From the NCBI RefSeq assembly GCF_009741375.1, contig NZ_WOWP01000045.1:1-64000 (forward strand): a DNA stretch of 64,000 nt. Reading direction: 5' to 3'. The position numbers and the translations under genes were made by a program. The notes beneath the pieces are model-generated. The model did not search any database, had not been told where the DNA came from, and worked only from the letters and a program-made list of their open reading frames with translations. This document shows positions 1-64,000 of the stretch, in pieces; within the stretch, counting starts at the first letter, position 1, and each line of letters begins with the position of its first letter. Source of the DNA: Flavobacterium rakeshii. Its GTDB lineage: Bacteria; Bacteroidota; Bacteroidia; Flavobacteriales; Flavobacteriaceae.

Positions 1-107
1 AGACAAGGCAATCGACCGCAGCCTTTTCTATGCTTTACGCTAATGTAATTCGGATGAGAAGATAAAAGCAATCATAGCCAAATTTTGACCATGATTGAAA
101 AAAATTG

Positions 108-129
108 GGGCAGGTTTGGTTCCCTGCCC
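108..129 (-). terminator. Terminator after the DUF932 pseudogene
   Basis: A 7-bp stem (GGGCAGG/CCTGCCC) lies just downstream of the minus-strand DUF932 gene. On that strand it is followed by a run of seven T. It looks like an intrinsic terminator. Confidence 0.6.
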
Positions 130-154
130 TGTTTTCATTTTCTCTAATGCTTAC

Positions 155-1226
155 TTAATTCAGTGTAAAAATTCCGCTGTCATTTTTGGCAAAACCGCTG
201 CACAATTCAAAGGCTTTTTGCGCTCTTGTTTGTGCGGTTCCTCCCATTACAATGGATTGCAATTTAGCTTCTTCATCTTTATATTTTCTTACATTTTGAT
301 AGTAGCCCGTCACAGCATTGTAAGCGCCAAACAAAGTACCTTTAGTGGTATCCATTTGTTGGGTGTCATTTACCATTGCATAGGCAAAAAGCATCTTCCA
401 CCATGTTCTTATATGCGGTCGATAATTCATCTTCTGCTCCCTTCTTTAAAAGGCCGTAGGTTTCTTTGTTTGGGCATAGTGCCAACTGTATTAATTTCTT
501 TACCTCATCATCTTTAATCCTGACCGTTGCCCACTCGTTAAAGATGTTTTCTAACTGGTTACTAAGGGTGTTTGCCAGTCCCATAACTTTATGTGCATTT
601 TCCAAACGCTGGTTTGCTCCCGAGGTGTGTTTTATGCGCACCACATTGGTCATATTTTTTAATGATGCGTTAAGTGTATTCTGGCAGACAATGCGCACGG
701 GTGTAAAGGCTGCTGTAATGCTTCCGCTGCCATCGTGAAAGGTGGTCAGGAAAATATATTTTTCGGTTACATCATCGCCATTACCCACACGGATATAATC
801 AGGCAGTTTAGCAGTAATAAAAATGCGTTCGCCATTTCCTAAAGCCCCTGCAGTCTCGTATAAAATTCCATCCTCACCGCCTACAATAGCATCAAAAAAA
901 GCAAACGCATCACGATTCTGTACTATGTGGTAATCTTTACCTACCACACCCAAAACAGTATTGTTGTCGCTGCGTACATTGGCAAAATAATTCGGCACTG
1001 TGAGAGGCTCGTCAATATTCAAATCTGTGGTAGCCTGTAGCATTTCTGTACTGTTTGTAAACAGTGGCGATTTCACTACTTCATAATCCAGTCCCGCATG
1101 TTTAATTGCTTCCGAGCTTGTTGGGTAGTCAGTTACTACCTGACCTAAATTGTGCCATGCTTTTTCCTTTACACTGAAAAAAGAATAACGGCCTGTCCTT
1201 TCGTTGTAATTAATGATTTCTAAGAT
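155..1226 (-). pseudogene. Broken DUF932 (phage/plasmid-like, TIGR03299-type) gene
   Basis: Two overlapping frames together make one DUF932 protein, a family common on Bacteroidetes plasmids, phages and integrative elements and of unknown function. The upstream part (to 366) ends in YKNMVEDAFCLCNGK. The downstream part (from about 430) carries on with AYAMVNDTQQMDTTKG. The join needs one base removed from the A5 run at 386-390 (T5 on the coding strand). Homology-like sequence continues upstream of the first usable GTG (1076) as NYNERTGRYSFFSVKEKAW, up to a stop at 1227-1229, without any ATG, GTG or TTG, so the start also appears lost. Two lesions argue for a decayed gene, although a homopolymer base-call error could explain the frameshift. 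Confidence 0.7.
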
Positions 1227-1252
1227 TTAAGGGTTCGACAAAAAAATTAACT

Positions 1253-1268
1253 GTGATGAATTCATCAC
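1253..1268. repeat. 16-bp perfect palindrome
   Basis: GTGATGAATTCATCAC is a perfect inverted repeat with no spacer, located upstream of the decayed DUF932 gene. It could be an operator for a dimeric regulator, but no cognate regulator can be assigned. Confidence 0.4.
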
Positions 1269-1401
1269 TTTTCTTTTTTAGCCGTCAGCCTCCTTAAAAA
1301 ACACATTTTTTTTCCAAAAGAAAACGGTAAAAAAGAAAGCAGCCGAAAAGTGCGGTGCAGCGGGAAAACAAAAGGAAACGGAATAAGTCCCGAAAGGTGG
1401 T

Positions 1402-1468
1402 GAGCCTGCGAGCCATTATGCCGTAGTCTTTTGTTTTAACAATAAATTGCGCCGCAATAACTTAGCTG
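1402..1468. repeat. 67-bp imperfect direct repeat, copy 1
   Basis: This segment starts GAGCCTGCGAGCCATTAT and ends GCAATAACTTAGCTG. It matches 3719-3785 at 62 of 67 positions by eye, in the same orientation and without gaps. The two copies bracket the PLD-like, 142-aa and lipoprotein genes. It contains no obvious gene. Confidence 0.8.
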
Positions 1469-1645
1469 CCTTTTTTGCCGTTTCGTAATGGAAAAGAATC
1501 AGAAGAGAATAAGCAGGATCGAAAAGAATATTATAGTTGTACCTCCACCACAACACTTTCATCCGCACGTTCATTTCAGTTTAAAAACTTGCTTTTGTAA
1601 GCTTAGATTATTAAAATTGCAGATAAATACTAACCAACCTTACCA

Positions 1646-2338
1646 ATGGCAGATTTTTTAACTACCAACGGCACTTCATATAATATTGAGAACATTATTA
1701 TTGAAGCCCGTAAAAACCTCACTTTAGTTTCCCCTTATCTTCAGATTTCTAAGATTCTTTTTGACCGCCTTAAAGACGCAAATGCCAGAGGTGTCAATAT
1801 AAAAATAATATACGGCAAAGATGAATTAAATCCTCATCAAAGAAGCGGGCTAGAAGAGCTTAAAAAACTTGAATTATACTATTCTGACAACCTACATGCA
1901 AAGTGTTACTTTAATGAACACCATATGGTAATAACATCCATGAACATGTATGAATTCTCAGAAAAGAATAACCGAGAGATGGGAGTACTTGTTGATGCCA
2001 ATGAAGACAAAAAGATTTATGATAAAGCTGCTCAGGAAGCACAGTCAATAATGCAATCTGCTCAAAGAATTTACCTTTCCAACAACAATTGGGAGCGTAA
2101 CTCTCATAATAATTATCAAAAAAATAACAAAAAGACTTCCAAAGGTTTCTGCATCAGGTGCGAAGATAAAATCCCGTATAATCCTGATAGTCCTTACTGT
2201 TATGACTGCTATTTTATATGGTCAAGTTTTGAAAACCCACACTATGTAGAAAATGTTTGCCATAAGTGCGGAAATTACGAAAACACCACGATGGTAAAGC
2301 CTCAATGTTACAATTGTTTCAGTAATCAAAAGATGTAA
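1646..2338 (+). CDS. PLD-like domain protein with C-terminal double zinc knuckle
   Basis: This 230-aa protein has a phospholipase-D/nuclease-type fold in residues 5-120. A single HxK motif (H84, K86) is followed by the strand MVITSMN (N100) and a conserved E111, the pattern of one-HKD nucleases that act as dimers. The C-terminal part has eight cysteines in four CxxC pairs (C169/C172, C185/C188, C205/C208, C221/C224), enough for two zinc knuckles that could bind nucleic acid or protein. There is no signal peptide, so it should be cytosolic. It sits alone between the 67-bp repeats in an accessory island. Endonuclease or phospholipase activity is inferred from the family only. Confidence 0.75.
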   Translation: MADFLTTNGTSYNIENIIIEARKNLTLVSPYLQISKILFDRLKDANARGVNIKIIYGKDELNPHQRSGLEELKKLELYYSDNLHAKCYFNEHHMVITSMNMYEFSEKNNREMGVLVDANEDKKIYDKAAQEAQSIMQSAQRIYLSNNNWERNSHNNYQKNNKKTSKGFCIRCEDKIPYNPDSPYCYDCYFIWSSFENPHYVENVCHKCGNYENTTMVKPQCYNCFSNQKM

Positions 2339-2436
2339 CATTTTCCTCTAAAAGTATTCAGCATAAAAGTCACTTTAGTTTGTACAAATAGCTAAAAGTG
2401 CATGCCTGAAAGAGCATGCTCTTGGCAAAATGCCAA

Positions 2437-2474
2437 AAAACAAATCCTGACAGACACGGGAAGGGTTTGTTTTA
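2437..2474 (+). terminator. Possible terminator hairpin after the PLD-like gene
   Basis: An 11-bp stem with one wobble pair (AAAACAAATCC / GGGTTTGTTTT) ends in a short T run, about 100 nt after the stop. A neighbouring small hairpin TTGGCA-AAA-TGCCAA is at 2422-2436. The long loop makes this call tentative. Confidence 0.35.
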
Positions 2475-2576
2475 ATCTTCATGTTAATTATGAATAATTT
2501 TCTCAGATTTTAAACAATAACCAAACTTTATATATATTTGATATAACATTCTATATTTCTTTAATAGCCTTACCTA

Positions 2577-3005
2577 ATGAGTAGAACAAACTTTACTATT
2601 ATAATTGAAGCTTTAAGTCATATTGCCATTAAAGTAAAATTACATAATCACCTTAACCTTCAAGATATAAATATTCTTCTTGAAAATTTCTTTAGAGATA
2701 TTCCAACTACCACAACTCATGTATCTGAATATACAACCAACTTCGAACTTAACACCACTTTAGGCACAACTGAAAAAGTTGGAATGAAATTTGGAGGAAG
2801 TGCAAAGTCTATTGAAACAAACTCTATTTCAAGGACTCTTACACAAGGGAATGGTGATTTAGGACAAGCAGTTGTTAATTTTGATGATAACGTGCTAATT
2901 GATAAAGATACATTACCCCGATTTTTTGGATTCTCTAAATACAAAATTAGAAATTACAGCACGGGTACAGTAAGATTCACCTTTGAACCTGGAAAAATAC
3001 AATAA
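2577..3005 (+). CDS. Hypothetical protein, 142 aa
   Basis: I do not recognise a family. The protein has no signal peptide or membrane segment. Its middle (about residues 45-95) is rich in Thr, Ser and Asn, and the C-terminal half has alternating hydrophobic residues typical of beta strands (KIRNYSTGTVRFTFEPG). The start ATG follows a stop by two bases, so no longer N-terminus is available. It ends 5 bp before the lipoprotein gene, so the two are probably co-transcribed. It is AT-rich like its neighbours and lies inside the repeat-bounded cassette of the island. Confidence 0.6.
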   Translation: MSRTNFTIIIEALSHIAIKVKLHNHLNLQDINILLENFFRDIPTTTTHVSEYTTNFELNTTLGTTEKVGMKFGGSAKSIETNSISRTLTQGNGDLGQAVVNFDDNVLIDKDTLPRFFGFSKYKIRNYSTGTVRFTFEPGKIQ

Positions 3006-3010
3006 TTAAT

Positions 3011-3538
3011 ATGAAATATATCAGATCTTTAATTTTCTTAATTAGTCTATTATTTATATCATGTGATAATACTAACGATATACCTTCGACAGAAAATGTA
3101 GAAGTCGGAAAAGTATCATTTCTCTGTGACGATAAGAAAATAGAGTTAAATAATTTTTATTTTCTTGACATTATTGAAGACTCATCTCAAGAGGTAATCG
3201 GGAAACACCTTATTGCATATGATGACTATGAAAATGATGAAAACAGAACAAGTTATAAAATTGAGTTCTTTTTCTTTACAACAGATTCTAATTTTAATTT
3301 GTTTGCCATTCATCTCAATATTATAGAAAAAGTAAATGATGGAGCCGTAACAAGTATCACCTCTGTTTATAAGAATGTATTAAATGATGCGAATTATAAT
3401 GATTTATTTTTCAACCATACAATATACAATGAAAATAATAAAAAAATTAAAGGCAATTTCGAAGGCGAAGTAACTGATATAGGACTACTTAAAACTATAG
3501 TAATCCAAGGAGGTGAAATAGAATATTATTTACCTTAG
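3011..3538 (+). CDS. Hypothetical lipoprotein, 175 aa
   Basis: The N-terminus is a lipoprotein signal: two basic residues near the start, a hydrophobic stretch (LIFLISLLFIS) and a lipobox ending at Cys19 followed by Asp. After processing it would be anchored to a membrane. The mature part is acidic and mostly beta-strand-like; no family is recognised. It follows the 142-aa gene with a 5-bp gap and is followed by a strong hairpin, so the pair looks like a two-gene transcript. A role cannot be assigned. Confidence 0.65.
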   Translation: MKYIRSLIFLISLLFISCDNTNDIPSTENVEVGKVSFLCDDKKIELNNFYFLDIIEDSSQEVIGKHLIAYDDYENDENRTSYKIEFFFFTTDSNFNLFAIHLNIIEKVNDGAVTSITSVYKNVLNDANYNDLFFNHTIYNENNKKIKGNFEGEVTDIGLLKTIVIQGGEIEYYLP

Positions 3539-3555
3539 TTAAGCCAAAGCAAAAA

Positions 3556-3588
3556 ATAAAGGCTGAAAACATTGTTTTCAGCCTTTAT
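3556..3588 (+). terminator. Strong intrinsic terminator after the lipoprotein gene
   Basis: A perfect 15-bp stem (ATAAAGGCTGAAAAC) with a 3-nt loop starts 17 bp after the stop and runs into TTTTTAT. It is the clearest terminator in the island. Confidence 0.8.
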
Positions 3589-3718
3589 TTTTATACCTCA
3601 AATTAACATCCGATAATCTTAACCGAAAAGTAGTTAATTTTGTTTCAAGCTTGGCAACGATTATATACTAAATTTTCACCTTAAAGAGTGAATTTAAAAT
3701 ATAAGAACTATAATTAAC

Positions 3719-3785
3719 GAGCCTGCGAGCCATTATACCGTAATCTTTTGTTTTAACAATAAGGTTCGCCGCAATAACTTAGCTG
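3719..3785. repeat. 67-bp imperfect direct repeat, copy 2
   Basis: Second copy of the segment at 1402-1468, with five mismatches and no gaps by eye. The sequences outside the copies differ on both sides, so the duplicated unit is short and well bounded. Confidence 0.8.
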
Positions 3786-3922
3786 TCGCATCAGCAAGAA
3801 GTATTAGTGATTTCTTAGGCATTGCGGTAAAGCTTATGCCAATGGAGGAATTTCAGATATTGGATAGTTGCCATCAACTGCATTTGAAGTTGAAATATCT
3901 TGAAAATGAAAATCATAAGTAA
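3786..3922 (+). pseudogene. Possible C-terminal gene remnant
   Basis: A frame open from inside the 67-bp repeat reads SISDFLGIAVKLMPMEEFQ and ends KYLENENHK before a TAA. Its amphipathic, helix-like character suggests the tail of a former protein whose front was replaced by the repeat. The only ATGs leave fewer than 30 residues. No family is recognised. Confidence 0.3.
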
Positions 3923-4025
3923 ATTTTGACTAAGATAAATCAGTAACAGTATTGTAATTTTATTTGTGCCGTTTTGCTGAAAGCAAAATAGAGAGAGAAA
4001 GTCGAATTACAAATGAAGAGGAATT

Positions 4026-4283
4026 ATGAGTGAGTATGTAACTAAAGACGATTTAAGGCAGTACAGCCTTATGATCATTGATGAAATTAGAAAACTAAAA
4101 CCCGAGATTAAAAAAGATGACGAAGTGGAATGGCTGAAAAGCCATGCAGCTAAAAAAATGCTGACAATGTCGGCAGGTTCTTTACAAAACCTGAGGGTGA
4201 CAGGACAGGTGCGCTTTAAAAAGGTTCTAGGTTCCTACTACTACAACAGGGCAGACTTACAGAAATTATTCACCGGAAACTGA
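4026..4283 (+). CDS. Small helix-turn-helix (excisionase/MerR-like) protein
   Basis: This 85-aa protein has the layout common on Bacteroidetes mobile elements: a helical N-terminus, then a HTH_17-like DNA-binding segment (about residues 45-82) with MLTMSAGSLQNLRVTGQV followed by the wing-like YYYNRADLQKLF. Such proteins usually act as excisionases or regulators of island transfer. It is followed 6 bp later by another small gene, so the two are probably co-expressed. The integrase lies 6 kb away on the other strand, so a direct partnership is an inference. Confidence 0.65.
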   Translation: MSEYVTKDDLRQYSLMIIDEIRKLKPEIKKDDEVEWLKSHAAKKMLTMSAGSLQNLRVTGQVRFKKVLGSYYYNRADLQKLFTGN

Positions 4284-4289
4284 TGGAAT

Positions 4290-4571
4290 ATGACAGCAAA
4301 GGACATTCATAACCATCTTTCCAAACTGGAAAATGATGCCAGGCTCAACGTCTGGCATTTTGCGCTCCTAACAGCTATACTAACTTTAGCCGCAAGACAA
4401 AAACAATCCAAAACCATTAATGTAAGCCGAAGGAAGCTAATGGCATTGTCGCATATAAAGACTCTTCCTTCTTACCATAAGTATTTAAGGGAGCTTCAGG
4501 AATTAGAGATCATTAAATACACTCCGTCCTATAATCCGGGGTACAAAAGTGAGGTGGAGCTTTTGGTTTGA
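4290..4571 (+). CDS. Small mobile-element protein, probable winged helix
   Basis: This 93-aa protein is predicted to be mostly helical and then to end in short strands (ELEIIKYTPSYNPG...), as in winged-helix DNA-binding domains of replication or plasmid regulators. The segment RRKLMALSHIKTLPSYHKYLREL would be the recognition helices. It is coupled to the HTH gene upstream. Paired genes of this type are common next to mobilisation regions of Bacteroidetes elements, but I cannot name the family. Confidence 0.5.
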   Translation: MTAKDIHNHLSKLENDARLNVWHFALLTAILTLAARQKQSKTINVSRRKLMALSHIKTLPSYHKYLRELQELEIIKYTPSYNPGYKSEVELLV

Positions 4572-4573
4572 GC

Positions 4574-4600
4574 AATTGTCGCCACAGTTTGGCGACAATT
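4574..4600. repeat. Palindromic element (AATTGTCGCC type)
   Basis: A 10-bp stem AATTGTCGCC/GGCGACAATT with a 7-nt loop follows the small gene stop by 2 bp. It is followed by A residues on the + strand, so it is not a normal terminator for that gene. It shares its core with the palindromes at 8404 and 9681. Confidence 0.6.
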
Positions 4601-4607
4601 AAAAAAA

Positions 4608-4626
4608 TATCGCACCATCGGTGCGA
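4608..4626 (-). terminator. Terminator of the ubiquitin-like operon
   Basis: The stem TCGCACC/GGTGCGA with a 3-nt loop lies about 40 bp beyond the E1-like gene stop. Read on the minus strand it is followed by TATTTTTTT, so it should end the three-gene operon. Confidence 0.65.
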
Positions 4627-4663
4627 GATTTAAAGCTCTTATTTGTCTGTTATTGTCAGTACT

Positions 4664-5365
4664 CTACTTTTTCAAACGAAAAATCCGTGAAGTATTACTA
4701 AGACCATCGTAACAAAAGATTGCCCCGTCTAAATTAGACTCCACTCCCAAGATTATCTTAACAACTTCATTGGCCTGATGGCAACCAATTATCCCACATA
4801 CTGTGCTAATCACTCCAGAAACACTACAATTATTCTGTGATTCGAAAAGTAAGTCGGACTCACTGAAAACATCAGTTAAACCTATCAGGGCTTTACCGTG
4901 CAATACCGTTACATAACCTTCCCACCCTCTTACTGCCCCGTAGAGCAATTTTTTATTTAAAACTCTGCATATTTTGTCCAGTAATATCCGTGTATTGACA
5001 TTATCAGTACAATCGCAAATCAAATCATATTCACTTACAACGGCTACGGCATTTTCACATATCAGGGCAACATCATGACAGTAAACCTTTATATCTGGAT
5101 TTTGCTTTCTAAGCATAGTTGATAATACTTCAGTCTTACATTTTCCTACATCTGCAGGTGCAAAAGCAAACTGCCTGTGCAGATTCGTTTCCTGTATGAT
5201 ATCAAAATCAGCTATCCCGATTGTTCCTATACCCATAGCGGCAAGGTAGGTAGCTACTGGCGTACCCAAGCCACCTGCCCCTACTATAAGAACTTTTGCC
5301 TTATTCAACCTGTCTTGCCCACTGACACCAAATTCACTGACAAGGTTTTGTTGCAGGTATCTCAT
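4664..5365 (-). CDS. E1-like (ThiF/MoeB/HesA family) adenylating enzyme
   Basis: This 233-aa protein is a compact ubiquitin-activating-type enzyme. Visible landmarks are the ATP-binding GAGGLG loop (29-34), acidic residues D53/D55, the NLHRQ motif (61-65), DCTDN near 118-122, and a cysteine in NCSVSG (C180) at the position of the catalytic Cys of ThiF. The two CxxC pairs that hold zinc in ThiF and MoeB are missing. Family members adenylate the C-terminal Gly-Gly of a small beta-grasp protein. Such a protein is encoded two genes upstream, and this gene follows the DUF4132 gene after 2 bp, so the UBL is the likely substrate. No thiamine or molybdopterin genes are nearby. Confidence 0.85.
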   Translation of the reverse strand: MRYLQQNLVSEFGVSGQDRLNKAKVLIVGAGGLGTPVATYLAAMGIGTIGIADFDIIQETNLHRQFAFAPADVGKCKTEVLSTMLRKQNPDIKVYCHDVALICENAVAVVSEYDLICDCTDNVNTRILLDKICRVLNKKLLYGAVRGWEGYVTVLHGKALIGLTDVFSESDLLFESQNNCSVSGVISTVCGIIGCHQANEVVKIILGVESNLDGAIFCYDGLSNTSRIFRLKK

Positions 5366-5367
5366 CG

Positions 5368-7935
5368 TTATCTGTTGATCTGTGATGTGATGGTACTATC
5401 TGTAATCTTATCGTCTGCTGCAAGCATAAATGCTTTAGACAATATTACAGAAAGGCCGTTATCCCCTTCAAAAGGGAGGTAAATATTTCCGGTGTTGTCC
5501 TTTTTGCTCCTGTCTGGCACAATGCATAAATATTGGTCGTTAGGCTCCATCAGAATATTAGTACTGCCAATATGGATTTTGTAGGTGCGGAGTTTACCTT
5601 TTACAACTACAAATTTATCCTGTATTGTAGTTACGTTTGCTATTTTCAGGCGTGGAATAAGACCAGTTAGTATTTCTTTCCTGTTTTTAGCTACTTCCGA
5701 TAAATCGCCAAACGAATACGCCTGCCAGTAATCTCTGTACGCCGGCAATCCTCCTGAATCTCGCCATGTAGGGTCATTACCCACGCTGGCAACACCCACA
5801 AAAAGATCAACATCACGCAACGCTTCAGAAAAAGGTATGGCCGGTACATCAATGAGGTCTACAAGTTCATTGGTTTGTGTATTGATAAAACGTATCTGGT
5901 CGGTAGTTACGTAATTCCAGATTCCGGTTTCATTAAACGCATCATCGGCATTAAGTGCATTAATCCAGTACTCTGCCCGCAGATTGTATTCAGGCAGAAG
6001 TAACGAGGCCGTATCCTGGTCACCACCATCCCAAGCCCCAATAAGCCTTGCCGTCCAATTTCGTCCTTTAGCTAAGGTAACATATTGATGCTGCTTCAGT
6101 ATGTGTGAAGCCATCCTGTTGCTGTAGGTACGGGTATTAATCTCTGCTTCAGTGAGCAGGTATATTTCCCGGAAAGCCTGTTTAAAGGGCTGCAATACCT
6201 TATTAGCAATCAGGTAATCACGCCACAATTTAACTTCACCGGTAGTACTAACCGCCGGATGCCATAAAGAAACTTGTGTATACTGTTCAATATTAACTTC
6301 ATCTCCTGTAGCAGTAATCCACTTATCTTTAGACCTTATTGCCTGAATAGTAATATCATCACCAATAAAATTAAAAATAAGATTATTGGTTACCCATCCT
6401 AGCAAACCATGCTCGACATATCTTTCCTTAAAATATTCTAACTTAATTTCACGATTACTTCTCAGCATCCTGTCAAACCGGTCTCGCTGTGTCGATGTAG
6501 CCTGGTCAACTTGTTTTTGAACGTCCTTTATCTTTTTGAGCAGGGTAGCATGCTTATTTTTAACAACGACAGGTACTGATTTTTGTTCTTTACCATCTTC
6601 CTTCAACCAAACTATGGTTGATTTACCCACGCCTGCAATGTGAAGTACAGCAGTGAAGTCTCCAACATTCCACTCCCTTTTTCCTTCTTTCAGTTTAAAG
6701 TCATCTACTGCCAGATCTTCTATTTCATGCGTTGTAACGCCGTGCTTGGCTGCTGCCTCCTGAATATATTTTTCAATAATTTTTAAGGTGTTATTCTGCT
6801 TGATTTTAAGCCTCAACCTCGAAAGCTGGCTGATACCATCCAGCCCTTTAGAGTTAGCAAGCGTATATAAGCAGGCATTTCCGACTCCCGGTGCTGACGG
6901 TCCTTTCTGCGGAATCTTTTTAAAACAGCGATCGCCCAGCTTACTTATGGTCTGTATCGTTTGCTGGTCGTGAAATAATGAGCACATCCAAACCAGCCCT
7001 TTTAGCGCCTCCGTATTGAGGCTGCTCAGGAACACAGCTTCAATATAAACATATTCAGCGCCACTATAGTTGTGCCTGTGCTCCGTAACTGTTTCTTTTA
7101 GGTTTATAAGGGTCGTAAAGAGTTCCTGAACTGTTTTTTTAAATTTATCAGTTCCTAAATCTGTTATTACCGCTTTAGCCTCTGTAATATATTTTTTAGA
7201 TGGCTTAGCACCGGTTGCTTTCTGTGCTTTGGCAATAAGTTCATACCATAAAAACCTTTCCCTATCCTGTAATCCTTCAATAATCGAATTAGCTACAGGA
7301 GTGAAATCATCCTCTCCTAAAAATAATACCGACCTGATATTCCCTTCTTCCTTTTCAAAAAGAAGGTCTTCTATTTTTTCTAACAACTTAGTTTTCTCTT
7401 TTTCAAGATACGAAGAAGCTGTACTTTCAAGATGCTTTTTTAAAACTGTCAATGCTTCCCGAGCTTCCTGGTCAACTGAATGGTCTTTTTGCTGTTTTGA
7501 AAATTGATTAAGAAGAAAAGCAAGACTCCAGTCCTGAAAATTAAACTTGTTTTTATTAGTTCCGTTGTATATAGCTACGATTATACGTTTTAAATCACTA
7601 CCCTTAATTGTTAACTTGGATCTAAAAATTTGCTTTATGTAAGCGAAACGTAACTGGTTTTCCTCATAGATCCTGTTGTGCGGACCGCCCCATCGTTCAG
7701 TAGCGTTACTACATATCTTTTCAATGCAGTAAACTGCAAAGTCAATTTTTTTACTGTTTTCCCATTTCCCTACTATATCTACATAAACAGATAATTTGTT
7801 TATTGAAGGATCATAGAAATAACTACTGGTTAATAAAAACTCTTCTCTTGTTTTTTGCAGTATGTTGTCAAAATTTTCTACCCCGGCATCAGCGTTACCT
7901 TTAATAGCCGTCTTAAGTTTATCAAAAATTCCCAT
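5368..7935 (-). CDS. DUF4132 domain protein (MolR-like), partner of UBL and E1
   Basis: This 855-aa cytosolic protein has a mostly helical N-terminal half (about 1-400, HEAT-like in appearance). It is followed by a DUF4132-type region (about 480-650) with the family signatures HPAVSTTGEVKLWRDYL, QPFKQAFREIYLLT and LAKGRNWTARL. The C-terminal domain (about 770-850) reads YKIHIGSTNILM, YLCIVPD and LPFEGDNGLSVILSKA and resembles the module often found behind DUF4132. E. coli MolR is a distant relative of uncertain function. The gene begins 2 bp after the UBL stop and ends 2 bp before the E1 start. It could be the target, the ligase-like scaffold or the effector of the conjugation pair. I see no known catalytic motif. 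Confidence 0.75.
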   Translation of the reverse strand: MGIFDKLKTAIKGNADAGVENFDNILQKTREEFLLTSSYFYDPSINKLSVYVDIVGKWENSKKIDFAVYCIEKICSNATERWGGPHNRIYEENQLRFAYIKQIFRSKLTIKGSDLKRIIVAIYNGTNKNKFNFQDWSLAFLLNQFSKQQKDHSVDQEAREALTVLKKHLESTASSYLEKEKTKLLEKIEDLLFEKEEGNIRSVLFLGEDDFTPVANSIIEGLQDRERFLWYELIAKAQKATGAKPSKKYITEAKAVITDLGTDKFKKTVQELFTTLINLKETVTEHRHNYSGAEYVYIEAVFLSSLNTEALKGLVWMCSLFHDQQTIQTISKLGDRCFKKIPQKGPSAPGVGNACLYTLANSKGLDGISQLSRLRLKIKQNNTLKIIEKYIQEAAAKHGVTTHEIEDLAVDDFKLKEGKREWNVGDFTAVLHIAGVGKSTIVWLKEDGKEQKSVPVVVKNKHATLLKKIKDVQKQVDQATSTQRDRFDRMLRSNREIKLEYFKERYVEHGLLGWVTNNLIFNFIGDDITIQAIRSKDKWITATGDEVNIEQYTQVSLWHPAVSTTGEVKLWRDYLIANKVLQPFKQAFREIYLLTEAEINTRTYSNRMASHILKQHQYVTLAKGRNWTARLIGAWDGGDQDTASLLLPEYNLRAEYWINALNADDAFNETGIWNYVTTDQIRFINTQTNELVDLIDVPAIPFSEALRDVDLFVGVASVGNDPTWRDSGGLPAYRDYWQAYSFGDLSEVAKNRKEILTGLIPRLKIANVTTIQDKFVVVKGKLRTYKIHIGSTNILMEPNDQYLCIVPDRSKKDNTGNIYLPFEGDNGLSVILSKAFMLAADDKITDSTITSQINR

Positions 7936-7937
7936 TC

Positions 7938-8327
7938 TTATCCTCCTACCAACGGTGTTAGTTTCACAAATGATATCGTTGTTATCGCTTTTAATACAAT
8001 CTGCTCTTCCAGCGAATCTGCCTGATGATTATCTACAAGCACAAAGAAGCCGTTTTTTTGAAAAGCATCCAAAGCAATATAAATTTGCTTTTCTGCGTCT
8101 ATAACCTTTTTCGACTTTAGTTTATAACCATTTAAGGTCTTTTCTGCGTCAAGTGGTTCTACCAGACCATTAAAGTATTCAGGAAGCCGATTATTATAGT
8201 CCGCTACCTCTTTTTTTACCCGCTCAGATATAAGATCTTTGACGGTTACTATCTCACTGGCGAAGTCGATTTCAGTTTCAAAAACTGACTTTCCGCTTAG
8301 TAATTCATCTTTTATAAGGATTTTCAT
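7938..8327 (-). CDS. Ubiquitin-like beta-grasp protein with C-terminal Gly-Gly
   Basis: This 129-aa protein begins with two strand-like segments (MKILIKDELL, SVFETEIDF) and a long helix (VKDLISERVKKEVADYNNR). A middle extension follows, then strands IYIALDAF and FFVLVDN and a tail ISFVKLTPLVGG. The exposed Leu-Val-Gly-Gly end without further residues matches mature ubiquitin, ThiS and MoaD, so no protease is needed to expose it. At 129 residues it is longer than ThiS/MoaD. It is the first gene of the operon. Identity as an E1 substrate is inferred from the Gly-Gly end, the strand pattern and the E1-like gene in the same operon. Confidence 0.75.
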   Translation of the reverse strand: MKILIKDELLSGKSVFETEIDFASEIVTVKDLISERVKKEVADYNNRLPEYFNGLVEPLDAEKTLNGYKLKSKKVIDAEKQIYIALDAFQKNGFFVLVDNHQADSLEEQIVLKAITTISFVKLTPLVGG

Positions 8328-8362
8328 GAAGGTTGATTTATGTGAAACTAATGTACAAAAAG

Positions 8363-8385
8363 TTTAAGTTAGTGGACAACTTAAA
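8363..8385. promoter_or_regulatory. Inverted repeat upstream of the UBL operon
   Basis: TTTAAGTT and AACTTAAA form an 8-bp inverted repeat separated by 7 bp, about 36 bp before the UBL start. Its place fits an operator or promoter-overlapping site. No clear TAnnTTTG box was found. Confidence 0.35.
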
Positions 8386-8403
8386 ATTATATAAGCACTA
8401 AAA

Positions 8404-8434
8404 ACAATTGTCGCCGCAGTGCGGCGACAATTGT
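8404..8434. repeat. Palindromic element upstream of the UBL operon
   Basis: A perfect 14-bp stem (ACAATTGTCGCCGC) with loop AGT lies between the UBL operon and the decayed antitoxin gene. It shares the CAATTGTYGCC core with 4574-4600 and 9681-9713. Confidence 0.7.
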
Positions 8435-8464
8435 AAATAAATCACATTCAATGGACTAACTTAG

Positions 8465-8824
8465 TTAGTACAATTGTATCAATATATCTGCGGATATATT
8501 CAATCTTTCCTTTAAAGCGCGTATCATGGAAAGGCGCAACTTTCTTTTACCAGACAATATTTCAGATTTGCGCGAACACGCTCCTAAAATTTCGGAAAGT
8601 TCAGCATCAGAAATATTAAGTTGCTCCATCCTATATTTTATTGCTTCTATAGGGGTGGGTTCAGGAACAGGATAATGCTCGTCCTCCTATTTTTTAACCA
8701 GCATCGAAAGGATTTCCAGTTCATCGGATTCTTCTGTGTCCGGTTGTAAATCGAGTTGCATCAGTTTGTAGATACGGACAAGGGTATCTTTATGCTGCTG
8801 TTTGGTTCTGATTAATCGTAACAT
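8465..8824 (-). pseudogene. HigA-like HTH antitoxin gene with internal stop
   Basis: Reading from ATG at 8824, the frame gives MLRLIRTKQQHKDTLVR..., continues to LSMLVKK, meets a TAG at 8689-8687 (codon 46), and then resumes in the same frame with EDEHYPVPEPTPIEAIKYRM. It then runs through an XRE-type HTH region (ISDAELSEILG, KSEILSGKRKL) to a TAA at 8465. The whole is 119 codons, the usual length of HigA-like antitoxins of Bacteroidetes, in which a Tyr or similar codon is expected at the stop. No toxin gene is adjacent. A shorter protein could restart at an internal ATG. I treat it as a nonsense-mutated remnant. Confidence 0.65.
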
Positions 8825-8887
8825 CTAATCTGAATTAAAAAACAAATATAAAAAAAGACGTTACCATATCGGTAACGCTTTTTAGTT

Positions 8888-9973
8888 TTAATCTTGACTA
8901 GTATTTAGTTCTTCTTCATCAAAAATATCATTGAACTTCTGTTGTAACAGTTGCTTTTCTGGGAGCTGTGTTCGGTATTTTGCAACCATAGTAGGTGAAA
9001 GACTCCGGCTCAACGAATATTCAACTACTTGGTTATTCTTGTCTTTACAAAGGAGAATACCAATACTTGGGTTCTCGTGTTCTTTCTTGACATCCCTGTC
9101 AAGCGCTTCGAGATAGAAATTAAGTTGCCCGATATGCTCCGGTTTGAATTTGCCCGCTTTTAACTCGAAGGCAACCAGGCATTGTAAACCCCGATGGTAA
9201 AATAATAAATCAATGTAAAAATCACTATCTCCGACCATTAGCTTATACTCGTTATCGATAAAAATAAAGTCCCGGCCAAGCTCAAGAATAAAATCCTTCA
9301 TCCGGTTTATAAGCCCTTTTTGTAAATCACCTTCACTATGCCGCTCAGGCAGATTAAGGAAATCAAATACATAACTATCTTTAAAGACCTGCTCTATATC
9401 TGTTTTAGATTTTAACTGAATTACGGATTTGGGTTTTTCACTATTCATTGCCCGTTCAAACAAGCTGGAAGAAATTTGGCGTTCAAGTTCTCTATCACTA
9501 TAATTTTCCTGAATACTCAATTTAATATAAAACATTCGCTCTTCATCAGTATCACATCTTGAGAATATTGTACGATGATGTGTCCAACTTACTTTAGCCA
9601 AAATACTATCCCTAATATCTTCTGATTCAAATTGTTGCCTCGCTGCGGTAACAAACTTATCTTTTTGATTATCAGTACCTTGCAATTGTTGCCTCAGTGA
9701 GGCAACAATTGCAGTATTATGGTAAATCTCATAAAATTTTACCATTCTATAAAGCCCGGTTATAGTGAAACCTTTTAACTCGCTATGGTTCTTTTGAAGA
9801 AAATTAGCCAGTTCCCTAACTGTCTTATCGCCCCATTCAGCATTTTTAATCTTCGTAGAGATATAAAGACCTACATTCCAATACAAATTTATTAGTTCAG
9901 TATTTACTGTTTTTAAGGCATTTTTTCTTGCTTGTTTGATTAGCTGTGCTATTTCTATAAAATTATTTTCCAT
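8888..9973 (-). CDS. DUF1016 / YhcG-type PDDEXK nuclease
   Basis: This 361-aa protein has the two family regions. The N-terminal DUF1016 half (about 10-190) includes LINLYWNVGLYIS, LSWTHH-like KVSWTHHRTIFSR, and RELERQISSSLFERAM. The C-terminal nuclease half shows DFYIDLLFYHRG followed by LVAFELKAG, which supplies the Asp and the E-x-K of a PD-(D/E)XK core. Relatives accompany restriction and other defence loci. Between YEIYHN and KVSWTHH there is an insertion with the repeated peptide pattern RQQL/RQQF, encoded by two palindromes. The gene starts 12 bp after the integrase stop on the same strand and may share its transcript. Confidence 0.85.
   Translation of the reverse strand: MENNFIEIAQLIKQARKNALKTVNTELINLYWNVGLYISTKIKNAEWGDKTVRELANFLQKNHSELKGFTITGLYRMVKFYEIYHNTAIVASLRQQLQGTDNQKDKFVTAARQQFESEDIRDSILAKVSWTHHRTIFSRCDTDEERMFYIKLSIQENYSDRELERQISSSLFERAMNSEKPKSVIQLKSKTDIEQVFKDSYVFDFLNLPERHSEGDLQKGLINRMKDFILELGRDFIFIDNEYKLMVGDSDFYIDLLFYHRGLQCLVAFELKAGKFKPEHIGQLNFYLEALDRDVKKEHENPSIGILLCKDKNNQVVEYSLSRSLSPTMVAKYRTQLPEKQLLQQKFNDIFDEEELNTSQD
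9632..9654. repeat. Degenerate palindromic element inside the DUF1016 gene
   Basis: TTGTTGCC and GGTAACAA form an 8-bp imperfect stem around CGCTGC-type loop sequence. It lies in frame in the nuclease gene and encodes the RQQF segment. It appears to be a decayed copy of the element at 9681. Confidence 0.5.
9681..9713. repeat. Palindromic element inside the DUF1016 gene
   Basis: A perfect 15-bp stem (TGCAATTGTTGCCTC) with loop AGT is embedded in the coding sequence and translated as part of ASLRQQLQ. Core and loop match the intergenic copy at 8404. Confidence 0.7.
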
Positions 9974-9985
9974 GACTTTTCTAAT

Positions 9986-11305
9986 TTAGTTTAATGATGC
10001 TCTTTGGTTCACTGTGAGTAGTGCTTTTAGTTCATTGATTTCCTCTTGCATTTTTGCGATGATGGACTCGTTATTCACTTCTGGTGCTTTACTGTTAAGC
10101 CGCTCCTGCAATTGCTTCATTTCCCTTCCAATTGACTTTTGTTCCGTAATTGCATATTCTTCGGTCTGCTTTACCGATTGATGACCGAGCATCTCTTTTA
10201 CCACGTGGATAGGTACATCATTATTCAGCGTTACAGTGCTTCCAAAGGTTCGCCTGGCCTTATGAGTATTTAGTGTACTTTGAATCCCGCACAAGTCAGC
10301 AATTTCCTTTAGGTAAGCATTCATTTTCTGATTTGAAGTTACCGGAAGAACAGAATTGCGTTCTACGCAGATGGGATGATCTTTATAACATTCCATAATG
10401 GCTTTAGCCTTTGGCAGAAGTGGGATATTGATATTGCTACCTGTTTTCTGTCTTTCAGTTATAATCCACATCTCTCCATCAATACCAATTTTGACATCGC
10501 TTTTCTTGAGATTAAATGCATCGATGTATGCCAATCCTGTATAACACTGAAAAACAAAAATATCTCTGACCTGTGCCAGGCGTGGTGTAGAAAAGGTATG
10601 GTTTTCTAATAATGCCAGTTCATGACTGCTAAGAGGCTTCTTAGGCACTTTTATTTTCTTAGCCTTAAACCGCTTAAATGGATCATGGCTGATAATTTCC
10701 TTGTCAATTGCCCTAAGCACAATCTTCTTGAAGTTGGTAATGTATTTTACGGCGGTATTGTTGCTGATCTTCTTTACGGTTTTGAGGTAGAATTCATAGT
10801 CTTTAATGAATTCAAAGTTCAATTCGCGAAAATCCATATCCTGCATATCATACTTGAACCGTACAAACTCCTTAAGGTGCTTTTTGGATATTTCAAATCG
10901 CGTATGTGTACCGATAGCATATTCACCTCTTTTAACCAAGGCGAGAAGCTCGTCATTATGCAACTGAAACTCTTCTACAATCATGGTTTTGTCAGTTGAC
11001 TTGCCCAATACAAAATCCATCAGCTTCTGGCTGGTAATCGGCCTGCCGTGATTGATCAGGTCATTAATGTACTGGTGGATTTTTGTCTGTAGGGTATCTA
11101 AAAAGAAATTAGTGGTACGGGCATCTTCCCGGTTTCCTGTGGCACGCTCTTTACCCTGATCCCATCGAGTGGCATCCCACTTTCTCCTGGTGGAGGTTTC
11201 TTTGGGGATTCCATCAACGGTAATCCTCAGGTAAATCATCTTCTCATTGGTCTCTTTTCGCGGGGTCTTCAGAAAGAAGGTCATCCCAAAACTTGCTGCT
11301 AGCAT
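9986..11305 (-). CDS. Tyrosine recombinase (site-specific integrase) of the island
   Basis: This 439-aa integrase has an N-terminal arm-binding region (about 1-95), a SAM-like core-binding domain (about 100-210) and a C-terminal catalytic domain. Visible active-site parts are Lys in ERQKTGSNINIPL, the H-x-x-R box in NTHKARRTFGS, His in LGHQSVKQ and the nucleophile Tyr in TEEYAI. The first catalytic Arg is replaced: the box reads CYTGLAYIDAF, as known for some Bacteroidetes integrases such as IntDOT. A coiled-coil tail (KMQEEINELKALL) ends the protein. It lies next to the 3' end of tRNA-Val, the probable attachment site. Confidence 0.9.
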   Translation of the reverse strand: MLAASFGMTFFLKTPRKETNEKMIYLRITVDGIPKETSTRRKWDATRWDQGKERATGNREDARTTNFFLDTLQTKIHQYINDLINHGRPITSQKLMDFVLGKSTDKTMIVEEFQLHNDELLALVKRGEYAIGTHTRFEISKKHLKEFVRFKYDMQDMDFRELNFEFIKDYEFYLKTVKKISNNTAVKYITNFKKIVLRAIDKEIISHDPFKRFKAKKIKVPKKPLSSHELALLENHTFSTPRLAQVRDIFVFQCYTGLAYIDAFNLKKSDVKIGIDGEMWIITERQKTGSNINIPLLPKAKAIMECYKDHPICVERNSVLPVTSNQKMNAYLKEIADLCGIQSTLNTHKARRTFGSTVTLNNDVPIHVVKEMLGHQSVKQTEEYAITEQKSIGREMKQLQERLNSKAPEVNNESIIAKMQEEINELKALLTVNQRASLN

Positions 11306-11501
11306 AATTCAACATTTTTAAGTTAATAAAATTAGAATTATAGCGTCCTTAAAACAAGATGTTAAGCAGGCTTATTAGTTGACAATCAAAATTTTAAAAC
11401 ACATTCTGTGGCACATTTGCCTAACCTTTCAATGTGCCACAAAAGCGCCATAAAAGGCTATGTATTTTTCCAAAATTTCGACTGCACAGGGATAAAATAA
11501 A

Positions 11502-11531
11502 AAAACCTGCAACTCTTAAAGTGCAGGTTTT
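11502..11531 (-). terminator. Terminator after tRNA-Val
   Basis: The stem AAAACCTGCA/TGCAGGTTTT with a 10-nt loop is followed on the minus strand by a T run. It lies about 44 bp after the tRNA 3' end. Confidence 0.65.
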
Positions 11532-11574
11532 CTGTGATTTAGCTTACTTTATAAAAAATAAAGTTAGATTTTAG

Positions 11575-11649
11575 TGGGCGATGAGGGATTCGAACCCCCG
11601 ACCCCCTCGGTGTAAACGAGGTGCTCTGAACCAACTGAGCTAATCGCCC
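11575..11649 (-). tRNA. tRNA-Val (anticodon TAC)
   Basis: The 75-nt cloverleaf has acceptor stem GGGCGAT/ATCGCCC with discriminator A and the D-arm TAGCTCAGTTGGTT. The anticodon arm is CCTCG-TTTACAC-CGAGG, and the T-arm holds GGTTCGAATCC. The anticodon TAC reads GUA and related valine codons. The 3' CCA is not encoded. Its 3' end faces the integrase gene, so it is the likely attB of the island. I found no duplicate of the 3' end further left within the window. Confidence 0.96.
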
Positions 11650-11744
11650 GATATGTCTGCAATTCTGTCCCTATATTTAGTTCCTTATTGCGAGTGCAAA
11701 TATACGCTTAGTATTTGTATTTGCAAGTGTTTTTAAAAAATATT

Positions 11745-12119
11745 TTAAAGTTTTTTTATGTCTTTTAAAAGTACCTTATTTTCAAAATTCACCACCTCAA
11801 TCTCAATAGGCTCATTATTAGCATTTCTACCTTCAATAATGTAAATTTTACCTCCTTTGTATGGAGTTTTACTTCTTGAAAAATCTACATCACCAAACTC
11901 GGTAGTTTTCTTTACATCGTCCATAGTGACCCAGTTTTGGTCTAATTTTTCCTGAGCCTCGTCAGACACATTAAAGCTTTTACTTCTAATATCTTTTAGA
12001 ACCCTACAATTAGGCAGGTAACAAAAGTCGGCATCCTTTTTCTTTAAAAAGAATACTAAAAATATACATCCTAAAAGGGCTCCGAATAAAAAGTATGCTA
12101 AACGGTATTTAAATTTCAT
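11745..12119 (-). CDS. DUF4258-type membrane-anchored protein
   Basis: This 124-aa protein has one N-terminal membrane helix (about residues 7-25, LAYFLFGALLGCIFLVFFL) and a small soluble domain. It resembles the DUF4258 pattern: a helix around VLKDIRSKSF, the segment TEFGDVDFSRS, and the strand pair GGKIYIIEGR / IEIEVVNFENKVLLKDI. The family function is unknown. It is the first chromosomal gene beyond the tRNA and stands alone, 37 bp downstream of the proline dehydrogenase gene on the same strand. Confidence 0.6.
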   Translation of the reverse strand: MKFKYRLAYFLFGALLGCIFLVFFLKKKDADFCYLPNCRVLKDIRSKSFNVSDEAQEKLDQNWVTMDDVKKTTEFGDVDFSRSKTPYKGGKIYIIEGRNANNEPIEIEVVNFENKVLLKDIKKL

Positions 12120-12156
12120 TTTTTAATTTTTTGTAAAAGTAATTAAAAACGGCGGC

Positions 12157-13332
12157 TTAAATCTCCTCCAGCTTTCTTCTTTTTCTTTCGGCACCAATAA
12201 GGTTAAGCTCACGTGTGGTTTGCCCCGCTACCGATGTGTTTTCCTCTGCCCTTCTGGTAAGATATGGCATAACATCTCTCACCGGCCCAAACGGAAGGTA
12301 TTTAGTAACATTATAATCATTAGCCGCAAGGTTAAAGCTGATGTTATCACTCATACCGTATAATTGCCCAAAAAACACTTTACCATCGTTTTTAGCAATT
12401 CCCTTCTCCTCCATAAGCTGCATAAGCTTATAAGAACTATCCTCGTTATGAGTTCCGGCAAAAATTGCCATAGTATCTATATGGTCTACCATGTACTGTA
12501 TAGCAGCATCGTAGTTTTCATCTGTAGCTTTTTTAGACGGACAAATAGGTGTTTGATAACCTTTTTCCTCTGCCCTTCTGTTTTCTTTTTCCATATAGGC
12601 TCCCCTTACTACTTTCATCCCGATGTGGAATCCTTCTGCCTTAGCCTGTGCATGTAATTTTTGAAGATACTCCAGCCTGTCCCAACGATACATTTGTAAC
12701 GTGTTATAAACTATAGCTTTCTCCTTGTTGTATTTACGCATCATCTCGGCAACCAGGTCATCAGCTGCATCCTGCATCCAGCTTTCTTCAGCATCAATAA
12801 GCAGTGCTACATCCATTTCATGAGCTGTTTTACAAACTTTCTCAAAACGCTCTATAACCCTGTTCCATTCTGCAGTTTCAGTTTCATTTAGTGATTTGCC
12901 CTCTCCCAATTTTTGGTAAAGTTCAAAACGCCCGAAACCTGTTGGCTTAAACACCGCAAAAGGTATCGCTGCTCTTTCTTTCGCAAAAACAATGGTTTTT
13001 AGGGTTTTATTGAGTGCGTTATCAAATTCCGACTCATCTTCTTTTGCTTCTACCGAGTAGTCAAGTACCGATGTTACACCTTTAGTAAACATCTTGTCTA
13101 CCACAGGAAGGCAATCTTCCTCATTTGTACCTCCGCAAAAATGATCAAATACCGTAGCCCTGATAAGGCCTTCTACAGGTAAATGCACTTTTAATGCAAA
13201 ATTTGTTACTGCTGTTCCTATCTTTACAAGAGGCTCAGAAGCTATCATTTTAAAAAGGAAATAAGCCCTGTCAAGTTCTGTATCACTTTTAAGGGAAAAT
13301 GCAACTGCTGTGTTGTTGAAGATTTTTTCCAT
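12157..13332 (-). CDS. Proline dehydrogenase
   Basis: This is a monofunctional FAD-dependent proline dehydrogenase that oxidises L-proline to pyrroline-5-carboxylate at the membrane. The 391-aa barrel shows the family motifs MKVVRGAYMEKE (substrate/FAD region) and the C-terminal YLTRRAEENTSV, whose paired Arg residues bind the proline carboxylate. ATG at 13332 (MEKIFNN) is chosen; a longer frame from 13374 adds 14 atypical residues. It is transcribed divergently from aroB with a 94-bp gap that must hold both promoters. The aldehyde dehydrogenase step is not encoded nearby. Confidence 0.92.
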   Translation of the reverse strand: MEKIFNNTAVAFSLKSDTELDRAYFLFKMIASEPLVKIGTAVTNFALKVHLPVEGLIRATVFDHFCGGTNEEDCLPVVDKMFTKGVTSVLDYSVEAKEDESEFDNALNKTLKTIVFAKERAAIPFAVFKPTGFGRFELYQKLGEGKSLNETETAEWNRVIERFEKVCKTAHEMDVALLIDAEESWMQDAADDLVAEMMRKYNKEKAIVYNTLQMYRWDRLEYLQKLHAQAKAEGFHIGMKVVRGAYMEKENRRAEEKGYQTPICPSKKATDENYDAAIQYMVDHIDTMAIFAGTHNEDSSYKLMQLMEEKGIAKNDGKVFFGQLYGMSDNISFNLAANDYNVTKYLPFGPVRDVMPYLTRRAEENTSVAGQTTRELNLIGAERKRRKLEEI

Positions 13333-13426
13333 TGCGTTAAAAAATTTGTGCAAATATAAATACACTACAATCAATATTTAATAATATAAAATAGTTTATT
13401 TTGCGATATATTTAAATTTGTTCGTT

Positions 13427-14494
13427 ATGCAGGCTATTCAAACCCCACATTATCCTATACTTTTTAATAACGATTGTTACTCTTTTTTACAGGAAACCAT
13501 AACTCCCGATAAATATTCGAAGGTATTTGTGGTAGCCGACAGTAACACCTCTCAGCTTTGCCTGCCTAACTTTTTAGCGCAACTGGCTACCGAAGTGGAA
13601 ATAGAGATACTGGAAATTGATGCCGGAGAAATAAACAAAACTATTGAAACCTGTACCCAGTTATGGTATGCCCTTACCGAAATGGGCGGTGACAGGAAAA
13701 GTATAATGATAAACGTAGGTGGCGGTATGATTACCGATTTAGGCGGATTTGTTTCGTCTACCTTTAAACGAGGTATCGACTTTATTAATGTACCCACTTC
13801 CCTACTGGCTATGGTTGATGCTTCTGTAGGCGGTAAAACCGGTGTAGATCTAGGCCCTATTAAAAATCAGGTGGGTGTTATTAGTAATCCTATAGCGGTG
13901 CTTATGGATATTAACTACCTTGGAACACTACCGCAGAACGAAATGCGTGCCGGACTGGCAGAAATGCTCAAACACGGACTTATTTGTGACAAAACTTACT
14001 GGGAAAAATTTCTTGACCTTAACGAACTAACTACAGACGATCTTCAGCAGCTTATATATGAATCGATAATCATAAAGAATAATGTAGTAACCCAGGACCC
14101 AACCGAGAAAGGATTGCGTAAAATATTAAACTTTGGTCACACACTGGGGCATGCTATAGAATCATACCATCTGGACGCCGAAGAAAAAACAACATTACTG
14201 CACGGCGAAGCCATTGCTATAGGCATGGTGCTGGAAAGTTATATATCATTTAAAAAAGATTTATTAACTTTAAATGAATATACCCAAATAAAAGAAGTAA
14301 TAACTTCAATATTCGGGAAAACAGAATTTAACCAAACCGACATTGAAAACGTTATGAAACTGCTATCTCATGACAAAAAAAGCGAATTTGGAGAAGTACT
14401 GTTTGTTGTGCTAAACGGTATTGGGAAAGCCTCGTTTAATGAGCCTGTAAACAATGAGCTGATAACCGAAGCTTTTCATGACTATTTAGCATAA
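13427..14494 (+). CDS. aroB: 3-dehydroquinate synthase
   Basis: The second enzyme of the shikimate pathway converts DAHP to 3-dehydroquinate with NAD and a divalent metal. The 355-aa protein has the NAD-binding GGGMITDLGGF, the phosphate-contacting RGIDFINVPTSLLA, the signature GGKTGVDLGPIKNQVG and the metal ligands in LNFGHTLGHAIE and HGEAIAIGM. ATG at 13427 is preferred over a TTG at 13418. A TAnnTTTG-like box (13413-13420) sits just upstream, but no -33 TTG at proper spacing is seen. The gene is not in an aromatic operon here. Confidence 0.95.
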   Translation: MQAIQTPHYPILFNNDCYSFLQETITPDKYSKVFVVADSNTSQLCLPNFLAQLATEVEIEILEIDAGEINKTIETCTQLWYALTEMGGDRKSIMINVGGGMITDLGGFVSSTFKRGIDFINVPTSLLAMVDASVGGKTGVDLGPIKNQVGVISNPIAVLMDINYLGTLPQNEMRAGLAEMLKHGLICDKTYWEKFLDLNELTTDDLQQLIYESIIIKNNVVTQDPTEKGLRKILNFGHTLGHAIESYHLDAEEKTTLLHGEAIAIGMVLESYISFKKDLLTLNEYTQIKEVITSIFGKTEFNQTDIENVMKLLSHDKKSEFGEVLFVVLNGIGKASFNEPVNNELITEAFHDYLA

Positions 14495-14537
14495 CATTTT
14501 TTTAAGAAATTGTTTTTAAATACGAATGATTATTTTT

Positions 14538-14545
14538 TACATTTG
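14538..14545 (+). promoter_or_regulatory. Possible -7 box (TACATTTG) before the decarboxylase leader
   Basis: TACATTTG fits the Bacteroidetes -7 consensus TAnnTTTG. The nearest upstream TTG is about 25 bp away, longer than the usual 19-20. If active, it would give the arginine decarboxylase gene a leader of about 230 nt that spans the small frame at 14551. Confidence 0.35.
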
Positions 14546-14550
14546 CGCCG

Positions 14551-14724
14551 ATGAAAAAATACCTACATATAGTTTTTAAAGCAGTAACCATAAGGGATAA
14601 CAGGGTGTCATCTACTATGCGTATTTTATGGCTTTTAACGAAAAAAAGTGCGGGTATGCCAATATATTTTAACAAAAATATTCACAAAAGTTTAGAAATA
14701 ATGTACGCTAATTTAAGAGTTTGA
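14551..14724 (+). CDS. Possible 57-aa small protein or leader peptide
   Basis: A frame of 57 codons begins at ATG 14551 (MKKYLHIVFKAVTIRDNR...) and stops at 14724, 59 bp before the decarboxylase gene. The product is basic, with no clear signal peptide or family. It starts only 5 bp after a -7-like box, so it would need a nearly leaderless message. It may be a real small protein, a translated leader that regulates the polyamine gene, or chance. Confidence 0.35.
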   Translation: MKKYLHIVFKAVTIRDNRVSSTMRILWLLTKKSAGMPIYFNKNIHKSLEIMYANLRV

Positions 14725-14783
14725 AAACAGATTATCACTTTAAGTTTTTCTTAATTTTATAATCAGTCAAACTCACTAATAGC

Positions 14784-16184
14784 ATGAACACAAAATATTT
14801 CGATTTAATAAATCAGACTTTTTATTTTCCTCAGGAAGAATTTACCCTAAATAAAGACAACCTTTTATTCCACAACATCGATTTGATGAAGCTTGTGGAG
14901 CAATATGGCTCACCATTAAAGTTTACCTACTTACCTCAAATTTCTAACAACATCCAGAAAGCTAAAGGGTGGTTTAGAAACGCAATGGAAAAACATAAGT
15001 ATGAAGGTAAATACTACTATTGTTATTGTACAAAAAGCTCTCACTTTGAATATGTGATGAATGAGGCTTTTAAAAACAATATTCATGTAGAAACATCATC
15101 TGCTTTTGATATCAACATAGTTGAGAAACTATTGGAAAGCGGAAAAATAAACAAGAATACCTTTGTAATATGTAACGGTTTTAAAAGAGACCAGTACATA
15201 GACAATATAGCAAGGCTTATCAATAACGGTCACAACAAAACTATCCCTATTATAGATAACTACGAGGAACTTGACCTGTTACAGGAAAAAATTAACGGTA
15301 AGTTTAAGATAGGTATACGTATTGCTGCCGAAGAAGAGCCTAAATTTGAATTCTATACCTCCCGTTTAGGTATAGGTTACAGGAATATTGTTCCTTTTTA
15401 CAGAAAACAAATCCAGGAGAATAAGAATTTGGAGCTTAAAATGCTTCACTTCTTTATCAACACAGGTATAAGGGACACGTCTTACTACTGGAATGAGCTT
15501 TTAAAATGTTTAAAAGTATACATTAGCCTTAAAAAAGAGTGCCCAAGCCTTGACAGCCTTAATATTGGTGGCGGTTTCCCTATCAAAAATTCACTGGCAT
15601 TTGAGTACGACTACCAGTATATGATAGACGAAATACTGAACCAGATTAAAATTGCCTGTGAAGAAGCTGATGTAGATGTACCAAATATTTTTACAGAATT
15701 TGGTTCGTTTACTGTAGGTGAAAGCGCCGGAGCAATTTATCAGGTACTTTACCAAAAACAACAAAACGACAGGGAAAAGTGGAATATGATCGATTCATCT
15801 TTCATCACTACCCTTCCGGATACATGGGCAATAAACAAGCGTTTCATTATGCTTGCTGTTAACCGTTGGAATGATCAGTATGAAAGAGTACTTTTAGGAG
15901 GTATGACATGTGACAGTGATGATTATTACAATTCTGAACAAAACATGAATGCTATTTACCTTCCTAAGTATAATAAAGAAAAACCTTTGTATATTGGTTT
16001 CTTCAATACTGGGGCTTATCAGGAAACAATTGGCGGCTACGGCGGATTACACCACTGCCTTATCCCACAGCCAAAACACATACTGATAGACAGGGATGAA
16101 AACGGAATTTTAGCGACCGAAGTATTTTCTGAGCAACAGGATGCAGAAGATGTTCTAAAAATATTAGGTTACGATAAAAAATAA
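14784..16184 (+). CDS. speA: Arginine decarboxylase-like PLP enzyme (fold III)
   Basis: This 466-aa protein belongs to the alanine-racemase-fold (type III) decarboxylases and is usually annotated as biosynthetic arginine decarboxylase, converting arginine to agmatine. Landmarks are YYCYCTKSSHFEYV, where the Lys should bind PLP, the glycine-rich phosphate site LNIGGGFPIKN, and the CDSDDYY motif near residue 380, which supplies the Cys/Asp seen in this family. It is shorter than E. coli SpeA (about 650 aa), as is normal for Bacteroidetes. The next gene, 44 bp on, is a deoxyhypusine synthase-like gene, so the pair should act in polyamine synthesis. Substrate specificity is inferred. Confidence 0.8.
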   Translation: MNTKYFDLINQTFYFPQEEFTLNKDNLLFHNIDLMKLVEQYGSPLKFTYLPQISNNIQKAKGWFRNAMEKHKYEGKYYYCYCTKSSHFEYVMNEAFKNNIHVETSSAFDINIVEKLLESGKINKNTFVICNGFKRDQYIDNIARLINNGHNKTIPIIDNYEELDLLQEKINGKFKIGIRIAAEEEPKFEFYTSRLGIGYRNIVPFYRKQIQENKNLELKMLHFFINTGIRDTSYYWNELLKCLKVYISLKKECPSLDSLNIGGGFPIKNSLAFEYDYQYMIDEILNQIKIACEEADVDVPNIFTEFGSFTVGESAGAIYQVLYQKQQNDREKWNMIDSSFITTLPDTWAINKRFIMLAVNRWNDQYERVLLGGMTCDSDDYYNSEQNMNAIYLPKYNKEKPLYIGFFNTGAYQETIGGYGGLHHCLIPQPKHILIDRDENGILATEVFSEQQDAEDVLKILGYDKK

Positions 16185-16228
16185 TTTATTTTTGAGTTTT
16201 TTAAAAAACATACATAAACAGATTTAAA

Positions 16229-17200
16229 ATGAACAAAGGACCAATTAGCCAGTTTATTGAAAAGTACTACCTGCACTTCAATTCGGCTGCATTAGTAGAC
16301 GCTGCCAAAGCTTATGAAGAGCAACTTAACGGTGGTGCTAAAATGATGGTGACACTTGCAGGTGCTATGAGTACAGCGGAACTTGGAAAAATTTTCGCCG
16401 AAATGATTCGTCAGGATAAAGTACAAATCATTTCTTGTACGGGGGCTAACCTTGAAGAAGATATTATGAATCTTGTAGCTCACTCTCACTATGAGAGAGT
16501 ACCTAACTATAGAGATTTAACTCCACAACAGGAATGGGATTTACTGGAGCGCGGACTTAACCGTGTTACAGACACCTGTATCCCTGAGCATGAAGCTTTT
16601 AGAAGATTACAAAAACACATATACCAAATTTGGAAAGATGCTGATGATAAAGGTGAAAGATATTTCCCTCATGAGTTTATGTATAAAATGCTTCTTTCCG
16701 GTGTTCTTGAAGAGTACTATGAAATAGACCTTAAAGACAGCTGGATGTATGCTGCTGCAGAAAAGAATTTACCAATAGTAGTACCGGGATGGGAAGACAG
16801 TACAATGGGTAACATCTTTGCTTCATACGTGATTAAAGGTGAGCTTAAAGCTACTACCATGAAATCAGGTATTGAGTACATGACTTTCCTTGCTGACTGG
16901 TATTCTAAAAACAGTGATAACGGTGTAGGTTTCTTCCAAATTGGTGGTGGTATTGCGGGTGACTTCCCTATTTGTGTTGTACCAATGCTTTACCAGGATA
17001 TGGAAATGCACGATGTTCCTTTCTGGAGCTACTTCTGTCAGATATCAGACTCTACAACAAGTTACGGTTCGTACTCTGGAGCTGTTCCAAATGAAAAGAT
17101 TACCTGGGGTAAACTTGACATAAACACACCTAAGTTTATTATAGAATCAGATGCAACAATTGTTGCCCCTCTAATTTTTGCTTACCTGTTAGATTTATAA
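16229..17200 (+). CDS. Deoxyhypusine synthase-family protein
   Basis: This 323-aa protein has the NAD-binding fold of deoxyhypusine synthases: VTLAGAMSTAELGKIFAEMI near the N-terminus, IISCTGANLEEDIMNLVAH, and the C-terminal part GFFQIGGGIAGDFPICVVP and ISDSTTSYGSYSGAVPNEKITWGK. Eukaryotic and archaeal enzymes transfer aminobutyl from spermidine to eIF5A, which bacteria lack. Bacterial homologues are thought to act on free polyamines, for example as homospermidine synthase-like enzymes. The gene sits behind the arginine decarboxylase with no agmatinase between them, so its exact reaction is open. Confidence 0.8.
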   Translation: MNKGPISQFIEKYYLHFNSAALVDAAKAYEEQLNGGAKMMVTLAGAMSTAELGKIFAEMIRQDKVQIISCTGANLEEDIMNLVAHSHYERVPNYRDLTPQQEWDLLERGLNRVTDTCIPEHEAFRRLQKHIYQIWKDADDKGERYFPHEFMYKMLLSGVLEEYYEIDLKDSWMYAAAEKNLPIVVPGWEDSTMGNIFASYVIKGELKATTMKSGIEYMTFLADWYSKNSDNGVGFFQIGGGIAGDFPICVVPMLYQDMEMHDVPFWSYFCQISDSTTSYGSYSGAVPNEKITWGKLDINTPKFIIESDATIVAPLIFAYLLDL

Positions 17201-17209
17201 TATCATTTT

Positions 17210-17566
17210 ATGAAAAGAGTTATTGTTGATTACGCCAAATTAACTAATGAAATTTTAACCCTTTTGGTGGATAAATTTCCTGACGGATATGACGATTCTG
17301 ATATCATCCGTTTTAAAAATGCAAAAAACGAAACTATCGAAGCGGTAGAAGTACGTACTGAAGATACTATTTATCTTGTAAAAGTTAGTACTAAGCTTGC
17401 TGATAGGATTGAAAACTACGAAGATGACGATATGGATTCTGAAGGTGGTGATGATCTTGATGCATTAAAAGATCTTGAAATCGCTAATAATAATGACGAT
17501 GACGACGATGATGATGATGACAGCGATAATGATACTAATGATGAAGAGGAGGAAGAAGAAGAATAG
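17210..17566 (+). CDS. Hypothetical protein with long acidic tail
   Basis: This 118-aa protein has a folded N-terminal part (about 1-70: VIVDYAKLTNEILTLLVDKFPDG, then strands EAVEVRTEDTIYLVKVS). A tail of almost only Asp, Asn, Ser and Glu follows, ending in seven Glu. Similar short proteins in Flavobacteria are sometimes labelled DNA primase, which nothing here supports. It starts 10 bp after the deoxyhypusine synthase-like gene and is followed by a terminator, so it should be the last gene of the polyamine operon. Confidence 0.65.
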   Translation: MKRVIVDYAKLTNEILTLLVDKFPDGYDDSDIIRFKNAKNETIEAVEVRTEDTIYLVKVSTKLADRIENYEDDDMDSEGGDDLDALKDLEIANNNDDDDDDDDDSDNDTNDEEEEEEE

Positions 17567-17591
17567 TAATCCGGTAATCATATAAAATATT

Positions 17592-17620
17592 AAAGAACTC
17601 TTAACAGAGTTCTTTTTTTT
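17592..17620 (+). terminator. Intrinsic terminator of the speA operon
   Basis: A 10-bp stem AAAGAACTCT/AGAGTTCTTT with loop TAAC is followed by T residues, 25 bp after the stop. Confidence 0.8.
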
Positions 17621-17656
17621 TGTCCAATATCCTATTTTAGTGGAAATTCAACGACC

Positions 17657-18157
17657 ATGAAAAAAACAGCATTAGTATTTATATCCGTTATGTCTTTATT
17701 TGTATCCTGTAAAGAAGAAACAAAAGAAGAAGTTATTGTACCTGAAGAAAAAGCAGAAAAAAATGTAGCCGAAACCCCTACATACGAAAAAATGTGTTTT
17801 TTACAGGTAACCGAAAGTAAGCCTGAATATGCTCCTAATAAAGTGATCAGGGATAGTATAGTATTTGAAATTGAAAGAAAAGGCGATAGTGTTAGCGGAA
17901 TTTTTAACTGGCTACCTGCCGAAAAAGATAAGAAACTAAGCACCTTTAAAGGTGTTCTTACCGGAAAAACAGGCAACGCCATTGCTAATTATTCGGCTGA
18001 AGGTATGAATTACAAAGAAGAACTGGTATTTACCCTTGGTGAAGATCAGGTTTCTATAATATATGGCGAGATGGTTCAGGGAGACGATGGTATTTGGAAA
18101 TACAAAAGTAAAGAGGCCTCCTCTACCCAAAAATTATCTAAAGTTGACTGTAAATAA
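17657..18157 (+). CDS. Hypothetical lipoprotein, 166 aa
   Basis: The signal (MKKTALVFISVMSLFVSC) ends in a lipobox with Cys18, followed by a charged Glu/Lys/Val linker (to about residue 45). The mature domain is beta-rich: IVFEIERKGDSVSGIFNWLPAEKD, GVLTGKTGNAIANYSAEG, ELVFTLGEDQVSIIYGE. Proteins of this look occur widely in Flavobacteria as outer-membrane lipoproteins without known role. It stands alone between two terminators. Confidence 0.7.
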   Translation: MKKTALVFISVMSLFVSCKEETKEEVIVPEEKAEKNVAETPTYEKMCFLQVTESKPEYAPNKVIRDSIVFEIERKGDSVSGIFNWLPAEKDKKLSTFKGVLTGKTGNAIANYSAEGMNYKEELVFTLGEDQVSIIYGEMVQGDDGIWKYKSKEASSTQKLSKVDCK

Positions 18158-18180
18158 AAAAAGCCCTTTCGGGCTTTTTT
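18158..18180. terminator. Bidirectional terminator
   Basis: AAAAAGCCC-TTTC-GGGCTTTTT lies exactly between the convergent lipoprotein and DinB-family genes and has A/T tails on both sides. It overlaps the stop region of the DinB-family gene. Confidence 0.8.
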
Positions 18181-18701
18181 TATTCTAAATATCTTTCTTT
18201 AAATACTTTCATATGATGATACTGGTGGGCGGTTATTAAAAAACCTAATGCCCTAACCGATACCTCGTGACCGGAAGCTTCACCCCTTCTCAACAATTGT
18301 TCCTGAGAAAAAGACTTGAACATCACTAATGATGACTGTCTTACTAAAGCCAACTCGGTAAGTATATCCTGCAGGCTTCTGTTTTCGGCATCAGTATTAC
18401 TAACGTAGTCATTTTCATCAAACCCCGGTAACGGAGTCTTATCATTTCTGGAAATTCGTAATGCCCTGTAAGCAAAAATACGCTCGGTATCAATAACATG
18501 CTGAATAATTTCCTTAATAGTCCATTTACCTTCTGCATACCTGTACCCATGTTTATCCATAGGGATATCCTGTATAAAATGAACAAATTCATGAACACTT
18601 ACTTCAAGCCATTCGGTTAAAGTATAACTATCATCAACATTAGGCAAATAGGTTTCACAATACGGAGCATACTCAGTATTCGATAATTCTGTTATTTTCA
18701 T
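18180..18701 (-). CDS. DinB-family (DinB_2) protein
   Basis: This 173-aa four-helix-bundle protein shows the DinB-superfamily pattern: GKWTIKEIIQHVIDTERIFAYRALRISR with one His, and a C-terminal ALGFLITAHQYHHMKVFKERY with further His residues. These can form a divalent-metal site. Bacterial members include thiol-dependent enzymes and stress proteins, and this one has no assigned substrate. It lies 9 bp downstream of the ppc gene on the same strand and probably shares its transcript. Confidence 0.8.
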   Translation of the reverse strand: MKITELSNTEYAPYCETYLPNVDDSYTLTEWLEVSVHEFVHFIQDIPMDKHGYRYAEGKWTIKEIIQHVIDTERIFAYRALRISRNDKTPLPGFDENDYVSNTDAENRSLQDILTELALVRQSSLVMFKSFSQEQLLRRGEASGHEVSVRALGFLITAHQYHHMKVFKERYLE

Positions 18702-18710
18702 AGTTAAAAT

Positions 18711-21293
18711 TTAGGCAGAGTTTCTGCTGGCATTAATATTTCCAAAAAGAGAACGGGTTACAATTTTTTCATAAACATCCAGCATATCATCTTTCTCGTC
18801 TCCGTTTTTCATTAACCTGATTTTATGCAGGGCATATTGCTGAATGGTTAGCAAAGGTAACACAATATGTTCTCTCATTTTAATGGAAGCCTTACCGTCA
18901 GGGTAATTTTCCATTAATTCATTAAATCCTGAAATTTTAAGCAACAACCTGTTGGTTTCCAAAAACTCATCGTGAATAATATCCCAAAACGAACCAAACT
19001 CCTTATCCTCTCTCATATAAGCCGTTAACGGGAAAAACGATTTGGATAACGACATCATACTGTTTTCAATAAGTGTCCTGAAAAACAACGAGTTTTCATA
19101 CAGGTCTTCTACCTCATTCCATTTACCGTGTTTTTCCATTTTACTAAGCGCATAACCCACACCATAAAATCCGGGTACGTTTTGCTTTAACTGACTCCAC
19201 GATCCTACAAACGGAATAGCCCTCAAATCATTAAAATCCAGTTCGGCAGTTTTATTCCTTTTTGAAGGTCTGCTGCCTATATTAGTTTTCGCATAATAAT
19301 TAAGTGTACTCATTTTTTCCAGATACGGTAAAAACTTAGGGTGTGCCTTAAATTCAGAATATTTCTCAAAACTCAGTTTAGCCAGTTCATCAAACATTTC
19401 ACGCTGCTGTGCTGTAAGTTGCTTTTTGTCCTTATTAAACACACCATTAGTAACACCGGCACTAAGCAAGTTCTCTAAATTAAATCTGCACGAATCTAGC
19501 GTACCAAAGTTTGAACTTATGGTTTGCCCCTGTATGGTTATCTGTATTTCGTTATTTTCTATAGATTCACCCAGTGAAGCATAAAACTTATGGGTTTTTC
19601 CTCCACCTCTTGCCGGCGGTCCGCCACGACCGTCAAAGAACACAACTTTGATTCCGTATTCACGGGCTACAGCGGTAAGATTTTCTTTTGCGGTATAAAT
19701 ACTCCAGTTTGCCATTAGGTAACCACCGTCTTTAGTTCCGTCAGAAAAACCAAGCATAATAGTTTGCCTGTTACCTCTTGCTTTAAGATGAGCAGCATAC
19801 CTTTCGTTTTCATACAATTTTCGCATTGCCTCTCCGGCTTCCTTTAAATCGTCTACCGTTTCAAAAAGCGGAACAATATCTACCGATGGCTTATCCCAAC
19901 CCAGGAGTTCGAATAAAGTAAGCAGTTCCAGTACATTATGAGCATTTTCGTTATTACTGATAATGTATCGGTTTGCTCCCTGTTCTCCGTTTCTTTCCTG
20001 TATGGTACGCATTGCCAGTATAGACTCCAGCGTTAACCTCGTATTATCATCTTTAAAATTTTCGGTATTAATACTTCCTTTTAAACTAAGTAAAGCATTA
20101 AGCTTCGCTTTTTCGTCTAAATTTCCATATTCATTAGCAAGAGCTGTATTATTCTGACTGTCCAGATTTGACAGTACCGCCTGTATTACCTTATCATGAA
20201 TACGACTGTTTTGCCTAATATCTAAAGTAGCAAAATGGAATCCGAAAAGATTAACCTTATTGATAAGCTTTTCAATCTCGTCAAGATACAGGGACTGATG
20301 ATGTTCAACTACCCTGTTCTTAATTTCGTGTAAAAGTGTTTTTAGTTCATCTAACTCAATATAGAGCTCTCCCTGTGAGTAGAAAACCGAACGATACAGT
20401 TTTTGTTCAATTTCTATAACTAAAGGCTCAACCCCCGGGAATGTTAGCTTACGCCTCATTCTCCTTATATCATTATAGTAACATTTAAGTATAGAGGTAC
20501 GAAGTCTTCCTGCAACATCTAGAGTAATATCGGTTGTTACAAACGGGTTACCGTCCCTGTCACCTCCCGGCCAGAAACCGAAAGACATAACCGGATGTGC
20601 CGGATGTTCACCATTATATATAGTATCCTGAATATAGAAAGCCATTTCGCCTGCCGTTTTGTAAAATACATTTTCAAGATACCATATAAGACTAACAGCC
20701 TCATCAAACGGAGTTGGCTTTTCTTTTTTAATAAAAGGGGTTTTACCTAACTGCGCTAACAGGGTTTTAATTTCAGGTAAGTCATTCCTTTTAATAGCCT
20801 CGGTTAAATCGGTTATTATACCAAGTACATTTCCCGGATAAAACTGTGTAGGGTGTGCCGTAAGCACGGTTCTGATTTGGAATTCATCTAAAAACTTCCT
20901 CAGTTCATCAATTATACCCTGATTGTCGGCCTTATGTCTTATATCCCTTAAAGACCCTGTACCTTCCATATTGTGTAAGGATACAAAAGCGGCATCTTCA
21001 ATAGCATCAAACAGTACTACCTGTCGCTCTACATATTGTATAAAGCGGAACATCAGGTCTATTTTTTCCTGTTCGGTACTATCCTGCTGGTATTTTTCAA
21101 TAAAACTATCAAATATTTGTTGCGGACTCTTGTTTTGGGCAAACCCCTCTTCACATACATCTGTAAAAAGCGGCAGTAACACCCCTGTATTGTCTATGTC
21201 GTCAAAGGGAAGTGTCATGAAAATACTGTTGAATAACTGGTATTTAAGCTCCACATTTTCCTTAAAACGTTCAATTTTTGTGGCTGGGTACAT
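18711..21293 (-). CDS. ppc: Phosphoenolpyruvate carboxylase
   Basis: This anaplerotic enzyme makes oxaloacetate from PEP and bicarbonate. The 860-aa length is normal. Active-site signatures are present: VLTAHPTQ (catalytic His in 145-150), GFWPGGDRDGNPFV, LMLGFSDGTKDGGY as IMLGFSDGTKDGGY, and the mobile loop FFDGRGGPPARGGGKTH. The C-terminus (NINASRNSA) differs from the usual NTG end that binds the inhibitor aspartate, so allosteric control may differ, as in other Bacteroidetes. It is followed by a DinB-family gene and preceded by a terminator that isolates it from the Lrp gene. Confidence 0.95.
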   Translation of the reverse strand: MYPATKIERFKENVELKYQLFNSIFMTLPFDDIDNTGVLLPLFTDVCEEGFAQNKSPQQIFDSFIEKYQQDSTEQEKIDLMFRFIQYVERQVVLFDAIEDAAFVSLHNMEGTGSLRDIRHKADNQGIIDELRKFLDEFQIRTVLTAHPTQFYPGNVLGIITDLTEAIKRNDLPEIKTLLAQLGKTPFIKKEKPTPFDEAVSLIWYLENVFYKTAGEMAFYIQDTIYNGEHPAHPVMSFGFWPGGDRDGNPFVTTDITLDVAGRLRTSILKCYYNDIRRMRRKLTFPGVEPLVIEIEQKLYRSVFYSQGELYIELDELKTLLHEIKNRVVEHHQSLYLDEIEKLINKVNLFGFHFATLDIRQNSRIHDKVIQAVLSNLDSQNNTALANEYGNLDEKAKLNALLSLKGSINTENFKDDNTRLTLESILAMRTIQERNGEQGANRYIISNNENAHNVLELLTLFELLGWDKPSVDIVPLFETVDDLKEAGEAMRKLYENERYAAHLKARGNRQTIMLGFSDGTKDGGYLMANWSIYTAKENLTAVAREYGIKVVFFDGRGGPPARGGGKTHKFYASLGESIENNEIQITIQGQTISSNFGTLDSCRFNLENLLSAGVTNGVFNKDKKQLTAQQREMFDELAKLSFEKYSEFKAHPKFLPYLEKMSTLNYYAKTNIGSRPSKRNKTAELDFNDLRAIPFVGSWSQLKQNVPGFYGVGYALSKMEKHGKWNEVEDLYENSLFFRTLIENSMMSLSKSFFPLTAYMREDKEFGSFWDIIHDEFLETNRLLLKISGFNELMENYPDGKASIKMREHIVLPLLTIQQYALHKIRLMKNGDEKDDMLDVYEKIVTRSLFGNINASRNSA

Positions 21294-21325
21294 GCTTATT
21301 ATTTTTACACTGAATTTAATAAAAA

Positions 21326-21352
21326 AACCCTTATGCTATTCACATAAGGGTT
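21326..21352 (-). terminator. Terminator after the Lrp-type gene
   Basis: The 10-bp stem AACCCTTATG/CATAAGGGTT is followed by seven T on the minus strand, 22 bp after the regulator stop. Confidence 0.75.
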
Positions 21353-21373
21353 ATAAACTTTTTATAAAAAATC

Positions 21374-21853
21374 TTACAGATCTTTGAAGATTGTGTGCAT
21401 TAACCTTTTCTTGTCGTTAATGCTTTCTTCAAGTGATATCATAGTTTCAGTTCTGTAAACTCCTTCAATATCATCAATCATGAAGATTACTTCTTTAGCA
21501 TGCTTAGTATCTCTTGCTCTTATTTTACAAAAGATGTTAAACTTACCTGTAGTAACGTGTGCAACAGTTACAAAAGGTATTTCATTGATTCTCTCAAGAA
21601 CAAATTTAGTTTGAGAAGTATTATGAAGGAATACACCAACATAAGCAATGAATGAATATCCAAGTTTTTCGTAATCTAAAGTAAGAGAAGAACCCTGGAT
21701 GATTCCTGCATCTTCCATTTTTTTAACCCTTACGTGAACGGTACCGGCAGATATAAGCAATTTTTTAGCAATATCTGTAAAAGGAACCCTTGTATTGTCA
21801 ATCAGCATATCTAATATCTGGTGATCAACTTCATCTAAACGAAACTTGCTCAT
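21374..21853 (-). CDS. Lrp/AsnC-family transcriptional regulator
   Basis: This 159-aa regulator has the N-terminal winged HTH (LDEVDHQILDMLIDNTRVPFTDIAKKLLISAGTVHVRVKKMEDAGII, about 6-55) and the RAM ligand-binding domain behind it (about 70-145). The RAM domain includes IAYVGVFL and VAHVTTGKFNIFCKIRARD. Family members form octamers that sense amino acids. It is transcribed alone, towards ppc but separated by a terminator. The target genes are unknown. Confidence 0.9.
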   Translation of the reverse strand: MSKFRLDEVDHQILDMLIDNTRVPFTDIAKKLLISAGTVHVRVKKMEDAGIIQGSSLTLDYEKLGYSFIAYVGVFLHNTSQTKFVLERINEIPFVTVAHVTTGKFNIFCKIRARDTKHAKEVIFMIDDIEGVYRTETMISLEESINDKKRLMHTIFKDL

Positions 21854-21945
21854 AAGCGTAACTTTTTTTATTATTTAGGTATATATATTTATTAAAAATG
21901 CATTACAAAAAAATTAATTTATTTTCAATAAAAAAAAGAATATTG

Positions 21946-23112
21946 TTATTTTTTTTCTATTCCATTAACAAATTCTCTGTTTTTACCTATCATAAAGTCT
22001 GCTTTTTGTTCACTTTTTAGCAAATTACTACTATCGCTGTTATAGAAAAGTTCACCTTCGCAATCATACTCTACATGACCGTAAAAATCATCAAGTTCCC
22101 CTATTTCCTTAACAAAAGCTTCGAAAATTACAGATTTGTCAATAAGTACTTCTTTGTAATGAGATGCAAAATTCGTGATTATTTCTTTATTTTCATAATT
22201 TATTTTGACATTTTTATACATCATATCAAAAAATATTACTCTATTTTGAGGAATTCTAAAATATTCTTCGCTTTTGTTAATAGCTATAACGTTTTCGTAA
22301 ATAGCATAAAATCCTGATAATATTGCGAAAAATATAAATTTTCGTGTTTTTTCTCTTAAATAGTCATTTGGATAATGACCTGCTTCAAAGAGAATTGTAG
22401 GCACTCCCTGTGACATAAACATATCCCCTATACAGTTAATGTTAAATCCGTCATCAAAACGCCCTACCTGCCCCGGTATAAACTGCTGCAGGGTATTATT
22501 CATAGCTGCTATTACATTAATAGCCGTTTGTCTTGGTTCGTTTATCTCTCTTTCTTCGTTATAAGAAGGCGCCAGAAACGAAACTGTAGCCGGTTTTACA
22601 TCTCCATTCTTCCCTAAACCGAAAATAGTACGCTGATCATGCATATTATAAGCAAAATCAGGCTTAAAATCCTCAAAAGTCTGCCTAAGCACCTTGCTTT
22701 CGGGCTGTGTAAGGTTAACTGAGTCTCTGTTCAGGTCAACCTCATTAGCATTTGCACGCGTATATAAAGCTGCACCGTCAGGATTAACTATAGGTAGTAT
22801 ATAATAGGTGAAATGCTCCCTGAAAGTAAGTGCGATCTCATTATCGCTTTTAAGGAAGTTTAAGAAGTCGAACACCGCCTTTGTAGTCGTTGATTCGTTT
22901 CCGTGCATTTGCGACCATATAAACACCTTGGTTTTACCACTGCCTGCCTTTATACTATATATAGGTTTCCCCATTACAGATGTTCCTACAGTACCAATCT
23001 CGAAATCGTTTTTTAAGTCATTAAGTATTGGCTCTATATCCTCGTTTGTTATATACCTGCCGTGTAGTTTGTTGTTTAAGTAACTATTGTAAATTCCTTC
23101 AAAATCCATCAT
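21946..23112 (-). CDS. M14-family zinc carboxypeptidase
   Basis: The 388-aa protein carries the M14 metal site: H70-x-x-E73 in QMHGNESTTT and His158 in NMHDQ. It also has the NPDG (110-113) and NRD (128-130) substrate loops and a catalytic Glu243 in ILFEAGHYPND. No signal peptide is seen, so it may act inside the cell, for example on peptide or peptidoglycan fragments. It is divergent from the XRE gene, and the shared 278-bp region contains TTTACA-type palindromes that may control both. Confidence 0.85.
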   Translation of the reverse strand: MMDFEGIYNSYLNNKLHGRYITNEDIEPILNDLKNDFEIGTVGTSVMGKPIYSIKAGSGKTKVFIWSQMHGNESTTTKAVFDFLNFLKSDNEIALTFREHFTYYILPIVNPDGAALYTRANANEVDLNRDSVNLTQPESKVLRQTFEDFKPDFAYNMHDQRTIFGLGKNGDVKPATVSFLAPSYNEEREINEPRQTAINVIAAMNNTLQQFIPGQVGRFDDGFNINCIGDMFMSQGVPTILFEAGHYPNDYLREKTRKFIFFAILSGFYAIYENVIAINKSEEYFRIPQNRVIFFDMMYKNVKINYENKEIITNFASHYKEVLIDKSVIFEAFVKEIGELDDFYGHVEYDCEGELFYNSDSSNLLKSEQKADFMIGKNREFVNGIEKK

Positions 23113-23148
23113 TAACTATTTAAGATTACAAAAGTAAACATCTTAATT

Positions 23149-23162
23149 TTTACAATTGTAAA
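23149..23162. promoter_or_regulatory. Operator-like palindrome TTTACAATTGTAAA
   Basis: Perfect 14-bp palindrome 37 bp from the M14 gene start. Related sites lie at 23184 and 23350 in the same intergenic region. Confidence 0.5.
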
Positions 23163-23183
23163 CAAAGCATATAATCTTGTAAA

Positions 23184-23195
23184 TTACATTTGTAA
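23184..23195. promoter_or_regulatory. Operator-like palindrome TTACATTTGTAA
   Basis: Near-perfect palindrome of the same family, immediately preceded by an overlapping TGTAAATTACA palindrome. Confidence 0.45.
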
Positions 23196-23349
23196 ACACC
23201 TTTGATTTATAGTGTTAATTATATTTAACATTGTTACTGTTTAATAATACAAATTATTACAAATCAGACACTTTAACACACCTATGTAAACTAAAGATTT
23301 ATATACTTACACCGTGTTTAGATACTATTTGTGTATCTCAAAAGTATTG

Positions 23350-23363
23350 TTTACATTTGTAAA
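23350..23363. promoter_or_regulatory. Operator-like palindrome TTTACATTTGTAAA
   Basis: Third site of the family, 28 bp before the XRE-regulator ATG. A half site TGTTTACAA abuts the start codon. The placement fits autorepression. Confidence 0.5.
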
Positions 23364-23390
23364 ACATTACAAAACCAACACTTGTTTACA

Positions 23391-23936
23391 ATGATAAACA
23401 CAGATGATTTCATAAAAAGACTGGAAAACATACTTGATTATTACAATATATCGGCTTCTGTATTTGCCGATAAAATTGGGGTACAACGTTCCAGTTTATC
23501 TCACCTCCTTTCCGGCAGAAATAAACCCAGTCTTGATTTTGTATTAAGGGTAACCGATAATTTTCCTGATGTAGATTTGTATTGGTTACTTAACGGAAAA
23601 GGTACATTTCCTAAAAGTGAAACTCCTGCACCGGAAATAAACATACCGTCCCCTTCTCCGGTTTACATTGAACAACAAACGGAAAACAATAATGTTGGTG
23701 ATTTGTTTTCTGAAAAAACGGAGACAGATGTACCTCAGTCAGAAAATAAAGAATTTGAAGAAAAAAATAATTTTGAGGAAAATACGGAAGCTGTGAGTCA
23801 AGCTCCAGGAAAGACTGAAACTCCCGCTAACCCTACCCCGCCTATAGATACAATTGTAAATTATAACAGTGATGTGGAACAGGTAGTAATTTTTTACAAA
23901 GACGGTACTTTTAAAAACTATAAACCCCGTAAATAA
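23391..23936 (+). CDS. XRE-family HTH regulator with long tail
   Basis: The HTH covers about residues 5-65: RLENILDYYNISASVFADKIGVQRSSLSHLLSGRNKPSLDFVLRV, the classic lambda-repressor-like pattern, with the PDVDLYWLLNGKG extension seen in Flavobacteria. The rest of the 181 residues is Pro/Glu/Asn-rich and probably disordered, ending in a short strand-like piece (VVIFYKDGTFKNYKP). The ATG at 23391 is chosen because the frame from GTG 23331 overlaps the operator-like sites. It is divergent from the M14 peptidase gene. Confidence 0.8.
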   Translation: MINTDDFIKRLENILDYYNISASVFADKIGVQRSSLSHLLSGRNKPSLDFVLRVTDNFPDVDLYWLLNGKGTFPKSETPAPEINIPSPSPVYIEQQTENNNVGDLFSEKTETDVPQSENKEFEEKNNFEENTEAVSQAPGKTETPANPTPPIDTIVNYNSDVEQVVIFYKDGTFKNYKPRK

Positions 23937-23939
23937 AGA

Positions 23940-23969
23940 AACCCCATGATTTTAAAAAATCACGGGGTT
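23940..23969 (+). terminator. Terminator after the XRE gene
   Basis: A 14-bp stem (AACCCCATGATTTT) with one wobble pair and a tiny AA loop begins 3 bp after the stop. The T tract is weak. Confidence 0.6.
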
Positions 23970-24120
23970 CATTAACCAATAAAACAAACACAAATTTATT
24001 TTCTCCCATAAAGTAACCTCTTCCCGGTTACTTAAATTTATTTAATATTATTTTTATTGGTGTAGTATAAAATTACATCTATTAAATGTTAAACAGGTAT
24101 AATTTTAAGTTAAACTATTC

Positions 24121-24672
24121 TTAATCATTTTTATAGCTGTTTTCGGGCACATACCCTGTTACTCCTTTGTAATGCAACTCCAGTATTTTAAAGTCATCTT
24201 CCTTATTCCCTGTCGGGTAAAACGGTTCGGCTATATTTACTTCTTTCTTTCCGTAATCAAAAGCAATTGCCAGTATGGGTACTTGTGCCGCTAATGCTAT
24301 ATAATAAAACCCTGTTTTCCAAGTCTCTACTTTTTTTCTGGTTCCTTCGGGAGCTATTGCAAGCCTGAATACTTCACGGTTTTTAAATATGTTTGCTATC
24401 GCTTCAACCTTATTTTCATTCTTTTTCCTATCGAGCGGTGCACCGCCCATCCATCTGAACCATACTCCAAAAGGAAATACAAACAACTCTTTTTTGGCAA
24501 CATAGTGCATTTCCAGTCCTATACTCCCTCTGGCAAATACTCCAATAACAAAGTCCATCCAGCTGGTATGTGGTACCACTATCATTACACACTTTTTAAG
24601 ATTAGGTGAAATAGAACCGTTTAAGCGCCATCCCATTAGCCTGAAAAATATAAATTGGTATATTTTTTTCAT
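24121..24672 (-). CDS. PlsC-type 1-acylglycerol-3-phosphate acyltransferase
   Basis: This 183-aa acyltransferase has the H-x4-D catalytic motif in VPHTSWMD (His35, Asp40) and the phosphate-binding EGTR in IAPEGTRKK. A middle segment WMGGAPLDRKK matches family block II. It is short and lacks the N-terminal membrane helix of E. coli PlsC, like the Bacteroidetes enzymes thought to acylate lysophospholipids or ornithine/glycine lipids. The acceptor is uncertain. It is divergent from the methyltransferase-like gene with a 60-bp gap. Confidence 0.85.
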   Translation of the reverse strand: MKKIYQFIFFRLMGWRLNGSISPNLKKCVMIVVPHTSWMDFVIGVFARGSIGLEMHYVAKKELFVFPFGVWFRWMGGAPLDRKKNENKVEAIANIFKNREVFRLAIAPEGTRKKVETWKTGFYYIALAAQVPILAIAFDYGKKEVNIAEPFYPTGNKEDDFKILELHYKGVTGYVPENSYKND

Positions 24673-24732
24673 AATTATTTAAAAATGCTGGGGTAAAAAT
24701 ACTATATATTTACAATTACGAAACACATTGCC

Positions 24733-25395
24733 ATGTTTAAGAGATTTCTCAGTTACTTTATTCCCATAAATATTTACAAACGAAATTCCTGTATAAGCAC
24801 CACTCTTGAAGTGACCTGGAATAACGGACAGCTTGTACTCGACTCTAAAAGAACCAATTACTCCTACGGCAGCCTGCAGCGTATTTTAAGGAAAGGATTG
24901 CATTATATAGGTTTTGAAAGAATAAGAGCTTTTGAGAATATTTTAGTGCTTGGTGTTGCCGGTGGCAGTGTAATAAAAACACTGGTAAATGAGATACAGT
25001 TTAAAGGAAAAATAACGGGAGTTGAACTGGATCCTGAAGTAATTGAAATAGCAAATACCTACTTTGGTCTTGCCGATACTCCGGGGGTAACTATTGTAAA
25101 CGATGATGCTTTTGAGTTTGTACTGAAAACAAAAGAAAAGTACGATTTAATAATAATAGATATATTTCAGGACACGGTTATGCCTAACTTTTTGTTTGAA
25201 GAGTTTTTTATAAACCGAATTAACTTTCTACTTAATGTAAATGGCTTTATACTGTTTAATACCATGACATTATCAAAAAAAGATAAAGAACGAAATGAAG
25301 CGTACCGCTCCTGTTTTAATAAAAATTATTCGGTAAGGATGTACCCTAAAGTAGAAGACCACAACGAACTCTTTACCATAAAAAAACTGGGATAG
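24733..25395 (+). CDS. Spermidine synthase-like SAM-dependent protein
   Basis: This 220-aa Rossmann protein resembles the spermidine-synthase/PMT family: nucleotide loop ENILVLGVAGGSVIKTL, acidic ITGVELDPEVIEIANTYF, NDDAFEFV and DLIIIDIFQDTVMPNFLFEEFF. The GGG of true SpeE (LxxGGGDG) is reduced to GVAGGS and the usual N-terminal beta domain is very short, so it may be a methyltransferase-like protein rather than a real aminopropyltransferase. It ends 4 bp before the PhyH gene, suggesting joint expression. Confidence 0.7.
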   Translation: MFKRFLSYFIPINIYKRNSCISTTLEVTWNNGQLVLDSKRTNYSYGSLQRILRKGLHYIGFERIRAFENILVLGVAGGSVIKTLVNEIQFKGKITGVELDPEVIEIANTYFGLADTPGVTIVNDDAFEFVLKTKEKYDLIIIDIFQDTVMPNFLFEEFFINRINFLLNVNGFILFNTMTLSKKDKERNEAYRSCFNKNYSVRMYPKVEDHNELFTIKKLG

Positions 25396-25399
25396 TAAT

Positions 25400-26119
25400 A
25401 TGGATTTTCCACAATATAAATCAGAAATAAACAACAACGGATTTACCGTAATTAATACTGTTTACTCACAGGATGAGATAGACCAAATTGCAGAAATTAT
25501 TGACAATGCCGATAGCGACAGTGCTACCTTCCGAAGATCAAAAGATCTTTTTGCTATAAGGCAATTTTTAAAGGAAGTGCCAAATGTAACCGAAGTACTA
25601 TTTAACCAAAAACTAAAAAATGTAATCAACAGTGTTTTTGGTGAAGACTACTTCCCTATCAAATCCATTTACTTTGATAAACCCGGTAACTCAAACTGGT
25701 TTGTGGCCTATCATCAGGATTTAACCATATCGGTAAATCAAAAGGCTGAAATTGAAAATTACGGCCCGTGGACTGTAAAGCAAAATCAGTTTGCCGTACA
25801 GCCTCCTGTGGAAGTTCTGAAAAATATTTTTACCATCCGTATTCATCTTGATGATACCGATGAAAATAACGGAGCCTTAAAAGTAATCCCAAAATCGCAT
25901 CTCAAAAAGATTTACCGGCCTGAAACTATTGACTGGAACAAAGAAACTGAGGTTAGCTGTAATGTACCAAAAGGAGGTATAATGATAATGAAACCGCTAC
26001 TGTTGCATAGTTCGGCAAGAACTGTAAACAACAGTAACAGAAGAGTTATCCATATAGAATTCAGTAATTTACAATTGCCAACTCAACTTCAATGGGCTGA
26101 AAAACTGACTGTTAACTAA
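25400..26119 (+). CDS. Phytanoyl-CoA dioxygenase (PhyH) family protein
   Basis: This 239-aa Fe(II)/2-oxoglutarate oxygenase has the H-x-D motif in VAYHQDLT, the distal His in [22 protein letters not shown], and the Arg after it that binds 2-oxoglutarate. Conserved PAxx residues such as [12 protein letters not shown] are also present. Family members hydroxylate lipids, antibiotics or other small molecules; no substrate can be given. It follows the spermidine synthase-like gene directly, and its stop overlaps the kdsB stop by 4 bp on the opposite strand. Confidence 0.8.
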
Positions 26120-26850
26120 TCCAGCATTTTTCTGGCTTTCTCTAAATCTTCAGGGGTATCAATACCTATACCTACATGGGTAGTTTCTACCATGCGTATT
26201 TTTTTACCATATTCAAGGTAACGTAACTGCTCCAGTTTTTCGGTAGCCTCAAGGCTTTGCATAGGGAGTTTGTAAAAATCCATAAGGGCGTGTTTCCTAA
26301 AAGCGTAAATACCAATGTGTTTATAGTATTTGGCTCCCGCCTCCTTATCTCTTGGGTAGGGTATAACCGAACGTGAAAAATATAACGCAAACTGTTTTTG
26401 ATCTACTATAACCTTCACATTGTTAGGGTTTTCTATATCTTCCCAATTGTTTATTTCAATCATTAATGAGGCAAGATCAATTTCGCGGGCAGCATCACTT
26501 TTAAACACTTCAAGCACATCGGCAAGTGGTTCTTTATTGATAAAAGGTTCATCTCCCTGTACATTAACAACAATATCAACATCAAGATTCTCAACGGCTT
26601 CGGCAATACGATCGCTCCCACTCTCATGCTCTTTAATACTCATAATGGCTTTACCGCCGTTATTAGTAATTTCATTAAAAATTATATCAGAATCCGTCAC
26701 TACAAAAACATCATCAAACAGTTCTGTTTTTACAGCTGCCTCGTAAGTGCGTGAAATAACTGTTTTACCTCCAAGGTCCTGCATTAATTTTGCCGGAAAT
26801 CTAGTTGAGGCATATCGTGCCGGTATTACCGCTATAATTCTCATATTCAA
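26116..26850 (-). CDS. kdsB: CMP-KDO synthetase
   Basis: 3-deoxy-manno-octulosonate cytidylyltransferase activates KDO with CTP for lipopolysaccharide inner-core synthesis in the cytosol. The 244-aa protein has the family start [31 protein letters not shown], the metal-site [11 protein letters not shown] and SVIPYPRD, and the C-terminal [13 protein letters not shown]. It lies 14 bp downstream of the RecD-like helicase gene on the same strand, so they may share a transcript. Confidence 0.95.
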
Positions 26851-26864
26851 AATATTATATACTG

Positions 26865-28286
26865 TTAATCTTCAAAATAATCGTCCTTAAACCCTATAAG
26901 GTAGAGCTTGTCTTTTGCTCTGGTTACAGCTGTATACAACCATCTTATATAATCTCTGTCTATCCCTTCAGGCAGGTATGGCTGTTCTATAAATACCGTA
27001 TTCCACTGCCCTCCCTGCGATTTGTGGCAGGTAATGGCATACGAGAATTTTACCTGTAGCGCATTAAAATGGGGGTTGGTTTTTATTTTCATGAATTTAC
27101 GATAATTACTTTCGCCTTCATAATCTTTTTGCACTTCCTGATACAGCCTGTTAGACTCCTCATAAGTAAGTGATGGCGATTCGCTGGTAATGGTATCCAA
27201 AAGCAGTACCGTTTCAAATGGTGGCTGACTGGCATAATCAACCATTCGTACTTTTACTCTGGCAAATTTAAAACCATACAGCTCTTCAATCCTGAAAATT
27301 TCCAGAATTTCAATAATATCACCATTAGCTATAAACCCAGCTTCAGATTTTTCGTTGAGCCAAAAATAATTATTCTTTACCACCATTAGAAAATCCCCTG
27401 TGGAAAGTTCGCTTTCTCTCGAAAGTATTTTAGCCCTTATTTGCTGGTTGTAAAGGTTAGCTCTTTTATTGGAACGGACAATAAACGCGGTGTCTTCAAT
27501 ACTGTAGTTACTGTAAGCGCTCTCTATTGCATCCTGAATATCATATCCGTCTACAAGGCGTACTATATCCTTAAACCCACGTACTTTAAACTGAAAAGTA
27601 TCAAAAAAGGCCGATTTAAGTATTTCTCTTAATTCTGTAGCATTATACAGAATACCGGAGTCGGTTTCCTGACGCATTACTTCGTCCAGTTCTATCTGCT
27701 CTACCTCTTTCTGGTAATTTAAAGAGAGTGTATCAATATTTAATGCCGGACTAATATCTAAATTTACCGGAGGAAGCTGTGCGGTATCTCCTATTAGAAT
27801 CATTTTACAATTATGACCCGAGTACACATACGAGATAAGATCGTCCAGCAGAGAGCCGTTTTCATACATTTTTGATTCGGCTGCCACGTCAGATATCATC
27901 GAAGCCTCATCTACAATAAAAATGGCATTCTTAAATTTATTTTGCTGCATGGTAAAACCCATAGCACCACCACTCGCCTTTTTAGGGAAATAAATACGCT
28001 TGTGTATGGTATAGGCAGGTTTTTGGGAGTAATTAGCTATTACCTTAGCCGCCCTACCGGTAGGTGCCAGCAGCACATATTTCTTATTGGCTTCCTGTAA
28101 GTGGTTTACTAGTGTACTTATAATGGTTGTTTTACCTGTACCGGCATACCCTTTTAATACAAAAAGCTCATCGTTATCGTTGTTAGTTATAAATTCTGCT
28201 ATTTTTTGTAAAAAAACATCCTGTTTTACAGTTGGGTTAAACGGAAACTGGCGACGGAGTATTTTATAAAAATTGGCTGAAGTCAT
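26865..28286 (-). CDS. RecD-like superfamily 1 helicase
   Basis: This 473-aa ATPase has Walker [10 protein letters not shown] (46-54), Walker B IVDEASMI, motif [12 protein letters not shown], and the C-terminal UvrD_C_2 part with [20 protein letters not shown] and [16 protein letters not shown]. This matches AAA_30/RecD-type or Pif1/Dda-like 5'-3' helicases of Bacteroidetes. It lacks the N-terminal partner domains of RecD from RecBCD, so it probably acts alone in DNA repair or replication restart. It is divergent from the DUF3822 gene. Confidence 0.85.
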
Positions 28287-28400
28287 TAATGGAATAAATT
28301 CTTTTTTGAAAAATGAAGCTCAAAGATAAGGTGATTTTTACGAGTAACAGGTGCTAAACCAAAAAAGAATGTAAATTTGTAACTCATCAAAAATTACTCA

Positions 28401-29204
28401 ATGAACGAGACCATCACAACAAAAAACTATAAAAAACTTTCCATGCAAATTGCGCAAAGCGAAATGTCTTTTTGTTGTTTTGACACCTTAAACCAGGAAA
28501 TAACTGATTACCACAGCATTGCCTTCTCTGTATTAAAACCACTGGAAGATCAGCTCTGGAAAACTTTTGTTAATCACCCTGAGTTAATGAATGACTATGA
28601 TGAGATTGTGGTGCTTCATGACAACAGCCTTAACACCTTTGTTCCCAATGCACTTTTTGACGAAGAGTTTTTAGGCAGCTATTTACAATACAGTACAAAA
28701 GTTTTTGATACCGATTTTTTTGCGTTTGATACCATAGAGAACTACGACATGAATAACGTTTATGTTCCGTTTATGGATGTAAATAACTTTCTTATAGACC
28801 GTTATGGCTCTTTTGAGTATAAAAACACAAACAGCATACTGGTATCAAAACTGCTGGATGCCTCAAAAAACATTGACGACAAGCAGGTTTTTGTGCATTT
28901 ACAGTCAACCCACTTTGAAATTGTTGTTGTAAAAAACCAAAAACTACTGCTTTTCAACTCGTTTGAATACAATACACCCGAAGACTTTTTATACTACTTA
29001 TTGTTTACATTAGAGCAACTGCAACTTAACCCTGAGTTTATAAAAGTTTGTTTACTTGGTAGGGTAAGTGAAGACAATCCCTGTTACAGCATTGCTTACA
29101 AGTATATAAGGAACCTCACGCTTTTTGACCCTTATATGCTGGCTGACCGATGGAACAAAAGCACAGAAGAAAGTCTAAAGCATTTTATACTGTTTAACTC
29201 ATGA
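28401..29204 (+). CDS. DUF3822 family protein
   Basis: This 267-aa protein matches the Bacteroidetes family found directly upstream of rsmD. The sequence has two repeats of strand-rich segments (KLSMQIAQSEMSFCCFDTLN; KQVFVHLQSTHFEIVVVKNQKLLLFNSFEYNTPEDFLYYLLF), a pattern like the actin/ASKHA fold, followed by QLNPEFIKVCLLGRV. No ATPase activity is known. The stop overlaps the rsmD start by 4 bp (ATGA), so translation is coupled. Confidence 0.8.
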   Translation: MNETITTKNYKKLSMQIAQSEMSFCCFDTLNQEITDYHSIAFSVLKPLEDQLWKTFVNHPELMNDYDEIVVLHDNSLNTFVPNALFDEEFLGSYLQYSTKVFDTDFFAFDTIENYDMNNVYVPFMDVNNFLIDRYGSFEYKNTNSILVSKLLDASKNIDDKQVFVHLQSTHFEIVVVKNQKLLLFNSFEYNTPEDFLYYLLFTLEQLQLNPEFIKVCLLGRVSEDNPCYSIAYKYIRNLTLFDPYMLADRWNKSTEESLKHFILFNS

Positions 29205-29788
29205 GAATAATTTCAGGTAAATACAAAGGACGCAGAATAATCGCTCCTAAAAACCTTCCGGTAAGACCAACTACTGATATGTCTAAAGAATCACTATTCA
29301 ACATCCTTAACAATCGTTTTGATTTTGAAGGACTTAGAACACTTGACCTTTTTTCGGGCACCGGAAATATAAGTTATGAATTTTGTTCGCGTGGCGCCGA
29401 CAGTGCAATTGCTGTTGACGGTGATTTTGGCTGTGTGAAATTTATAAAACAAACTGCTACCGAATTTGATTTTCCTATTACCGCAATAAAAAGCGATGTA
29501 ATTAAGTTTTTAAAGACTAATAAGTCTTCGTATGACATGATTTTTGCCGATCCTCCATATGATATGGATCAGAAACTGTTTGAGGAAATTGTATCCCTGG
29601 TTTTTGAAAATGATTTACTTGAGGAAGACGGAATGATGATAATTGAACATTCAAAACACACTAAAATGGACCATTTGATGAACTTTTCTTTCCAAAAGAA
29701 ATATGGTGCATCACAATTTACATTTTTTGAATTTGATAATGAAGAATTTGAAGATACTGGAATCTCAGAAGACGATGAAATTGAATAA
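29201..29788 (+). CDS. rsmD: 16S rRNA (guanine966-N2)-methyltransferase
   Basis: RsmD methylates G966 in the small-subunit rRNA. The 195-aa protein has the family start MRIISGKYKGRRI, RPTTDMSKESLFNIL, the SAM loop LDLFSGTGNISYE and the catalytic motif FADPPYD. The C-terminal end (about 175-195) is an extra acidic tail. It is translationally coupled to the DUF3822 gene. Confidence 0.93.
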   Translation: MRIISGKYKGRRIIAPKNLPVRPTTDMSKESLFNILNNRFDFEGLRTLDLFSGTGNISYEFCSRGADSAIAVDGDFGCVKFIKQTATEFDFPITAIKSDVIKFLKTNKSSYDMIFADPPYDMDQKLFEEIVSLVFENDLLEEDGMMIIEHSKHTKMDHLMNFSFQKKYGASQFTFFEFDNEEFEDTGISEDDEIE

Positions 29789-29816
29789 TCCAATTTTAAT
29801 ATTCACTATAATTTTT

Positions 29817-29839
29817 GGCCTCCCTTAGAGGCCGTTTTT
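29817..29839 (+). terminator. Terminator between rsmD and the DUF3575 gene
   Basis: GGCCTC-CCTTA-GAGGCC is followed by GTTTTT and ends 5 bp before the next ATG, so the next gene would need its own very short leader or read-through. Confidence 0.6.
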
Positions 29840-29843
29840 GCTA

Positions 29844-30392
29844 ATGAAAAAGATTTTATTATCCGCTCTTTTACTTACTGTTACTCATTCATTTTCACAA
29901 ACTTATTTTAAGTTTAATGCCCCAACAACCCTTTTAGGAATACCACAGGTTGGTATAGAAACCAGTTTGGCTAAAAAAGTAACCTATCAGTTTGATGTTT
30001 TAGGTTCTCATTGGAATTCTTTAAACGGTGCTCCCTTTAAAACCATAATGGGAATATCTGAATTTCGTTACCATTTTAATGAAAACTATAAAGGTATATA
30101 CGTAGGGGGACATATTGGCGCCAGTAAATTTGAACTCCAAAAATGGAATTACATCAATTCAAATCTATACCAAAAAGGCTATGCTTTATTTTATGGTATA
30201 ACAATAGGTTACCAAATTAAAATAAATGACAAATGGATGATTGATATGTTTATGGGAGGAGGAAACCAGCAAGGTTTTTACAAAGGCTATTACCTAGGTA
30301 CCAATACCCGTTATGAACATGTTAGAAACTACAACAAAAGTGGCGAATGGCTACCTTACCGTGGCGGTATAATGTTTAGTTACCAACTTTAA
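29844..30392 (+). CDS. DUF3575-type outer-membrane protein
   Basis: The 182-aa precursor has a signal peptide (MKKILLSALLLTVTHSFSQ) and a beta-rich body with alternating aromatic residues (YKGIYVGGHIGASKFEL, ALFYGITIGYQIKINDKWMIDMFMGG) ending in the aromatic-poor strand GGIMFSYQL. It resembles DUF3575 proteins, thought to be small outer-membrane barrels. ATG 29844 is chosen over an upstream TTG because it begins the signal peptide. It converges on the rnpB gene. Confidence 0.7.
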   Translation: MKKILLSALLLTVTHSFSQTYFKFNAPTTLLGIPQVGIETSLAKKVTYQFDVLGSHWNSLNGAPFKTIMGISEFRYHFNENYKGIYVGGHIGASKFELQKWNYINSNLYQKGYALFYGITIGYQIKINDKWMIDMFMGGGNQQGFYKGYYLGTNTRYEHVRNYNKSGEWLPYRGGIMFSYQL

Positions 30393-30401
30393 AAAAAAGA
30401 A

Positions 30402-30706
30402 AAGCAGGCCTGTAAGCCGGATTCTGTATCCCTAACGGGACCCTTATCATTTATCTGGCCCCTGTATTACTACAGGGGTCTATCTGCCTACCCCCCGGCA
30501 TTGGGCGGGCAGCCCTTAATTGCCGGTATACATGGCATTTCACCGCATAGAGTTTACCTGATTTCACTACAGCATTACCTGTACATCCTTTCTGTTGCAC
30601 TTGTCCTCTCCTGCCTAAGCAAGATGACGGGCGTTACCCGCTATGCTGCCCTACGGTGTCCGGACTTTCCTCCACGCCTAAGCGCAGCGATAAGGCGGCC
30701 TGCGGC
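30402..30706 (-). ncRNA. rnpB: RNase P RNA (bacterial class A)
   Basis: The catalytic RNA of RNase P matures tRNA 5' ends. On the minus strand it begins with GCGCCGCAGGCCGCC and carries the P4 5' strand in GGAGGAAAGTCCGGACACC. It ends with GAATCCGGCTTACAGGCCTGC, whose GGCCTGC pairs with the 5' GCAGGCC to close P1. The run GACGGGCGTTACCCGC is a loop-rich middle element on the plus strand. Length is about 305 nt. A promoter box is present just upstream, and the ends are approximate. Confidence 0.93.
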
Positions 30707-30707
30707 G

Positions 30708-30740
30708 CAAAGATACATTTAAACTTTCTAAACCCTTCAA
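30708..30740 (-). promoter_or_regulatory. rnpB promoter
   Basis: On the minus strand TATCTTTG (30715-30708) fits the Bacteroidetes -7 consensus TAnnTTTG. A TTG (30740-30738) lies 22 bp upstream, slightly wider than the usual 19-20. The RNA 5' end follows directly. Confidence 0.55.
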
Positions 30741-30882
30741 TAAAACAGGGTTGCCTCACACAAATATTTAAGAATTTTTATAAATACAGTGTTTTTGTTT
30801 AACACTTCGTTGGCAGCGAAGCAGTTAGTAAATCTGTAATTTTAGTATAGTAAAACAAACATTAACTATAAAAAGAGAAATT

Positions 30883-31212
30883 ATGGACAGGCAAATGTAT
30901 CACTACGCTACTGTATCTAAAGCGTTAGAAGAATTATATCAAAAAGGATTTACAACCGATTTTAATCTTGACGAAGACCGTATAAAACAACATTGTGAAG
31001 ATTTTTCAATAGAACACATATACCGTTATGAAGGGGAAACCGACCCTGCTGATGAAGCTACCGTATATGGTATTATGTCTAAAGATGGTGAAAAGGGTGT
31101 ATTTGTTGCAGCACAGGGAGCTTATACCGAAAAAAGCGCCGCTAAAATGCTACATAACCTAAGTATTAAAGGCAGAGATGAAGGCTGTGCAGAAAATGGT
31201 GCCAAGGCTTAA
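30883..31212 (+). CDS. Small conserved protein, 109 aa
   Basis: This short soluble protein ([56 protein letters not shown]) matches a Bacteroidetes family often mislabelled phosphoribosylpyrophosphate synthetase. It is far too short for that enzyme and has none of its motifs. No role is known. It overlaps the start of the topoisomerase IB frame by up to 35 bp, so the two are coupled. Confidence 0.7.
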
Positions 31213-32272
31213 AAATAAACTGGAAAAAATAGGTAACGATCCAAAAGCTACTGCAAAAGCCGTTGGTTTACGCTATTCGCTTAATAGTGAAAAAGGCTAT
31301 TACAGAAAGCGTAAAACCAATGGCTTTTTTTATACCGATGACAGCGGAAATATACTTTCTGATAAAGATGTACTGCAAAGGATTAAAAAACTTGTTATTC
31401 CCCCTGCCTGGGAAAACGTATGGATTTCTCCTTATGAAAACGGACATTTACAGGTTACCGGTTATGATAAAAAAGGGAGAAAACAGTACCGCTATCACCC
31501 TGAATGGACTAAAATAAGAAATCAGTCAAAATTTTACCGTTTGCGCAGGTTTGCCCTTGCCCTACCCGATATACGCCTACAGGTAGAAACCGACCTGAAT
31601 AAAAAAGGAATGCCTTATGAAAAGGTTGTTGCTTTAGTGGTAAAACTACTGGAACTTACCAACATCAGGATAGGAAATGAAGCCTATAAAAAACTCTATG
31701 GTTCATTCGGACTTACAACTTTGAGAGACAAACATGTTACGTTTAAAAGTACTACAGTATGGTTTGACTTTACAGGTAAAAAAGGGGTAAAACACAAAAT
31801 AAAACTGCAAAGCCGCAGGCTGGCTAATCTTGTAAAAAAATGCAGGGATATACCGGGGTATGAACTGTTTCAGTACTATGATGATGACGGAAAGCATCAC
31901 AGTATAGGTTCGGCAGATGTAAATGCCTACCTAAAAGAAATTACAGGGGAAGATTTTACCGCAAAAGATTTCAGGGCATGGGCAGGAAGCCTCAATGCTT
32001 TATGCTCCTTTCATGAAATAGGCGAACATACCGGTATAACCGACTGTAAAAAGAAAATAGTATCGGTTTTAGACAGCGTGGCTTCAAAGCTGGGAAATAC
32101 ACGTTCAGTTTGTAAAAAGTATTATGTACATCCTACTGTTATAGCCTCTTACGAAAACGGAAGTATATGGAACTATAAGCCCGTAAGCGATAACGAAACA
32201 TCGTTTAACACAGAAGAAAAAGCCTTACTGGAACTCCTTTCTAATGAAAACATTGCCGAAGTGGTAGCTTAA
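31178..32272 (+). CDS. DNA topoisomerase IB (poxvirus type)
   Basis: This 364-aa type IB enzyme relaxes supercoils through a 3'-phosphotyrosine. Family marks are the N-terminal [17 protein letters not shown] and [14 protein letters not shown]. The catalytic core has [12 protein letters not shown] (catalytic Arg), [11 protein letters not shown] and [11 protein letters not shown], and the C-terminal [14 protein letters not shown] supplies the nucleophile Tyr. ATG 31178 is given; ATG 31196 ([11 protein letters not shown]) is equally likely and closer to known starts. It overlaps the small gene upstream. Confidence 0.88.
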
Positions 32273-32356
32273 ATGTTAGTAACTTTTAATTAATTACAGC
32301 TTAAACAAACTTGCCATTGCCCCTGCAATTAGTATATTTGTTGCACAGATTTTTCT

Positions 32357-34125
32357 ATGGAACAGTTTATAGTATCAGCCCGAAAATACCGCCCGCAAAC
32401 CTTTAAGGATGTTGTGGGACAGCAGGCTATTACCAATACACTGCTAAATGCTATAGATAACAATCACTTAGCTCAGGCCTTACTGTTTACAGGACCAAGG
32501 GGTGTAGGTAAAACCACCTGTGCCCGTATACTTGCCCGTAAAATTAACCAGGAAGGATATGATGATCCTAACGAAGATTTCGCTTTCAATGTTTTTGAGC
32601 TCGATGCGGCATCAAACAACTCGGTAGACGATATCCGTAATCTTATCGATCAGGTTAGGATACCACCACAAACAGGTAAGTATAAAGTATATATTATTGA
32701 CGAGGTTCACATGTTATCTCAGGCAGCATTTAACGCCTTCCTTAAAACACTGGAAGAACCGCCAAGACATGCCATTTTTATACTTGCAACTACAGAGAAG
32801 CATAAAATTATCCCAACGATACTTTCCCGTTGTCAGATATTCGATTTTAAACGAATTACTGTAAAAGACGCTAAAGAGCACCTTGCAGAAGTTGCCAAAA
32901 GCCAGGGAATTACATTTGAGGATGATGCGTTACACATTATAGCCCAAAAGGCTGATGGTGCTATGCGTGATGCACTCTCTATTTTTGACCGTGTGGTAAG
33001 TTACTGCGGTACTAACCTTACACGTCAGGCTGTTACCGAAAACCTAAACGTACTTGATTATGAGTACTACATAAAGGTGACTGACCTTATTCTGGAAAAT
33101 AAAATACCGGAGCTTTTATTAGCTTATAACGACATACTGGCAAAAGGATTTGACGGACATCACTTTGTTGCCGGATTAGCATCTCACTTCCGTGATTTAT
33201 TAGTATGTCAAAACCCTGCTACACTTGTTTTACTGGAAGCCGGAGAGGTTGCCCAACAAATGTATGGTGAGCAGGCTAAAAAGGCTTCACAGCACTTCCT
33301 TTTACAGGCTATTGACGTAGCTAACGATTGTGACCTTAAATATAAAACAAGCCAAAACCAAAGGCTATTGGTCGAATTATGCCTGATGCAGCTTGCCTCT
33401 ATCACTTTTGATGGAGAAAAAAAAAAGCTGACAAATTTATAATCCCTCCTCATTATTTTAAAGATTTAGCCAAGGGTAACTCCCCTATACAGAATACTGC
33501 ACCCGAAAGTCAACAGACAAATACTCCGGATACTGCCGCACAACCCGCACAGGAACAACCTAAAACAACAGGTGGTATATCTCCCCTTCCGGCAAAAGAA
33601 CTGGAAGTAGAAGCTCCTGTAGTTGTTAAAGCCCCACCAAAACCTGAACCTGATAACAGCGAAAAAGTATCGGCCTTATCCCTAAACAGTATCAGGCAAA
33701 AACGTGCACTGGCAGAAAGCCAGAAAGCAATGCAAAGGCATCATGATGAGCTTCCTACCGAAGCTTTTAGCGAAACTGATATGCGCCTGTTGTGGAATAA
33801 GTTTGCTCAACGCCTTAGCGATACCGGCCAGAAGATTATGGCTACTTATATGCAGATTAATGATCCAGAACTACAGGAGGACGGATTTACCATTAAACTG
33901 GAACTACCAAACGAAGGGTCTAAAGTTGATTTTGATAACAATAAAATAGAACTTTTAGGCTATTTAAGAGGGAAACTCCACAACCACGACATAGTTGTCG
34001 AAACACATGTAAATGAGACCGTAGAAAAGAAATATGCGTTTACTCCTGAAGACCGATATGAGAGGCTTAAAAATATAAATCCGGCTTTGGATTTATTACG
34101 CAAAACATTTGATCTTGATATTTAA
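32357..34125 (+). CDS. dnaX: DNA polymerase III gamma/tau subunit, split by a -1 frameshift
   Basis: The clamp-loader ATPase frame runs from ATG 32357 to a TAA at 33440-33442 (361 aa, gamma-like). It has Walker A GPRGVGKTT (46-54), DEVHMLS, the sensor LATTEKHKIIPTILSRCQ and the clamp-loader collar. The zinc-finger cysteines of E. coli DnaX are absent. At 33417-33426 is a run of ten A read GAA AAA AAA AAG, which contains the heptamer A AAA AAG in phase. A -1 slip gives KKKADKFIIPPHYFKDLAKG, a Pro/Gln-rich linker and a tau-like C-terminal domain to 34125, 589 aa in total. This could be programmed frameshifting or transcriptional slippage, as known for dnaX elsewhere, or a homopolymer error. Confidence 0.85.
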
Positions 34126-34130
34126 TTAAA

Positions 34131-34454
34131 CTAGCAGCTTAACTGGCTTTGAAATAACTCTTCGGCAATATTAAGATTGTAATAGTTTCTATACTCCGGA
34201 TTTATAATCACTTCAAATTTTTTACGGAATACCAGGTATTCATCATTTGTAAAATCTTCCAGGATTATTTTTACAAGATACGGACTCCCCTTACTAAGTT
34301 TTTCCCTGTCTATGCAAATTACCGAAGCATTAAAACAATCTTCATACTGATGGTAAAAGCCCGCACCTATAGGTTCAAAACGGGAGGTATCAATATCTCT
34401 TACTTTTAAAAGAGTGGTAAGCTCCTGTGAGTTGTTAATTTGTTCTGTCTTCAC
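34131..34454 (-). CDS. Hypothetical protein, 107 aa
   Basis: I do not recognise the family. It is a small acidic, soluble protein with mixed helix and strand pattern (LTTLLKVRDIDTS, FYHQYEDCFNASVICIDREKL, LVKIILEDFTNDEYLVFRKKFEVIIN). It converges on dnaX with a 5-bp gap, so no room for a terminator exists between them. The upstream 78 bp to the DUF4294 gene end holds an A/T-rich stretch. Confidence 0.55.
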   Translation of the reverse strand: MKTEQINNSQELTTLLKVRDIDTSRFEPIGAGFYHQYEDCFNASVICIDREKLSKGSPYLVKIILEDFTNDEYLVFRKKFEVIINPEYRNYYNLNIAEELFQSQLSC

Positions 34455-34532
34455 CTTCTTTTTCTTTTCCTTGATGCAAAGGTCACACTATAGGTTTAAA
34501 AAAAAGAAAAGCCCATATTAATTAATTTTTAA

Positions 34533-35210
34533 TTATTTAGCTTTAGTTTTATTCCTCCAAAGCTCAGTTATAGCATCATAATCAATTTTAAAAGCCGGTT
34601 CCTGCCTTGCCAGTCTATGAGAGTCAAAAGCCTGTAATAAATAACCTTCAATGTAGTAATCTTCGGCAACTGTAGCAGGGCTATATTCGCGCTTCAGGTC
34701 TATATCAAACATCTTGGCGATTCGACTGGACCAAAAAGCCTTCCAACCACTTTTATGCTCCTTAATAAGATTGAAGGTAGACTCCCCTGTTTGCCTGTGT
34801 ATTAATTTTACAAGTATTTGTCCGTCTTTCCTTGAAAGTTTTTTTAACTGGTCTTCAAACTCATTTTCAAGGTAGTTTTCAACTATTTTGGCATATTTTT
34901 TTCGCTCCTTATCTGTTTTTAACTTCTCCATATTAGCACTAAGCATGGTAAGTCTGTCGGCAGCTATTTTAGCATAGGGATATACCTTTAAAACCCTTCT
35001 TTTAAGTATCAGTAAACTTTTTTTCTGTTCGGCACTAATTGTATCATCCACATTAGATATAACCATCTCTTCTAAATCGTATTCAAAGGTTATACTATCA
35101 TTCTCCACCTGGTTCACAACACCTTTTTTTATGGTATCCTGAACAACCTCCTGACTAAAGCCTGAAAGAAGTGAAAAAAGTACTAATATGACTGAAAATT
35201 GTGCTCTCAT
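34533..35210 (-). CDS. DUF4294 family secreted protein
   Basis: The 225-aa precursor has a signal peptide (MRAQFSVILVLFSLLSGFS, cleavage before QEV). The mature part holds a basic helical region with RRVLKVYPYAKIAADRLTML, DKERKKYAKIVENYLENEFEDQLKKLSRKDGQILVKLIHRQTGES and SGWKAFWSSRIAKMFDIDLK, the DUF4294 pattern of Bacteroidetes. No function is known. It is divergent from the M42 peptidase gene across 79 bp. Confidence 0.8.
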   Translation of the reverse strand: MRAQFSVILVLFSLLSGFSQEVVQDTIKKGVVNQVENDSITFEYDLEEMVISNVDDTISAEQKKSLLILKRRVLKVYPYAKIAADRLTMLSANMEKLKTDKERKKYAKIVENYLENEFEDQLKKLSRKDGQILVKLIHRQTGESTFNLIKEHKSGWKAFWSSRIAKMFDIDLKREYSPATVAEDYYIEGYLLQAFDSHRLARQEPAFKIDYDAITELWRNKTKAK

Positions 35211-35289
35211 TATTAAAAATTTATCCCAAATTTAGACATTTATATGTTACTCTGTAATGTAATTAGTAATTTAGCCAAAATTTATTTGT

Positions 35290-36378
35290 ATGTCAGAAAA
35301 ATCTATACTAAACGCTAAATCGTTAGACTTTTTAGAACAATATTTAAACAACCCGTCCCCTACCGGATATGAAGCCGGTGGCCAAAAAATATGGATGGAA
35401 TACCTAAAGCCATATGTTGATACTTTTATAACAGATACATATGGTTCTGCAGTAGGTATTATCAATCCTGATGCCAAATACAAAGTTGTAATTGAGGGCC
35501 ACAGTGACGAAATATCATGGTATGTAAACTATATAACGGATAACGGACTGATTTATGTTATAAGAAACGGAGGATCTGACCACATGATTGCTCCTTCAAA
35601 ACGTGTTAACATACATACTAAAAAAGGTATTGTAAAAGGTGTTTTCGGTTGGCCGGCAATACACACCCGCCTTCGCGACAAGGAAGAGCAGCCTAAAATA
35701 GAAAACATATTTATTGACCTTGGGTGCTCTACTAAAGAAGAAGTTGAAAAACTTGGAGTACACGTAGGCTGTGTGGTTACTTACCCGGATGATTTTATGG
35801 TTCTTAACGAAAATAAATTTGTTTGTAGGGCTATTGATAACCGTATAGGTGGTTTTATGATTGCCGAAGTTGCAAGATTACTACACGAAAACAAGAAAAA
35901 ACTTCCGTTTGGATTATATATAACAAACTCTGTACAGGAAGAAGTTGGTTTAAGAGGTGCCGAGATGATAACTAATACCATCCGCCCTAATGTAGCTATT
36001 GTAACCGATGTTTGCCACGACAGTACAACCCCAATGATTGATAAACGTATTGAGGGTGAAACTCAAATAGGTAAAGGTCCGGTTATTACTTATGCTCCGG
36101 CTGTACAAAACAATCTTAGGGAACTTATTATTGATGCTGCCGAAAATAACAGTATACCTTTCCAAAGACTGGCTTCATCAAGAGTAACCGGTACAGATAC
36201 CGATGCTTTTGCTTACAGTAACGGTGGTGTAGCTTCTGCCCTTATTTCACTTCCTTTACGCTACATGCACACTACGGTAGAAATGGTACACCGTGATGAT
36301 GTAGAAAACGTAATTAAACTGATTTACGAATCACTGCTTAAAATTGAAAACGAAGAGACTTTCTCTTACTTCAAATAA
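35290..36378 (+). CDS. M42-family glutamyl aminopeptidase
   Basis: This 362-aa dinuclear-metal aminopeptidase (often mislabelled endoglucanase) has the metal ligands in GHSDEISWYV, CRAIDNRIGG, SVQEEVGLRGAE and the last His in YMHTTVEM. These enzymes form tetrahedral dodecamers that trim peptides after proteasome-like proteases. No signal peptide is present. A terminator follows directly. Confidence 0.93.
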   Translation: MSEKSILNAKSLDFLEQYLNNPSPTGYEAGGQKIWMEYLKPYVDTFITDTYGSAVGIINPDAKYKVVIEGHSDEISWYVNYITDNGLIYVIRNGGSDHMIAPSKRVNIHTKKGIVKGVFGWPAIHTRLRDKEEQPKIENIFIDLGCSTKEEVEKLGVHVGCVVTYPDDFMVLNENKFVCRAIDNRIGGFMIAEVARLLHENKKKLPFGLYITNSVQEEVGLRGAEMITNTIRPNVAIVTDVCHDSTTPMIDKRIEGETQIGKGPVITYAPAVQNNLRELIIDAAENNSIPFQRLASSRVTGTDTDAFAYSNGGVASALISLPLRYMHTTVEMVHRDDVENVIKLIYESLLKIENEETFSYFK

Positions 36379-36381
36379 TTA

Positions 36382-36408
36382 AAAAAGCACCTCTATGAGG
36401 TGCTTTTT
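36382..36408 (+). terminator. Terminator after the M42 gene
   Basis: A 12-bp stem AAAAAGCACCTC/GAGGTGCTTTTT with a 3-nt loop lies 3 bp after the stop. Confidence 0.85.
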
Positions 36409-36430
36409 AATTTAGGACATAAAGTATTAA

Positions 36431-36814
36431 TTATGCGTTTTTAAGAAACTCCAATGCTTCTGTAGCATTTGATGCTTCAGCATATTTTTCAGCTGTTTGA
36501 CCTCTTTCGTCTTTAGCTAATACATAAGCTCCGTTATCAATTAATAACTTCAAAATTTCAACGTTGTTGTAACGTGCTGCCAGCATTAAAGGTGTTTTAC
36601 CGTTAGATGTTTCATTAACATCTACACCGTATTCAATGAATTTTTTTACAGTATCTACATCACCTTTACAAATAGCATTGCAAAGTGGTGTATTGGTTTT
36701 ATACTCCTTTACTAACTCAAATCCGGCTGATGCAGGTTGAACAGTTGTTGATGCCATTGCAGCATTACTAAATGCAAATATGGCTAAGCCTAAATAAATG
36801 ATCGTTTTTTTCAT
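36431..36814 (-). CDS. Secreted ankyrin-repeat protein
   Basis: The 127-aa precursor has a signal peptide (MKKTIIYLGLAIFAFSNAAMA) and about two and a half ankyrin repeats: NTPLCNAICKGDVDTVKKFIEYGVDVNE, KTPLMLAARYNNVEILKLLIDNGAY and a third, RGQTAEKYAEAS. It is probably a small periplasmic protein-interaction module. No partner is visible nearby; it stands alone on the minus strand. Confidence 0.85.
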   Translation of the reverse strand: MKKTIIYLGLAIFAFSNAAMASTTVQPASAGFELVKEYKTNTPLCNAICKGDVDTVKKFIEYGVDVNETSNGKTPLMLAARYNNVEILKLLIDNGAYVLAKDERGQTAEKYAEASNATEALEFLKNA

Positions 36815-36946
36815 GATGATTGATTTTATAATTGATGATTTGATTTGCTTTAATAGACGACCATAAACAATTAAACGTTACAGTACGATTTTTATTTTAA
36901 CATTTATTTAACAGTACTCATCTTACTATGCAGGCATATAAAAACA

Positions 36947-36974
36947 AAAGCGTCCCGCACAGGCAGGACGCTTT
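36947..36974 (-). terminator. Terminator after purC
   Basis: The stem AAAGCGTCC/GGACGCTTT lies 21 bp beyond the purC stop and is followed on the minus strand by TTTTGTTTTT. Confidence 0.7.
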
Positions 36975-36995
36975 CAACGATTATTTATCGTAAAA

Positions 36996-37943
36996 TTATT
37001 TATTTAAAAATGCTACAACATTTTTTTCTATTCGACTGTTAATATCCGAAATATCAGCTTTAGCAAACTTCTCTCCCAAGATATTTTCATAAAGCTCAAT
37101 ATATCTTTCAGAAACGCTTTCAATATATTCCTCTGTCATTTCAGGTATTTGCTGACCATCTTTACCCTGAAAACCGTTAGCGATAAGCCACTGTCTTACA
37201 AACTCTTTAGAAAGCTGTTTTTGAGCCTCGCCTTTATTTTGACGCTCCTGGTAACCATCGGCATAAAAATAACGGGAAGAATCCGGTGTGTGTATCTCGT
37301 CAATCAATACAATTTTACCGTCTTTAGTTTTACCAAACTCATATTTGGTATCTACTAAAATAAGTCCTCTTGAAGCAGCAATCTCAGTACCTCTCTGGAA
37401 AAGATCTCTTGTATATTTTTCAAGTACAAGGTAATCTTCCTCGCTTACAATACCGTTTGCTAAAATAGCTTCGCGGGAAATATCCATATCGTGCTCACCA
37501 TTATCTGCCTTTGTTGTAGGAGTGATAATTGGTGTAGGGAATTTATCGTTCTCTTTAAGTCCTTCCGGAAGTTCAACACCGCAAAGTACTCTCTTACCTG
37601 CAGCATATTCGCGGGCAGCATGACCTGAAAGGTAACCACGAATAACCATTTCAACTTTAAACGGATCACATAAATGACCTACAGCTACGTTTGGATCTGG
37701 TGTATCAATTAACCAGTTAGGAACGATATCTTCTGTAAGACGCATAAATTTAGTTGCAATCTGGTTAAGTATCTGTCCTTTGTATGGTATACCTTTTGGC
37801 ATAACCACATCAAAAGCCGAAAGCCTGTCGGTCGCAACCATAACAAGCAGTTCGTCGTTAATATTATATACTTCCCTTACCTTACCGCGGTAAACCGATT
37901 TTTGTCCCGGAAAATTGAAATCAGTGGTCGTGATGGTGTTCAT
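36996..37943 (-). CDS. purC: SAICAR synthetase
   Basis: Phosphoribosylaminoimidazole-succinocarboxamide synthase joins aspartate to CAIR in purine synthesis. The 315-aa sequence is of the longer eukaryote-like length and shows [47 protein letters not shown] and [13 protein letters not shown], the family's ATP/substrate blocks. It is a single gene here, away from other pur genes. Confidence 0.95.
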
Positions 37944-37994
37944 TACCTTATAGTGTTATTTCATGTTTAACAAGCTGCAAAAATAAGAAACTTA

Positions 37995-38390
37995 TTATTG
38001 CAAATTTTGCTTTTTATCATACTTTTTAGTCCTTATTCCATAAGCTATATTAATAGCCAGCATTAATAATGCAAATAAGCTATAACCAAATTGAAGACCG
38101 GTACCCATCATTCCGACACAAGGAATAAGAAAGGCTAAATTAAAAAGTGCAAATGTTTTATTCAATTTCAAATCAAAAAACCACATTATACCATAACTGA
38201 GAAAAGAAATAAGTAAAACTAATACAGATAAAACAGGTGTTATGCTGGTAAAATTTAAATCCCATGCATTACCAACAGTTTTATTTATGCCAAAATTTCT
38301 CCATCTGTCATCTAAAACAGCATAAGTAATGGTAGATAGTATTAATAGCAAAGTAAAAAGAAATGAATTTCTTGGCTTGGTAAAATCCAT
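37995..38390 (-). CDS. Hypothetical membrane protein with four helices
   Basis: The 131-aa protein has about four membrane helices: SFLFTLLLILSTITYAVL, LSVLVLLISFLSYGIMWFF, FALFNLAFLIPCVGMMG, YSLFALLMLAINIAYGI. The C-terminus is basic (RTKKYDKKQ). ATG 38390 is chosen over the start 36 bp upstream, since the extra residues run into the terminator hairpin. No family is recognised. It lies downstream of phoH but is separated from it by a hairpin. Confidence 0.65.
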   Translation of the reverse strand: MDFTKPRNSFLFTLLLILSTITYAVLDDRWRNFGINKTVGNAWDLNFTSITPVLSVLVLLISFLSYGIMWFFDLKLNKTFALFNLAFLIPCVGMMGTGLQFGYSLFALLMLAINIAYGIRTKKYDKKQNLQ

Positions 38391-38403
38391 TGTAAATAAA
38401 TAT

Positions 38404-38434
38404 AATGCCCTTTGGTTGGTTACCAAAGGGCATT
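38404..38434 (-). terminator. Terminator between phoH and the membrane-protein gene
   Basis: A 12-bp stem AATGCCCTTTGG/CCAAAGGGCATT begins 23 bp after the phoH stop on the minus strand and is followed by an A/T-rich tail. Confidence 0.65.
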
Positions 38435-38456
38435 GATTAATTATTGGTTTTTAATT

Positions 38457-39404
38457 TTAATCGTGGTTTTCTATGCTTTTATAAGCATCAATAATTTTCT
38501 TAACGAGTTTGTGGCGAACAATATCCTTATCATCCAGATATAAAATACCCACACCATCTACATTTTTAAGAATTAAAAGTGCCTCTTTAAGTCCGGATGT
38601 AGTTCTGCGAGGTAAATCTACCTGTCCCGGGTCGCCTGTAATCATAAACTTAGCGTTACGCCCCATACGGGTAAGAAACATCTTCATTTGCGAATGGGTT
38701 GTATTTTGTGCCTCATCCAGAATCACGAAAGCATTATCAAGCGTACGCCCTCTCATAAAGGCAAGTGGCGCTATCTGGATAATACCTTTAAGGATATAAT
38801 CTTCCAGCTTTTCATGCGGAATCATATCACGCAGGGCATCATATAACGGTTGCATGTAAGGATCCAGTTTTTCCTTCATATCCCCCGGTAAAAATCCAAG
38901 GTTCTCTCCCGCCTCTACAGCCGGGCGTGTTAATATAATACGCTTAACCTGTTTTTCTTTAAGTGCTTTTACGGCAAGGGCAACACCTGTGTAGGTTTTA
39001 CCTGTACCGGCAGGCCCTACGGCAAATACCATATCATTTTTATACATGGAATCTACCAGCTTTTGCTGGTTTGGGGTAATGGCTTTAATAAGCTTCCCTC
39101 CTACACCGTGTACCAGTATTTTATCGCTGGGATCCATAATTTCGGTTTGGGAGTCGCTTTGTATTACCCTTTCAATAACATTATCATCTATGTTATTGTA
39201 GCGTGTAAAATGTAGCATTAGCCTTTTAAACCGCTTTTCAAACTCATCAAGTATTTCCTTTTCTCCAAAGGCTTTAAGTGTAGTACCCCTTGCTACGATT
39301 TTTAATTTGGGGTAGTATTTTTTAATAGTTTCCAGGTGGGAGTCCTGTGCGCCCCAAAAATCTTTTGGAGCGATGTCTACAAGTTCAATTATTCTTTCGT
39401 TCAA
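38457..39404 (-). CDS. PhoH-family ATPase
   Basis: The 315-aa protein has an N-terminal KH-like/RNA-binding region (about 15-75) and the PhoH ATPase with Walker A GPAGTGKTYTG, LTRPAVEAGENLGFLPGD and Walker B AFVILDEAQNTTHSQMKMFLTRMG. It ends with ITGDPGQVDLP. Relatives (YbeZ type) take part in rRNA processing with YbeY. It is divergent from the SAM hydrolase gene. Confidence 0.92.
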   Translation of the reverse strand: MNERIIELVDIAPKDFWGAQDSHLETIKKYYPKLKIVARGTTLKAFGEKEILDEFEKRFKRLMLHFTRYNNIDDNVIERVIQSDSQTEIMDPSDKILVHGVGGKLIKAITPNQQKLVDSMYKNDMVFAVGPAGTGKTYTGVALAVKALKEKQVKRIILTRPAVEAGENLGFLPGDMKEKLDPYMQPLYDALRDMIPHEKLEDYILKGIIQIAPLAFMRGRTLDNAFVILDEAQNTTHSQMKMFLTRMGRNAKFMITGDPGQVDLPRRTTSGLKEALLILKNVDGVGILYLDDKDIVRHKLVKKIIDAYKSIENHD

Positions 39405-39508
39405 AAGCAGTTGTTTTTAATTAAGATTGGTAGCTATATAATTATTAGCTTTGCAATCAAATTTAGTGAATTTTTGAAATCGCTTATTTAAAACTTTTGC
39501 ACAATTTT

Positions 39509-40336
39509 ATGTCAATAATTACCCTTACTACCGACTTTGGCATCAAAGACCATTTTGTGGGCGCTTTGAAAGGGAAAATTATATCTGATTATGCAGAAGC
39601 CCGCATTGTAGACATTTCCCACCATATAGACCTATTTAATGTTTCGGAAGCCAGTTATGTAATTGGTGCTGCTTACAACAGTTTTCCTAAAGGTACGGTT
39701 CACCTTATTGGTGTAGATGCCGAACTTACCAAAGAAAACAAGCACATAGCCATGCAATGGAACGACCATTACTTTATTTGTGCCGATAATGGGATTTTAA
39801 GTATCCTTACCCGAAAAGTAGTACCACAACGCATAGTGGAAATAAACATTCACGACCGCCTCCCTAGTGGTAGTACAGCTATGGATGTGTTTGTAACGGT
39901 AGCCTGCCACCTGGCAAAAGGGGGATCACTAAGTGTTATTGGGAGGGAAATACAGTCGCTTAAGGAAACTAACGAACTTAAGGCTGTTGTGGCAAGCGAT
40001 AAAAATTCTATTAAAGGATATGTAGTATACATAGACCATTTTGGTAACTGTGTTACTAACATTTCACAAAAACTGGTTAAGGAAGTTGCCAAAGGCAGAA
40101 ACTTCGAAATAACCTTTAGCACCAAAACTATTAAAGCTGTTAAATCAGGATACTCTGATTTTGCTGTAAACGAGAAGTTTTCCCTAAAGGATTATGAAGG
40201 AGAAAAGCTGGCTATTTTTAATGAGGCCGGTTACCTTGAAGTTGCAATATACAGGAGTAACCCGTTAACTGTAGGCACCGCCCGCACACTCCTGGGACTT
40301 AAGTTTAGGGATGTGGTAAATGTGGTTTTTAAATAG
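39509..40336 (+). CDS. SAM hydroxide adenosyltransferase (DUF62/SAM hydrolase family)
   Basis: This 275-aa enzyme family cleaves S-adenosylmethionine with water to adenosine and methionine and is related to fluorinase. It shows ITLTTDFGIKDHFVGALKG with the SAM-ribose Asp, VDISHHIDLFNV, the ADNGIL segment, and the C-terminal VYIDHFGNCVTNIS. ATG 39509 is chosen over an upstream TTG since the strand starts at once. A small monooxygenase gene follows 58 bp later. Confidence 0.88.
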   Translation: MSIITLTTDFGIKDHFVGALKGKIISDYAEARIVDISHHIDLFNVSEASYVIGAAYNSFPKGTVHLIGVDAELTKENKHIAMQWNDHYFICADNGILSILTRKVVPQRIVEINIHDRLPSGSTAMDVFVTVACHLAKGGSLSVIGREIQSLKETNELKAVVASDKNSIKGYVVYIDHFGNCVTNISQKLVKEVAKGRNFEITFSTKTIKAVKSGYSDFAVNEKFSLKDYEGEKLAIFNEAGYLEVAIYRSNPLTVGTARTLLGLKFRDVVNVVFK

Positions 40337-40394
40337 TTTTAGGCAAATTAATAATAATTACACGATACAATAACAATAAAATTTAAAAAACAGT

Positions 40395-40691
40395 ATGTTT
40401 GTACGGATTGTAAAAATGAGCTTTCAGGAAGATAAAGTGGATATATTTCTAAATAACTTCCATGAATTCAAACAACACATACGAAATTATCCCGGAAACC
40501 GTTTTTTAGAACTATACAGGGATAAAAAAGATCCTTCGGTATTTTTTACCTACAGTTATTGGGAAACCGAAGAAGATTTAGAAAGCTACCGTCACTCTGA
40601 TTTGTTTGAAGAGGTATGGTCGTTTACAAAAAAACTGTTTAAAGACAGGCCTGAGGCCTGGAGTGTAGACAAAGTAGTTAGTTTACCATAA
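40395..40691 (+). CDS. ABM-domain (antibiotic biosynthesis monooxygenase-like) protein
   Basis: This 98-aa dimeric alpha/beta ferredoxin-like protein has MFVRIVKMSFQEDKVDIFLNNF, GNRFLELYRDKKDPSVFFTYSYWETEEDLESYRHS and ends VDKVVSLP, the ABM pattern. Such proteins oxidise small molecules or degrade haem; none of those functions is shown here. It lies 47 bp before gldF. Confidence 0.8.
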   Translation: MFVRIVKMSFQEDKVDIFLNNFHEFKQHIRNYPGNRFLELYRDKKDPSVFFTYSYWETEEDLESYRHSDLFEEVWSFTKKLFKDRPEAWSVDKVVSLP

Positions 40692-40738
40692 AAACATTAA
40701 TAACTGTTAACCATAAACTAAAAACCAGGCATTACTAT

Positions 40739-41464
40739 ATGAAAGCATTGCTGCTACGAGAAATCAAATCCTTTTTCGGGTCACCTATAGGGTATTTGGT
40801 TATTGCTATTTTCCTTTTGCTTAACGGGTTGTTCCTTTGGGTATTTGAAGGCGACTTTAATATACTTAACAGCGGATTTGCCGATTTAAGCCCCTTCTTT
40901 ACGCTTGCACCATGGATACTTATTTTCCTCATCCCGGCAGTAACCATGCGTAGCTTTTCTGACGAAAAGAAACAGGGAACCATAGAACTTTTATTTACCA
41001 AACCTATTACTGTTTGGGAAATGGTTAACGGAAAATTCTTCGGGGCACTTTTGCTAATTATATTAGCAATACTACCTACCATAGTTTATGTTTTTGTACT
41101 GTCATCACTAGGAGACCCATCGGGAAGTATAGATACCGGTAGTATAATAGGATCATACTTCGGTTTGCTATTCCTTATCTCCGGATATTCGGCTATAGGT
41201 ATATTTACCTCTGCCCTATCAGATAACCAGATTGTAGCCTTTATAATGGCTGTTTTTCTTTGCTTTGTATTCTACTATGGTTTTGAAGGTATTTCTGCCA
41301 TAGCAGGAGGCTTTAGTGATTTTGTTTCAGCTTTAGGTATGGATTACCACTTTAAAAGCATAAGCCGCGGTGTTATAGACACAAGAGACATTATTTACTT
41401 TGTAAGCATCACTGTACTTTTCTTATCGCTTACTGTTTATAAACTTAAAACACTTAAATGGTAA
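40739..41464 (+). CDS. gldF: Gliding-motility ABC permease
   Basis: GldF is the membrane part of the GldA-GldF-GldG ABC transporter needed for gliding in Flavobacterium. The 241-aa protein has six hydrophobic helices with the ABC-2 pattern, e.g. PIGYLVIAIFLLLNGLFLWV, FSDEKKQGTIELLFTKPI and FGLLFLISGYSAIGIF. Its stop overlaps the next start (TAATG). The ATPase GldA is not in this window. Confidence 0.93.
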   Translation: MKALLLREIKSFFGSPIGYLVIAIFLLLNGLFLWVFEGDFNILNSGFADLSPFFTLAPWILIFLIPAVTMRSFSDEKKQGTIELLFTKPITVWEMVNGKFFGALLLIILAILPTIVYVFVLSSLGDPSGSIDTGSIIGSYFGLLFLISGYSAIGIFTSALSDNQIVAFIMAVFLCFVFYYGFEGISAIAGGFSDFVSALGMDYHFKSISRGVIDTRDIIYFVSITVLFLSLTVYKLKTLKW

Positions 41465-43149
41465 TGAAAAAAGGAAAACAACATATAACGAAACAACTGC
41501 TTATAACGGTTTTACTTTTACTTGCCGTTAATTTTTTAGGCAATTTTATTTTTAAACGCTTTGACCTTACACAGGACAAACGCTATACACTATCTGAAGC
41601 AACACTAAACCTTGTAAAAAACGTAGACGAACCTGTTTATATAGACGTACTGCTTGAAGGGAATTTCCCGGGTGAGTTTAAACGTCTGCAAACAGAAACA
41701 CGTCAGTTACTGGAAGAATTTAAAGCCTATAATCCAAATATTGAATTCCACTTTGAAAATCCGCTTGCCGAAGAAGAAACCAGGCAACAGGATATGCGTA
41801 TGCTTTACAGCAGAGGCTTAACGCCTATCAGCGTTACTGTGGACGATAAAGGTAAACAAAGTCAGGAAGTAGTATTCCCGTGGGCTATTGTAAGCTATGG
41901 CGAGAAAACAACCAAGGTACAGCTTCTTAAAAACATGATGGGCGCCTCTACTGCCGAAAAGGTAGTGAGTTCGGTTCAGCACCTTGAATATGCTTTTGCC
42001 GATGCTATCAACAAGGTTACCAAAGAGAAAGAAAAGAAAATCGCTGTCATAAAAGGAAACGGAGAGCTTCATGAGTTACTTATGGCCGACTTCCTTAAAC
42101 AGGTACGCGAAAATTATTTCATAGCCCCGTTTACGCTAGATTCGGTTGCAAACAACCCGATGAATACGCTAAAATCGCTTAAAGACTATGATCTTGCTAT
42201 TATAGCAAAACCAACACTTGAATTTAGTGAAGAGGAAAAAGAAGTACTGGATCAGTATATTGTTAACGGTGGTAAAACCCTGTGGATGATAGATGCCGTA
42301 CAGGCCGAAATGGACAGCTTATATAATGAAAGCGGCAGTACGCTGGCTTTCCCGCATAAGCTTAACTTAAACGATATGTTCTTTAAATACGGTTTCCGGA
42401 TAAATCCTACACTGGTTAAAGACGAAAGAGCTACACCTGTATCACTGGCTGTAGGACAAATGGGTAGTGAAACACAATACCAGCAATACCTGTGGCGCTT
42501 TGCTCCGTTTGTATATGCCGAGTCAGACAATCCTATTGTAAAAAACATGGATGGTATTAAGTTTGAATTTGCCAATAATATTGATACTCTTAAAAACAAC
42601 ATCAGTAAAACCGTATTATTACAGTCATCCCCTTACTCAAAAGCCATAGGTACACCAACACCTATAAGCCTTGATATGGTAAACGAACAGACCAAACCGG
42701 AAGATTATGAAGGACAGGGTTATTTAACACTTTCTGTATTACTGGAAGGTCAGTTTCACTCCATGTATGAAAACAGAGTCCTTCCTTTTAAAGATCCTTC
42801 ATATAAGCCTGTTGGTGTTGATAATAAGATGATTGTTATTGCCGATGGCGACGTTATAAAGAACCAACTTGACCAAAGTTACCAGCCTCTTGAACTGGGG
42901 TATGATAAATGGACCAATCAACTTTATGATAACAAGCTTTTCCTTATGAACTGTGTAAATTATCTGTTAGATGATACAGGACTTATTAACATAAGAAGCA
43001 AGGAAGTACAACTGCCAATGCTTGATAAGGAAAAAGTTTACGAAAAGTATACCACCGTACAGTTTATAACTGTCGGATTACCAATCATAATTTTACTTGT
43101 GTTCGGCTTACTGTTTACATTTTTACGAAAAAGGAAATATTCCCGATAG
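41464..43149 (+). CDS. gldG: Gliding-motility ABC transporter substrate-binding protein
   Basis: The 561-aa protein has an N-terminal membrane helix (about 10-28, QLLITVLLLLAVNFLGNFIF), a long extracytoplasmic region with the GldG/ABC_transp_aux pattern (DLTQDKRYTLSEATLNLVKNVDEPVYIDVLLEG), and a C-terminal helix before RKRKYSR. ATG 41464, which overlaps the gldF stop, is preferred; ATG 41458 is possible. It should act with GldF in the cell envelope. Confidence 0.93.
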   Translation: MKKGKQHITKQLLITVLLLLAVNFLGNFIFKRFDLTQDKRYTLSEATLNLVKNVDEPVYIDVLLEGNFPGEFKRLQTETRQLLEEFKAYNPNIEFHFENPLAEEETRQQDMRMLYSRGLTPISVTVDDKGKQSQEVVFPWAIVSYGEKTTKVQLLKNMMGASTAEKVVSSVQHLEYAFADAINKVTKEKEKKIAVIKGNGELHELLMADFLKQVRENYFIAPFTLDSVANNPMNTLKSLKDYDLAIIAKPTLEFSEEEKEVLDQYIVNGGKTLWMIDAVQAEMDSLYNESGSTLAFPHKLNLNDMFFKYGFRINPTLVKDERATPVSLAVGQMGSETQYQQYLWRFAPFVYAESDNPIVKNMDGIKFEFANNIDTLKNNISKTVLLQSSPYSKAIGTPTPISLDMVNEQTKPEDYEGQGYLTLSVLLEGQFHSMYENRVLPFKDPSYKPVGVDNKMIVIADGDVIKNQLDQSYQPLELGYDKWTNQLYDNKLFLMNCVNYLLDDTGLINIRSKEVQLPMLDKEKVYEKYTTVQFITVGLPIIILLVFGLLFTFLRKRKYSR

Positions 43150-43232
43150 TGTTAATAAAAAATATTTCACATTCGGTTTGATTACGATATATTTGTGAAA
43201 CGTAATTTTTGCGAAAATCAAAGACCATAGAA

Positions 43233-44351
43233 ATGAAATTTATTGTATCCAGTTCATATTTGCTAAAACAGCTTCAGGTACTAGGGAGCGTTATCAACAG
43301 CAGCAACACACTGCCTATATTAGATAACTTCCTTTTTGAATTAGATAATAACCAGCTTACGGTTTCTGCTTCAGATCTTGAAACTACCATGTCTGCCTCT
43401 CTTGAAATTGATTCAGAAAGCCAGGGTAGCGTTGCCGTTCCGGCAAAACTGTTACTGGAAACCCTTAAAACTTTCCCAGAGCAGCCGCTTACTTTCACTG
43501 TAGAAGATAACAATACTATAGAGATAAGCTCTAACTCAGGTAAATATGCACTTGCTTATGCATCTGGTGAGGAGTTCCCTAAAGCAGTATCGCTTGAGGA
43601 TCCTTCTTCTACCCTTGTCCCTGCAGAGGTGCTTGCTACTGCTGTTAGCAAAACTATTTTTGCTGCCGGTAACGACGACCTTCGCCCGGTAATGTCGGGG
43701 GTATTTTTCCAGTTCTCTCCGGAAGGACTTACTTTTGTAGCTACCGATGCTCACAAACTGGTTAAATATGCAAGAACCGATGTAAAAGCATCTCAGGTTG
43801 CTGATTTTATCATGCCAAGAAAACCGCTTAATATCCTTAAAGGTATATTAGCAACATCTGACGCAGAGGTAAAAATTGAATACAACGACTCTAACGCTAC
43901 ATTCTCTTTTGACAACTACATACTAACCTGTAGATTAATTGACGGTAAATACCCTAACTACGAAGCGGTTATACCTAAAGAGAACCCTAATAAGTTATTA
44001 ATAAACAGAACTTCTTTCTTAAGCTCTGTACGTCGTGTGGCTATCTTCTCTAACAAGACAACACACCAAATACGCCTTAAGATTGCAGGTACTGAACTTA
44101 ACATCTCTGCCGAGGATATTGACTACTCTAACAAAGCAGAAGAAAGACTTACCTGTGATTACCAGGGAGACGACATGCAAATAGGTTTCAACTCGCGTTT
44201 CCTTACAGAAATGCTTACTAACCTGCAAAGCGACGAAATTATGCTTGAAATGTCGTTACCGAACCGTGCAGGTATCCTTACTCCTATTGACGGACTTGAT
44301 GAAGGTGAGACTGTTACCATGCTGGTAATGCCGGTTATGCTTAATAACTAA
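43233..44351 (+). CDS. dnaN: DNA polymerase III beta sliding clamp
   Basis: The 372-aa clamp has three repeats typical of the family: MKFIVSSSYLLKQLQVLGSV start, RPVMSGVFFQF for the second domain, and the C-terminal end VTMLVMPVMLNN, which forms the protein-binding pocket. ATG 43233 is chosen over an upstream TTG, which would add eight atypical residues. It is followed by a terminator and not linked to dnaA here. Confidence 0.95.
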   Translation: MKFIVSSSYLLKQLQVLGSVINSSNTLPILDNFLFELDNNQLTVSASDLETTMSASLEIDSESQGSVAVPAKLLLETLKTFPEQPLTFTVEDNNTIEISSNSGKYALAYASGEEFPKAVSLEDPSSTLVPAEVLATAVSKTIFAAGNDDLRPVMSGVFFQFSPEGLTFVATDAHKLVKYARTDVKASQVADFIMPRKPLNILKGILATSDAEVKIEYNDSNATFSFDNYILTCRLIDGKYPNYEAVIPKENPNKLLINRTSFLSSVRRVAIFSNKTTHQIRLKIAGTELNISAEDIDYSNKAEERLTCDYQGDDMQIGFNSRFLTEMLTNLQSDEIMLEMSLPNRAGILTPIDGLDEGETVTMLVMPVMLNN

Positions 44352-44453
44352 GCCTTAATACTTTACAAACACAGTAATTCCCAATAGTTATTATCACAGG
44401 GACTAATATAACTGTGACATAGCTACGCTATTATCCAACCCTTTTTTATATTT

Positions 44454-44489
44454 AAAAACCGCAACACTTAACTGTGTTGCGGTTTTTTT
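44454..44489. terminator. Bidirectional terminator after dnaN
   Basis: A 14-bp stem AAAAACCGCAACAC/GTGTTGCGGTTTTT with loop TTAACT lies between the convergent dnaN and alpha/beta-hydrolase genes. Confidence 0.8.
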
Positions 44490-44511
44490 ATGTTGCTAAT
44501 ACTATTAGCAA

Positions 44512-45360
44512 TTATGAATTAATAAAGCGAATAATATCTTCGTTAAACTTTTGCATGTGGGTATAGAATAGTCCGTGTGGGGCATCATCATAAATTAAAT
44601 ACTCACTGTGCGGAATATATTTAACCGTTTCTTCAGCAGAAACATCAATAGGCACCGTTTCATCGTCCTTACCATGTATTACCAGTGTTGGTACTTTTAT
44701 AGTTGGTAAATCCTTTCTAAAATCGGTTGTAGACCATGCCTGCATTGATTTTATAGCTGCATATCCTGCCGAATTCATAGCCATATTAAGCGTGTGCTGT
44801 AAATGCTCAGCACTTACAGGATGATTAAATACATTTACCCCAAAAAATGTTTTACCGAAGTTAGACAGGAAATGTGCCCTATCCTGCTCCAATTGCACTT
44901 TAATATTCTCAAATACATCTTGCGGCATACCATTGGGATTATCGCTTGTTTCCAGTAAAAAAGGAGTCACTGCACTTACCAGTATGGCTTTACTCACCCT
45001 GCCATCTTCATTATATTTAGAAAGATAACGGGCTACTTCCCCTCCTCCCATCGAGAATCCTACAAGGGTAACATCAGTAAGTTCCAGTGTTTCGATAAGG
45101 GCTTTAAGATCGGATGCAAAGGTATCATAGTCATATCCTTCCCACGGGCGGGATGACATTCCAAAGCCACGTCTGTCGTAAGCTATAACTCTTATATTGT
45201 GTTTTGGCAGTTCGTTTAGCTGGTATTCCCACATAGCATGGCTTAGCGGCCAACCGTGAATTAGTATTACCGGTTTGCCCCTGCCTGTATCCTGATAAAA
45301 AATATTGACTTCTTCTGAACTGCCCGAAAGGCTAACAGAATTTGTTGTAATAAATGGCAT
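44512..45360 (-). CDS. Alpha/beta hydrolase (arylesterase/non-haem chloroperoxidase type)
   Basis: This 282-aa hydrolase has the oxyanion HGWPLSHAMW, the nucleophile elbow GFSMGG (Ser103), an acid in HGKDDETVP and the catalytic His in DAPHGLFYTH. YDRRGFGMSSRPWEGYDYDTFASDL is the usual sequence of the chloroperoxidase-like esterases. No signal peptide is present. It is single, followed by the shared terminator. The substrate is unknown. Confidence 0.88.
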   Translation of the reverse strand: MPFITTNSVSLSGSSEEVNIFYQDTGRGKPVILIHGWPLSHAMWEYQLNELPKHNIRVIAYDRRGFGMSSRPWEGYDYDTFASDLKALIETLELTDVTLVGFSMGGGEVARYLSKYNEDGRVSKAILVSAVTPFLLETSDNPNGMPQDVFENIKVQLEQDRAHFLSNFGKTFFGVNVFNHPVSAEHLQHTLNMAMNSAGYAAIKSMQAWSTTDFRKDLPTIKVPTLVIHGKDDETVPIDVSAEETVKYIPHSEYLIYDDAPHGLFYTHMQKFNEDIIRFINS

Positions 45361-45469
45361 AGCTGTTTTTTTGTTTTGAATTAATAATACTTAAAGTTAC
45401 TAACCCAAAAAACAACATTAACCTGATTAAGAAATATTTAGCTGTTAATAAACGTTAAACCCTAAACTG

Positions 45470-47242
45470 TTATATAACGCCCATTTTTTCCATAAGGAAA
45501 GTCGCACTTTTATTTTTACAGATACCATCCCTTAACTTATAATCAAAGTAAAGATCGTTATCTACAATTTGAGCTTCAAAACAACTGTTACGCAAATCTG
45601 TAAGATATTGTGCCGTAGTATTACATACTTCAATATCGTGAGTCGCTATAGCACCTATTGCTTTGCGTGCTACCATTTTCTTTACTACCTCAATAGTCCC
45701 AGCCTGCTTATCATCAGAGTTTGTACCGCGCAAAATCTCATCCAGCAATACAAATGCCCTTTCGTGCTCTAAACTGTCCATAATTTGCTTTAAACGCTTA
45801 ATTTCGGCATAGAAATACGATTCGCTGTCAGAAAGAGAATCAGAAAGCCTCATAGAAACCAAAACAGGCAACGCATGTATATTAGCCTGTGCAGCGCAAA
45901 CCGGAGCCCCCACTCCTGCCAGTACCATGTTAACACCTAAACTACGTAAAAAGGTACTCTTACCCGACATGTTAGACCCGGTAAGTATCATAAATCTCGG
46001 ATTGAAATCCACATCATTCCCTATCCTTGTCGTGACATTTAATAACGGGTGGGCAACATCTGTAAAACTTACCTTATAGTCGTTATTAAGGCTTGGGAAG
46101 GTGAATTCGGGATTATTATAATACAGGTTAGCCAAACTGTTTAAAGCCTCTACCTCGGCTATTATATCAAGCCAGTGAGATATAGCTTCGGCATGTTCTT
46201 TTTTCCATTTTAAAAGCGTATTAAGTGTATGTACATGGAATAAAAAAGCACCGTTAAACAGTATCATGGCAAAAAGGTTGTTTACTGTATCCATCCTTGA
46301 TAAAAGATCTGAGAGTCTTCTTATCTGCTCACTAGCCTTATGATTTTTCAATACAAGGTTTTGCTGTAGTCCTTTTAGCTTATCACTTGTAAACGATTCC
46401 TTTTCAATTTGCTCAATTATGAGTCCGTAATTATGTATAATTTCATGGATTTCGGTCGTATCGGCAATTTCAGATTTTATCAGTTTAAACTGCGTAGAAA
46501 GAAAACCAAGATTAAACACAAACAAAAAACCTGAAACATCCAGGTAATCCCTGTTCCCTGTTATCCAATAAGCAATAAGCGCAAAAACTAATAATATAGG
46601 TAACACATAAGAGGTAATAAGAGATGATATTGATATTCCTTTCAGATTACTTTTACTCCATCCTATAAGCTTTTTATAAACGGTAGCGTTATCCTTGTTC
46701 ATTTTACCCATAGCCATGATTTCCTGCCTCCATTCGGGTTTAGCACTCAGCTCCTTAATAGCCTCCTGATTTTTAAGTATATCATCCTGAGGCAGTACAT
46801 TAAGCAGTAACGAAGCTAATTTTTCTTTACCTTTAAAGGTTTGGGTACGGTTCATATTATGGAATAATGACCTGTTTCCAAAAATATCCAAATCATATGA
46901 ATAGGTATGGTGAAAATCAATAAACTCCTCCCCGTTTTCAAACGGAATTCCTTCTTTTTTCAAAAAAGTTATCTCATCTATATTGATAGCCTTTAATGTT
47001 CTTGCCCTTGTTCTTGCCTTAGAGATGGTTCCGTGCTTCTTCATAAGAAAAGCAAAAGCGACTATACCAATTACTATACCCGGTAAGTAAACAAAATCAC
47101 CTTCTGTTTTTAGTAACTGCCAGCCGAAAAATAAAATTCCCAATACTGCTATAAGCCTTAAAAAACTAATAGTATTGTATTGTTTTTTGAGTTGTTCCAA
47201 CTGCTGGGTAAAATGGGTAAGTCTTGAAGAATAAAAATTCAT
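45470..47242 (-). CDS. MutS-like ATPase with membrane segments
   Basis: The C-terminal third of this 590-aa protein is a MutS-type ABC ATPase: LTGSNMSGKSTFLRSLG, LSDSLSDSESYFYAEIKRLK, VLLDEILRGTNSDDKQAGT and AIGAIATHD. The N-terminal part instead has hydrophobic segments (about 25-70 LRLIAVLGILFFGWQLL..IVIGIVAFAFLM; about 210-250) that look like membrane helices, and no mismatch-binding domain. Bacteroidetes often encode such membrane MutS-like proteins, with unknown role. It is unlikely to be the mismatch-repair MutS. Confidence 0.82.
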   Translation of the reverse strand: MNFYSSRLTHFTQQLEQLKKQYNTISFLRLIAVLGILFFGWQLLKTEGDFVYLPGIVIGIVAFAFLMKKHGTISKARTRARTLKAINIDEITFLKKEGIPFENGEEFIDFHHTYSYDLDIFGNRSLFHNMNRTQTFKGKEKLASLLLNVLPQDDILKNQEAIKELSAKPEWRQEIMAMGKMNKDNATVYKKLIGWSKSNLKGISISSLITSYVLPILLVFALIAYWITGNRDYLDVSGFLFVFNLGFLSTQFKLIKSEIADTTEIHEIIHNYGLIIEQIEKESFTSDKLKGLQQNLVLKNHKASEQIRRLSDLLSRMDTVNNLFAMILFNGAFLFHVHTLNTLLKWKKEHAEAISHWLDIIAEVEALNSLANLYYNNPEFTFPSLNNDYKVSFTDVAHPLLNVTTRIGNDVDFNPRFMILTGSNMSGKSTFLRSLGVNMVLAGVGAPVCAAQANIHALPVLVSMRLSDSLSDSESYFYAEIKRLKQIMDSLEHERAFVLLDEILRGTNSDDKQAGTIEVVKKMVARKAIGAIATHDIEVCNTTAQYLTDLRNSCFEAQIVDNDLYFDYKLRDGICKNKSATFLMEKMGVI

Positions 47243-47290
47243 AGGTAAGAGGTTTGTTAGAGCGCAAATATAAGTATTGACTTATAAAAA

Positions 47291-47310
47291 ATCCCGCCTT
47301 TCAGCGGGAT
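47291..47310 (-). terminator. Terminator after the universal stress gene
   Basis: The stem ATCCCGC/GCGGGAT lies 7 bp after the stop and is followed on the minus strand by TTTTTT. Confidence 0.75.
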
Positions 47311-47317
47311 ACTATAT

Positions 47318-48157
47318 TTAATTTTCATGGAATACCAACAATGGTACTTTAGTATGATAGGCCATTTTTTTGGTAAGACTCCTATGGAAAAGTCCTTCAA
47401 AAAATCCTCGTTTGTGTTTACGCATAACAAGCATATCCACATGCTGACTCTCTATAAAGTCAAGAATAGTCTGTTCAATATGATCTCCGGCTATATTAAA
47501 GAAATCGATATTCTTTTCCCTGTAATACATCCTCCATTCGGCAATCCTTTCATCTATATCAGTAGGATCATCAGGATTTTTAATATAAAGACATTGTATT
47601 GTTGCTTTAAATTTATCGGCTATATCAAGAGCACTTTTTAAAGCATCATTATCTTTTTCCCTGTATTGGGTTGTAAAGGCTATATTTTTTATCCTGTGAT
47701 GAAATTCGGCTTCCTCAGGTATTGCCAGTACCGGAACATCTGAATTAGAAATTACAGAAGCTGTTGTAGAACCTATAAATGTTTCCCTTAACCCGGAAGC
47801 ACCTTTAGTTCCCATCACTATAAAATCAACATCTTCATCTTTGGTCACTTTGTTTATATTGTATACCAAATCGCCATACAGCAGCATATTTTTAATTCTT
47901 ACATGTCCCAATCCTTTTTTTTCGGCAATTTTATGAAGCTCCGGCAATTCTTCCCTAAAACTTTCAAACTGGTTCATTTCTACAATATCAAAAATCTCCT
48001 TAGTCATTTCCGGCATTGGCGGAGTATCAACTATAGGCAGGTCATATACATGTAAAAGAATGAGTTCAGCGTCAAAGCTATCGGCAAAGCGCAGGGCATA
48101 TACAAAGGCGGCTTTTGCTGCCTGAGAAAAATCCGTAGGAAAAAGGATACGTTTCAT
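47318..48157 (-). CDS. Tandem universal stress protein
   Basis: This 279-aa protein has two Usp domains (about 1-145, 150-279). The first has the ATP-binding pattern GTKGASGLRETFIGSTTASVI; the second is degenerate (RKHKRGFFEGLFHRSLTKKM). The start (MKRILFPTDFSQAAKAAFVYALRFADS) is typical. It probably senses energy or redox stress. It is isolated from its neighbours by two terminators. Confidence 0.9.
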   Translation of the reverse strand: MKRILFPTDFSQAAKAAFVYALRFADSFDAELILLHVYDLPIVDTPPMPEMTKEIFDIVEMNQFESFREELPELHKIAEKKGLGHVRIKNMLLYGDLVYNINKVTKDEDVDFIVMGTKGASGLRETFIGSTTASVISNSDVPVLAIPEEAEFHHRIKNIAFTTQYREKDNDALKSALDIADKFKATIQCLYIKNPDDPTDIDERIAEWRMYYREKNIDFFNIAGDHIEQTILDFIESQHVDMLVMRKHKRGFFEGLFHRSLTKKMAYHTKVPLLVFHEN

Positions 48158-48256
48158 AAATAAGTACGATGTTGATGTAGTGTAAAGTTACAAAAATTAT
48201 CGTCTTAAAATTATGACATTTATCACTCTTGTTTGTAAGGTTTTTGTTAAAAAAAA

Positions 48257-48279
48257 AGACCGACATAAAGTCGGCCTCT
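48257..48279 (-). terminator. Hairpin terminator after the beta-propeller lipoprotein gene
   Basis: Stem CCGAC/GTCGG plus an outer AAGA/TCTT pair with a small bulge, followed by T residues on the minus strand, 27 bp after the stop. Confidence 0.55.
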
Positions 48280-48305
48280 TCTATCATTGTGTTTGCTTAT
48301 GTTTC

Positions 48306-49949
48306 TTAATTCACGTTGTTAAAAGTATCTGTATACTCTCCTGTGATTGTTACATTGCTGCCTTTTGTTACATTACCGTAAACTGTAATTGATGAACCCG
48401 AACCTACAAACTCAAGTGTAGAGTTACTGTTTAGTACCAGGTTACCATATACAACCACACTACCTTCAATTCGTAATACAGCGTTACTATTTACATTAAG
48501 TGACAACCAAGGGTTGTTTGCCTGTCCCTGAGCCAGTGAACCTTTCATGTAAAAAGTTCCATGACTGTTTACATTTAGTCCCTGAGAAACCGACAGTGAA
48601 CCACAGAATGTAAGGTTTGAATTAGCATTTACATTCACTCCCTGTAATGAAGCCGACCCCTGATACTCTTTAGTTTGGTTAGAGTTTACATTTAACCACG
48701 ATGATCCGTTGTAAGTTGGGAAATCTGTACAGTCAATAGTTTGTACATTGGTCATAATACGGGCTATTTTAAGGCCTCCGTTACCCATGGCTGCAAAAAT
48801 ATATTTGTCTTTACTTACCACATAGTTACAAGATCCGTCTAGATTAATAGAACCCATTATATTAAGCCCTTGGTTACCGTTGCCGTTCTCATAAATGTAA
48901 AGTCCGGCACCACCATTAGCAATATATACTTTGTTATCGTTTACCGATACCGCGTTTGTTGTAATATCTGACGAATCTACACCATCAACAAATGTTGGTA
49001 CGTTTATAGTTTGTGTTTTATTACCTGAATTGTAGTTGTATACCCCAAGTCCGTTATAACCTTCGGCAACTAAAAGTGTATTGTTACCTAAAAAGTCAAT
49101 CGTTCTTTTTGCAGAAGCAACATCTTGTGAAGTAGCAAAAGTAGTTTGCTGGTTCATATTGTTAGCGTTATACACTTTTACTCCCTGAGTTCCGCTTAAA
49201 ACTACAACTTTGTTACTGTTGTACGCTACAGCTCTTAAATCGTTTACCGGAATAGTAGCTTCAACCTGATTGTTAGACTTGTTTATTTTTACAAGCTCAC
49301 CGTTATCACCAGATACTGCAAAATACTTGTTCCCAGATGATGTTACAGATGTACCTACATTACCCGCAATAGTAGTTTGAGTGTAGTTAGTACTTAGAAG
49401 TCCGTTAGAAAGTGTCATAGCTGCTGTAAATGCTGCCGAATCAAGCTCTGGGAATGCATCAGTACTTGCTGCACCTGCAACATATAAAACTCCGTTATCG
49501 TATGTAAGCGAACTAATATCGGTATCAGGTAAAACAGCCTGCATTACCAATTGAGGAACAGCAGGGTTTGAAATATCAATTACATCAATAGCTCCCGAGT
49601 ATGCCTCACCTTCTGTATTGTAAGATACATAAGCATAGTTACCGTTAATCGCTACGTGAGTCGCTTTTAGCGTTAAATTGCCATATACTGGTGGTTGTAC
49701 TTCGGCAACAAGTTCAAGAGGGAAGTTTCCGGCTACATCTTCGTTGTCTCTTCCTGCAATAGGAAGATCTACATTAAGTACTCCTGAGTTGTCAAATTTA
49801 ATTCTTTGGTTTAGGGATTGAGAATCGGTGTTTAAAATAATTTTCTCCTGAACATTTGGTGTGTTTACCGAATTGTCATCATTGTTACAGGAAATCATTA
49901 ATACTAGTGCTCCTAAAAGAGCGCCGAAGCGCATAAAATTTTTATTCAT
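48306..49949 (-). CDS. LVIVD-repeat-like beta-propeller lipoprotein
   Basis: The 547-aa protein has a lipoprotein signal ending at Cys21 (ALVLMISC). Residues about 65-400 have repeated units such as THVAINGNYAYVSYNTEG and IDVIDISNPAVPQLV, like LVIVD-type seven-blade propellers. From about 420 the sequence changes to a regular beta-helix-like region rich in Asn, Ser and Val (LNVNSNAVLRIEGSVVVYGNLVLNSNS). It is presumably a surface or outer-membrane lipoprotein. No function is known; the two-part design is clear from the repeats. Confidence 0.7.
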   Translation of the reverse strand: MNKNFMRFGALLGALVLMISCNNDDNSVNTPNVQEKIILNTDSQSLNQRIKFDNSGVLNVDLPIAGRDNEDVAGNFPLELVAEVQPPVYGNLTLKATHVAINGNYAYVSYNTEGEAYSGAIDVIDISNPAVPQLVMQAVLPDTDISSLTYDNGVLYVAGAASTDAFPELDSAAFTAAMTLSNGLLSTNYTQTTIAGNVGTSVTSSGNKYFAVSGDNGELVKINKSNNQVEATIPVNDLRAVAYNSNKVVVLSGTQGVKVYNANNMNQQTTFATSQDVASAKRTIDFLGNNTLLVAEGYNGLGVYNYNSGNKTQTINVPTFVDGVDSSDITTNAVSVNDNKVYIANGGAGLYIYENGNGNQGLNIMGSINLDGSCNYVVSKDKYIFAAMGNGGLKIARIMTNVQTIDCTDFPTYNGSSWLNVNSNQTKEYQGSASLQGVNVNANSNLTFCGSLSVSQGLNVNSHGTFYMKGSLAQGQANNPWLSLNVNSNAVLRIEGSVVVYGNLVLNSNSTLEFVGSGSSITVYGNVTKGSNVTITGEYTDTFNNVN

Positions 49950-50153
49950 AGTCGGTTTTGTGGGGTGAATAAATTATTTAATTGACTGTAATAAATTTAT
50001 TTTTTGAATTTCTTTATTCAAATTATAATGCAAATGTAACTAAAACATTTTCAATAAATCACTCACTGATAGATGAATGGTAGCAATTACACGACGAATG
50101 AACAAATGTTTGCGTTGTGTGTTTAATAACTATCTTTGTAAAAACTTTTGTTT

Positions 50154-51551
50154 ATGATTTTACAGGACACCATTGTAGCACTTGCAACACCTTCGGGAGC
50201 CGGAGCCATAGCCATTATACGCTTATCAGGTAAAGATGCCATTACTATAGCATCTAAGGTTTTTCGTTCGGTTTCCGGTAAGGATATCACTAAACAAAAA
50301 ACACACACTATACATCTTGGTCATATTGCCGATGGTGATAAAATTTATGACCAGGTACTACTATCTCTTTTTAAAGGGCCTAACTCCTACACCGGAGAAA
50401 ATACCATAGAGATTTCCTGTCACGGTTCTACTTTTATACAACAGCAAATTATTCAGTTACTGTTGCGTAGTGGTTGCCGTATGGCTAATGCCGGTGAGTT
50501 TACACTAAGGGCATTTCTTAACGGAAAACTGGACTTATCTCAGGCTGAAGCAGTAGCCGACCTGATTGCCAGTGATAACGAGGCTTCACACCAAATTGCC
50601 ATGCAACAAATGAGAGGTGGTTTCTCTAACGAAATTGCCAAACTACGTGATGAGCTGCTAAATTTTGCTTCTCTTATAGAGCTTGAGCTAGATTTCTCTG
50701 AAGAGGATGTTGAGTTTGCCGACCGTACCCAATTCCATGACCTGCTGAACAGAATTGAATTTGTACTTAAAAGATTGATAGATTCATTTGCTGTTGGTAA
50801 TGTTATTAAAAATGGTATTCCGGTAGCTATTGTAGGAGAGCCTAATGTTGGTAAGTCTACCCTACTTAATGCATTACTGAATGAGGAAAGAGCCATTGTA
50901 TCTGACATTGCCGGTACAACACGAGATACCATTGAAGACGAACTGGTTATAAATGGTATAGGGTTCAGGTTTATTGATACTGCCGGAATAAGGGAAACCA
51001 AAGATGTGGTTGAAAATATTGGTATCAAAAAGACTTTTGAAAAAATAGAGCAGGCTCAGGTTGTTATTTATCTAATAGACGGATCGGCATTGGCAAATGA
51101 TAGCGAATATCTTAACCGACTTAAAGTTGAGATTGAAAAAATAAAAAACCAGTTCCCTTTAAAGCCTCTTATTGTTTTAGGAAACAAAGCTGATAAACTT
51201 ACAGATAACCAAAAAACTGAAATTACTTCAGCTATTGAAGAACTAATGCTTATTTCGGCTAAAGAAAATACAGGTGTTGAGGAACTGAAAGATAAGCTGC
51301 TTTCTTTTGTAAACACAGGGGCATTACGAAACAACGAAACGATAGTAACCAATACAAGGCACTACGATTCATTATTAAAAGCCTTAGAGGAGATTCAAAA
51401 AGTACAGTTTGGGTTAAACTCTAATCTTCCTGCCGATCTTATGGCTATTGATATCAGGCAGGCACTATACTACTTTGGAGAAATTACAGGTCAGGTTACT
51501 AATGATGAACTGTTAGGTAATATTTTTGCTAATTTCTGTATTGGTAAATAG
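50154..51551 (+). CDS. mnmE: tRNA modification GTPase MnmE
   Basis: MnmE works with MnmG to modify U34 of several tRNAs. The 465-aa protein has the formyl-THF-binding N-terminal domain (DTIVALATPSGAGAIAIIRLSG), the G1 motif GEPNVGKSTLLN, DIAGTTRDTIED, DTAGIRET and NKAD, and ends in the diagnostic C-terminal FCIGK. ATG 50154 is chosen over TTG at 50148. The 3' end encodes the sequence used as attachment site by some genomic islands (see rejected list). Confidence 0.96.
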   Translation: MILQDTIVALATPSGAGAIAIIRLSGKDAITIASKVFRSVSGKDITKQKTHTIHLGHIADGDKIYDQVLLSLFKGPNSYTGENTIEISCHGSTFIQQQIIQLLLRSGCRMANAGEFTLRAFLNGKLDLSQAEAVADLIASDNEASHQIAMQQMRGGFSNEIAKLRDELLNFASLIELELDFSEEDVEFADRTQFHDLLNRIEFVLKRLIDSFAVGNVIKNGIPVAIVGEPNVGKSTLLNALLNEERAIVSDIAGTTRDTIEDELVINGIGFRFIDTAGIRETKDVVENIGIKKTFEKIEQAQVVIYLIDGSALANDSEYLNRLKVEIEKIKNQFPLKPLIVLGNKADKLTDNQKTEITSAIEELMLISAKENTGVEELKDKLLSFVNTGALRNNETIVTNTRHYDSLLKALEEIQKVQFGLNSNLPADLMAIDIRQALYYFGEITGQVTNDELLGNIFANFCIGK

Positions 51552-51599
51552 TAGGCGCAAAACATCATAAGACAACACAAACAAAACCAATGCGCAGAC

Positions 51600-51833
51600 C
51601 AGCCTTTTAGTAAGTGGCGATTGGGAGAAAACAACCCAACGGGAATTCCTTAGCATTACCCAGGCGGGAAGTAGACTTCCTATATTAGACTACCCAATAA
51701 GCTGAAAACATCATACGGTAAAATATTAACATATCAGCCTAACCTGATAGGCACAGCTGAAATCGTCACCGAGGATTTCAGCATTTTCCAACGTATTTTC
51801 TACCAGTTTTATAAATTAGCACATAACAACTAA
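51600..51833 (+). pseudogene. Possible decayed reading frame
   Basis: A single reading frame gives protein-like sequence PFSKWRLGENNPTGIP, stop, HYPGGK, stop, TSYIRLPNKLKTSYG..., and then TAEIVTEDFSIFQRIFYQFYKLA, with two in-frame TAG codons (51651, 51672) before a TAA at 51831. It may be a gene fragment brought in with the lipoprotein gene downstream. Small hairpins (51732-51749, 51756-51782) overlap it. No family is recognised. Confidence 0.3.
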
Positions 51834-51843
51834 CTATTAAATT

Positions 51844-52965
51844 ATGAAAAAGCTAGCAATTATTCTATTACTATTCTTATCCGCATCATGTAATTCGCAA
51901 GAAGCGCCATCCAACTTTAGCCTGTCAGTCTCTCCTACAGTGGCCCAGACAAAGGAAAATGCTGCTGTTATTGCAGCATTGAAACAATTTCTTGAGACCA
52001 AGAATAATGACCAGACCAATAACCCTTATTGGAAAAAAAGTGATTTTACGAGATTTATATACCCATATGCTGGAATTGTTAACATAGAGCAGGGAAAACT
52101 GGGGTCAGACTATTATAAACCTGTACTAATGGAGATTATCAATACGACAAATTCTGATAAAAAAATTGTAAAGATCGGTTATGTGGGACATAATGAGAAC
52201 ACCGGCGAAAATATTATACGGACAATTTACAATCTTGTTGCTAACCATATTGACGGACAGGTTATTTTCAGCTCATATCTAGACTACGCGACCTCACACT
52301 GGAGAAAGGAAAAACACGGCAGCGTCAATTACTACATCTCTCCTGCAAAATCATTCAATAAGGAAGAGGCTGACAGCCAGAAAAAAGATATCGAAAAAAT
52401 CTGTGCTTTCTTCCATACTACACCGATACCTGTAGACTATTATTCCTGTACCGATCCGGTAGAACTCTTCAGTATTAAGGGTTATGATTATACACCTATG
52501 ATGTATGTATCAGCTACTGGGGGGCTTGCAGAAGCTGGAAATATAGTATTCTCCGGAAATAATTCGGATTACTATACGCATGAGATAGTACATATCTATA
52601 CGAATTCGCTCTACCCTAATATGCCAAAAATTCTTGATGAAGGCCTAGCTACTTACTTTGGCGGCAGTGGAAAATATGATTACCAATGGCATAAGAAAGC
52701 TATGAAGCAATACATAGCCTCACATAAAGTAGATTATGTTGGTCTTATTGAAAACCCCTATGAGAGAGAGTATATAAATGATGAAACACCAGTTCCCTAT
52801 ATGATAGGCGCACTGATTTGTGAAAAAGCAATAAAAGAATTGGGAAAAGATAAATTTATCAGTTACATTAAGGAACATACCTCTAATGGTGACCTATGGA
52901 CACTATTGTCCAAATTGGGAATAACTAAAGAAAATATTCATGATGAGCTTACAGCAATGCTTTAA
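51844..52965 (+). CDS. Lipoprotein with a gluzincin metallopeptidase domain
   Basis: The 373-aa precursor has a lipobox ending at Cys16 (LFLSASC). The catalytic site is H246-E-x-x-H250 in THEIVHIY, with a third ligand Glu266 in LDEGLATYFGG, the peptidase-MA-like gluzincin layout. The N-terminal 60-200 is beta-rich and of unknown fold. It would be anchored on the outer membrane or periplasmic side. It lies alone downstream of mnmE behind a decayed frame, and the surrounding region is noncoding, so it looks like accessory DNA. Confidence 0.75.
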   Translation: MKKLAIILLLFLSASCNSQEAPSNFSLSVSPTVAQTKENAAVIAALKQFLETKNNDQTNNPYWKKSDFTRFIYPYAGIVNIEQGKLGSDYYKPVLMEIINTTNSDKKIVKIGYVGHNENTGENIIRTIYNLVANHIDGQVIFSSYLDYATSHWRKEKHGSVNYYISPAKSFNKEEADSQKKDIEKICAFFHTTPIPVDYYSCTDPVELFSIKGYDYTPMMYVSATGGLAEAGNIVFSGNNSDYYTHEIVHIYTNSLYPNMPKILDEGLATYFGGSGKYDYQWHKKAMKQYIASHKVDYVGLIENPYEREYINDETPVPYMIGALICEKAIKELGKDKFISYIKEHTSNGDLWTLLSKLGITKENIHDELTAML

Positions 52966-53100
52966 CTAATCTATTGGTGTTGGTAAAACATTGGTCATCA
53001 TACTTGTAGTGAATTCGGATAGTTTACAGTTAGCTTATTGACTAAAGTTATCATCCCATTTGCACTATACCAAATACAGTTACATTTAAAACTGGTATTA

Positions 53101-53131
53101 TGAGACCGTCCTAAGGGGCTGTCTCAAAAGT
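53101..53131. repeat. Possible insertion-sequence end
   Basis: TGAGACC...GTCTCA forms an inverted pair and contains CTGTCTCAAAAGT, which recurs at 57347-57359. It looks like a remnant terminal repeat, but no transposase is present. Confidence 0.3.
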
Positions 53132-53158
53132 GAGGTGGACCTAATTTTAACACAAATA

Positions 53159-53178
53159 AGGGAGTCCGAGGGCTCCCT
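53159..53178 (+). terminator. Hairpin before the LytTR gene
   Basis: AGGGAGTC/GGCTCCCT hairpin with one U-G pair and an ATATTTT tail. It could end a transcript from the gluzincin gene, about 190 bp upstream. Confidence 0.45.
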
Positions 53179-53225
53179 ATATTTTGCAAGTTTGTTAATT
53201 TGCCCCAGTAAAAGGAAGTGACTGG

Positions 53226-53825
53226 ATGCTGGCTTCACATACTAACATTAAAGTTCTCGAAGCTCAGGTGTCTAATCTGTATCTCAACTTTTTACTTTCA
53301 TTTATTATTTCGGTTGTATTAATATTAACACTGAGCTTTTTCTTAATAAAGAAAATTTATAAAAGTTTTATACTGCAAACAGAACAGGAAATTGATTACC
53401 TAAATGAACAAATAATAAATCTTACAGCACTAAATAATCAATTGAATAATCAACAGGTAAAAATTAATGATAGTTATAACGAACAGATAAAAAAAAGGAT
53501 TACCACATATCACAAAGACGAATTGATTTCGGTATCTGTTACAGATATTGCATTTATCAGTTTACAGGATACTGTTATTTATATACAAATGTTTGATGGT
53601 ATGAGGTATGTAATTAATTCCAGCTTAGATGAAATTAGTAAAGTACTAGACCCAAAAGAATTCTATAGAGCAAACAGACAGTATTTAATTAACATTAGGG
53701 CTATAAGTTCAATCTTACTGTATGGAAAAAACCAACTTAAACTAACCTTAAAGCCTGATTTAAAAGAATATGTGATAATCAGTAAGAATAAAGCTTCCGA
53801 TTTTAAAAATTGGTTAGAGCAATAA
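53226..53825 (+). CDS. Membrane-anchored LytTR transcription regulator
   Basis: This 199-aa protein has one membrane helix (about 20-45, LNFLLSFIISVVLILTLSFFL), a predicted coiled coil (about 55-90) and a C-terminal LytTR DNA-binding domain (about 95-195: ISVSVTDIAFISLQDTVIYIQMFDG, FYRANRQYLINIRAIS). It lacks a receiver domain, so it would respond by membrane or dimer changes. The beginning is short, so a longer upstream gene may have been lost. It opens a four-gene plus-strand group ending at 57343. Confidence 0.8.
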   Translation: MLASHTNIKVLEAQVSNLYLNFLLSFIISVVLILTLSFFLIKKIYKSFILQTEQEIDYLNEQIINLTALNNQLNNQQVKINDSYNEQIKKRITTYHKDELISVSVTDIAFISLQDTVIYIQMFDGMRYVINSSLDEISKVLDPKEFYRANRQYLINIRAISSILLYGKNQLKLTLKPDLKEYVIISKNKASDFKNWLEQ

Positions 53826-53912
53826 AACATAAAGAGTACATAAACAAAAACTAAATGAAATTGAAAATTTGTAATTTTTTTCTATCTTGATATACCAACA
53901 ATCAGGATACTC

Positions 53913-55142
53913 ATGAATATTAAAAACAATTTCAGAATACTGTATACAAGAGTCATTAACAGTATTGCATTTTTACCGGGTATAATTGCTGTATGTTTTT
54001 TAATATTATCAATCATTATGCTAGAGGTTGATTTGTCTTCTTTTGGTACTAAACTTAAATCAGGTAACAGCTGGCTACAATTAAAAGATGCCAGCACAGC
54101 AAGATCAATTGCTTCTACAATAGCAGCTGCACTACTTTCTCTTACTGTTTTTAGTTTTACAATGGTAATGGTAGTACTTAATCAGGCTGCTTCACAAATG
54201 AGTAACAGGGTATTAACCAGTATGATTCAAAATCGTTTTCAACAGGTTGTACTGGGTTATTATATTGGTACCATAGTGTATGCACTGGCTATATTATCTA
54301 CAATACGGGATACAAGTGATTCTATTACAATTCCATCATTAAGTATATACCTACTTATTATTCTAACAGTTATAGCTGTTTTCCTTTTCATTTATTTTTT
54401 AGACTATGTTACCAAGACAGTAAAATATGAAACAGTTATAGAAAGAATAGAACGCAAAACACTTACAGCAATATCTAATACATTTAAAACAGAAGTTGCA
54501 GAATATGAACAATATCAGGTAGCAGGTATAAATATAGCAATGCCACAGTCAGGTTATTTTCAGGGATTTGACACCGAAAACCTTCTTAAAATAGCTATGG
54601 AGAATAATTTAGTGATTCATTTTTGCTGTAAACGCAGTAGTTTTTTGTTAAAGGATATTGCGGTAATGGAAGTATTTACCGAAAGTCACATAACTACAGA
54701 AATGACAGAAAAGATAATAGCAACTGTAGACTTATATAATGGCCAGCCTATTGAACTAAATGCCGATTATGGTTGCCTGCAACTTAGCGAAGTAGCTATT
54801 AAAGCTTTGAGCCCTGGAATAAATGATCCTGCAACGGCTGTATTGAGTCTTAATGCACTCGTTAATGTATTAGCCAGCCGCCTGTACAGTAAACTGCCAG
54901 AAGTTTACACCGATAAAGAAAATATGCCTCGATTATACTGTCCGTCATCCGGTTTTAAAGAAATGTTTGAAACATGTGTCATACCAATATGGAATTATGG
55001 TAAAAATGATCAATTTATACAAGAAGCATTGTTAAATGCTATTGTACTCTTAAAACAAAGAGATATAAAAAACAGCTATGAGGATCTTTTCGATAAATTT
55101 CAGTTTAAAATAATCGAATTGAAAGAAAAAAATATAGTATAA
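53913..55142 (+). CDS. DUF2254 membrane protein
   Basis: This 409-aa protein has about four membrane segments in its first 160 residues (ILYTRVINSIAFLPGIIAVCFLIL, IASTIAAALLSLTVFSFTMVMVVL, VVLGYYIGTIVYALAIL, LLIILTVIAVFLFIYFLDYV). A soluble region follows with ALSPGINDPATAVLSLNALV, the DUF2254 signature. It is an inner-membrane protein of unknown function. Confidence 0.88.
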   Translation: MNIKNNFRILYTRVINSIAFLPGIIAVCFLILSIIMLEVDLSSFGTKLKSGNSWLQLKDASTARSIASTIAAALLSLTVFSFTMVMVVLNQAASQMSNRVLTSMIQNRFQQVVLGYYIGTIVYALAILSTIRDTSDSITIPSLSIYLLIILTVIAVFLFIYFLDYVTKTVKYETVIERIERKTLTAISNTFKTEVAEYEQYQVAGINIAMPQSGYFQGFDTENLLKIAMENNLVIHFCCKRSSFLLKDIAVMEVFTESHITTEMTEKIIATVDLYNGQPIELNADYGCLQLSEVAIKALSPGINDPATAVLSLNALVNVLASRLYSKLPEVYTDKENMPRLYCPSSGFKEMFETCVIPIWNYGKNDQFIQEALLNAIVLLKQRDIKNSYEDLFDKFQFKIIELKEKNIV

Positions 55143-55317
55143 GCAGTGGCTTCAGTCGTAGCTATAAAGTGTTTGAACTAGCTGCTGTGCCCAGAAATTA
55201 AAATCACTTCCATTTCATAACATTTATACATGTTAATATCACTTTTTTGATGGTTACACTAAATCTATTTTTTTAATTTTAATACACTTTTAAAATATGT
55301 GAAAATTAACGGTACAG

Positions 55318-56739
55318 ATGAAGTCGTATAAATTTGAAAAGTTTACTTCTGTTATAGAAAAAAATATTAGGGAGGGCATCTATAAGCCCGGTCATAAGTT
55401 ACCCTCAGTACGAGAACTTAAACAACAATACCAAACAAGTATTACTACTATACAAAACGGTTATGAGCATCTCATGATAATGGGTTTGGTAGAAAGTATT
55501 CCTAAATCAGGGTACTATGTAACTAACAGGCAGGAGTATACAAAAACACCTGAAAAGAAACCCTATAAACCTGTGGTAAGAGATGCTGTATTTAAACAAA
55601 ACCTTAACCTTATTACCTCTCACAGGGACAAAAAAGGTTTATCTGAATTTAATGTAGCAAAACCAGGCGATTTATTAACCCCACAAAAACTCATACTTCG
55701 CACCATGCAACAGGCTATTAGGGAACAAAGTACCGCCCTGTTAAGATACTACCCATCAAACGGTGATCATGATTTAAAAATCAACATTGCTAAAAGAGCT
55801 GCTGCTCATAGAAGTATTATAAATGCTGAAGAATTGATAATTACAGATGGAGCATTACAGGCATTATATATTTCATTAGCGGCAGTATGTAGTCCTGATG
55901 ATGTAGTTGCTATTGAAAGTCCATGTATATTTTCAGTACTTGAAGTAATACGGATACTAAAACTAAAAATTATTGAGATACCTACAGGTGTGACAGATGG
56001 ATTTGATATTAGTTTCTTAAAAAGAGCATGTAAAAAAACTAATATCAAAGCGATTGTAGTAACCCCAAATTATCATAACCCAACCGGTAATATTATGACA
56101 AATGAGCAAAAGAAAACATTATTATCTGTTGCACAACAACACAATATTGCCATTATTGAGAATGATATATATGGTGATTTAAATTTTTCAGGCATGCGTC
56201 CCTCTAATATTAAAGGGTTTGATGATAGTGGACTTGTGTTAACTTATTCATCATACGCAAAAACACTAGCTCCGGGAATACGATTAGGGTGGCTTAGCTG
56301 TGGTAAATTTTTACCTCGTGCAGAACAAATAAAGTTTGCGCTTGGCAGCACCGTGTCTCCTATTTTCCAAGAAACCATAAACCGACTACTTTCAGGTAGT
56401 AGTTATGACAGACATCTTAGAGCATTTAGGTTACAACTGGCTAAAAATGCACACTTTACAACTAATCTAATATTGAACAGTTTTCCTGAAGAAACTATGG
56501 TTACAACACCTAAAGGCGGATACAACATTTGGGTAAAAATGCCTGATTATGTCAATATGGATAGTTTTTACAGTGAGTGCGAAAAAATTGGAGTACGTTT
56601 TACACCAGGATTAACATTTTCTTTTTCAAATATTTTTGAAAAAAACTTTAGGATTGTATTTGCTGATAAATTTTCTGAAAAGCGAATCCAAGCGATAAAA
56701 CTTGCCGGACAGTATTGTAAAAACAGTAATAAAAAATAA
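55318..56739 (+). CDS. MocR-type PLP-dependent regulator
   Basis: This 473-aa protein combines a GntR-type winged HTH (about 1-75: GHKLPSVRELKQQYQTSITTIQNGYEHLMIMGLVE) with a class-I aminotransferase fold (about 110-470). PLP attachment is expected at Lys in YSSYAKTLAPGIRLGWLS; the Asp/Asn/Tyr ring contacts are in VVTPNYHNPTGN. MocR members sense metabolites such as PLP or amino compounds. It may control the neighbouring GNAT gene, which lies 88 bp on. Confidence 0.92.
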   Translation: MKSYKFEKFTSVIEKNIREGIYKPGHKLPSVRELKQQYQTSITTIQNGYEHLMIMGLVESIPKSGYYVTNRQEYTKTPEKKPYKPVVRDAVFKQNLNLITSHRDKKGLSEFNVAKPGDLLTPQKLILRTMQQAIREQSTALLRYYPSNGDHDLKINIAKRAAAHRSIINAEELIITDGALQALYISLAAVCSPDDVVAIESPCIFSVLEVIRILKLKIIEIPTGVTDGFDISFLKRACKKTNIKAIVVTPNYHNPTGNIMTNEQKKTLLSVAQQHNIAIIENDIYGDLNFSGMRPSNIKGFDDSGLVLTYSSYAKTLAPGIRLGWLSCGKFLPRAEQIKFALGSTVSPIFQETINRLLSGSSYDRHLRAFRLQLAKNAHFTTNLILNSFPEETMVTTPKGGYNIWVKMPDYVNMDSFYSECEKIGVRFTPGLTFSFSNIFEKNFRIVFADKFSEKRIQAIKLAGQYCKNSNKK

Positions 56740-56827
56740 ACCAGTAACTGTACCGATAGAAAAGGCAAATACTGTACTGAATACCCCCTTTAAAGATATG
56801 TAAGTTTGTAGTTTAAACACTAAGAAT

Positions 56828-57343
56828 ATGAATGTAACTACAAAATTTATAATAGCAACAGAACAGGGAATGGATATAATGCGGACTCTTACCCATCAAC
56901 TGGCAAAAGAAAAATTTTCTTCTCTGATAGACAAAAAAACACTTGACAATTATATTACTGAGAACTTTAATGATAAGGAACTTATTACTGAGTTAAACAG
57001 CCTGTCAAATCAGTGGATAGTTGTATATGCAGATGATAACCCGGCGGGATATGTAAAAATTACATCAAAGGGTATAAAGCCAAATTCTTTTGAGGATAAA
57101 AGAGCCATGCGTATTGCCGATTTTGGCGTACTTAAAAAATATGATCGACCGGAAATAAAACATTCATTACTTAAAAAGTGCATTTCTGTTTGTAAGCTTT
57201 ATGAGGGTATCTGGCTGAATGAATATATTTATAACCCTCTTATACCCTTTTTTGAAGATAATGGTTTTCAAAAACAAACCGGAAATTATGAATTTGAAGA
57301 CTTAGCATTATCTTCTGTTTTGCTAATTTATTTGGTAAATTAA
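56828..57343 (+). CDS. GNAT-family acetyltransferase
   Basis: This 171-aa protein has a GNAT pattern: WIVVYADDNPAGYVKITSKG, the motif-A region ADFGVLKKYDRPEIKHSLLKKCISVCKL without a clean Q/RxxGxG/A, and the C-terminal WLNEYIYNPLIPFFEDNGFQKQTGNYEF. The weakened acetyl-CoA motif leaves activity uncertain. It follows the MocR-type regulator and may be its target. Confidence 0.65.
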   Translation: MNVTTKFIIATEQGMDIMRTLTHQLAKEKFSSLIDKKTLDNYITENFNDKELITELNSLSNQWIVVYADDNPAGYVKITSKGIKPNSFEDKRAMRIADFGVLKKYDRPEIKHSLLKKCISVCKLYEGIWLNEYIYNPLIPFFEDNGFQKQTGNYEFEDLALSSVLLIYLVN

Positions 57344-57346
57344 CTT

Positions 57347-57359
57347 CTGTCTCAAAAGT
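57347..57359. repeat. Second copy of CTGTCTCAAAAGT
   Basis: Exact 13-bp match to 53119-53131. The two copies lie on either side of the LytTR to GNAT group in the same orientation. Confidence 0.35.
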
Positions 57360-57547
57360 ATATTTTTATTAATAGTAATACTGTATTGCTATTTTTGAAT
57401 CAGGCACGGTAAGCTGTCTATATTTCCACAAAAATTTAAAATACTAACATAAAACAAAATAGTCCCGCTTCAGGGTAGTATATTGAGCTCAATACTACCC
57501 TTTACGGAACCTGCGTCAACCAAACGACTCTAACTAAATTTTTTACA

Positions 57548-58690
57548 TTATTCTTTCTTACTGATTAGTTTTTTGGTTAGCCATTTACGAACCGGTATAT
57601 CATAAAAACGAAGAGAAACATAGGCTATCACAATAGATACTGTAAAAACCAAAAATCCCATTATCCATACATTTTCTAACTGTATATTGTTATTGGCTAC
57701 CCATGCATAGTATATATATAGTACAGGGAAATGGGTTATGTATATAGGATAAGATATATCACCCAGAAAAGTACATAACCTTCGGGCTTTTGCCGATACT
57801 ATACTTCCGCTGGCACCGATGTAAATGATTACCGGAAATATAAATATTACGGTTAATGAATCATAAAGTCCGTTCATCCATAAATTTTGAGTGCCTCCCA
57901 CACGCGGAAACATCAATACTGCACAAATAAGAAGACTGCTCCATAAAAAGGCTAACTTTATGTTACCCGGTTGGCATAGCCTGCGCAATAATATACCTGC
58001 TAAAAACGGAAATGCAAGCCTGGTGAAACCAATACGCATTTGTGCCAAATCTAACGACCATCCTCCTATTATATCACCATTAGGACCTGTTGTAGCTAAA
58101 TGAATAAGAGCTGCTCCTGAAACTATAACCAAAATCCACATCACTGTATTAGATGCCTTTCTTAAAAACAAGGCATAAAAAATATTAGCGATATACTCAA
58201 AGAAAAGAGACCATGCAGGGCCGTTTAAAGGATACATCTCCCCCCAGCCTCTTATATCCAGCGAATTAGGAACCGGCAGTAAAAAAAGTCCCAGTATTGT
58301 TACAAGAATCAGTTTCCACACAGGTGTAGCAGCAACAGCCGGAAACATCGCGCTGGCACTTGGATAAAAACAGATAGCTCCTAACAGCATACCTACAATT
58401 ATCATAGGATGCAGGCGTACAAGTCTTCTTTTAAAAAAATCTTTAAGGGACATTTTCCTCCAACGGTCATCATAAGCATGTGCTATTACAAAACCTGAAA
58501 GAAGAAAAAAGAAATCTACCGCTAAATAACCGTGGTTTATAAGCTGTTTGGTATGATCTCCTCCCGAAAAAATTTCCAGTATGTGAAAGGCTACCACAAT
58601 AAGGGCTGCTACCCCGCGCAGTCCATCCAGTATTTCGTAATGTTTTTTTGAATCAGGAAAGGTAGTTTCCTGTACAGTAAGGCTACTCAT
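57548..58690 (-). CDS. Acyltransferase 3-family membrane protein
   Basis: This 380-aa protein has about ten membrane helices and the OafA/YrhL-type start (HYEILDGLRGVAALIVVAFHILEIFSGGD), including the R-x10-H active-site pair. Such proteins O-acetylate sugars in polysaccharides or lipids at the membrane. It begins 8 bp after the GH3 stop on the same strand, so it is the last gene of the glucosidase operon. Confidence 0.88.
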   Translation of the reverse strand: MSSLTVQETTFPDSKKHYEILDGLRGVAALIVVAFHILEIFSGGDHTKQLINHGYLAVDFFFLLSGFVIAHAYDDRWRKMSLKDFFKRRLVRLHPMIIVGMLLGAICFYPSASAMFPAVAATPVWKLILVTILGLFLLPVPNSLDIRGWGEMYPLNGPAWSLFFEYIANIFYALFLRKASNTVMWILVIVSGAALIHLATTGPNGDIIGGWSLDLAQMRIGFTRLAFPFLAGILLRRLCQPGNIKLAFLWSSLLICAVLMFPRVGGTQNLWMNGLYDSLTVIFIFPVIIYIGASGSIVSAKARRLCTFLGDISYPIYITHFPVLYIYYAWVANNNIQLENVWIMGFLVFTVSIVIAYVSLRFYDIPVRKWLTKKLISKKE

Positions 58691-58698
58691 AACTGTGC

Positions 58699-60909
58699 TT
58701 ATTTTAAGGTAAACCTAACATCTCCCTTTATATCCTGAGAGGAAGCACCTATTATTGCCCTAAAACTACCCGGTTCTGCAACCCATTGGTGTTTTTTATC
58801 ATCAAAATAACTAAGATCCTCTTTAGCAATACTAAATGTTACAATCTTCTCTTCTCCTACCTTCAGATATACTTTTTCAAACCCTTTAAGCTCCTTAATA
58901 GGTCTTGGAAGCGACGATTCGGTATCTGATATATAAAGCTGTACAACCTCTGCCCCGTCACGCTTACCTGTGTTTTTTACTTTTACAGATACTCTAAGGG
59001 TTTCATCCTGATTTACAGTGGCTTTATCAGCCTTAATATCACTATACTTAAATGTGGTATAACTTAATCCGTGTCCGAAAGGAAACAATGGTTTTATATT
59101 TTGTTTTTCATGCCATCTGTACCCTACAAAAATACTTTCTTTATAGGTTACCTCATCATCTCCCGGAAAGGCATTTAAAGCATGTGCTGCATTATCCTTA
59201 AGCTGAACCGGGAAAGTAAACGTTAGTTTCCCTGACGGGTTTACATCACCAAACAGTACCGAAGCTATGGCATTACCCGCTTCTGTCCCTAAAAACCATC
59301 CCTGTACAATTGCAGGTACTTCTTTTTCCCACGGCATCGCCACTGCGTTACCCGAAATATTTACATCTACAAGCTTACTGTTAGCTTTTGCTAAGTCACT
59401 AATTAATTCATTTTGTCCGTAAGGTAACTCAAGCTCTTTACGGTCATTACCTTCACTATCTTGAAAATCACTTTTATTCAGTCCGCCCACAAACACAACG
59501 ATGTCGGCATCTTTAGCAACACGTAAAGCCTCTTCCCTAAGCTCAGCTGCACTACGGTCGTCTTTCAGGTTTTGACCTGAAACTACCCCATTATAATCTC
59601 CGCTGGCATCTCCTACATAACCTCTGGCATAAACCACCTCAAAATCATTCCCTGCTCTGTTTTTTATTCCGTCAAGCGGAGAAACTTCATATCGTACTTT
59701 AAGTGAAGAACTACCTCCTCCTACGGTCATCATCTTAACAGCATTTTCCCCTATTACGGCAATTTTTTTATGCTTTTTTATATCCAGTGGTAACAAAGAG
59801 TTTTTATTTTTTAGCAATACAATACCTTCTTCTGCTATAGCACGGCTTGCTTTTGCATGTGCATCTGTACCGAAAGAACCAAATGGTCTGTTCCTGTCCA
59901 TTGTTGTTCTGAATGAAAGGCGTAATATGTTCCTTACCTTATCATCCAGTTCTTTTGTTCCTACCTCACCCGCCTCAATTAACTCAAGGTATGGTGCTGC
60001 CATATAATAGTTATCATAGGCATTACTTCTGCCCCATGTAAGTCCGTCGGTCCAGGTACCAAACTCAATATCAAGTCCGTTATAAATAGCTTCTTTTGTA
60101 TCGTGAACGCCACCCCAGTCGGCCACAACAACACCGTCAAAGCTCCATTCGTCACGTAAAATATCCTGAAGCAGGTAACTGTTATGGCAGGCCTGCTGAC
60201 CTTTATACTTATTGTAAGCCCCCATAATAGCCCATGTACCACCCTCTTGTACCGCAGCTTTAAAAGCCGGAAGGTAAATTTCATAAAGGGCACGGTCGTC
60301 TACAATTACATTAACACCATGCCTGTTGGTTTCCTGATTATTAAGGGCAAAATGCTTTACACAGGTTGCCACCCCGTTAGACTGAACCCCTTTTATATAG
60401 GGCACAACCATTTCTCCGGCAAGGAAAGGATCTTCTCCCATGTACTCAAAGTTCCTCCCGTTTAGCGGACTACGGTAAATATTTACTCCGGGGCCTAATA
60501 GTACATTCTTATTACGATAACGGGCTTCTTCTCCAAGGTTTTTACCGTAAAGAAGTGCCATATCCCTGTTCCATGTTGCAGAAAGCGCTGTAAGAGCCGG
60601 AAATGCAATACAGGAGTCATTGGTCCAGCTAGCCTGTTCCCACTCATCCCACAGTACTTCCGGACGAATACCGTGAGGCCCGTCGGTCATCCAGTTTTCA
60701 GGGATACCCAGTCTTGGCACACCCGGCGAACTGAATTTAGACTGCGCATGTATCATGGCAATTTTTTCCTTAGTAGTCATTTTGGAAAGTGCATCTTCAA
60801 CACGCTCTTCCATAGGTTTTGTATCATCCAGATAGATTGGTAGTGCCTGTTGTGCTTTAGCATTAAAAGCCAAAAGCAATAAACAGGCTAAGGTGATTTT
60901 ACGTATCAT
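58699..60909 (-). CDS. Secreted GH3 beta-glucosidase
   Basis: This 736-aa enzyme has a signal peptide (MIRKITLACLLLLAFNAKA). The GH3 barrel shows the substrate-binding CVKHFALNNQE and the nucleophile Asp in GVVVADWGGVHD. The second domain and the C-terminal fibronectin-III-like module (GHGLSYTTFKYSD, GAEVVQLYISD) are complete. It should cut terminal beta-linked glucose from oligosaccharides in the periplasm or outside. It follows the other GH3 gene by 14 bp. Confidence 0.93.
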   Translation of the reverse strand: MIRKITLACLLLLAFNAKAQQALPIYLDDTKPMEERVEDALSKMTTKEKIAMIHAQSKFSSPGVPRLGIPENWMTDGPHGIRPEVLWDEWEQASWTNDSCIAFPALTALSATWNRDMALLYGKNLGEEARYRNKNVLLGPGVNIYRSPLNGRNFEYMGEDPFLAGEMVVPYIKGVQSNGVATCVKHFALNNQETNRHGVNVIVDDRALYEIYLPAFKAAVQEGGTWAIMGAYNKYKGQQACHNSYLLQDILRDEWSFDGVVVADWGGVHDTKEAIYNGLDIEFGTWTDGLTWGRSNAYDNYYMAAPYLELIEAGEVGTKELDDKVRNILRLSFRTTMDRNRPFGSFGTDAHAKASRAIAEEGIVLLKNKNSLLPLDIKKHKKIAVIGENAVKMMTVGGGSSSLKVRYEVSPLDGIKNRAGNDFEVVYARGYVGDASGDYNGVVSGQNLKDDRSAAELREEALRVAKDADIVVFVGGLNKSDFQDSEGNDRKELELPYGQNELISDLAKANSKLVDVNISGNAVAMPWEKEVPAIVQGWFLGTEAGNAIASVLFGDVNPSGKLTFTFPVQLKDNAAHALNAFPGDDEVTYKESIFVGYRWHEKQNIKPLFPFGHGLSYTTFKYSDIKADKATVNQDETLRVSVKVKNTGKRDGAEVVQLYISDTESSLPRPIKELKGFEKVYLKVGEEKIVTFSIAKEDLSYFDDKKHQWVAEPGSFRAIIGASSQDIKGDVRFTLK

Positions 60910-60923
60910 ATACTGTTTGTTTA

Positions 60924-63203
60924 TTATTTAAGATTGAATGAAGCTGTTTTAACGGCATCGCTACTACCTCCTATCATAACACGGAAAGCACCCGGTTCGC
61001 TGGCATACTGTAGTTCGCTGTTGTAAAATTTCAGAAGATCTTCTGTAATCGTAAACGTGATTGTTTTTGATTCACCTGCTTTAAGGCTTACTTTCTCAAA
61101 TCCTTTTAGCTCTTTAACAGGTCTTGAAATACTCGCTTCCATATCCCTTATGTACAACTGTACCGTTTCTTTACCTGCTCTGTTACCTGTGTTTGTAACT
61201 GTAACACTAGCCTGAATACTACCGTTTGTAGTCATATCTGTACTGTTAAGTGTAATATCAGTATATTCAAACGTAGTATAGCTTAACCCGTAACCAAAAG
61301 GATATAAAGGCGCATTTTTCTCATCCATGTAATTACTTCTAAACTTCTCAAAACCTTTATCTGAAGCCGGTCTTCCTGTCATTAGATGATTATAATACAA
61401 CGGAATTTGAGCAACGCTTCTTGGGAAGGTAGAAACCAGTTTACCACTAGGGTTTACATCGCCAAATACTACGTCGCCAATAGCCTGTGCTGCTTCACTT
61501 CCGCCAAACCAAACGTTAAGTATAGCCGGTACGTTTTCCTGCTCCCAAACCAGTGTCATAGGTCGTCCTGCAAACAATACTAATACTACAGGCTTACCTG
61601 TTGCTACCAGTTTTTCCAGTAATCGTTTTTGTACTGCCGGAATACCTATATCGGTACGGCTGCTTGACTCTCCGCTCATCTCCGATGCTTCACCCATAGC
61701 CGCAATAATCACATCAGACTTTGCTGCTATAGCCAATGCTTCTGCAGTTAGCTCTTCTTCAGTTCTGTTATCACGGGGAATGTCCCTGCCAAACATAGTA
61801 GCATCCTGCTGCATTTTAGCATCACTCAAAAGGTTTGAGCCTACTGCATAAAGTATGTTGGATTTTTTCCCTGCTACTTCTTTTAAACCTTCTAAAAGTG
61901 TTAGTGGTTTATCAAGCTTTGCAGCCACACTCCATGTACCAACCATATTAGATGCTGTATTTGCCAAAGGACCTATAACTGCAATGGTTTTAGACTTGTT
62001 TAACGGTAAAACATTACCTTCGTTTTTTAATAGCACAAAACTCTCAGATGCCGTTTTTCTTGCTATCGCTCTGTTCTCTTTAGTATAAATATCCTTTTTG
62101 GCTCTTTTACTGTCACAAAACTTGTATGGATCTTTAAACAGTCCCAGTTTATATTTAGCTTCCAGTATACGGCGACATGCCTTATCAACCTGTTCTAAAT
62201 CTACTTTCCCTTCTTTAACCAATGCTGAAAGGTTATTTAAATATCCTTCAGATACCATATCCATGTCCAAACCGGCATCAAGAGCCAGTTTGCTGGCATT
62301 TTTCATATCACCTAAACCATGACTTGGAATTTCTCCTACTCCATTATAATCGGCAACAGTAAAGCCTGTAAAATTCCATTGGTTGCGTAATACTTCTGTA
62401 AGTAACCATTTGTTAGCGTGAGCCGGAACCATATCAACAACGTTAAATGATGCCATAACACTACCCACTCCCTGCTCTACAGCTGCTTTATATGGGTAGA
62501 AGTAATCATTATACATACGGATGTGGCTCATATCTGCCGTATTGTAATCCCTTCCTGCCTCTCCTGCACCATAAAGCGCAAAGTGTTTTACACATGCCAG
62601 TATATTTGAATTTTCAGAAAACGAATTGTCTTTTCCCTGATAACCTCTTACCATTGCCTTGGCAATAGCACCGCCTAAAAAGGGATCTTCACCACTTCCT
62701 TCAGATACACGTCCCCATCTTGGATCTCTGGCAATATCAACCATAGGGCTAAAAGTCCAGTTAATTCCGTTTGCACTGGCCTCAGTTGCACCAATTCTTG
62801 CCGACTGCTCTATGGCATCCATATCCCATGTACAGGCAAGCCCTAGCGGTATAGGGAAAACCGTTTCATAACCATGTATAACATCCATCCCGAAAAGCAT
62901 AGGGATTTTCATCCTGCTTTCTTCAACCGCTATTTTTTGTATTTCACGTATCTTATCTGCTCCTTTAATATTGAACATTCCTCCCACCTGTCCTTTTCGG
63001 ATTTTCTCTGCTATATTACTATTACTACCTAGTCCGGTAATAATATCTCCTTCACTTGGAAGGTTTAACTGACCTATCTTTTCTTCTAAGGTCATTTTGC
63101 CCATAAGGTTATCTATGAAATTATCCATTTCAGTATTCCTGTCCTGAGCTACTGATGGTAGTCCTGCAAGTAGAGCAAGTACTACTGTCATAATTTTTTT
63201 CAT
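60924..63203 (-). CDS. bglX: Secreted GH3 beta-glucosidase (BglX type)
   Basis: This 759-aa enzyme has a signal peptide (MKKIMTVVLALLAGLPSVAQ) and the BglX-type GH3 layout. Marks are TLEEKIGQLNL, DVIHGYETVFPIPLG, the substrate loop CVKHFALYGAGEAG, the nucleophile in GFTVADYNGVGEIPS, and the C-terminal GYGLSYTTFEYTD fibronectin-III module. It is the first gene of a three-gene minus-strand operon. A regulator of carbohydrate type lies upstream. Confidence 0.94.
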   Translation of the reverse strand: MKKIMTVVLALLAGLPSVAQDRNTEMDNFIDNLMGKMTLEEKIGQLNLPSEGDIITGLGSNSNIAEKIRKGQVGGMFNIKGADKIREIQKIAVEESRMKIPMLFGMDVIHGYETVFPIPLGLACTWDMDAIEQSARIGATEASANGINWTFSPMVDIARDPRWGRVSEGSGEDPFLGGAIAKAMVRGYQGKDNSFSENSNILACVKHFALYGAGEAGRDYNTADMSHIRMYNDYFYPYKAAVEQGVGSVMASFNVVDMVPAHANKWLLTEVLRNQWNFTGFTVADYNGVGEIPSHGLGDMKNASKLALDAGLDMDMVSEGYLNNLSALVKEGKVDLEQVDKACRRILEAKYKLGLFKDPYKFCDSKRAKKDIYTKENRAIARKTASESFVLLKNEGNVLPLNKSKTIAVIGPLANTASNMVGTWSVAAKLDKPLTLLEGLKEVAGKKSNILYAVGSNLLSDAKMQQDATMFGRDIPRDNRTEEELTAEALAIAAKSDVIIAAMGEASEMSGESSSRTDIGIPAVQKRLLEKLVATGKPVVLVLFAGRPMTLVWEQENVPAILNVWFGGSEAAQAIGDVVFGDVNPSGKLVSTFPRSVAQIPLYYNHLMTGRPASDKGFEKFRSNYMDEKNAPLYPFGYGLSYTTFEYTDITLNSTDMTTNGSIQASVTVTNTGNRAGKETVQLYIRDMEASISRPVKELKGFEKVSLKAGESKTITFTITEDLLKFYNSELQYASEPGAFRVMIGGSSDAVKTASFNLK

Positions 63204-63461
63204 TGTATTTCGTATTAGCGCCGTTAATTACCGACAGATGTTATTGAGGGTAAAACTAAAACGTTATAGTAGCAATACGAAATACTATAAGTCAAAATGT
63301 AGACAGAAAGAAAACATTAAACACTAATAATCAATTAATTAAACAAAATAATTAATTAGAAATTGTAGCTGTTTTTAAGCCTTTATGTAGAAGAAAACAG
63401 GGTAATTATAGCCTCATCATTACCACAGCATACAATAAAAAAGGGAAATTAAACAATTTAC

Positions 63462-64000
63462 TTAACCTATAGTTTTAAGCCTTTCGTCAAATTCTTCACG
63501 TGATATTGCGACTTTATTTCGCACCTTGGTACGGTAGTTATAAATGGTGCTTAAAGAGTATCGTAAAAAGGAAGCTATCTTAACTGCATCACTAATCCCG
63601 AGTCTCTCCAGTGCAAAAATTCGTAATTCGGCATTCAGTAATTCACCGTGCTTAAGTTCAATTTTTTCCTCAGGCAATAACATGTCGTTAAACTCACTTA
63701 CGAAATTAGGATACAGATTTATGAAAATTGTATCAAATCGTTCATATAACTCATGCAGTTCTTCATTAGTCACACTACTTGATTTTAATATTTTAGACAG
63801 CTCATCAAACTGTTTGTTCATAGCCTTTTTGTTCAGCTTTTTTCTATAATCATCAAGCTTAGCTATGTAAGACGAACATATATCAAAAAACTGTGCTATA
63901 TACTCCTCTTTTACCCTGTTAGATTCATGAAGTTGGGAGTTAAATACCTTGAGTTGTTCATTAGCCGTTTTAAGCTCCATGTTAAGATCCTTTTGCCTTT
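63462..64000 (-). CDS. DUF6377-type transcriptional regulator, partial
   Basis: The open frame runs off the right edge (the gene 5' end is outside). The visible 178 codons show a predicted coiled coil (MELKTANEQLKVFNSQLHESNR) followed by a helical domain, AELRIFALERLGISDAVKIASFLRYSLSTIYNYRTKVRNK, a LuxR-like HTH, and the end ISREEFDERLKTIG. This matches the C-terminus of Bacteroidetes DUF6377 regulators, which often accompany sugar-use loci. It lies 258 bp upstream of bglX on the same strand. Confidence 0.8.
   Translation of the reverse strand, partial: RQKDLNMELKTANEQLKVFNSQLHESNRVKEEYIAQFFDICSSYIAKLDDYRKKLNKKAMNKQFDELSKILKSSSVTNEELHELYERFDTIFINLYPNFVSEFNDMLLPEEKIELKHGELLNAELRIFALERLGISDAVKIASFLRYSLSTIYNYRTKVRNKVAISREEFDERLKTIG

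Follow-up and report, generated by a model that had tools for sequence, protein, structure and literature searches.

The window, a stretch of 64,000 nucleotides from Flavobacterium rakeshii, contains a dnaX gene that is divided over two reading frames (Table 1). The preliminary description had already reported this arrangement, and it is confirmed here. The 0 frame starts with ATG and ends with a TAA that lies 13 nt past a run of ten A's (A10), and the -1 frame continues from the end of the run for 232 open codons. The 0-frame codons across the run read GAA AAA AAA AAG, so that the heptamer A_AAA_AAG does stand in the phase used by E. coli dnaX, and since the tau end is in the -1 frame, a slip would indeed yield the long product, the reverse of E. 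coli. The -1 tail matched positions 394–613 of the gamma/tau model NF011531 (E 8.8e-25); this match covers a fragment and hence falls under the whole-protein cut-off of the model. No Pfam family matched the tail at E 0.001. The closest named record for the head is from Flavobacterium beibuense (97%), in a search that may omit the source genome itself.

Table 1. Features of the split dnaX gene (positions in the window)
Feature	Position	Strand	Evidence
dnaX 0-frame ORF, gamma-like product, 361 aa	32357..33442	+	TIGR02397 dnaX_nterm match, E 3.4e-116
RNA hairpin CUCUAUCA-CUUU-UGAUGGAG	33397..33416 (arms 33397-33404 and 33409-33416)	+	compensatory changes, synonymous-codon null, slid-partner control
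A10 slippage run (putative)	33417..33426	+	9–14 A in 205/205 unique Flavobacteriaceae junctions
Heptamer A_AAA_AAG, in phase; candidate slip site for the ribosome under the rival mechanism	33421..33427	+	sequence
TGA closing the third frame (9- or 12-A transcripts)	33429..33431	+	third-frame stop placement across the genus
TAA closing the 0 frame, hidden in the tau-frame Ile-Ile codons ATA ATC	33440..33442	+	0-frame stop placement
tau C-terminal extension, -1 frame, 232 aa + stop	33427..34125 (open 33427-34122, stop 34123-34125)	+	NF011531 match

Distribution of the split gene and its A run

The dnaX tail was matched in 193 of 199 Flavobacterium genomes. Among the genus matches listed, 142 of 150 have a frame of only 214–262 aa around the tail and thus a split gene, eight have a single ORF of 593–614 aa, and none has an internal stop in the tail. 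A search of 249 family genomes listed 148 rows from outside the genus; of these, 15 have a head frame of 360–377 aa (one of them, G236, at a contig edge) and 133 a frame of 564–688 aa. Split and single-ORF rows were counted by hand in both cases. Among the matches listed, tau is therefore in frame in most of the family and mostly not in Flavobacterium. Five MAG contigs (L058, L076, L089, L104 and L108) titled Sphingobacterium, Rhizobium, Chitinophaga (two) and Bdellovibrio encode a Flavobacterium-like dnaX, and their bins look misnamed.

These counts show a conserved split, so that recoding, as considered in the preliminary description, looks programmed, and they speak against its alternative of a missing base. 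Homopolymers are error-prone and the congener L016 does have A11 and one ORF, but it is very improbable that sequencing or assembly dropped one A from a gene that is truly one ORF, because the same split recurs in 142 of the 150 listed genus rows, single-contig genomes such as G130 and G191 included, and because both alternative frames are kept stopped. Relatives with an uninterrupted frame and no slip heptamer had been named as counter-evidence; single-frame relatives do exist, but those that were read keep the run. It is hardly credible either that dnaX is a pseudogene or that gamma alone is made. The 0 frame by itself encodes a gamma-like protein, but the tail is matched in nearly every genus genome and, among the matches listed, is free of stops inside, and the four other matches to the dnaX head in the source genome are all partial and at most 42% identical.

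For the comparison of junctions, loci from the genus tail search and from the head search were combined with 140 fetched regions. From the non-genus family 80 of the 148 listed rows were fetched, made up of the 40 highest-ranking rows, 14 of the 15 with a split gene and 26 further ones, and by this choice of rows split genes are over-represented in the other-genus set. Fourteen of the 37 regions from beyond the family were dropped, as the end of the head was unmatched. The resulting 236 loci gave 228 unique junctions: 116 from the genus (including the oddly titled MAG contigs with Flavobacterium-like dnaX), 89 from other Flavobacteriaceae and 23 from beyond the family. As the run we took the longest stretch of A's close to where the head ends.

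The preliminary description had proposed a comparison of run length in relatives. All 116 genus and all 89 other-genus junctions have at least nine A's (range 9–14, mostly 10). The genus has A10 in 111 junctions, A11 in four and A9 in one; the other genera have 10 A's in 78, 11 in five, nine in three, and 12, 13 and 14 once each, the two longest being those of L150 and L163, and run length thus drifts. Beyond the family 13 of 23 junctions have at least nine A's. Elsewhere in the genus loci no A run exceeds 7 in the dnaX head or 8 in the following 660 nt, the congeners' loci (566,122 bp) contain only 13 further A/T runs of at least 10, and GA10B occurs twice in the 3.9-Mb source genome. Given this rarity and the conservation of the junction in the genus, the A10 of dnaX is not due to chance. 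The other GA10B site (L257, about position 1501, minus strand) is situated, judged by eye, close to the beginning of a gene on the reverse strand, which we take to resemble a TonB-dependent receptor gene.

The run is kept while the frame of tau relative to the 0 frame changes. In the genus tau is in -1 in 106 junctions, in 0 in nine and in +1 in one (n=116); in the other genera, where split genes were over-picked, it is in 0 in 71, in -1 in 12 and in +1 in six (n=89). The single +1 row of the genus (L057, Flavobacterium sp. YO12) has A9 and differs from its tree neighbours, which may be a real change or an assembly error. A quick tree of 105 heads, built with the last 60 nt omitted, needs at least seven changes of tau frame, and well-supported branches force six for the -1 group.

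The hairpin directly 5' of the run

Directly before the run the RNA can form a hairpin whose last base touches the first A (Table 1). This feature was absent from the preliminary description and is new here, and its pairing is kept by evolution. Synonymous sites before the run are conserved in the genus: GCC makes up 97 of 102 Ala codons (25% background), ATC is found in 108 of 114 cases (19% background) and GGA in 111 of 115 (44%), which is likely because of the stem. All seven basal pairs form in 174 of 199 same-phase junctions where about 16 are expected (genus 110/116 against a null of 10.0; other genera in the same phase 64/83 against 5.5). Over these 199 rows 94% of cells are paired, compared with 31–57% when the partner is slid by 1–4 positions, and one stem pair occurs as A-U, G-C, C-G and U-A. 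For eight pairs in 108 distinct rows, the share of paired cells is 88.2% in place and 29.6–59.1% in the slides. Cells changed on both sides numbered 23 against 5.4 after shuffling and the covariation score was 0.190 against 0.135, with 0 of 500 shuffles as high, a test that is inflated by relatedness; the slide and codon controls are free of that fault. With the partner slid by -1, 16 cells and five pairs were changed on both sides (23 and five in place), but only 49.4% of cells were paired.

Folding energies agree with this. The 26 nt before the run average -8.36 in the genus against a codon null of -3.34 (107 of 116 in the lowest 5%) and -7.58 against -3.27 in the other genera (67 of 89 in the lowest 5%), and a stem ends at most 2 nt from the run in 115/116 and 82/89 junctions, respectively. 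Several loci, among them L112, L174, L176, L189 and L195, have lost the common stem and have a different one in its place. Some Flavobacteriaceae with the run (e.g., L095, L169 and L255) have no convincing adjacent hairpin. Outside the family it is not a general feature either: two of 15 regions have energies within the bottom 5% of the null computed for each.

RNAalifold called five helix pairs in the genus set and no helix in the other-genus or joint sets. With a cut-off of E 0.01, a covariance model of the hairpin plus A9 matched 204 of 249 family genomes, from 167 of 202 genera, in a sample of which a part had trained the model; the matches compared by eye (e.g., G251, G319 and G438) are located where dnaX ends. 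In the source genome dnaX is the only good match (E 1.4e-10, the next at E 4.83). A class-wide search with the model hit six of 149 genomes, of which four are Flavobacteriaceae and two are L266 and L267. L266 is a split dnaX from another family of the class, and at the match in L267 no dnaX-like ORF of at least 100 aa was seen. By eye, another 5-bp hairpin, CUUCC/GGAAG, stands immediately before the A run of L266 (about 1501–1544, minus strand), a hint that this layout recurs in a different sequence. No Rfam family matched at the gathering score, and we found no description of a 5' hairpin at dnaX slip sites in a literature search that covered mainly openly accessible papers.

Two further readings of the sequence around the run were rejected. 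An outer stem CAGCUU/AAGCUG, enclosing run and hairpin, is not general: in the other genera 17.2% of it is paired, as in shuffled sets, and in the genus 84.3% is paired against a shuffled mean of 82.0% (maximum 83.4%), an excess that relatedness could give. An SD-like role of the conserved GGAG arm was discarded as well, since the stem still pairs where this arm varies (GACGGAG, GGCGGAG, AATGGAG, GAGGGAG).

Stop codons in the non-tau frames

Both frames other than that of tau are closed soon after the run. Stops in both frames within 17 nt were found in 196 of 205 family junctions, where synonymous shuffling of the tau codons predicts about 20 (genus 114/116 against 11.5; other genera 82/89 against 8.7), and the same pattern occurs at 12–13% of codon boundaries elsewhere in genus genes. 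Beyond the family it is present in seven of 13 rows with a run of at least 8. In the genus rows where tau lies in -1 (n=106), the third frame is stopped within 17 nt in 105 (50.0 expected) and the 0 frame likewise in 105 (37.6 expected). The 0-frame TAA is hidden in an Ile-Ile motif of tau, the first Ile of which is encoded by ATA in 108 of 116 genus rows, compared with 18% of Ile codons generally. Twelve loci (L018–L020, L022, L024–L026, L062, L068, L074, L086 and L094) have a 0-frame stop straight after the run (AAG TAG), and in eight of these Flavobacterium loci the later ATA is ATC, as if released from stop duty.

A -1 ribosomal shift uses two frames only and needs no stop in the third. 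Third-frame stops would be understandable with mRNAs of varying length, as in Thermus, where dnaX mRNAs of several lengths and nearby stops in the frames other than that of tau are described (PMC1088944). Close stops in both non-tau frames and a run of at least nine A's are both found in Flavobacterium.

Proposed slippage: RNA polymerase or ribosome

From the observed anatomy, its conservation, the covarying pairs and the placement of stops we infer slippage, its transcriptional nature and its stimulation by the hairpin. We regard the site as probably a programmed slippage cassette, composed of an RNA hairpin, A10 and stops in both non-tau frames, at which the polymerase slips. While RNA polymerase copies A10, the all-A:T RNA-DNA hybrid (9–10 bp) would realign, so that some dnaX mRNAs gain or lose A's. 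An A10 mRNA would give gamma (361 aa) by ordinary translation, mRNAs with A9 or A12 a gamma-like product of 357–358 aa, and mRNAs with A8, A11 or A14 tau (588–590 aa). At the border of this hybrid, the hairpin would fold in the nascent RNA and modulate how much, or in which direction, the polymerase slips.

The sequence comparison favours such polymerase slippage over an E. coli-type ribosomal shift, because the tau frame flips while the run is kept, stops are kept in every frame except that of tau, the run is as long as the RNA-DNA hybrid of 9–10 bp (PMC5009743), and the structure sits 5', where nascent RNA leaves the polymerase, with none on the 3' side. Among orthologues, mixed shift direction has been taken to indicate transcriptional realignment, and a uniform direction ribosomal shifting (PMC3711429). 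Among the mechanisms that the preliminary description left side by side, polymerase slippage as in Thermus fits best, and the E. coli-type shift is disfavoured by the frame flips, the third-frame stops, the lack of 3' structure and the reportedly SD-blind ribosomes. Against polymerase slippage, tau here needs one A more or two fewer, whereas in the known hairpin-driven case slippage removes a single base; where relatives have tau in +1, one A fewer or two more are needed.

As an explanation, a -1 shift of the ribosome at A_AAA_AAG with the mRNA itself unchanged, which would resemble E. coli dnaX except that tau results, is in our view rather improbable. The heptamer is in phase here and in 110 of 116 genus rows (15 of 89 in other genera), and a G follows the run in 115 of 116. 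The only two tRNA-Lys genes found (among 39 tRNA matches, with one contig-edge match uncalled) both carry the anticodon UUU, the situation also known from the shift-prone site of E. coli. However, there is no 3' stem-loop in the source sequence (z -0.26 and 0.09) or over the 116 genus rows (mean z 0.17 and 0.04). The SD-like GGAG ends 4 nt before the heptamer and by eye nothing is found at 10 nt, the spacing of the SD-like stimulator in E. coli dnaX. Bacteroidia ribosomes are moreover reported not to recognise SD sequences (PMC9976891), and a hairpin directly upstream of the slip site reportedly weakens -1 shifting (PMC6321510). Tau in +1 in six other-genus rows and one genus row, and the stop in the third frame, also remain unexplained by a -1 shift. 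A review does treat the reversed dnaX arrangement as frameshifting, and names a Chlorobium as a candidate with stimulators like those of E. coli (PMC5009743). The ribosome may contribute as well, by shifting at the in-phase heptamer. A possible, if doubtful, combination that overlaps with polymerase slippage is that both act: an old, family-wide slippage by the polymerase, with ribosomal shifting added in Flavobacterium where a G follows A10. Run, hairpin and stops are common to the genus and the other genera, and the genus keeps the G where the other genera read most often have T, but the G may merely reflect Ala/Val codons in the tau frame.

A dnaX gene with two ORFs and A10 that needs recoding for tau is already known. 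Antonov et al. (2013) list 17 such genes in 12 genera, nine of the 17 with 10 A's, and suggest transcriptional realignment (PMC3711429); the reversed gamma/tau arrangement is also noted in a 2016 review (PMC5009743). The gene described here resembles these in having gamma in the 0 frame, tau in need of -1 at the DNA level and poly-A (A10) at the junction, and differs in the 5' hairpin, the third-frame stops and the mixed direction within dnaX, none of which is mentioned in the parts of that account that we consulted. The slippage in Thermus thermophilus dnaX (Larsen et al., 2000) likewise involves a long A run (A9), close non-tau stops and gamma plus tau from one gene, and in the available portions of the sources a 5' hairpin is unmentioned (PMC1088944; PMC5009743). 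In T. thermophilus, where mRNAs of mixed A length yield the two products at about 1:1, tau is however read in the 0 frame and gamma results from slippage, whereas in Flavobacterium slippage would give tau; tau in the 0 frame is not found in F. rakeshii and is found in the single-ORF relatives. With E. coli dnaX the gene shares the in-phase A_AAA_AAG and tRNA-Lys UUU as the only one found, and it differs in lacking the 3' stem-loop and an SD stimulator at about 10 nt and in the reversed roles of gamma and tau, as the shift in E. coli yields the short product. A stem-loop directly 5' of the slip motif, as found here, enables slippage in Roseiflexus IS630 (Penno et al., 2015, via PMC5009743). There the motif is U5C5, which loses one C, in an IS transposase gene; here it is A10 in a replication gene across a bacterial family. 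What is new is the hairpin touching the run.

We lean, by a little, towards a nascent-RNA hairpin that programs dnaX polymerase slippage across Flavobacteriaceae and sets the gamma:tau ratio. The frame of the gene would then be free to flip (0, -1, +1) with unchanged products, because slippage samples all three frames, while the hairpin, the run and two stops are kept. For annotators, a split dnaX in Flavobacteriaceae need not mean a pseudogene or an error. The compact cassette could serve to test the control of slippage by structure in nascent RNA, and it comes from a phylum with reportedly SD-blind ribosomes. Stem-loop-stimulated slippage has been described, in the source consulted, for one case, an insertion sequence (PMC5009743), and the hairpin, if it acts as proposed, would be a cellular and family-wide case. 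Tau is the clamp-loader subunit reported to contact both the DnaB helicase and the Pol III core (PMC11470591), and if the proposal is true, a replication gene of a large family would depend on polymerase slippage for its tau.
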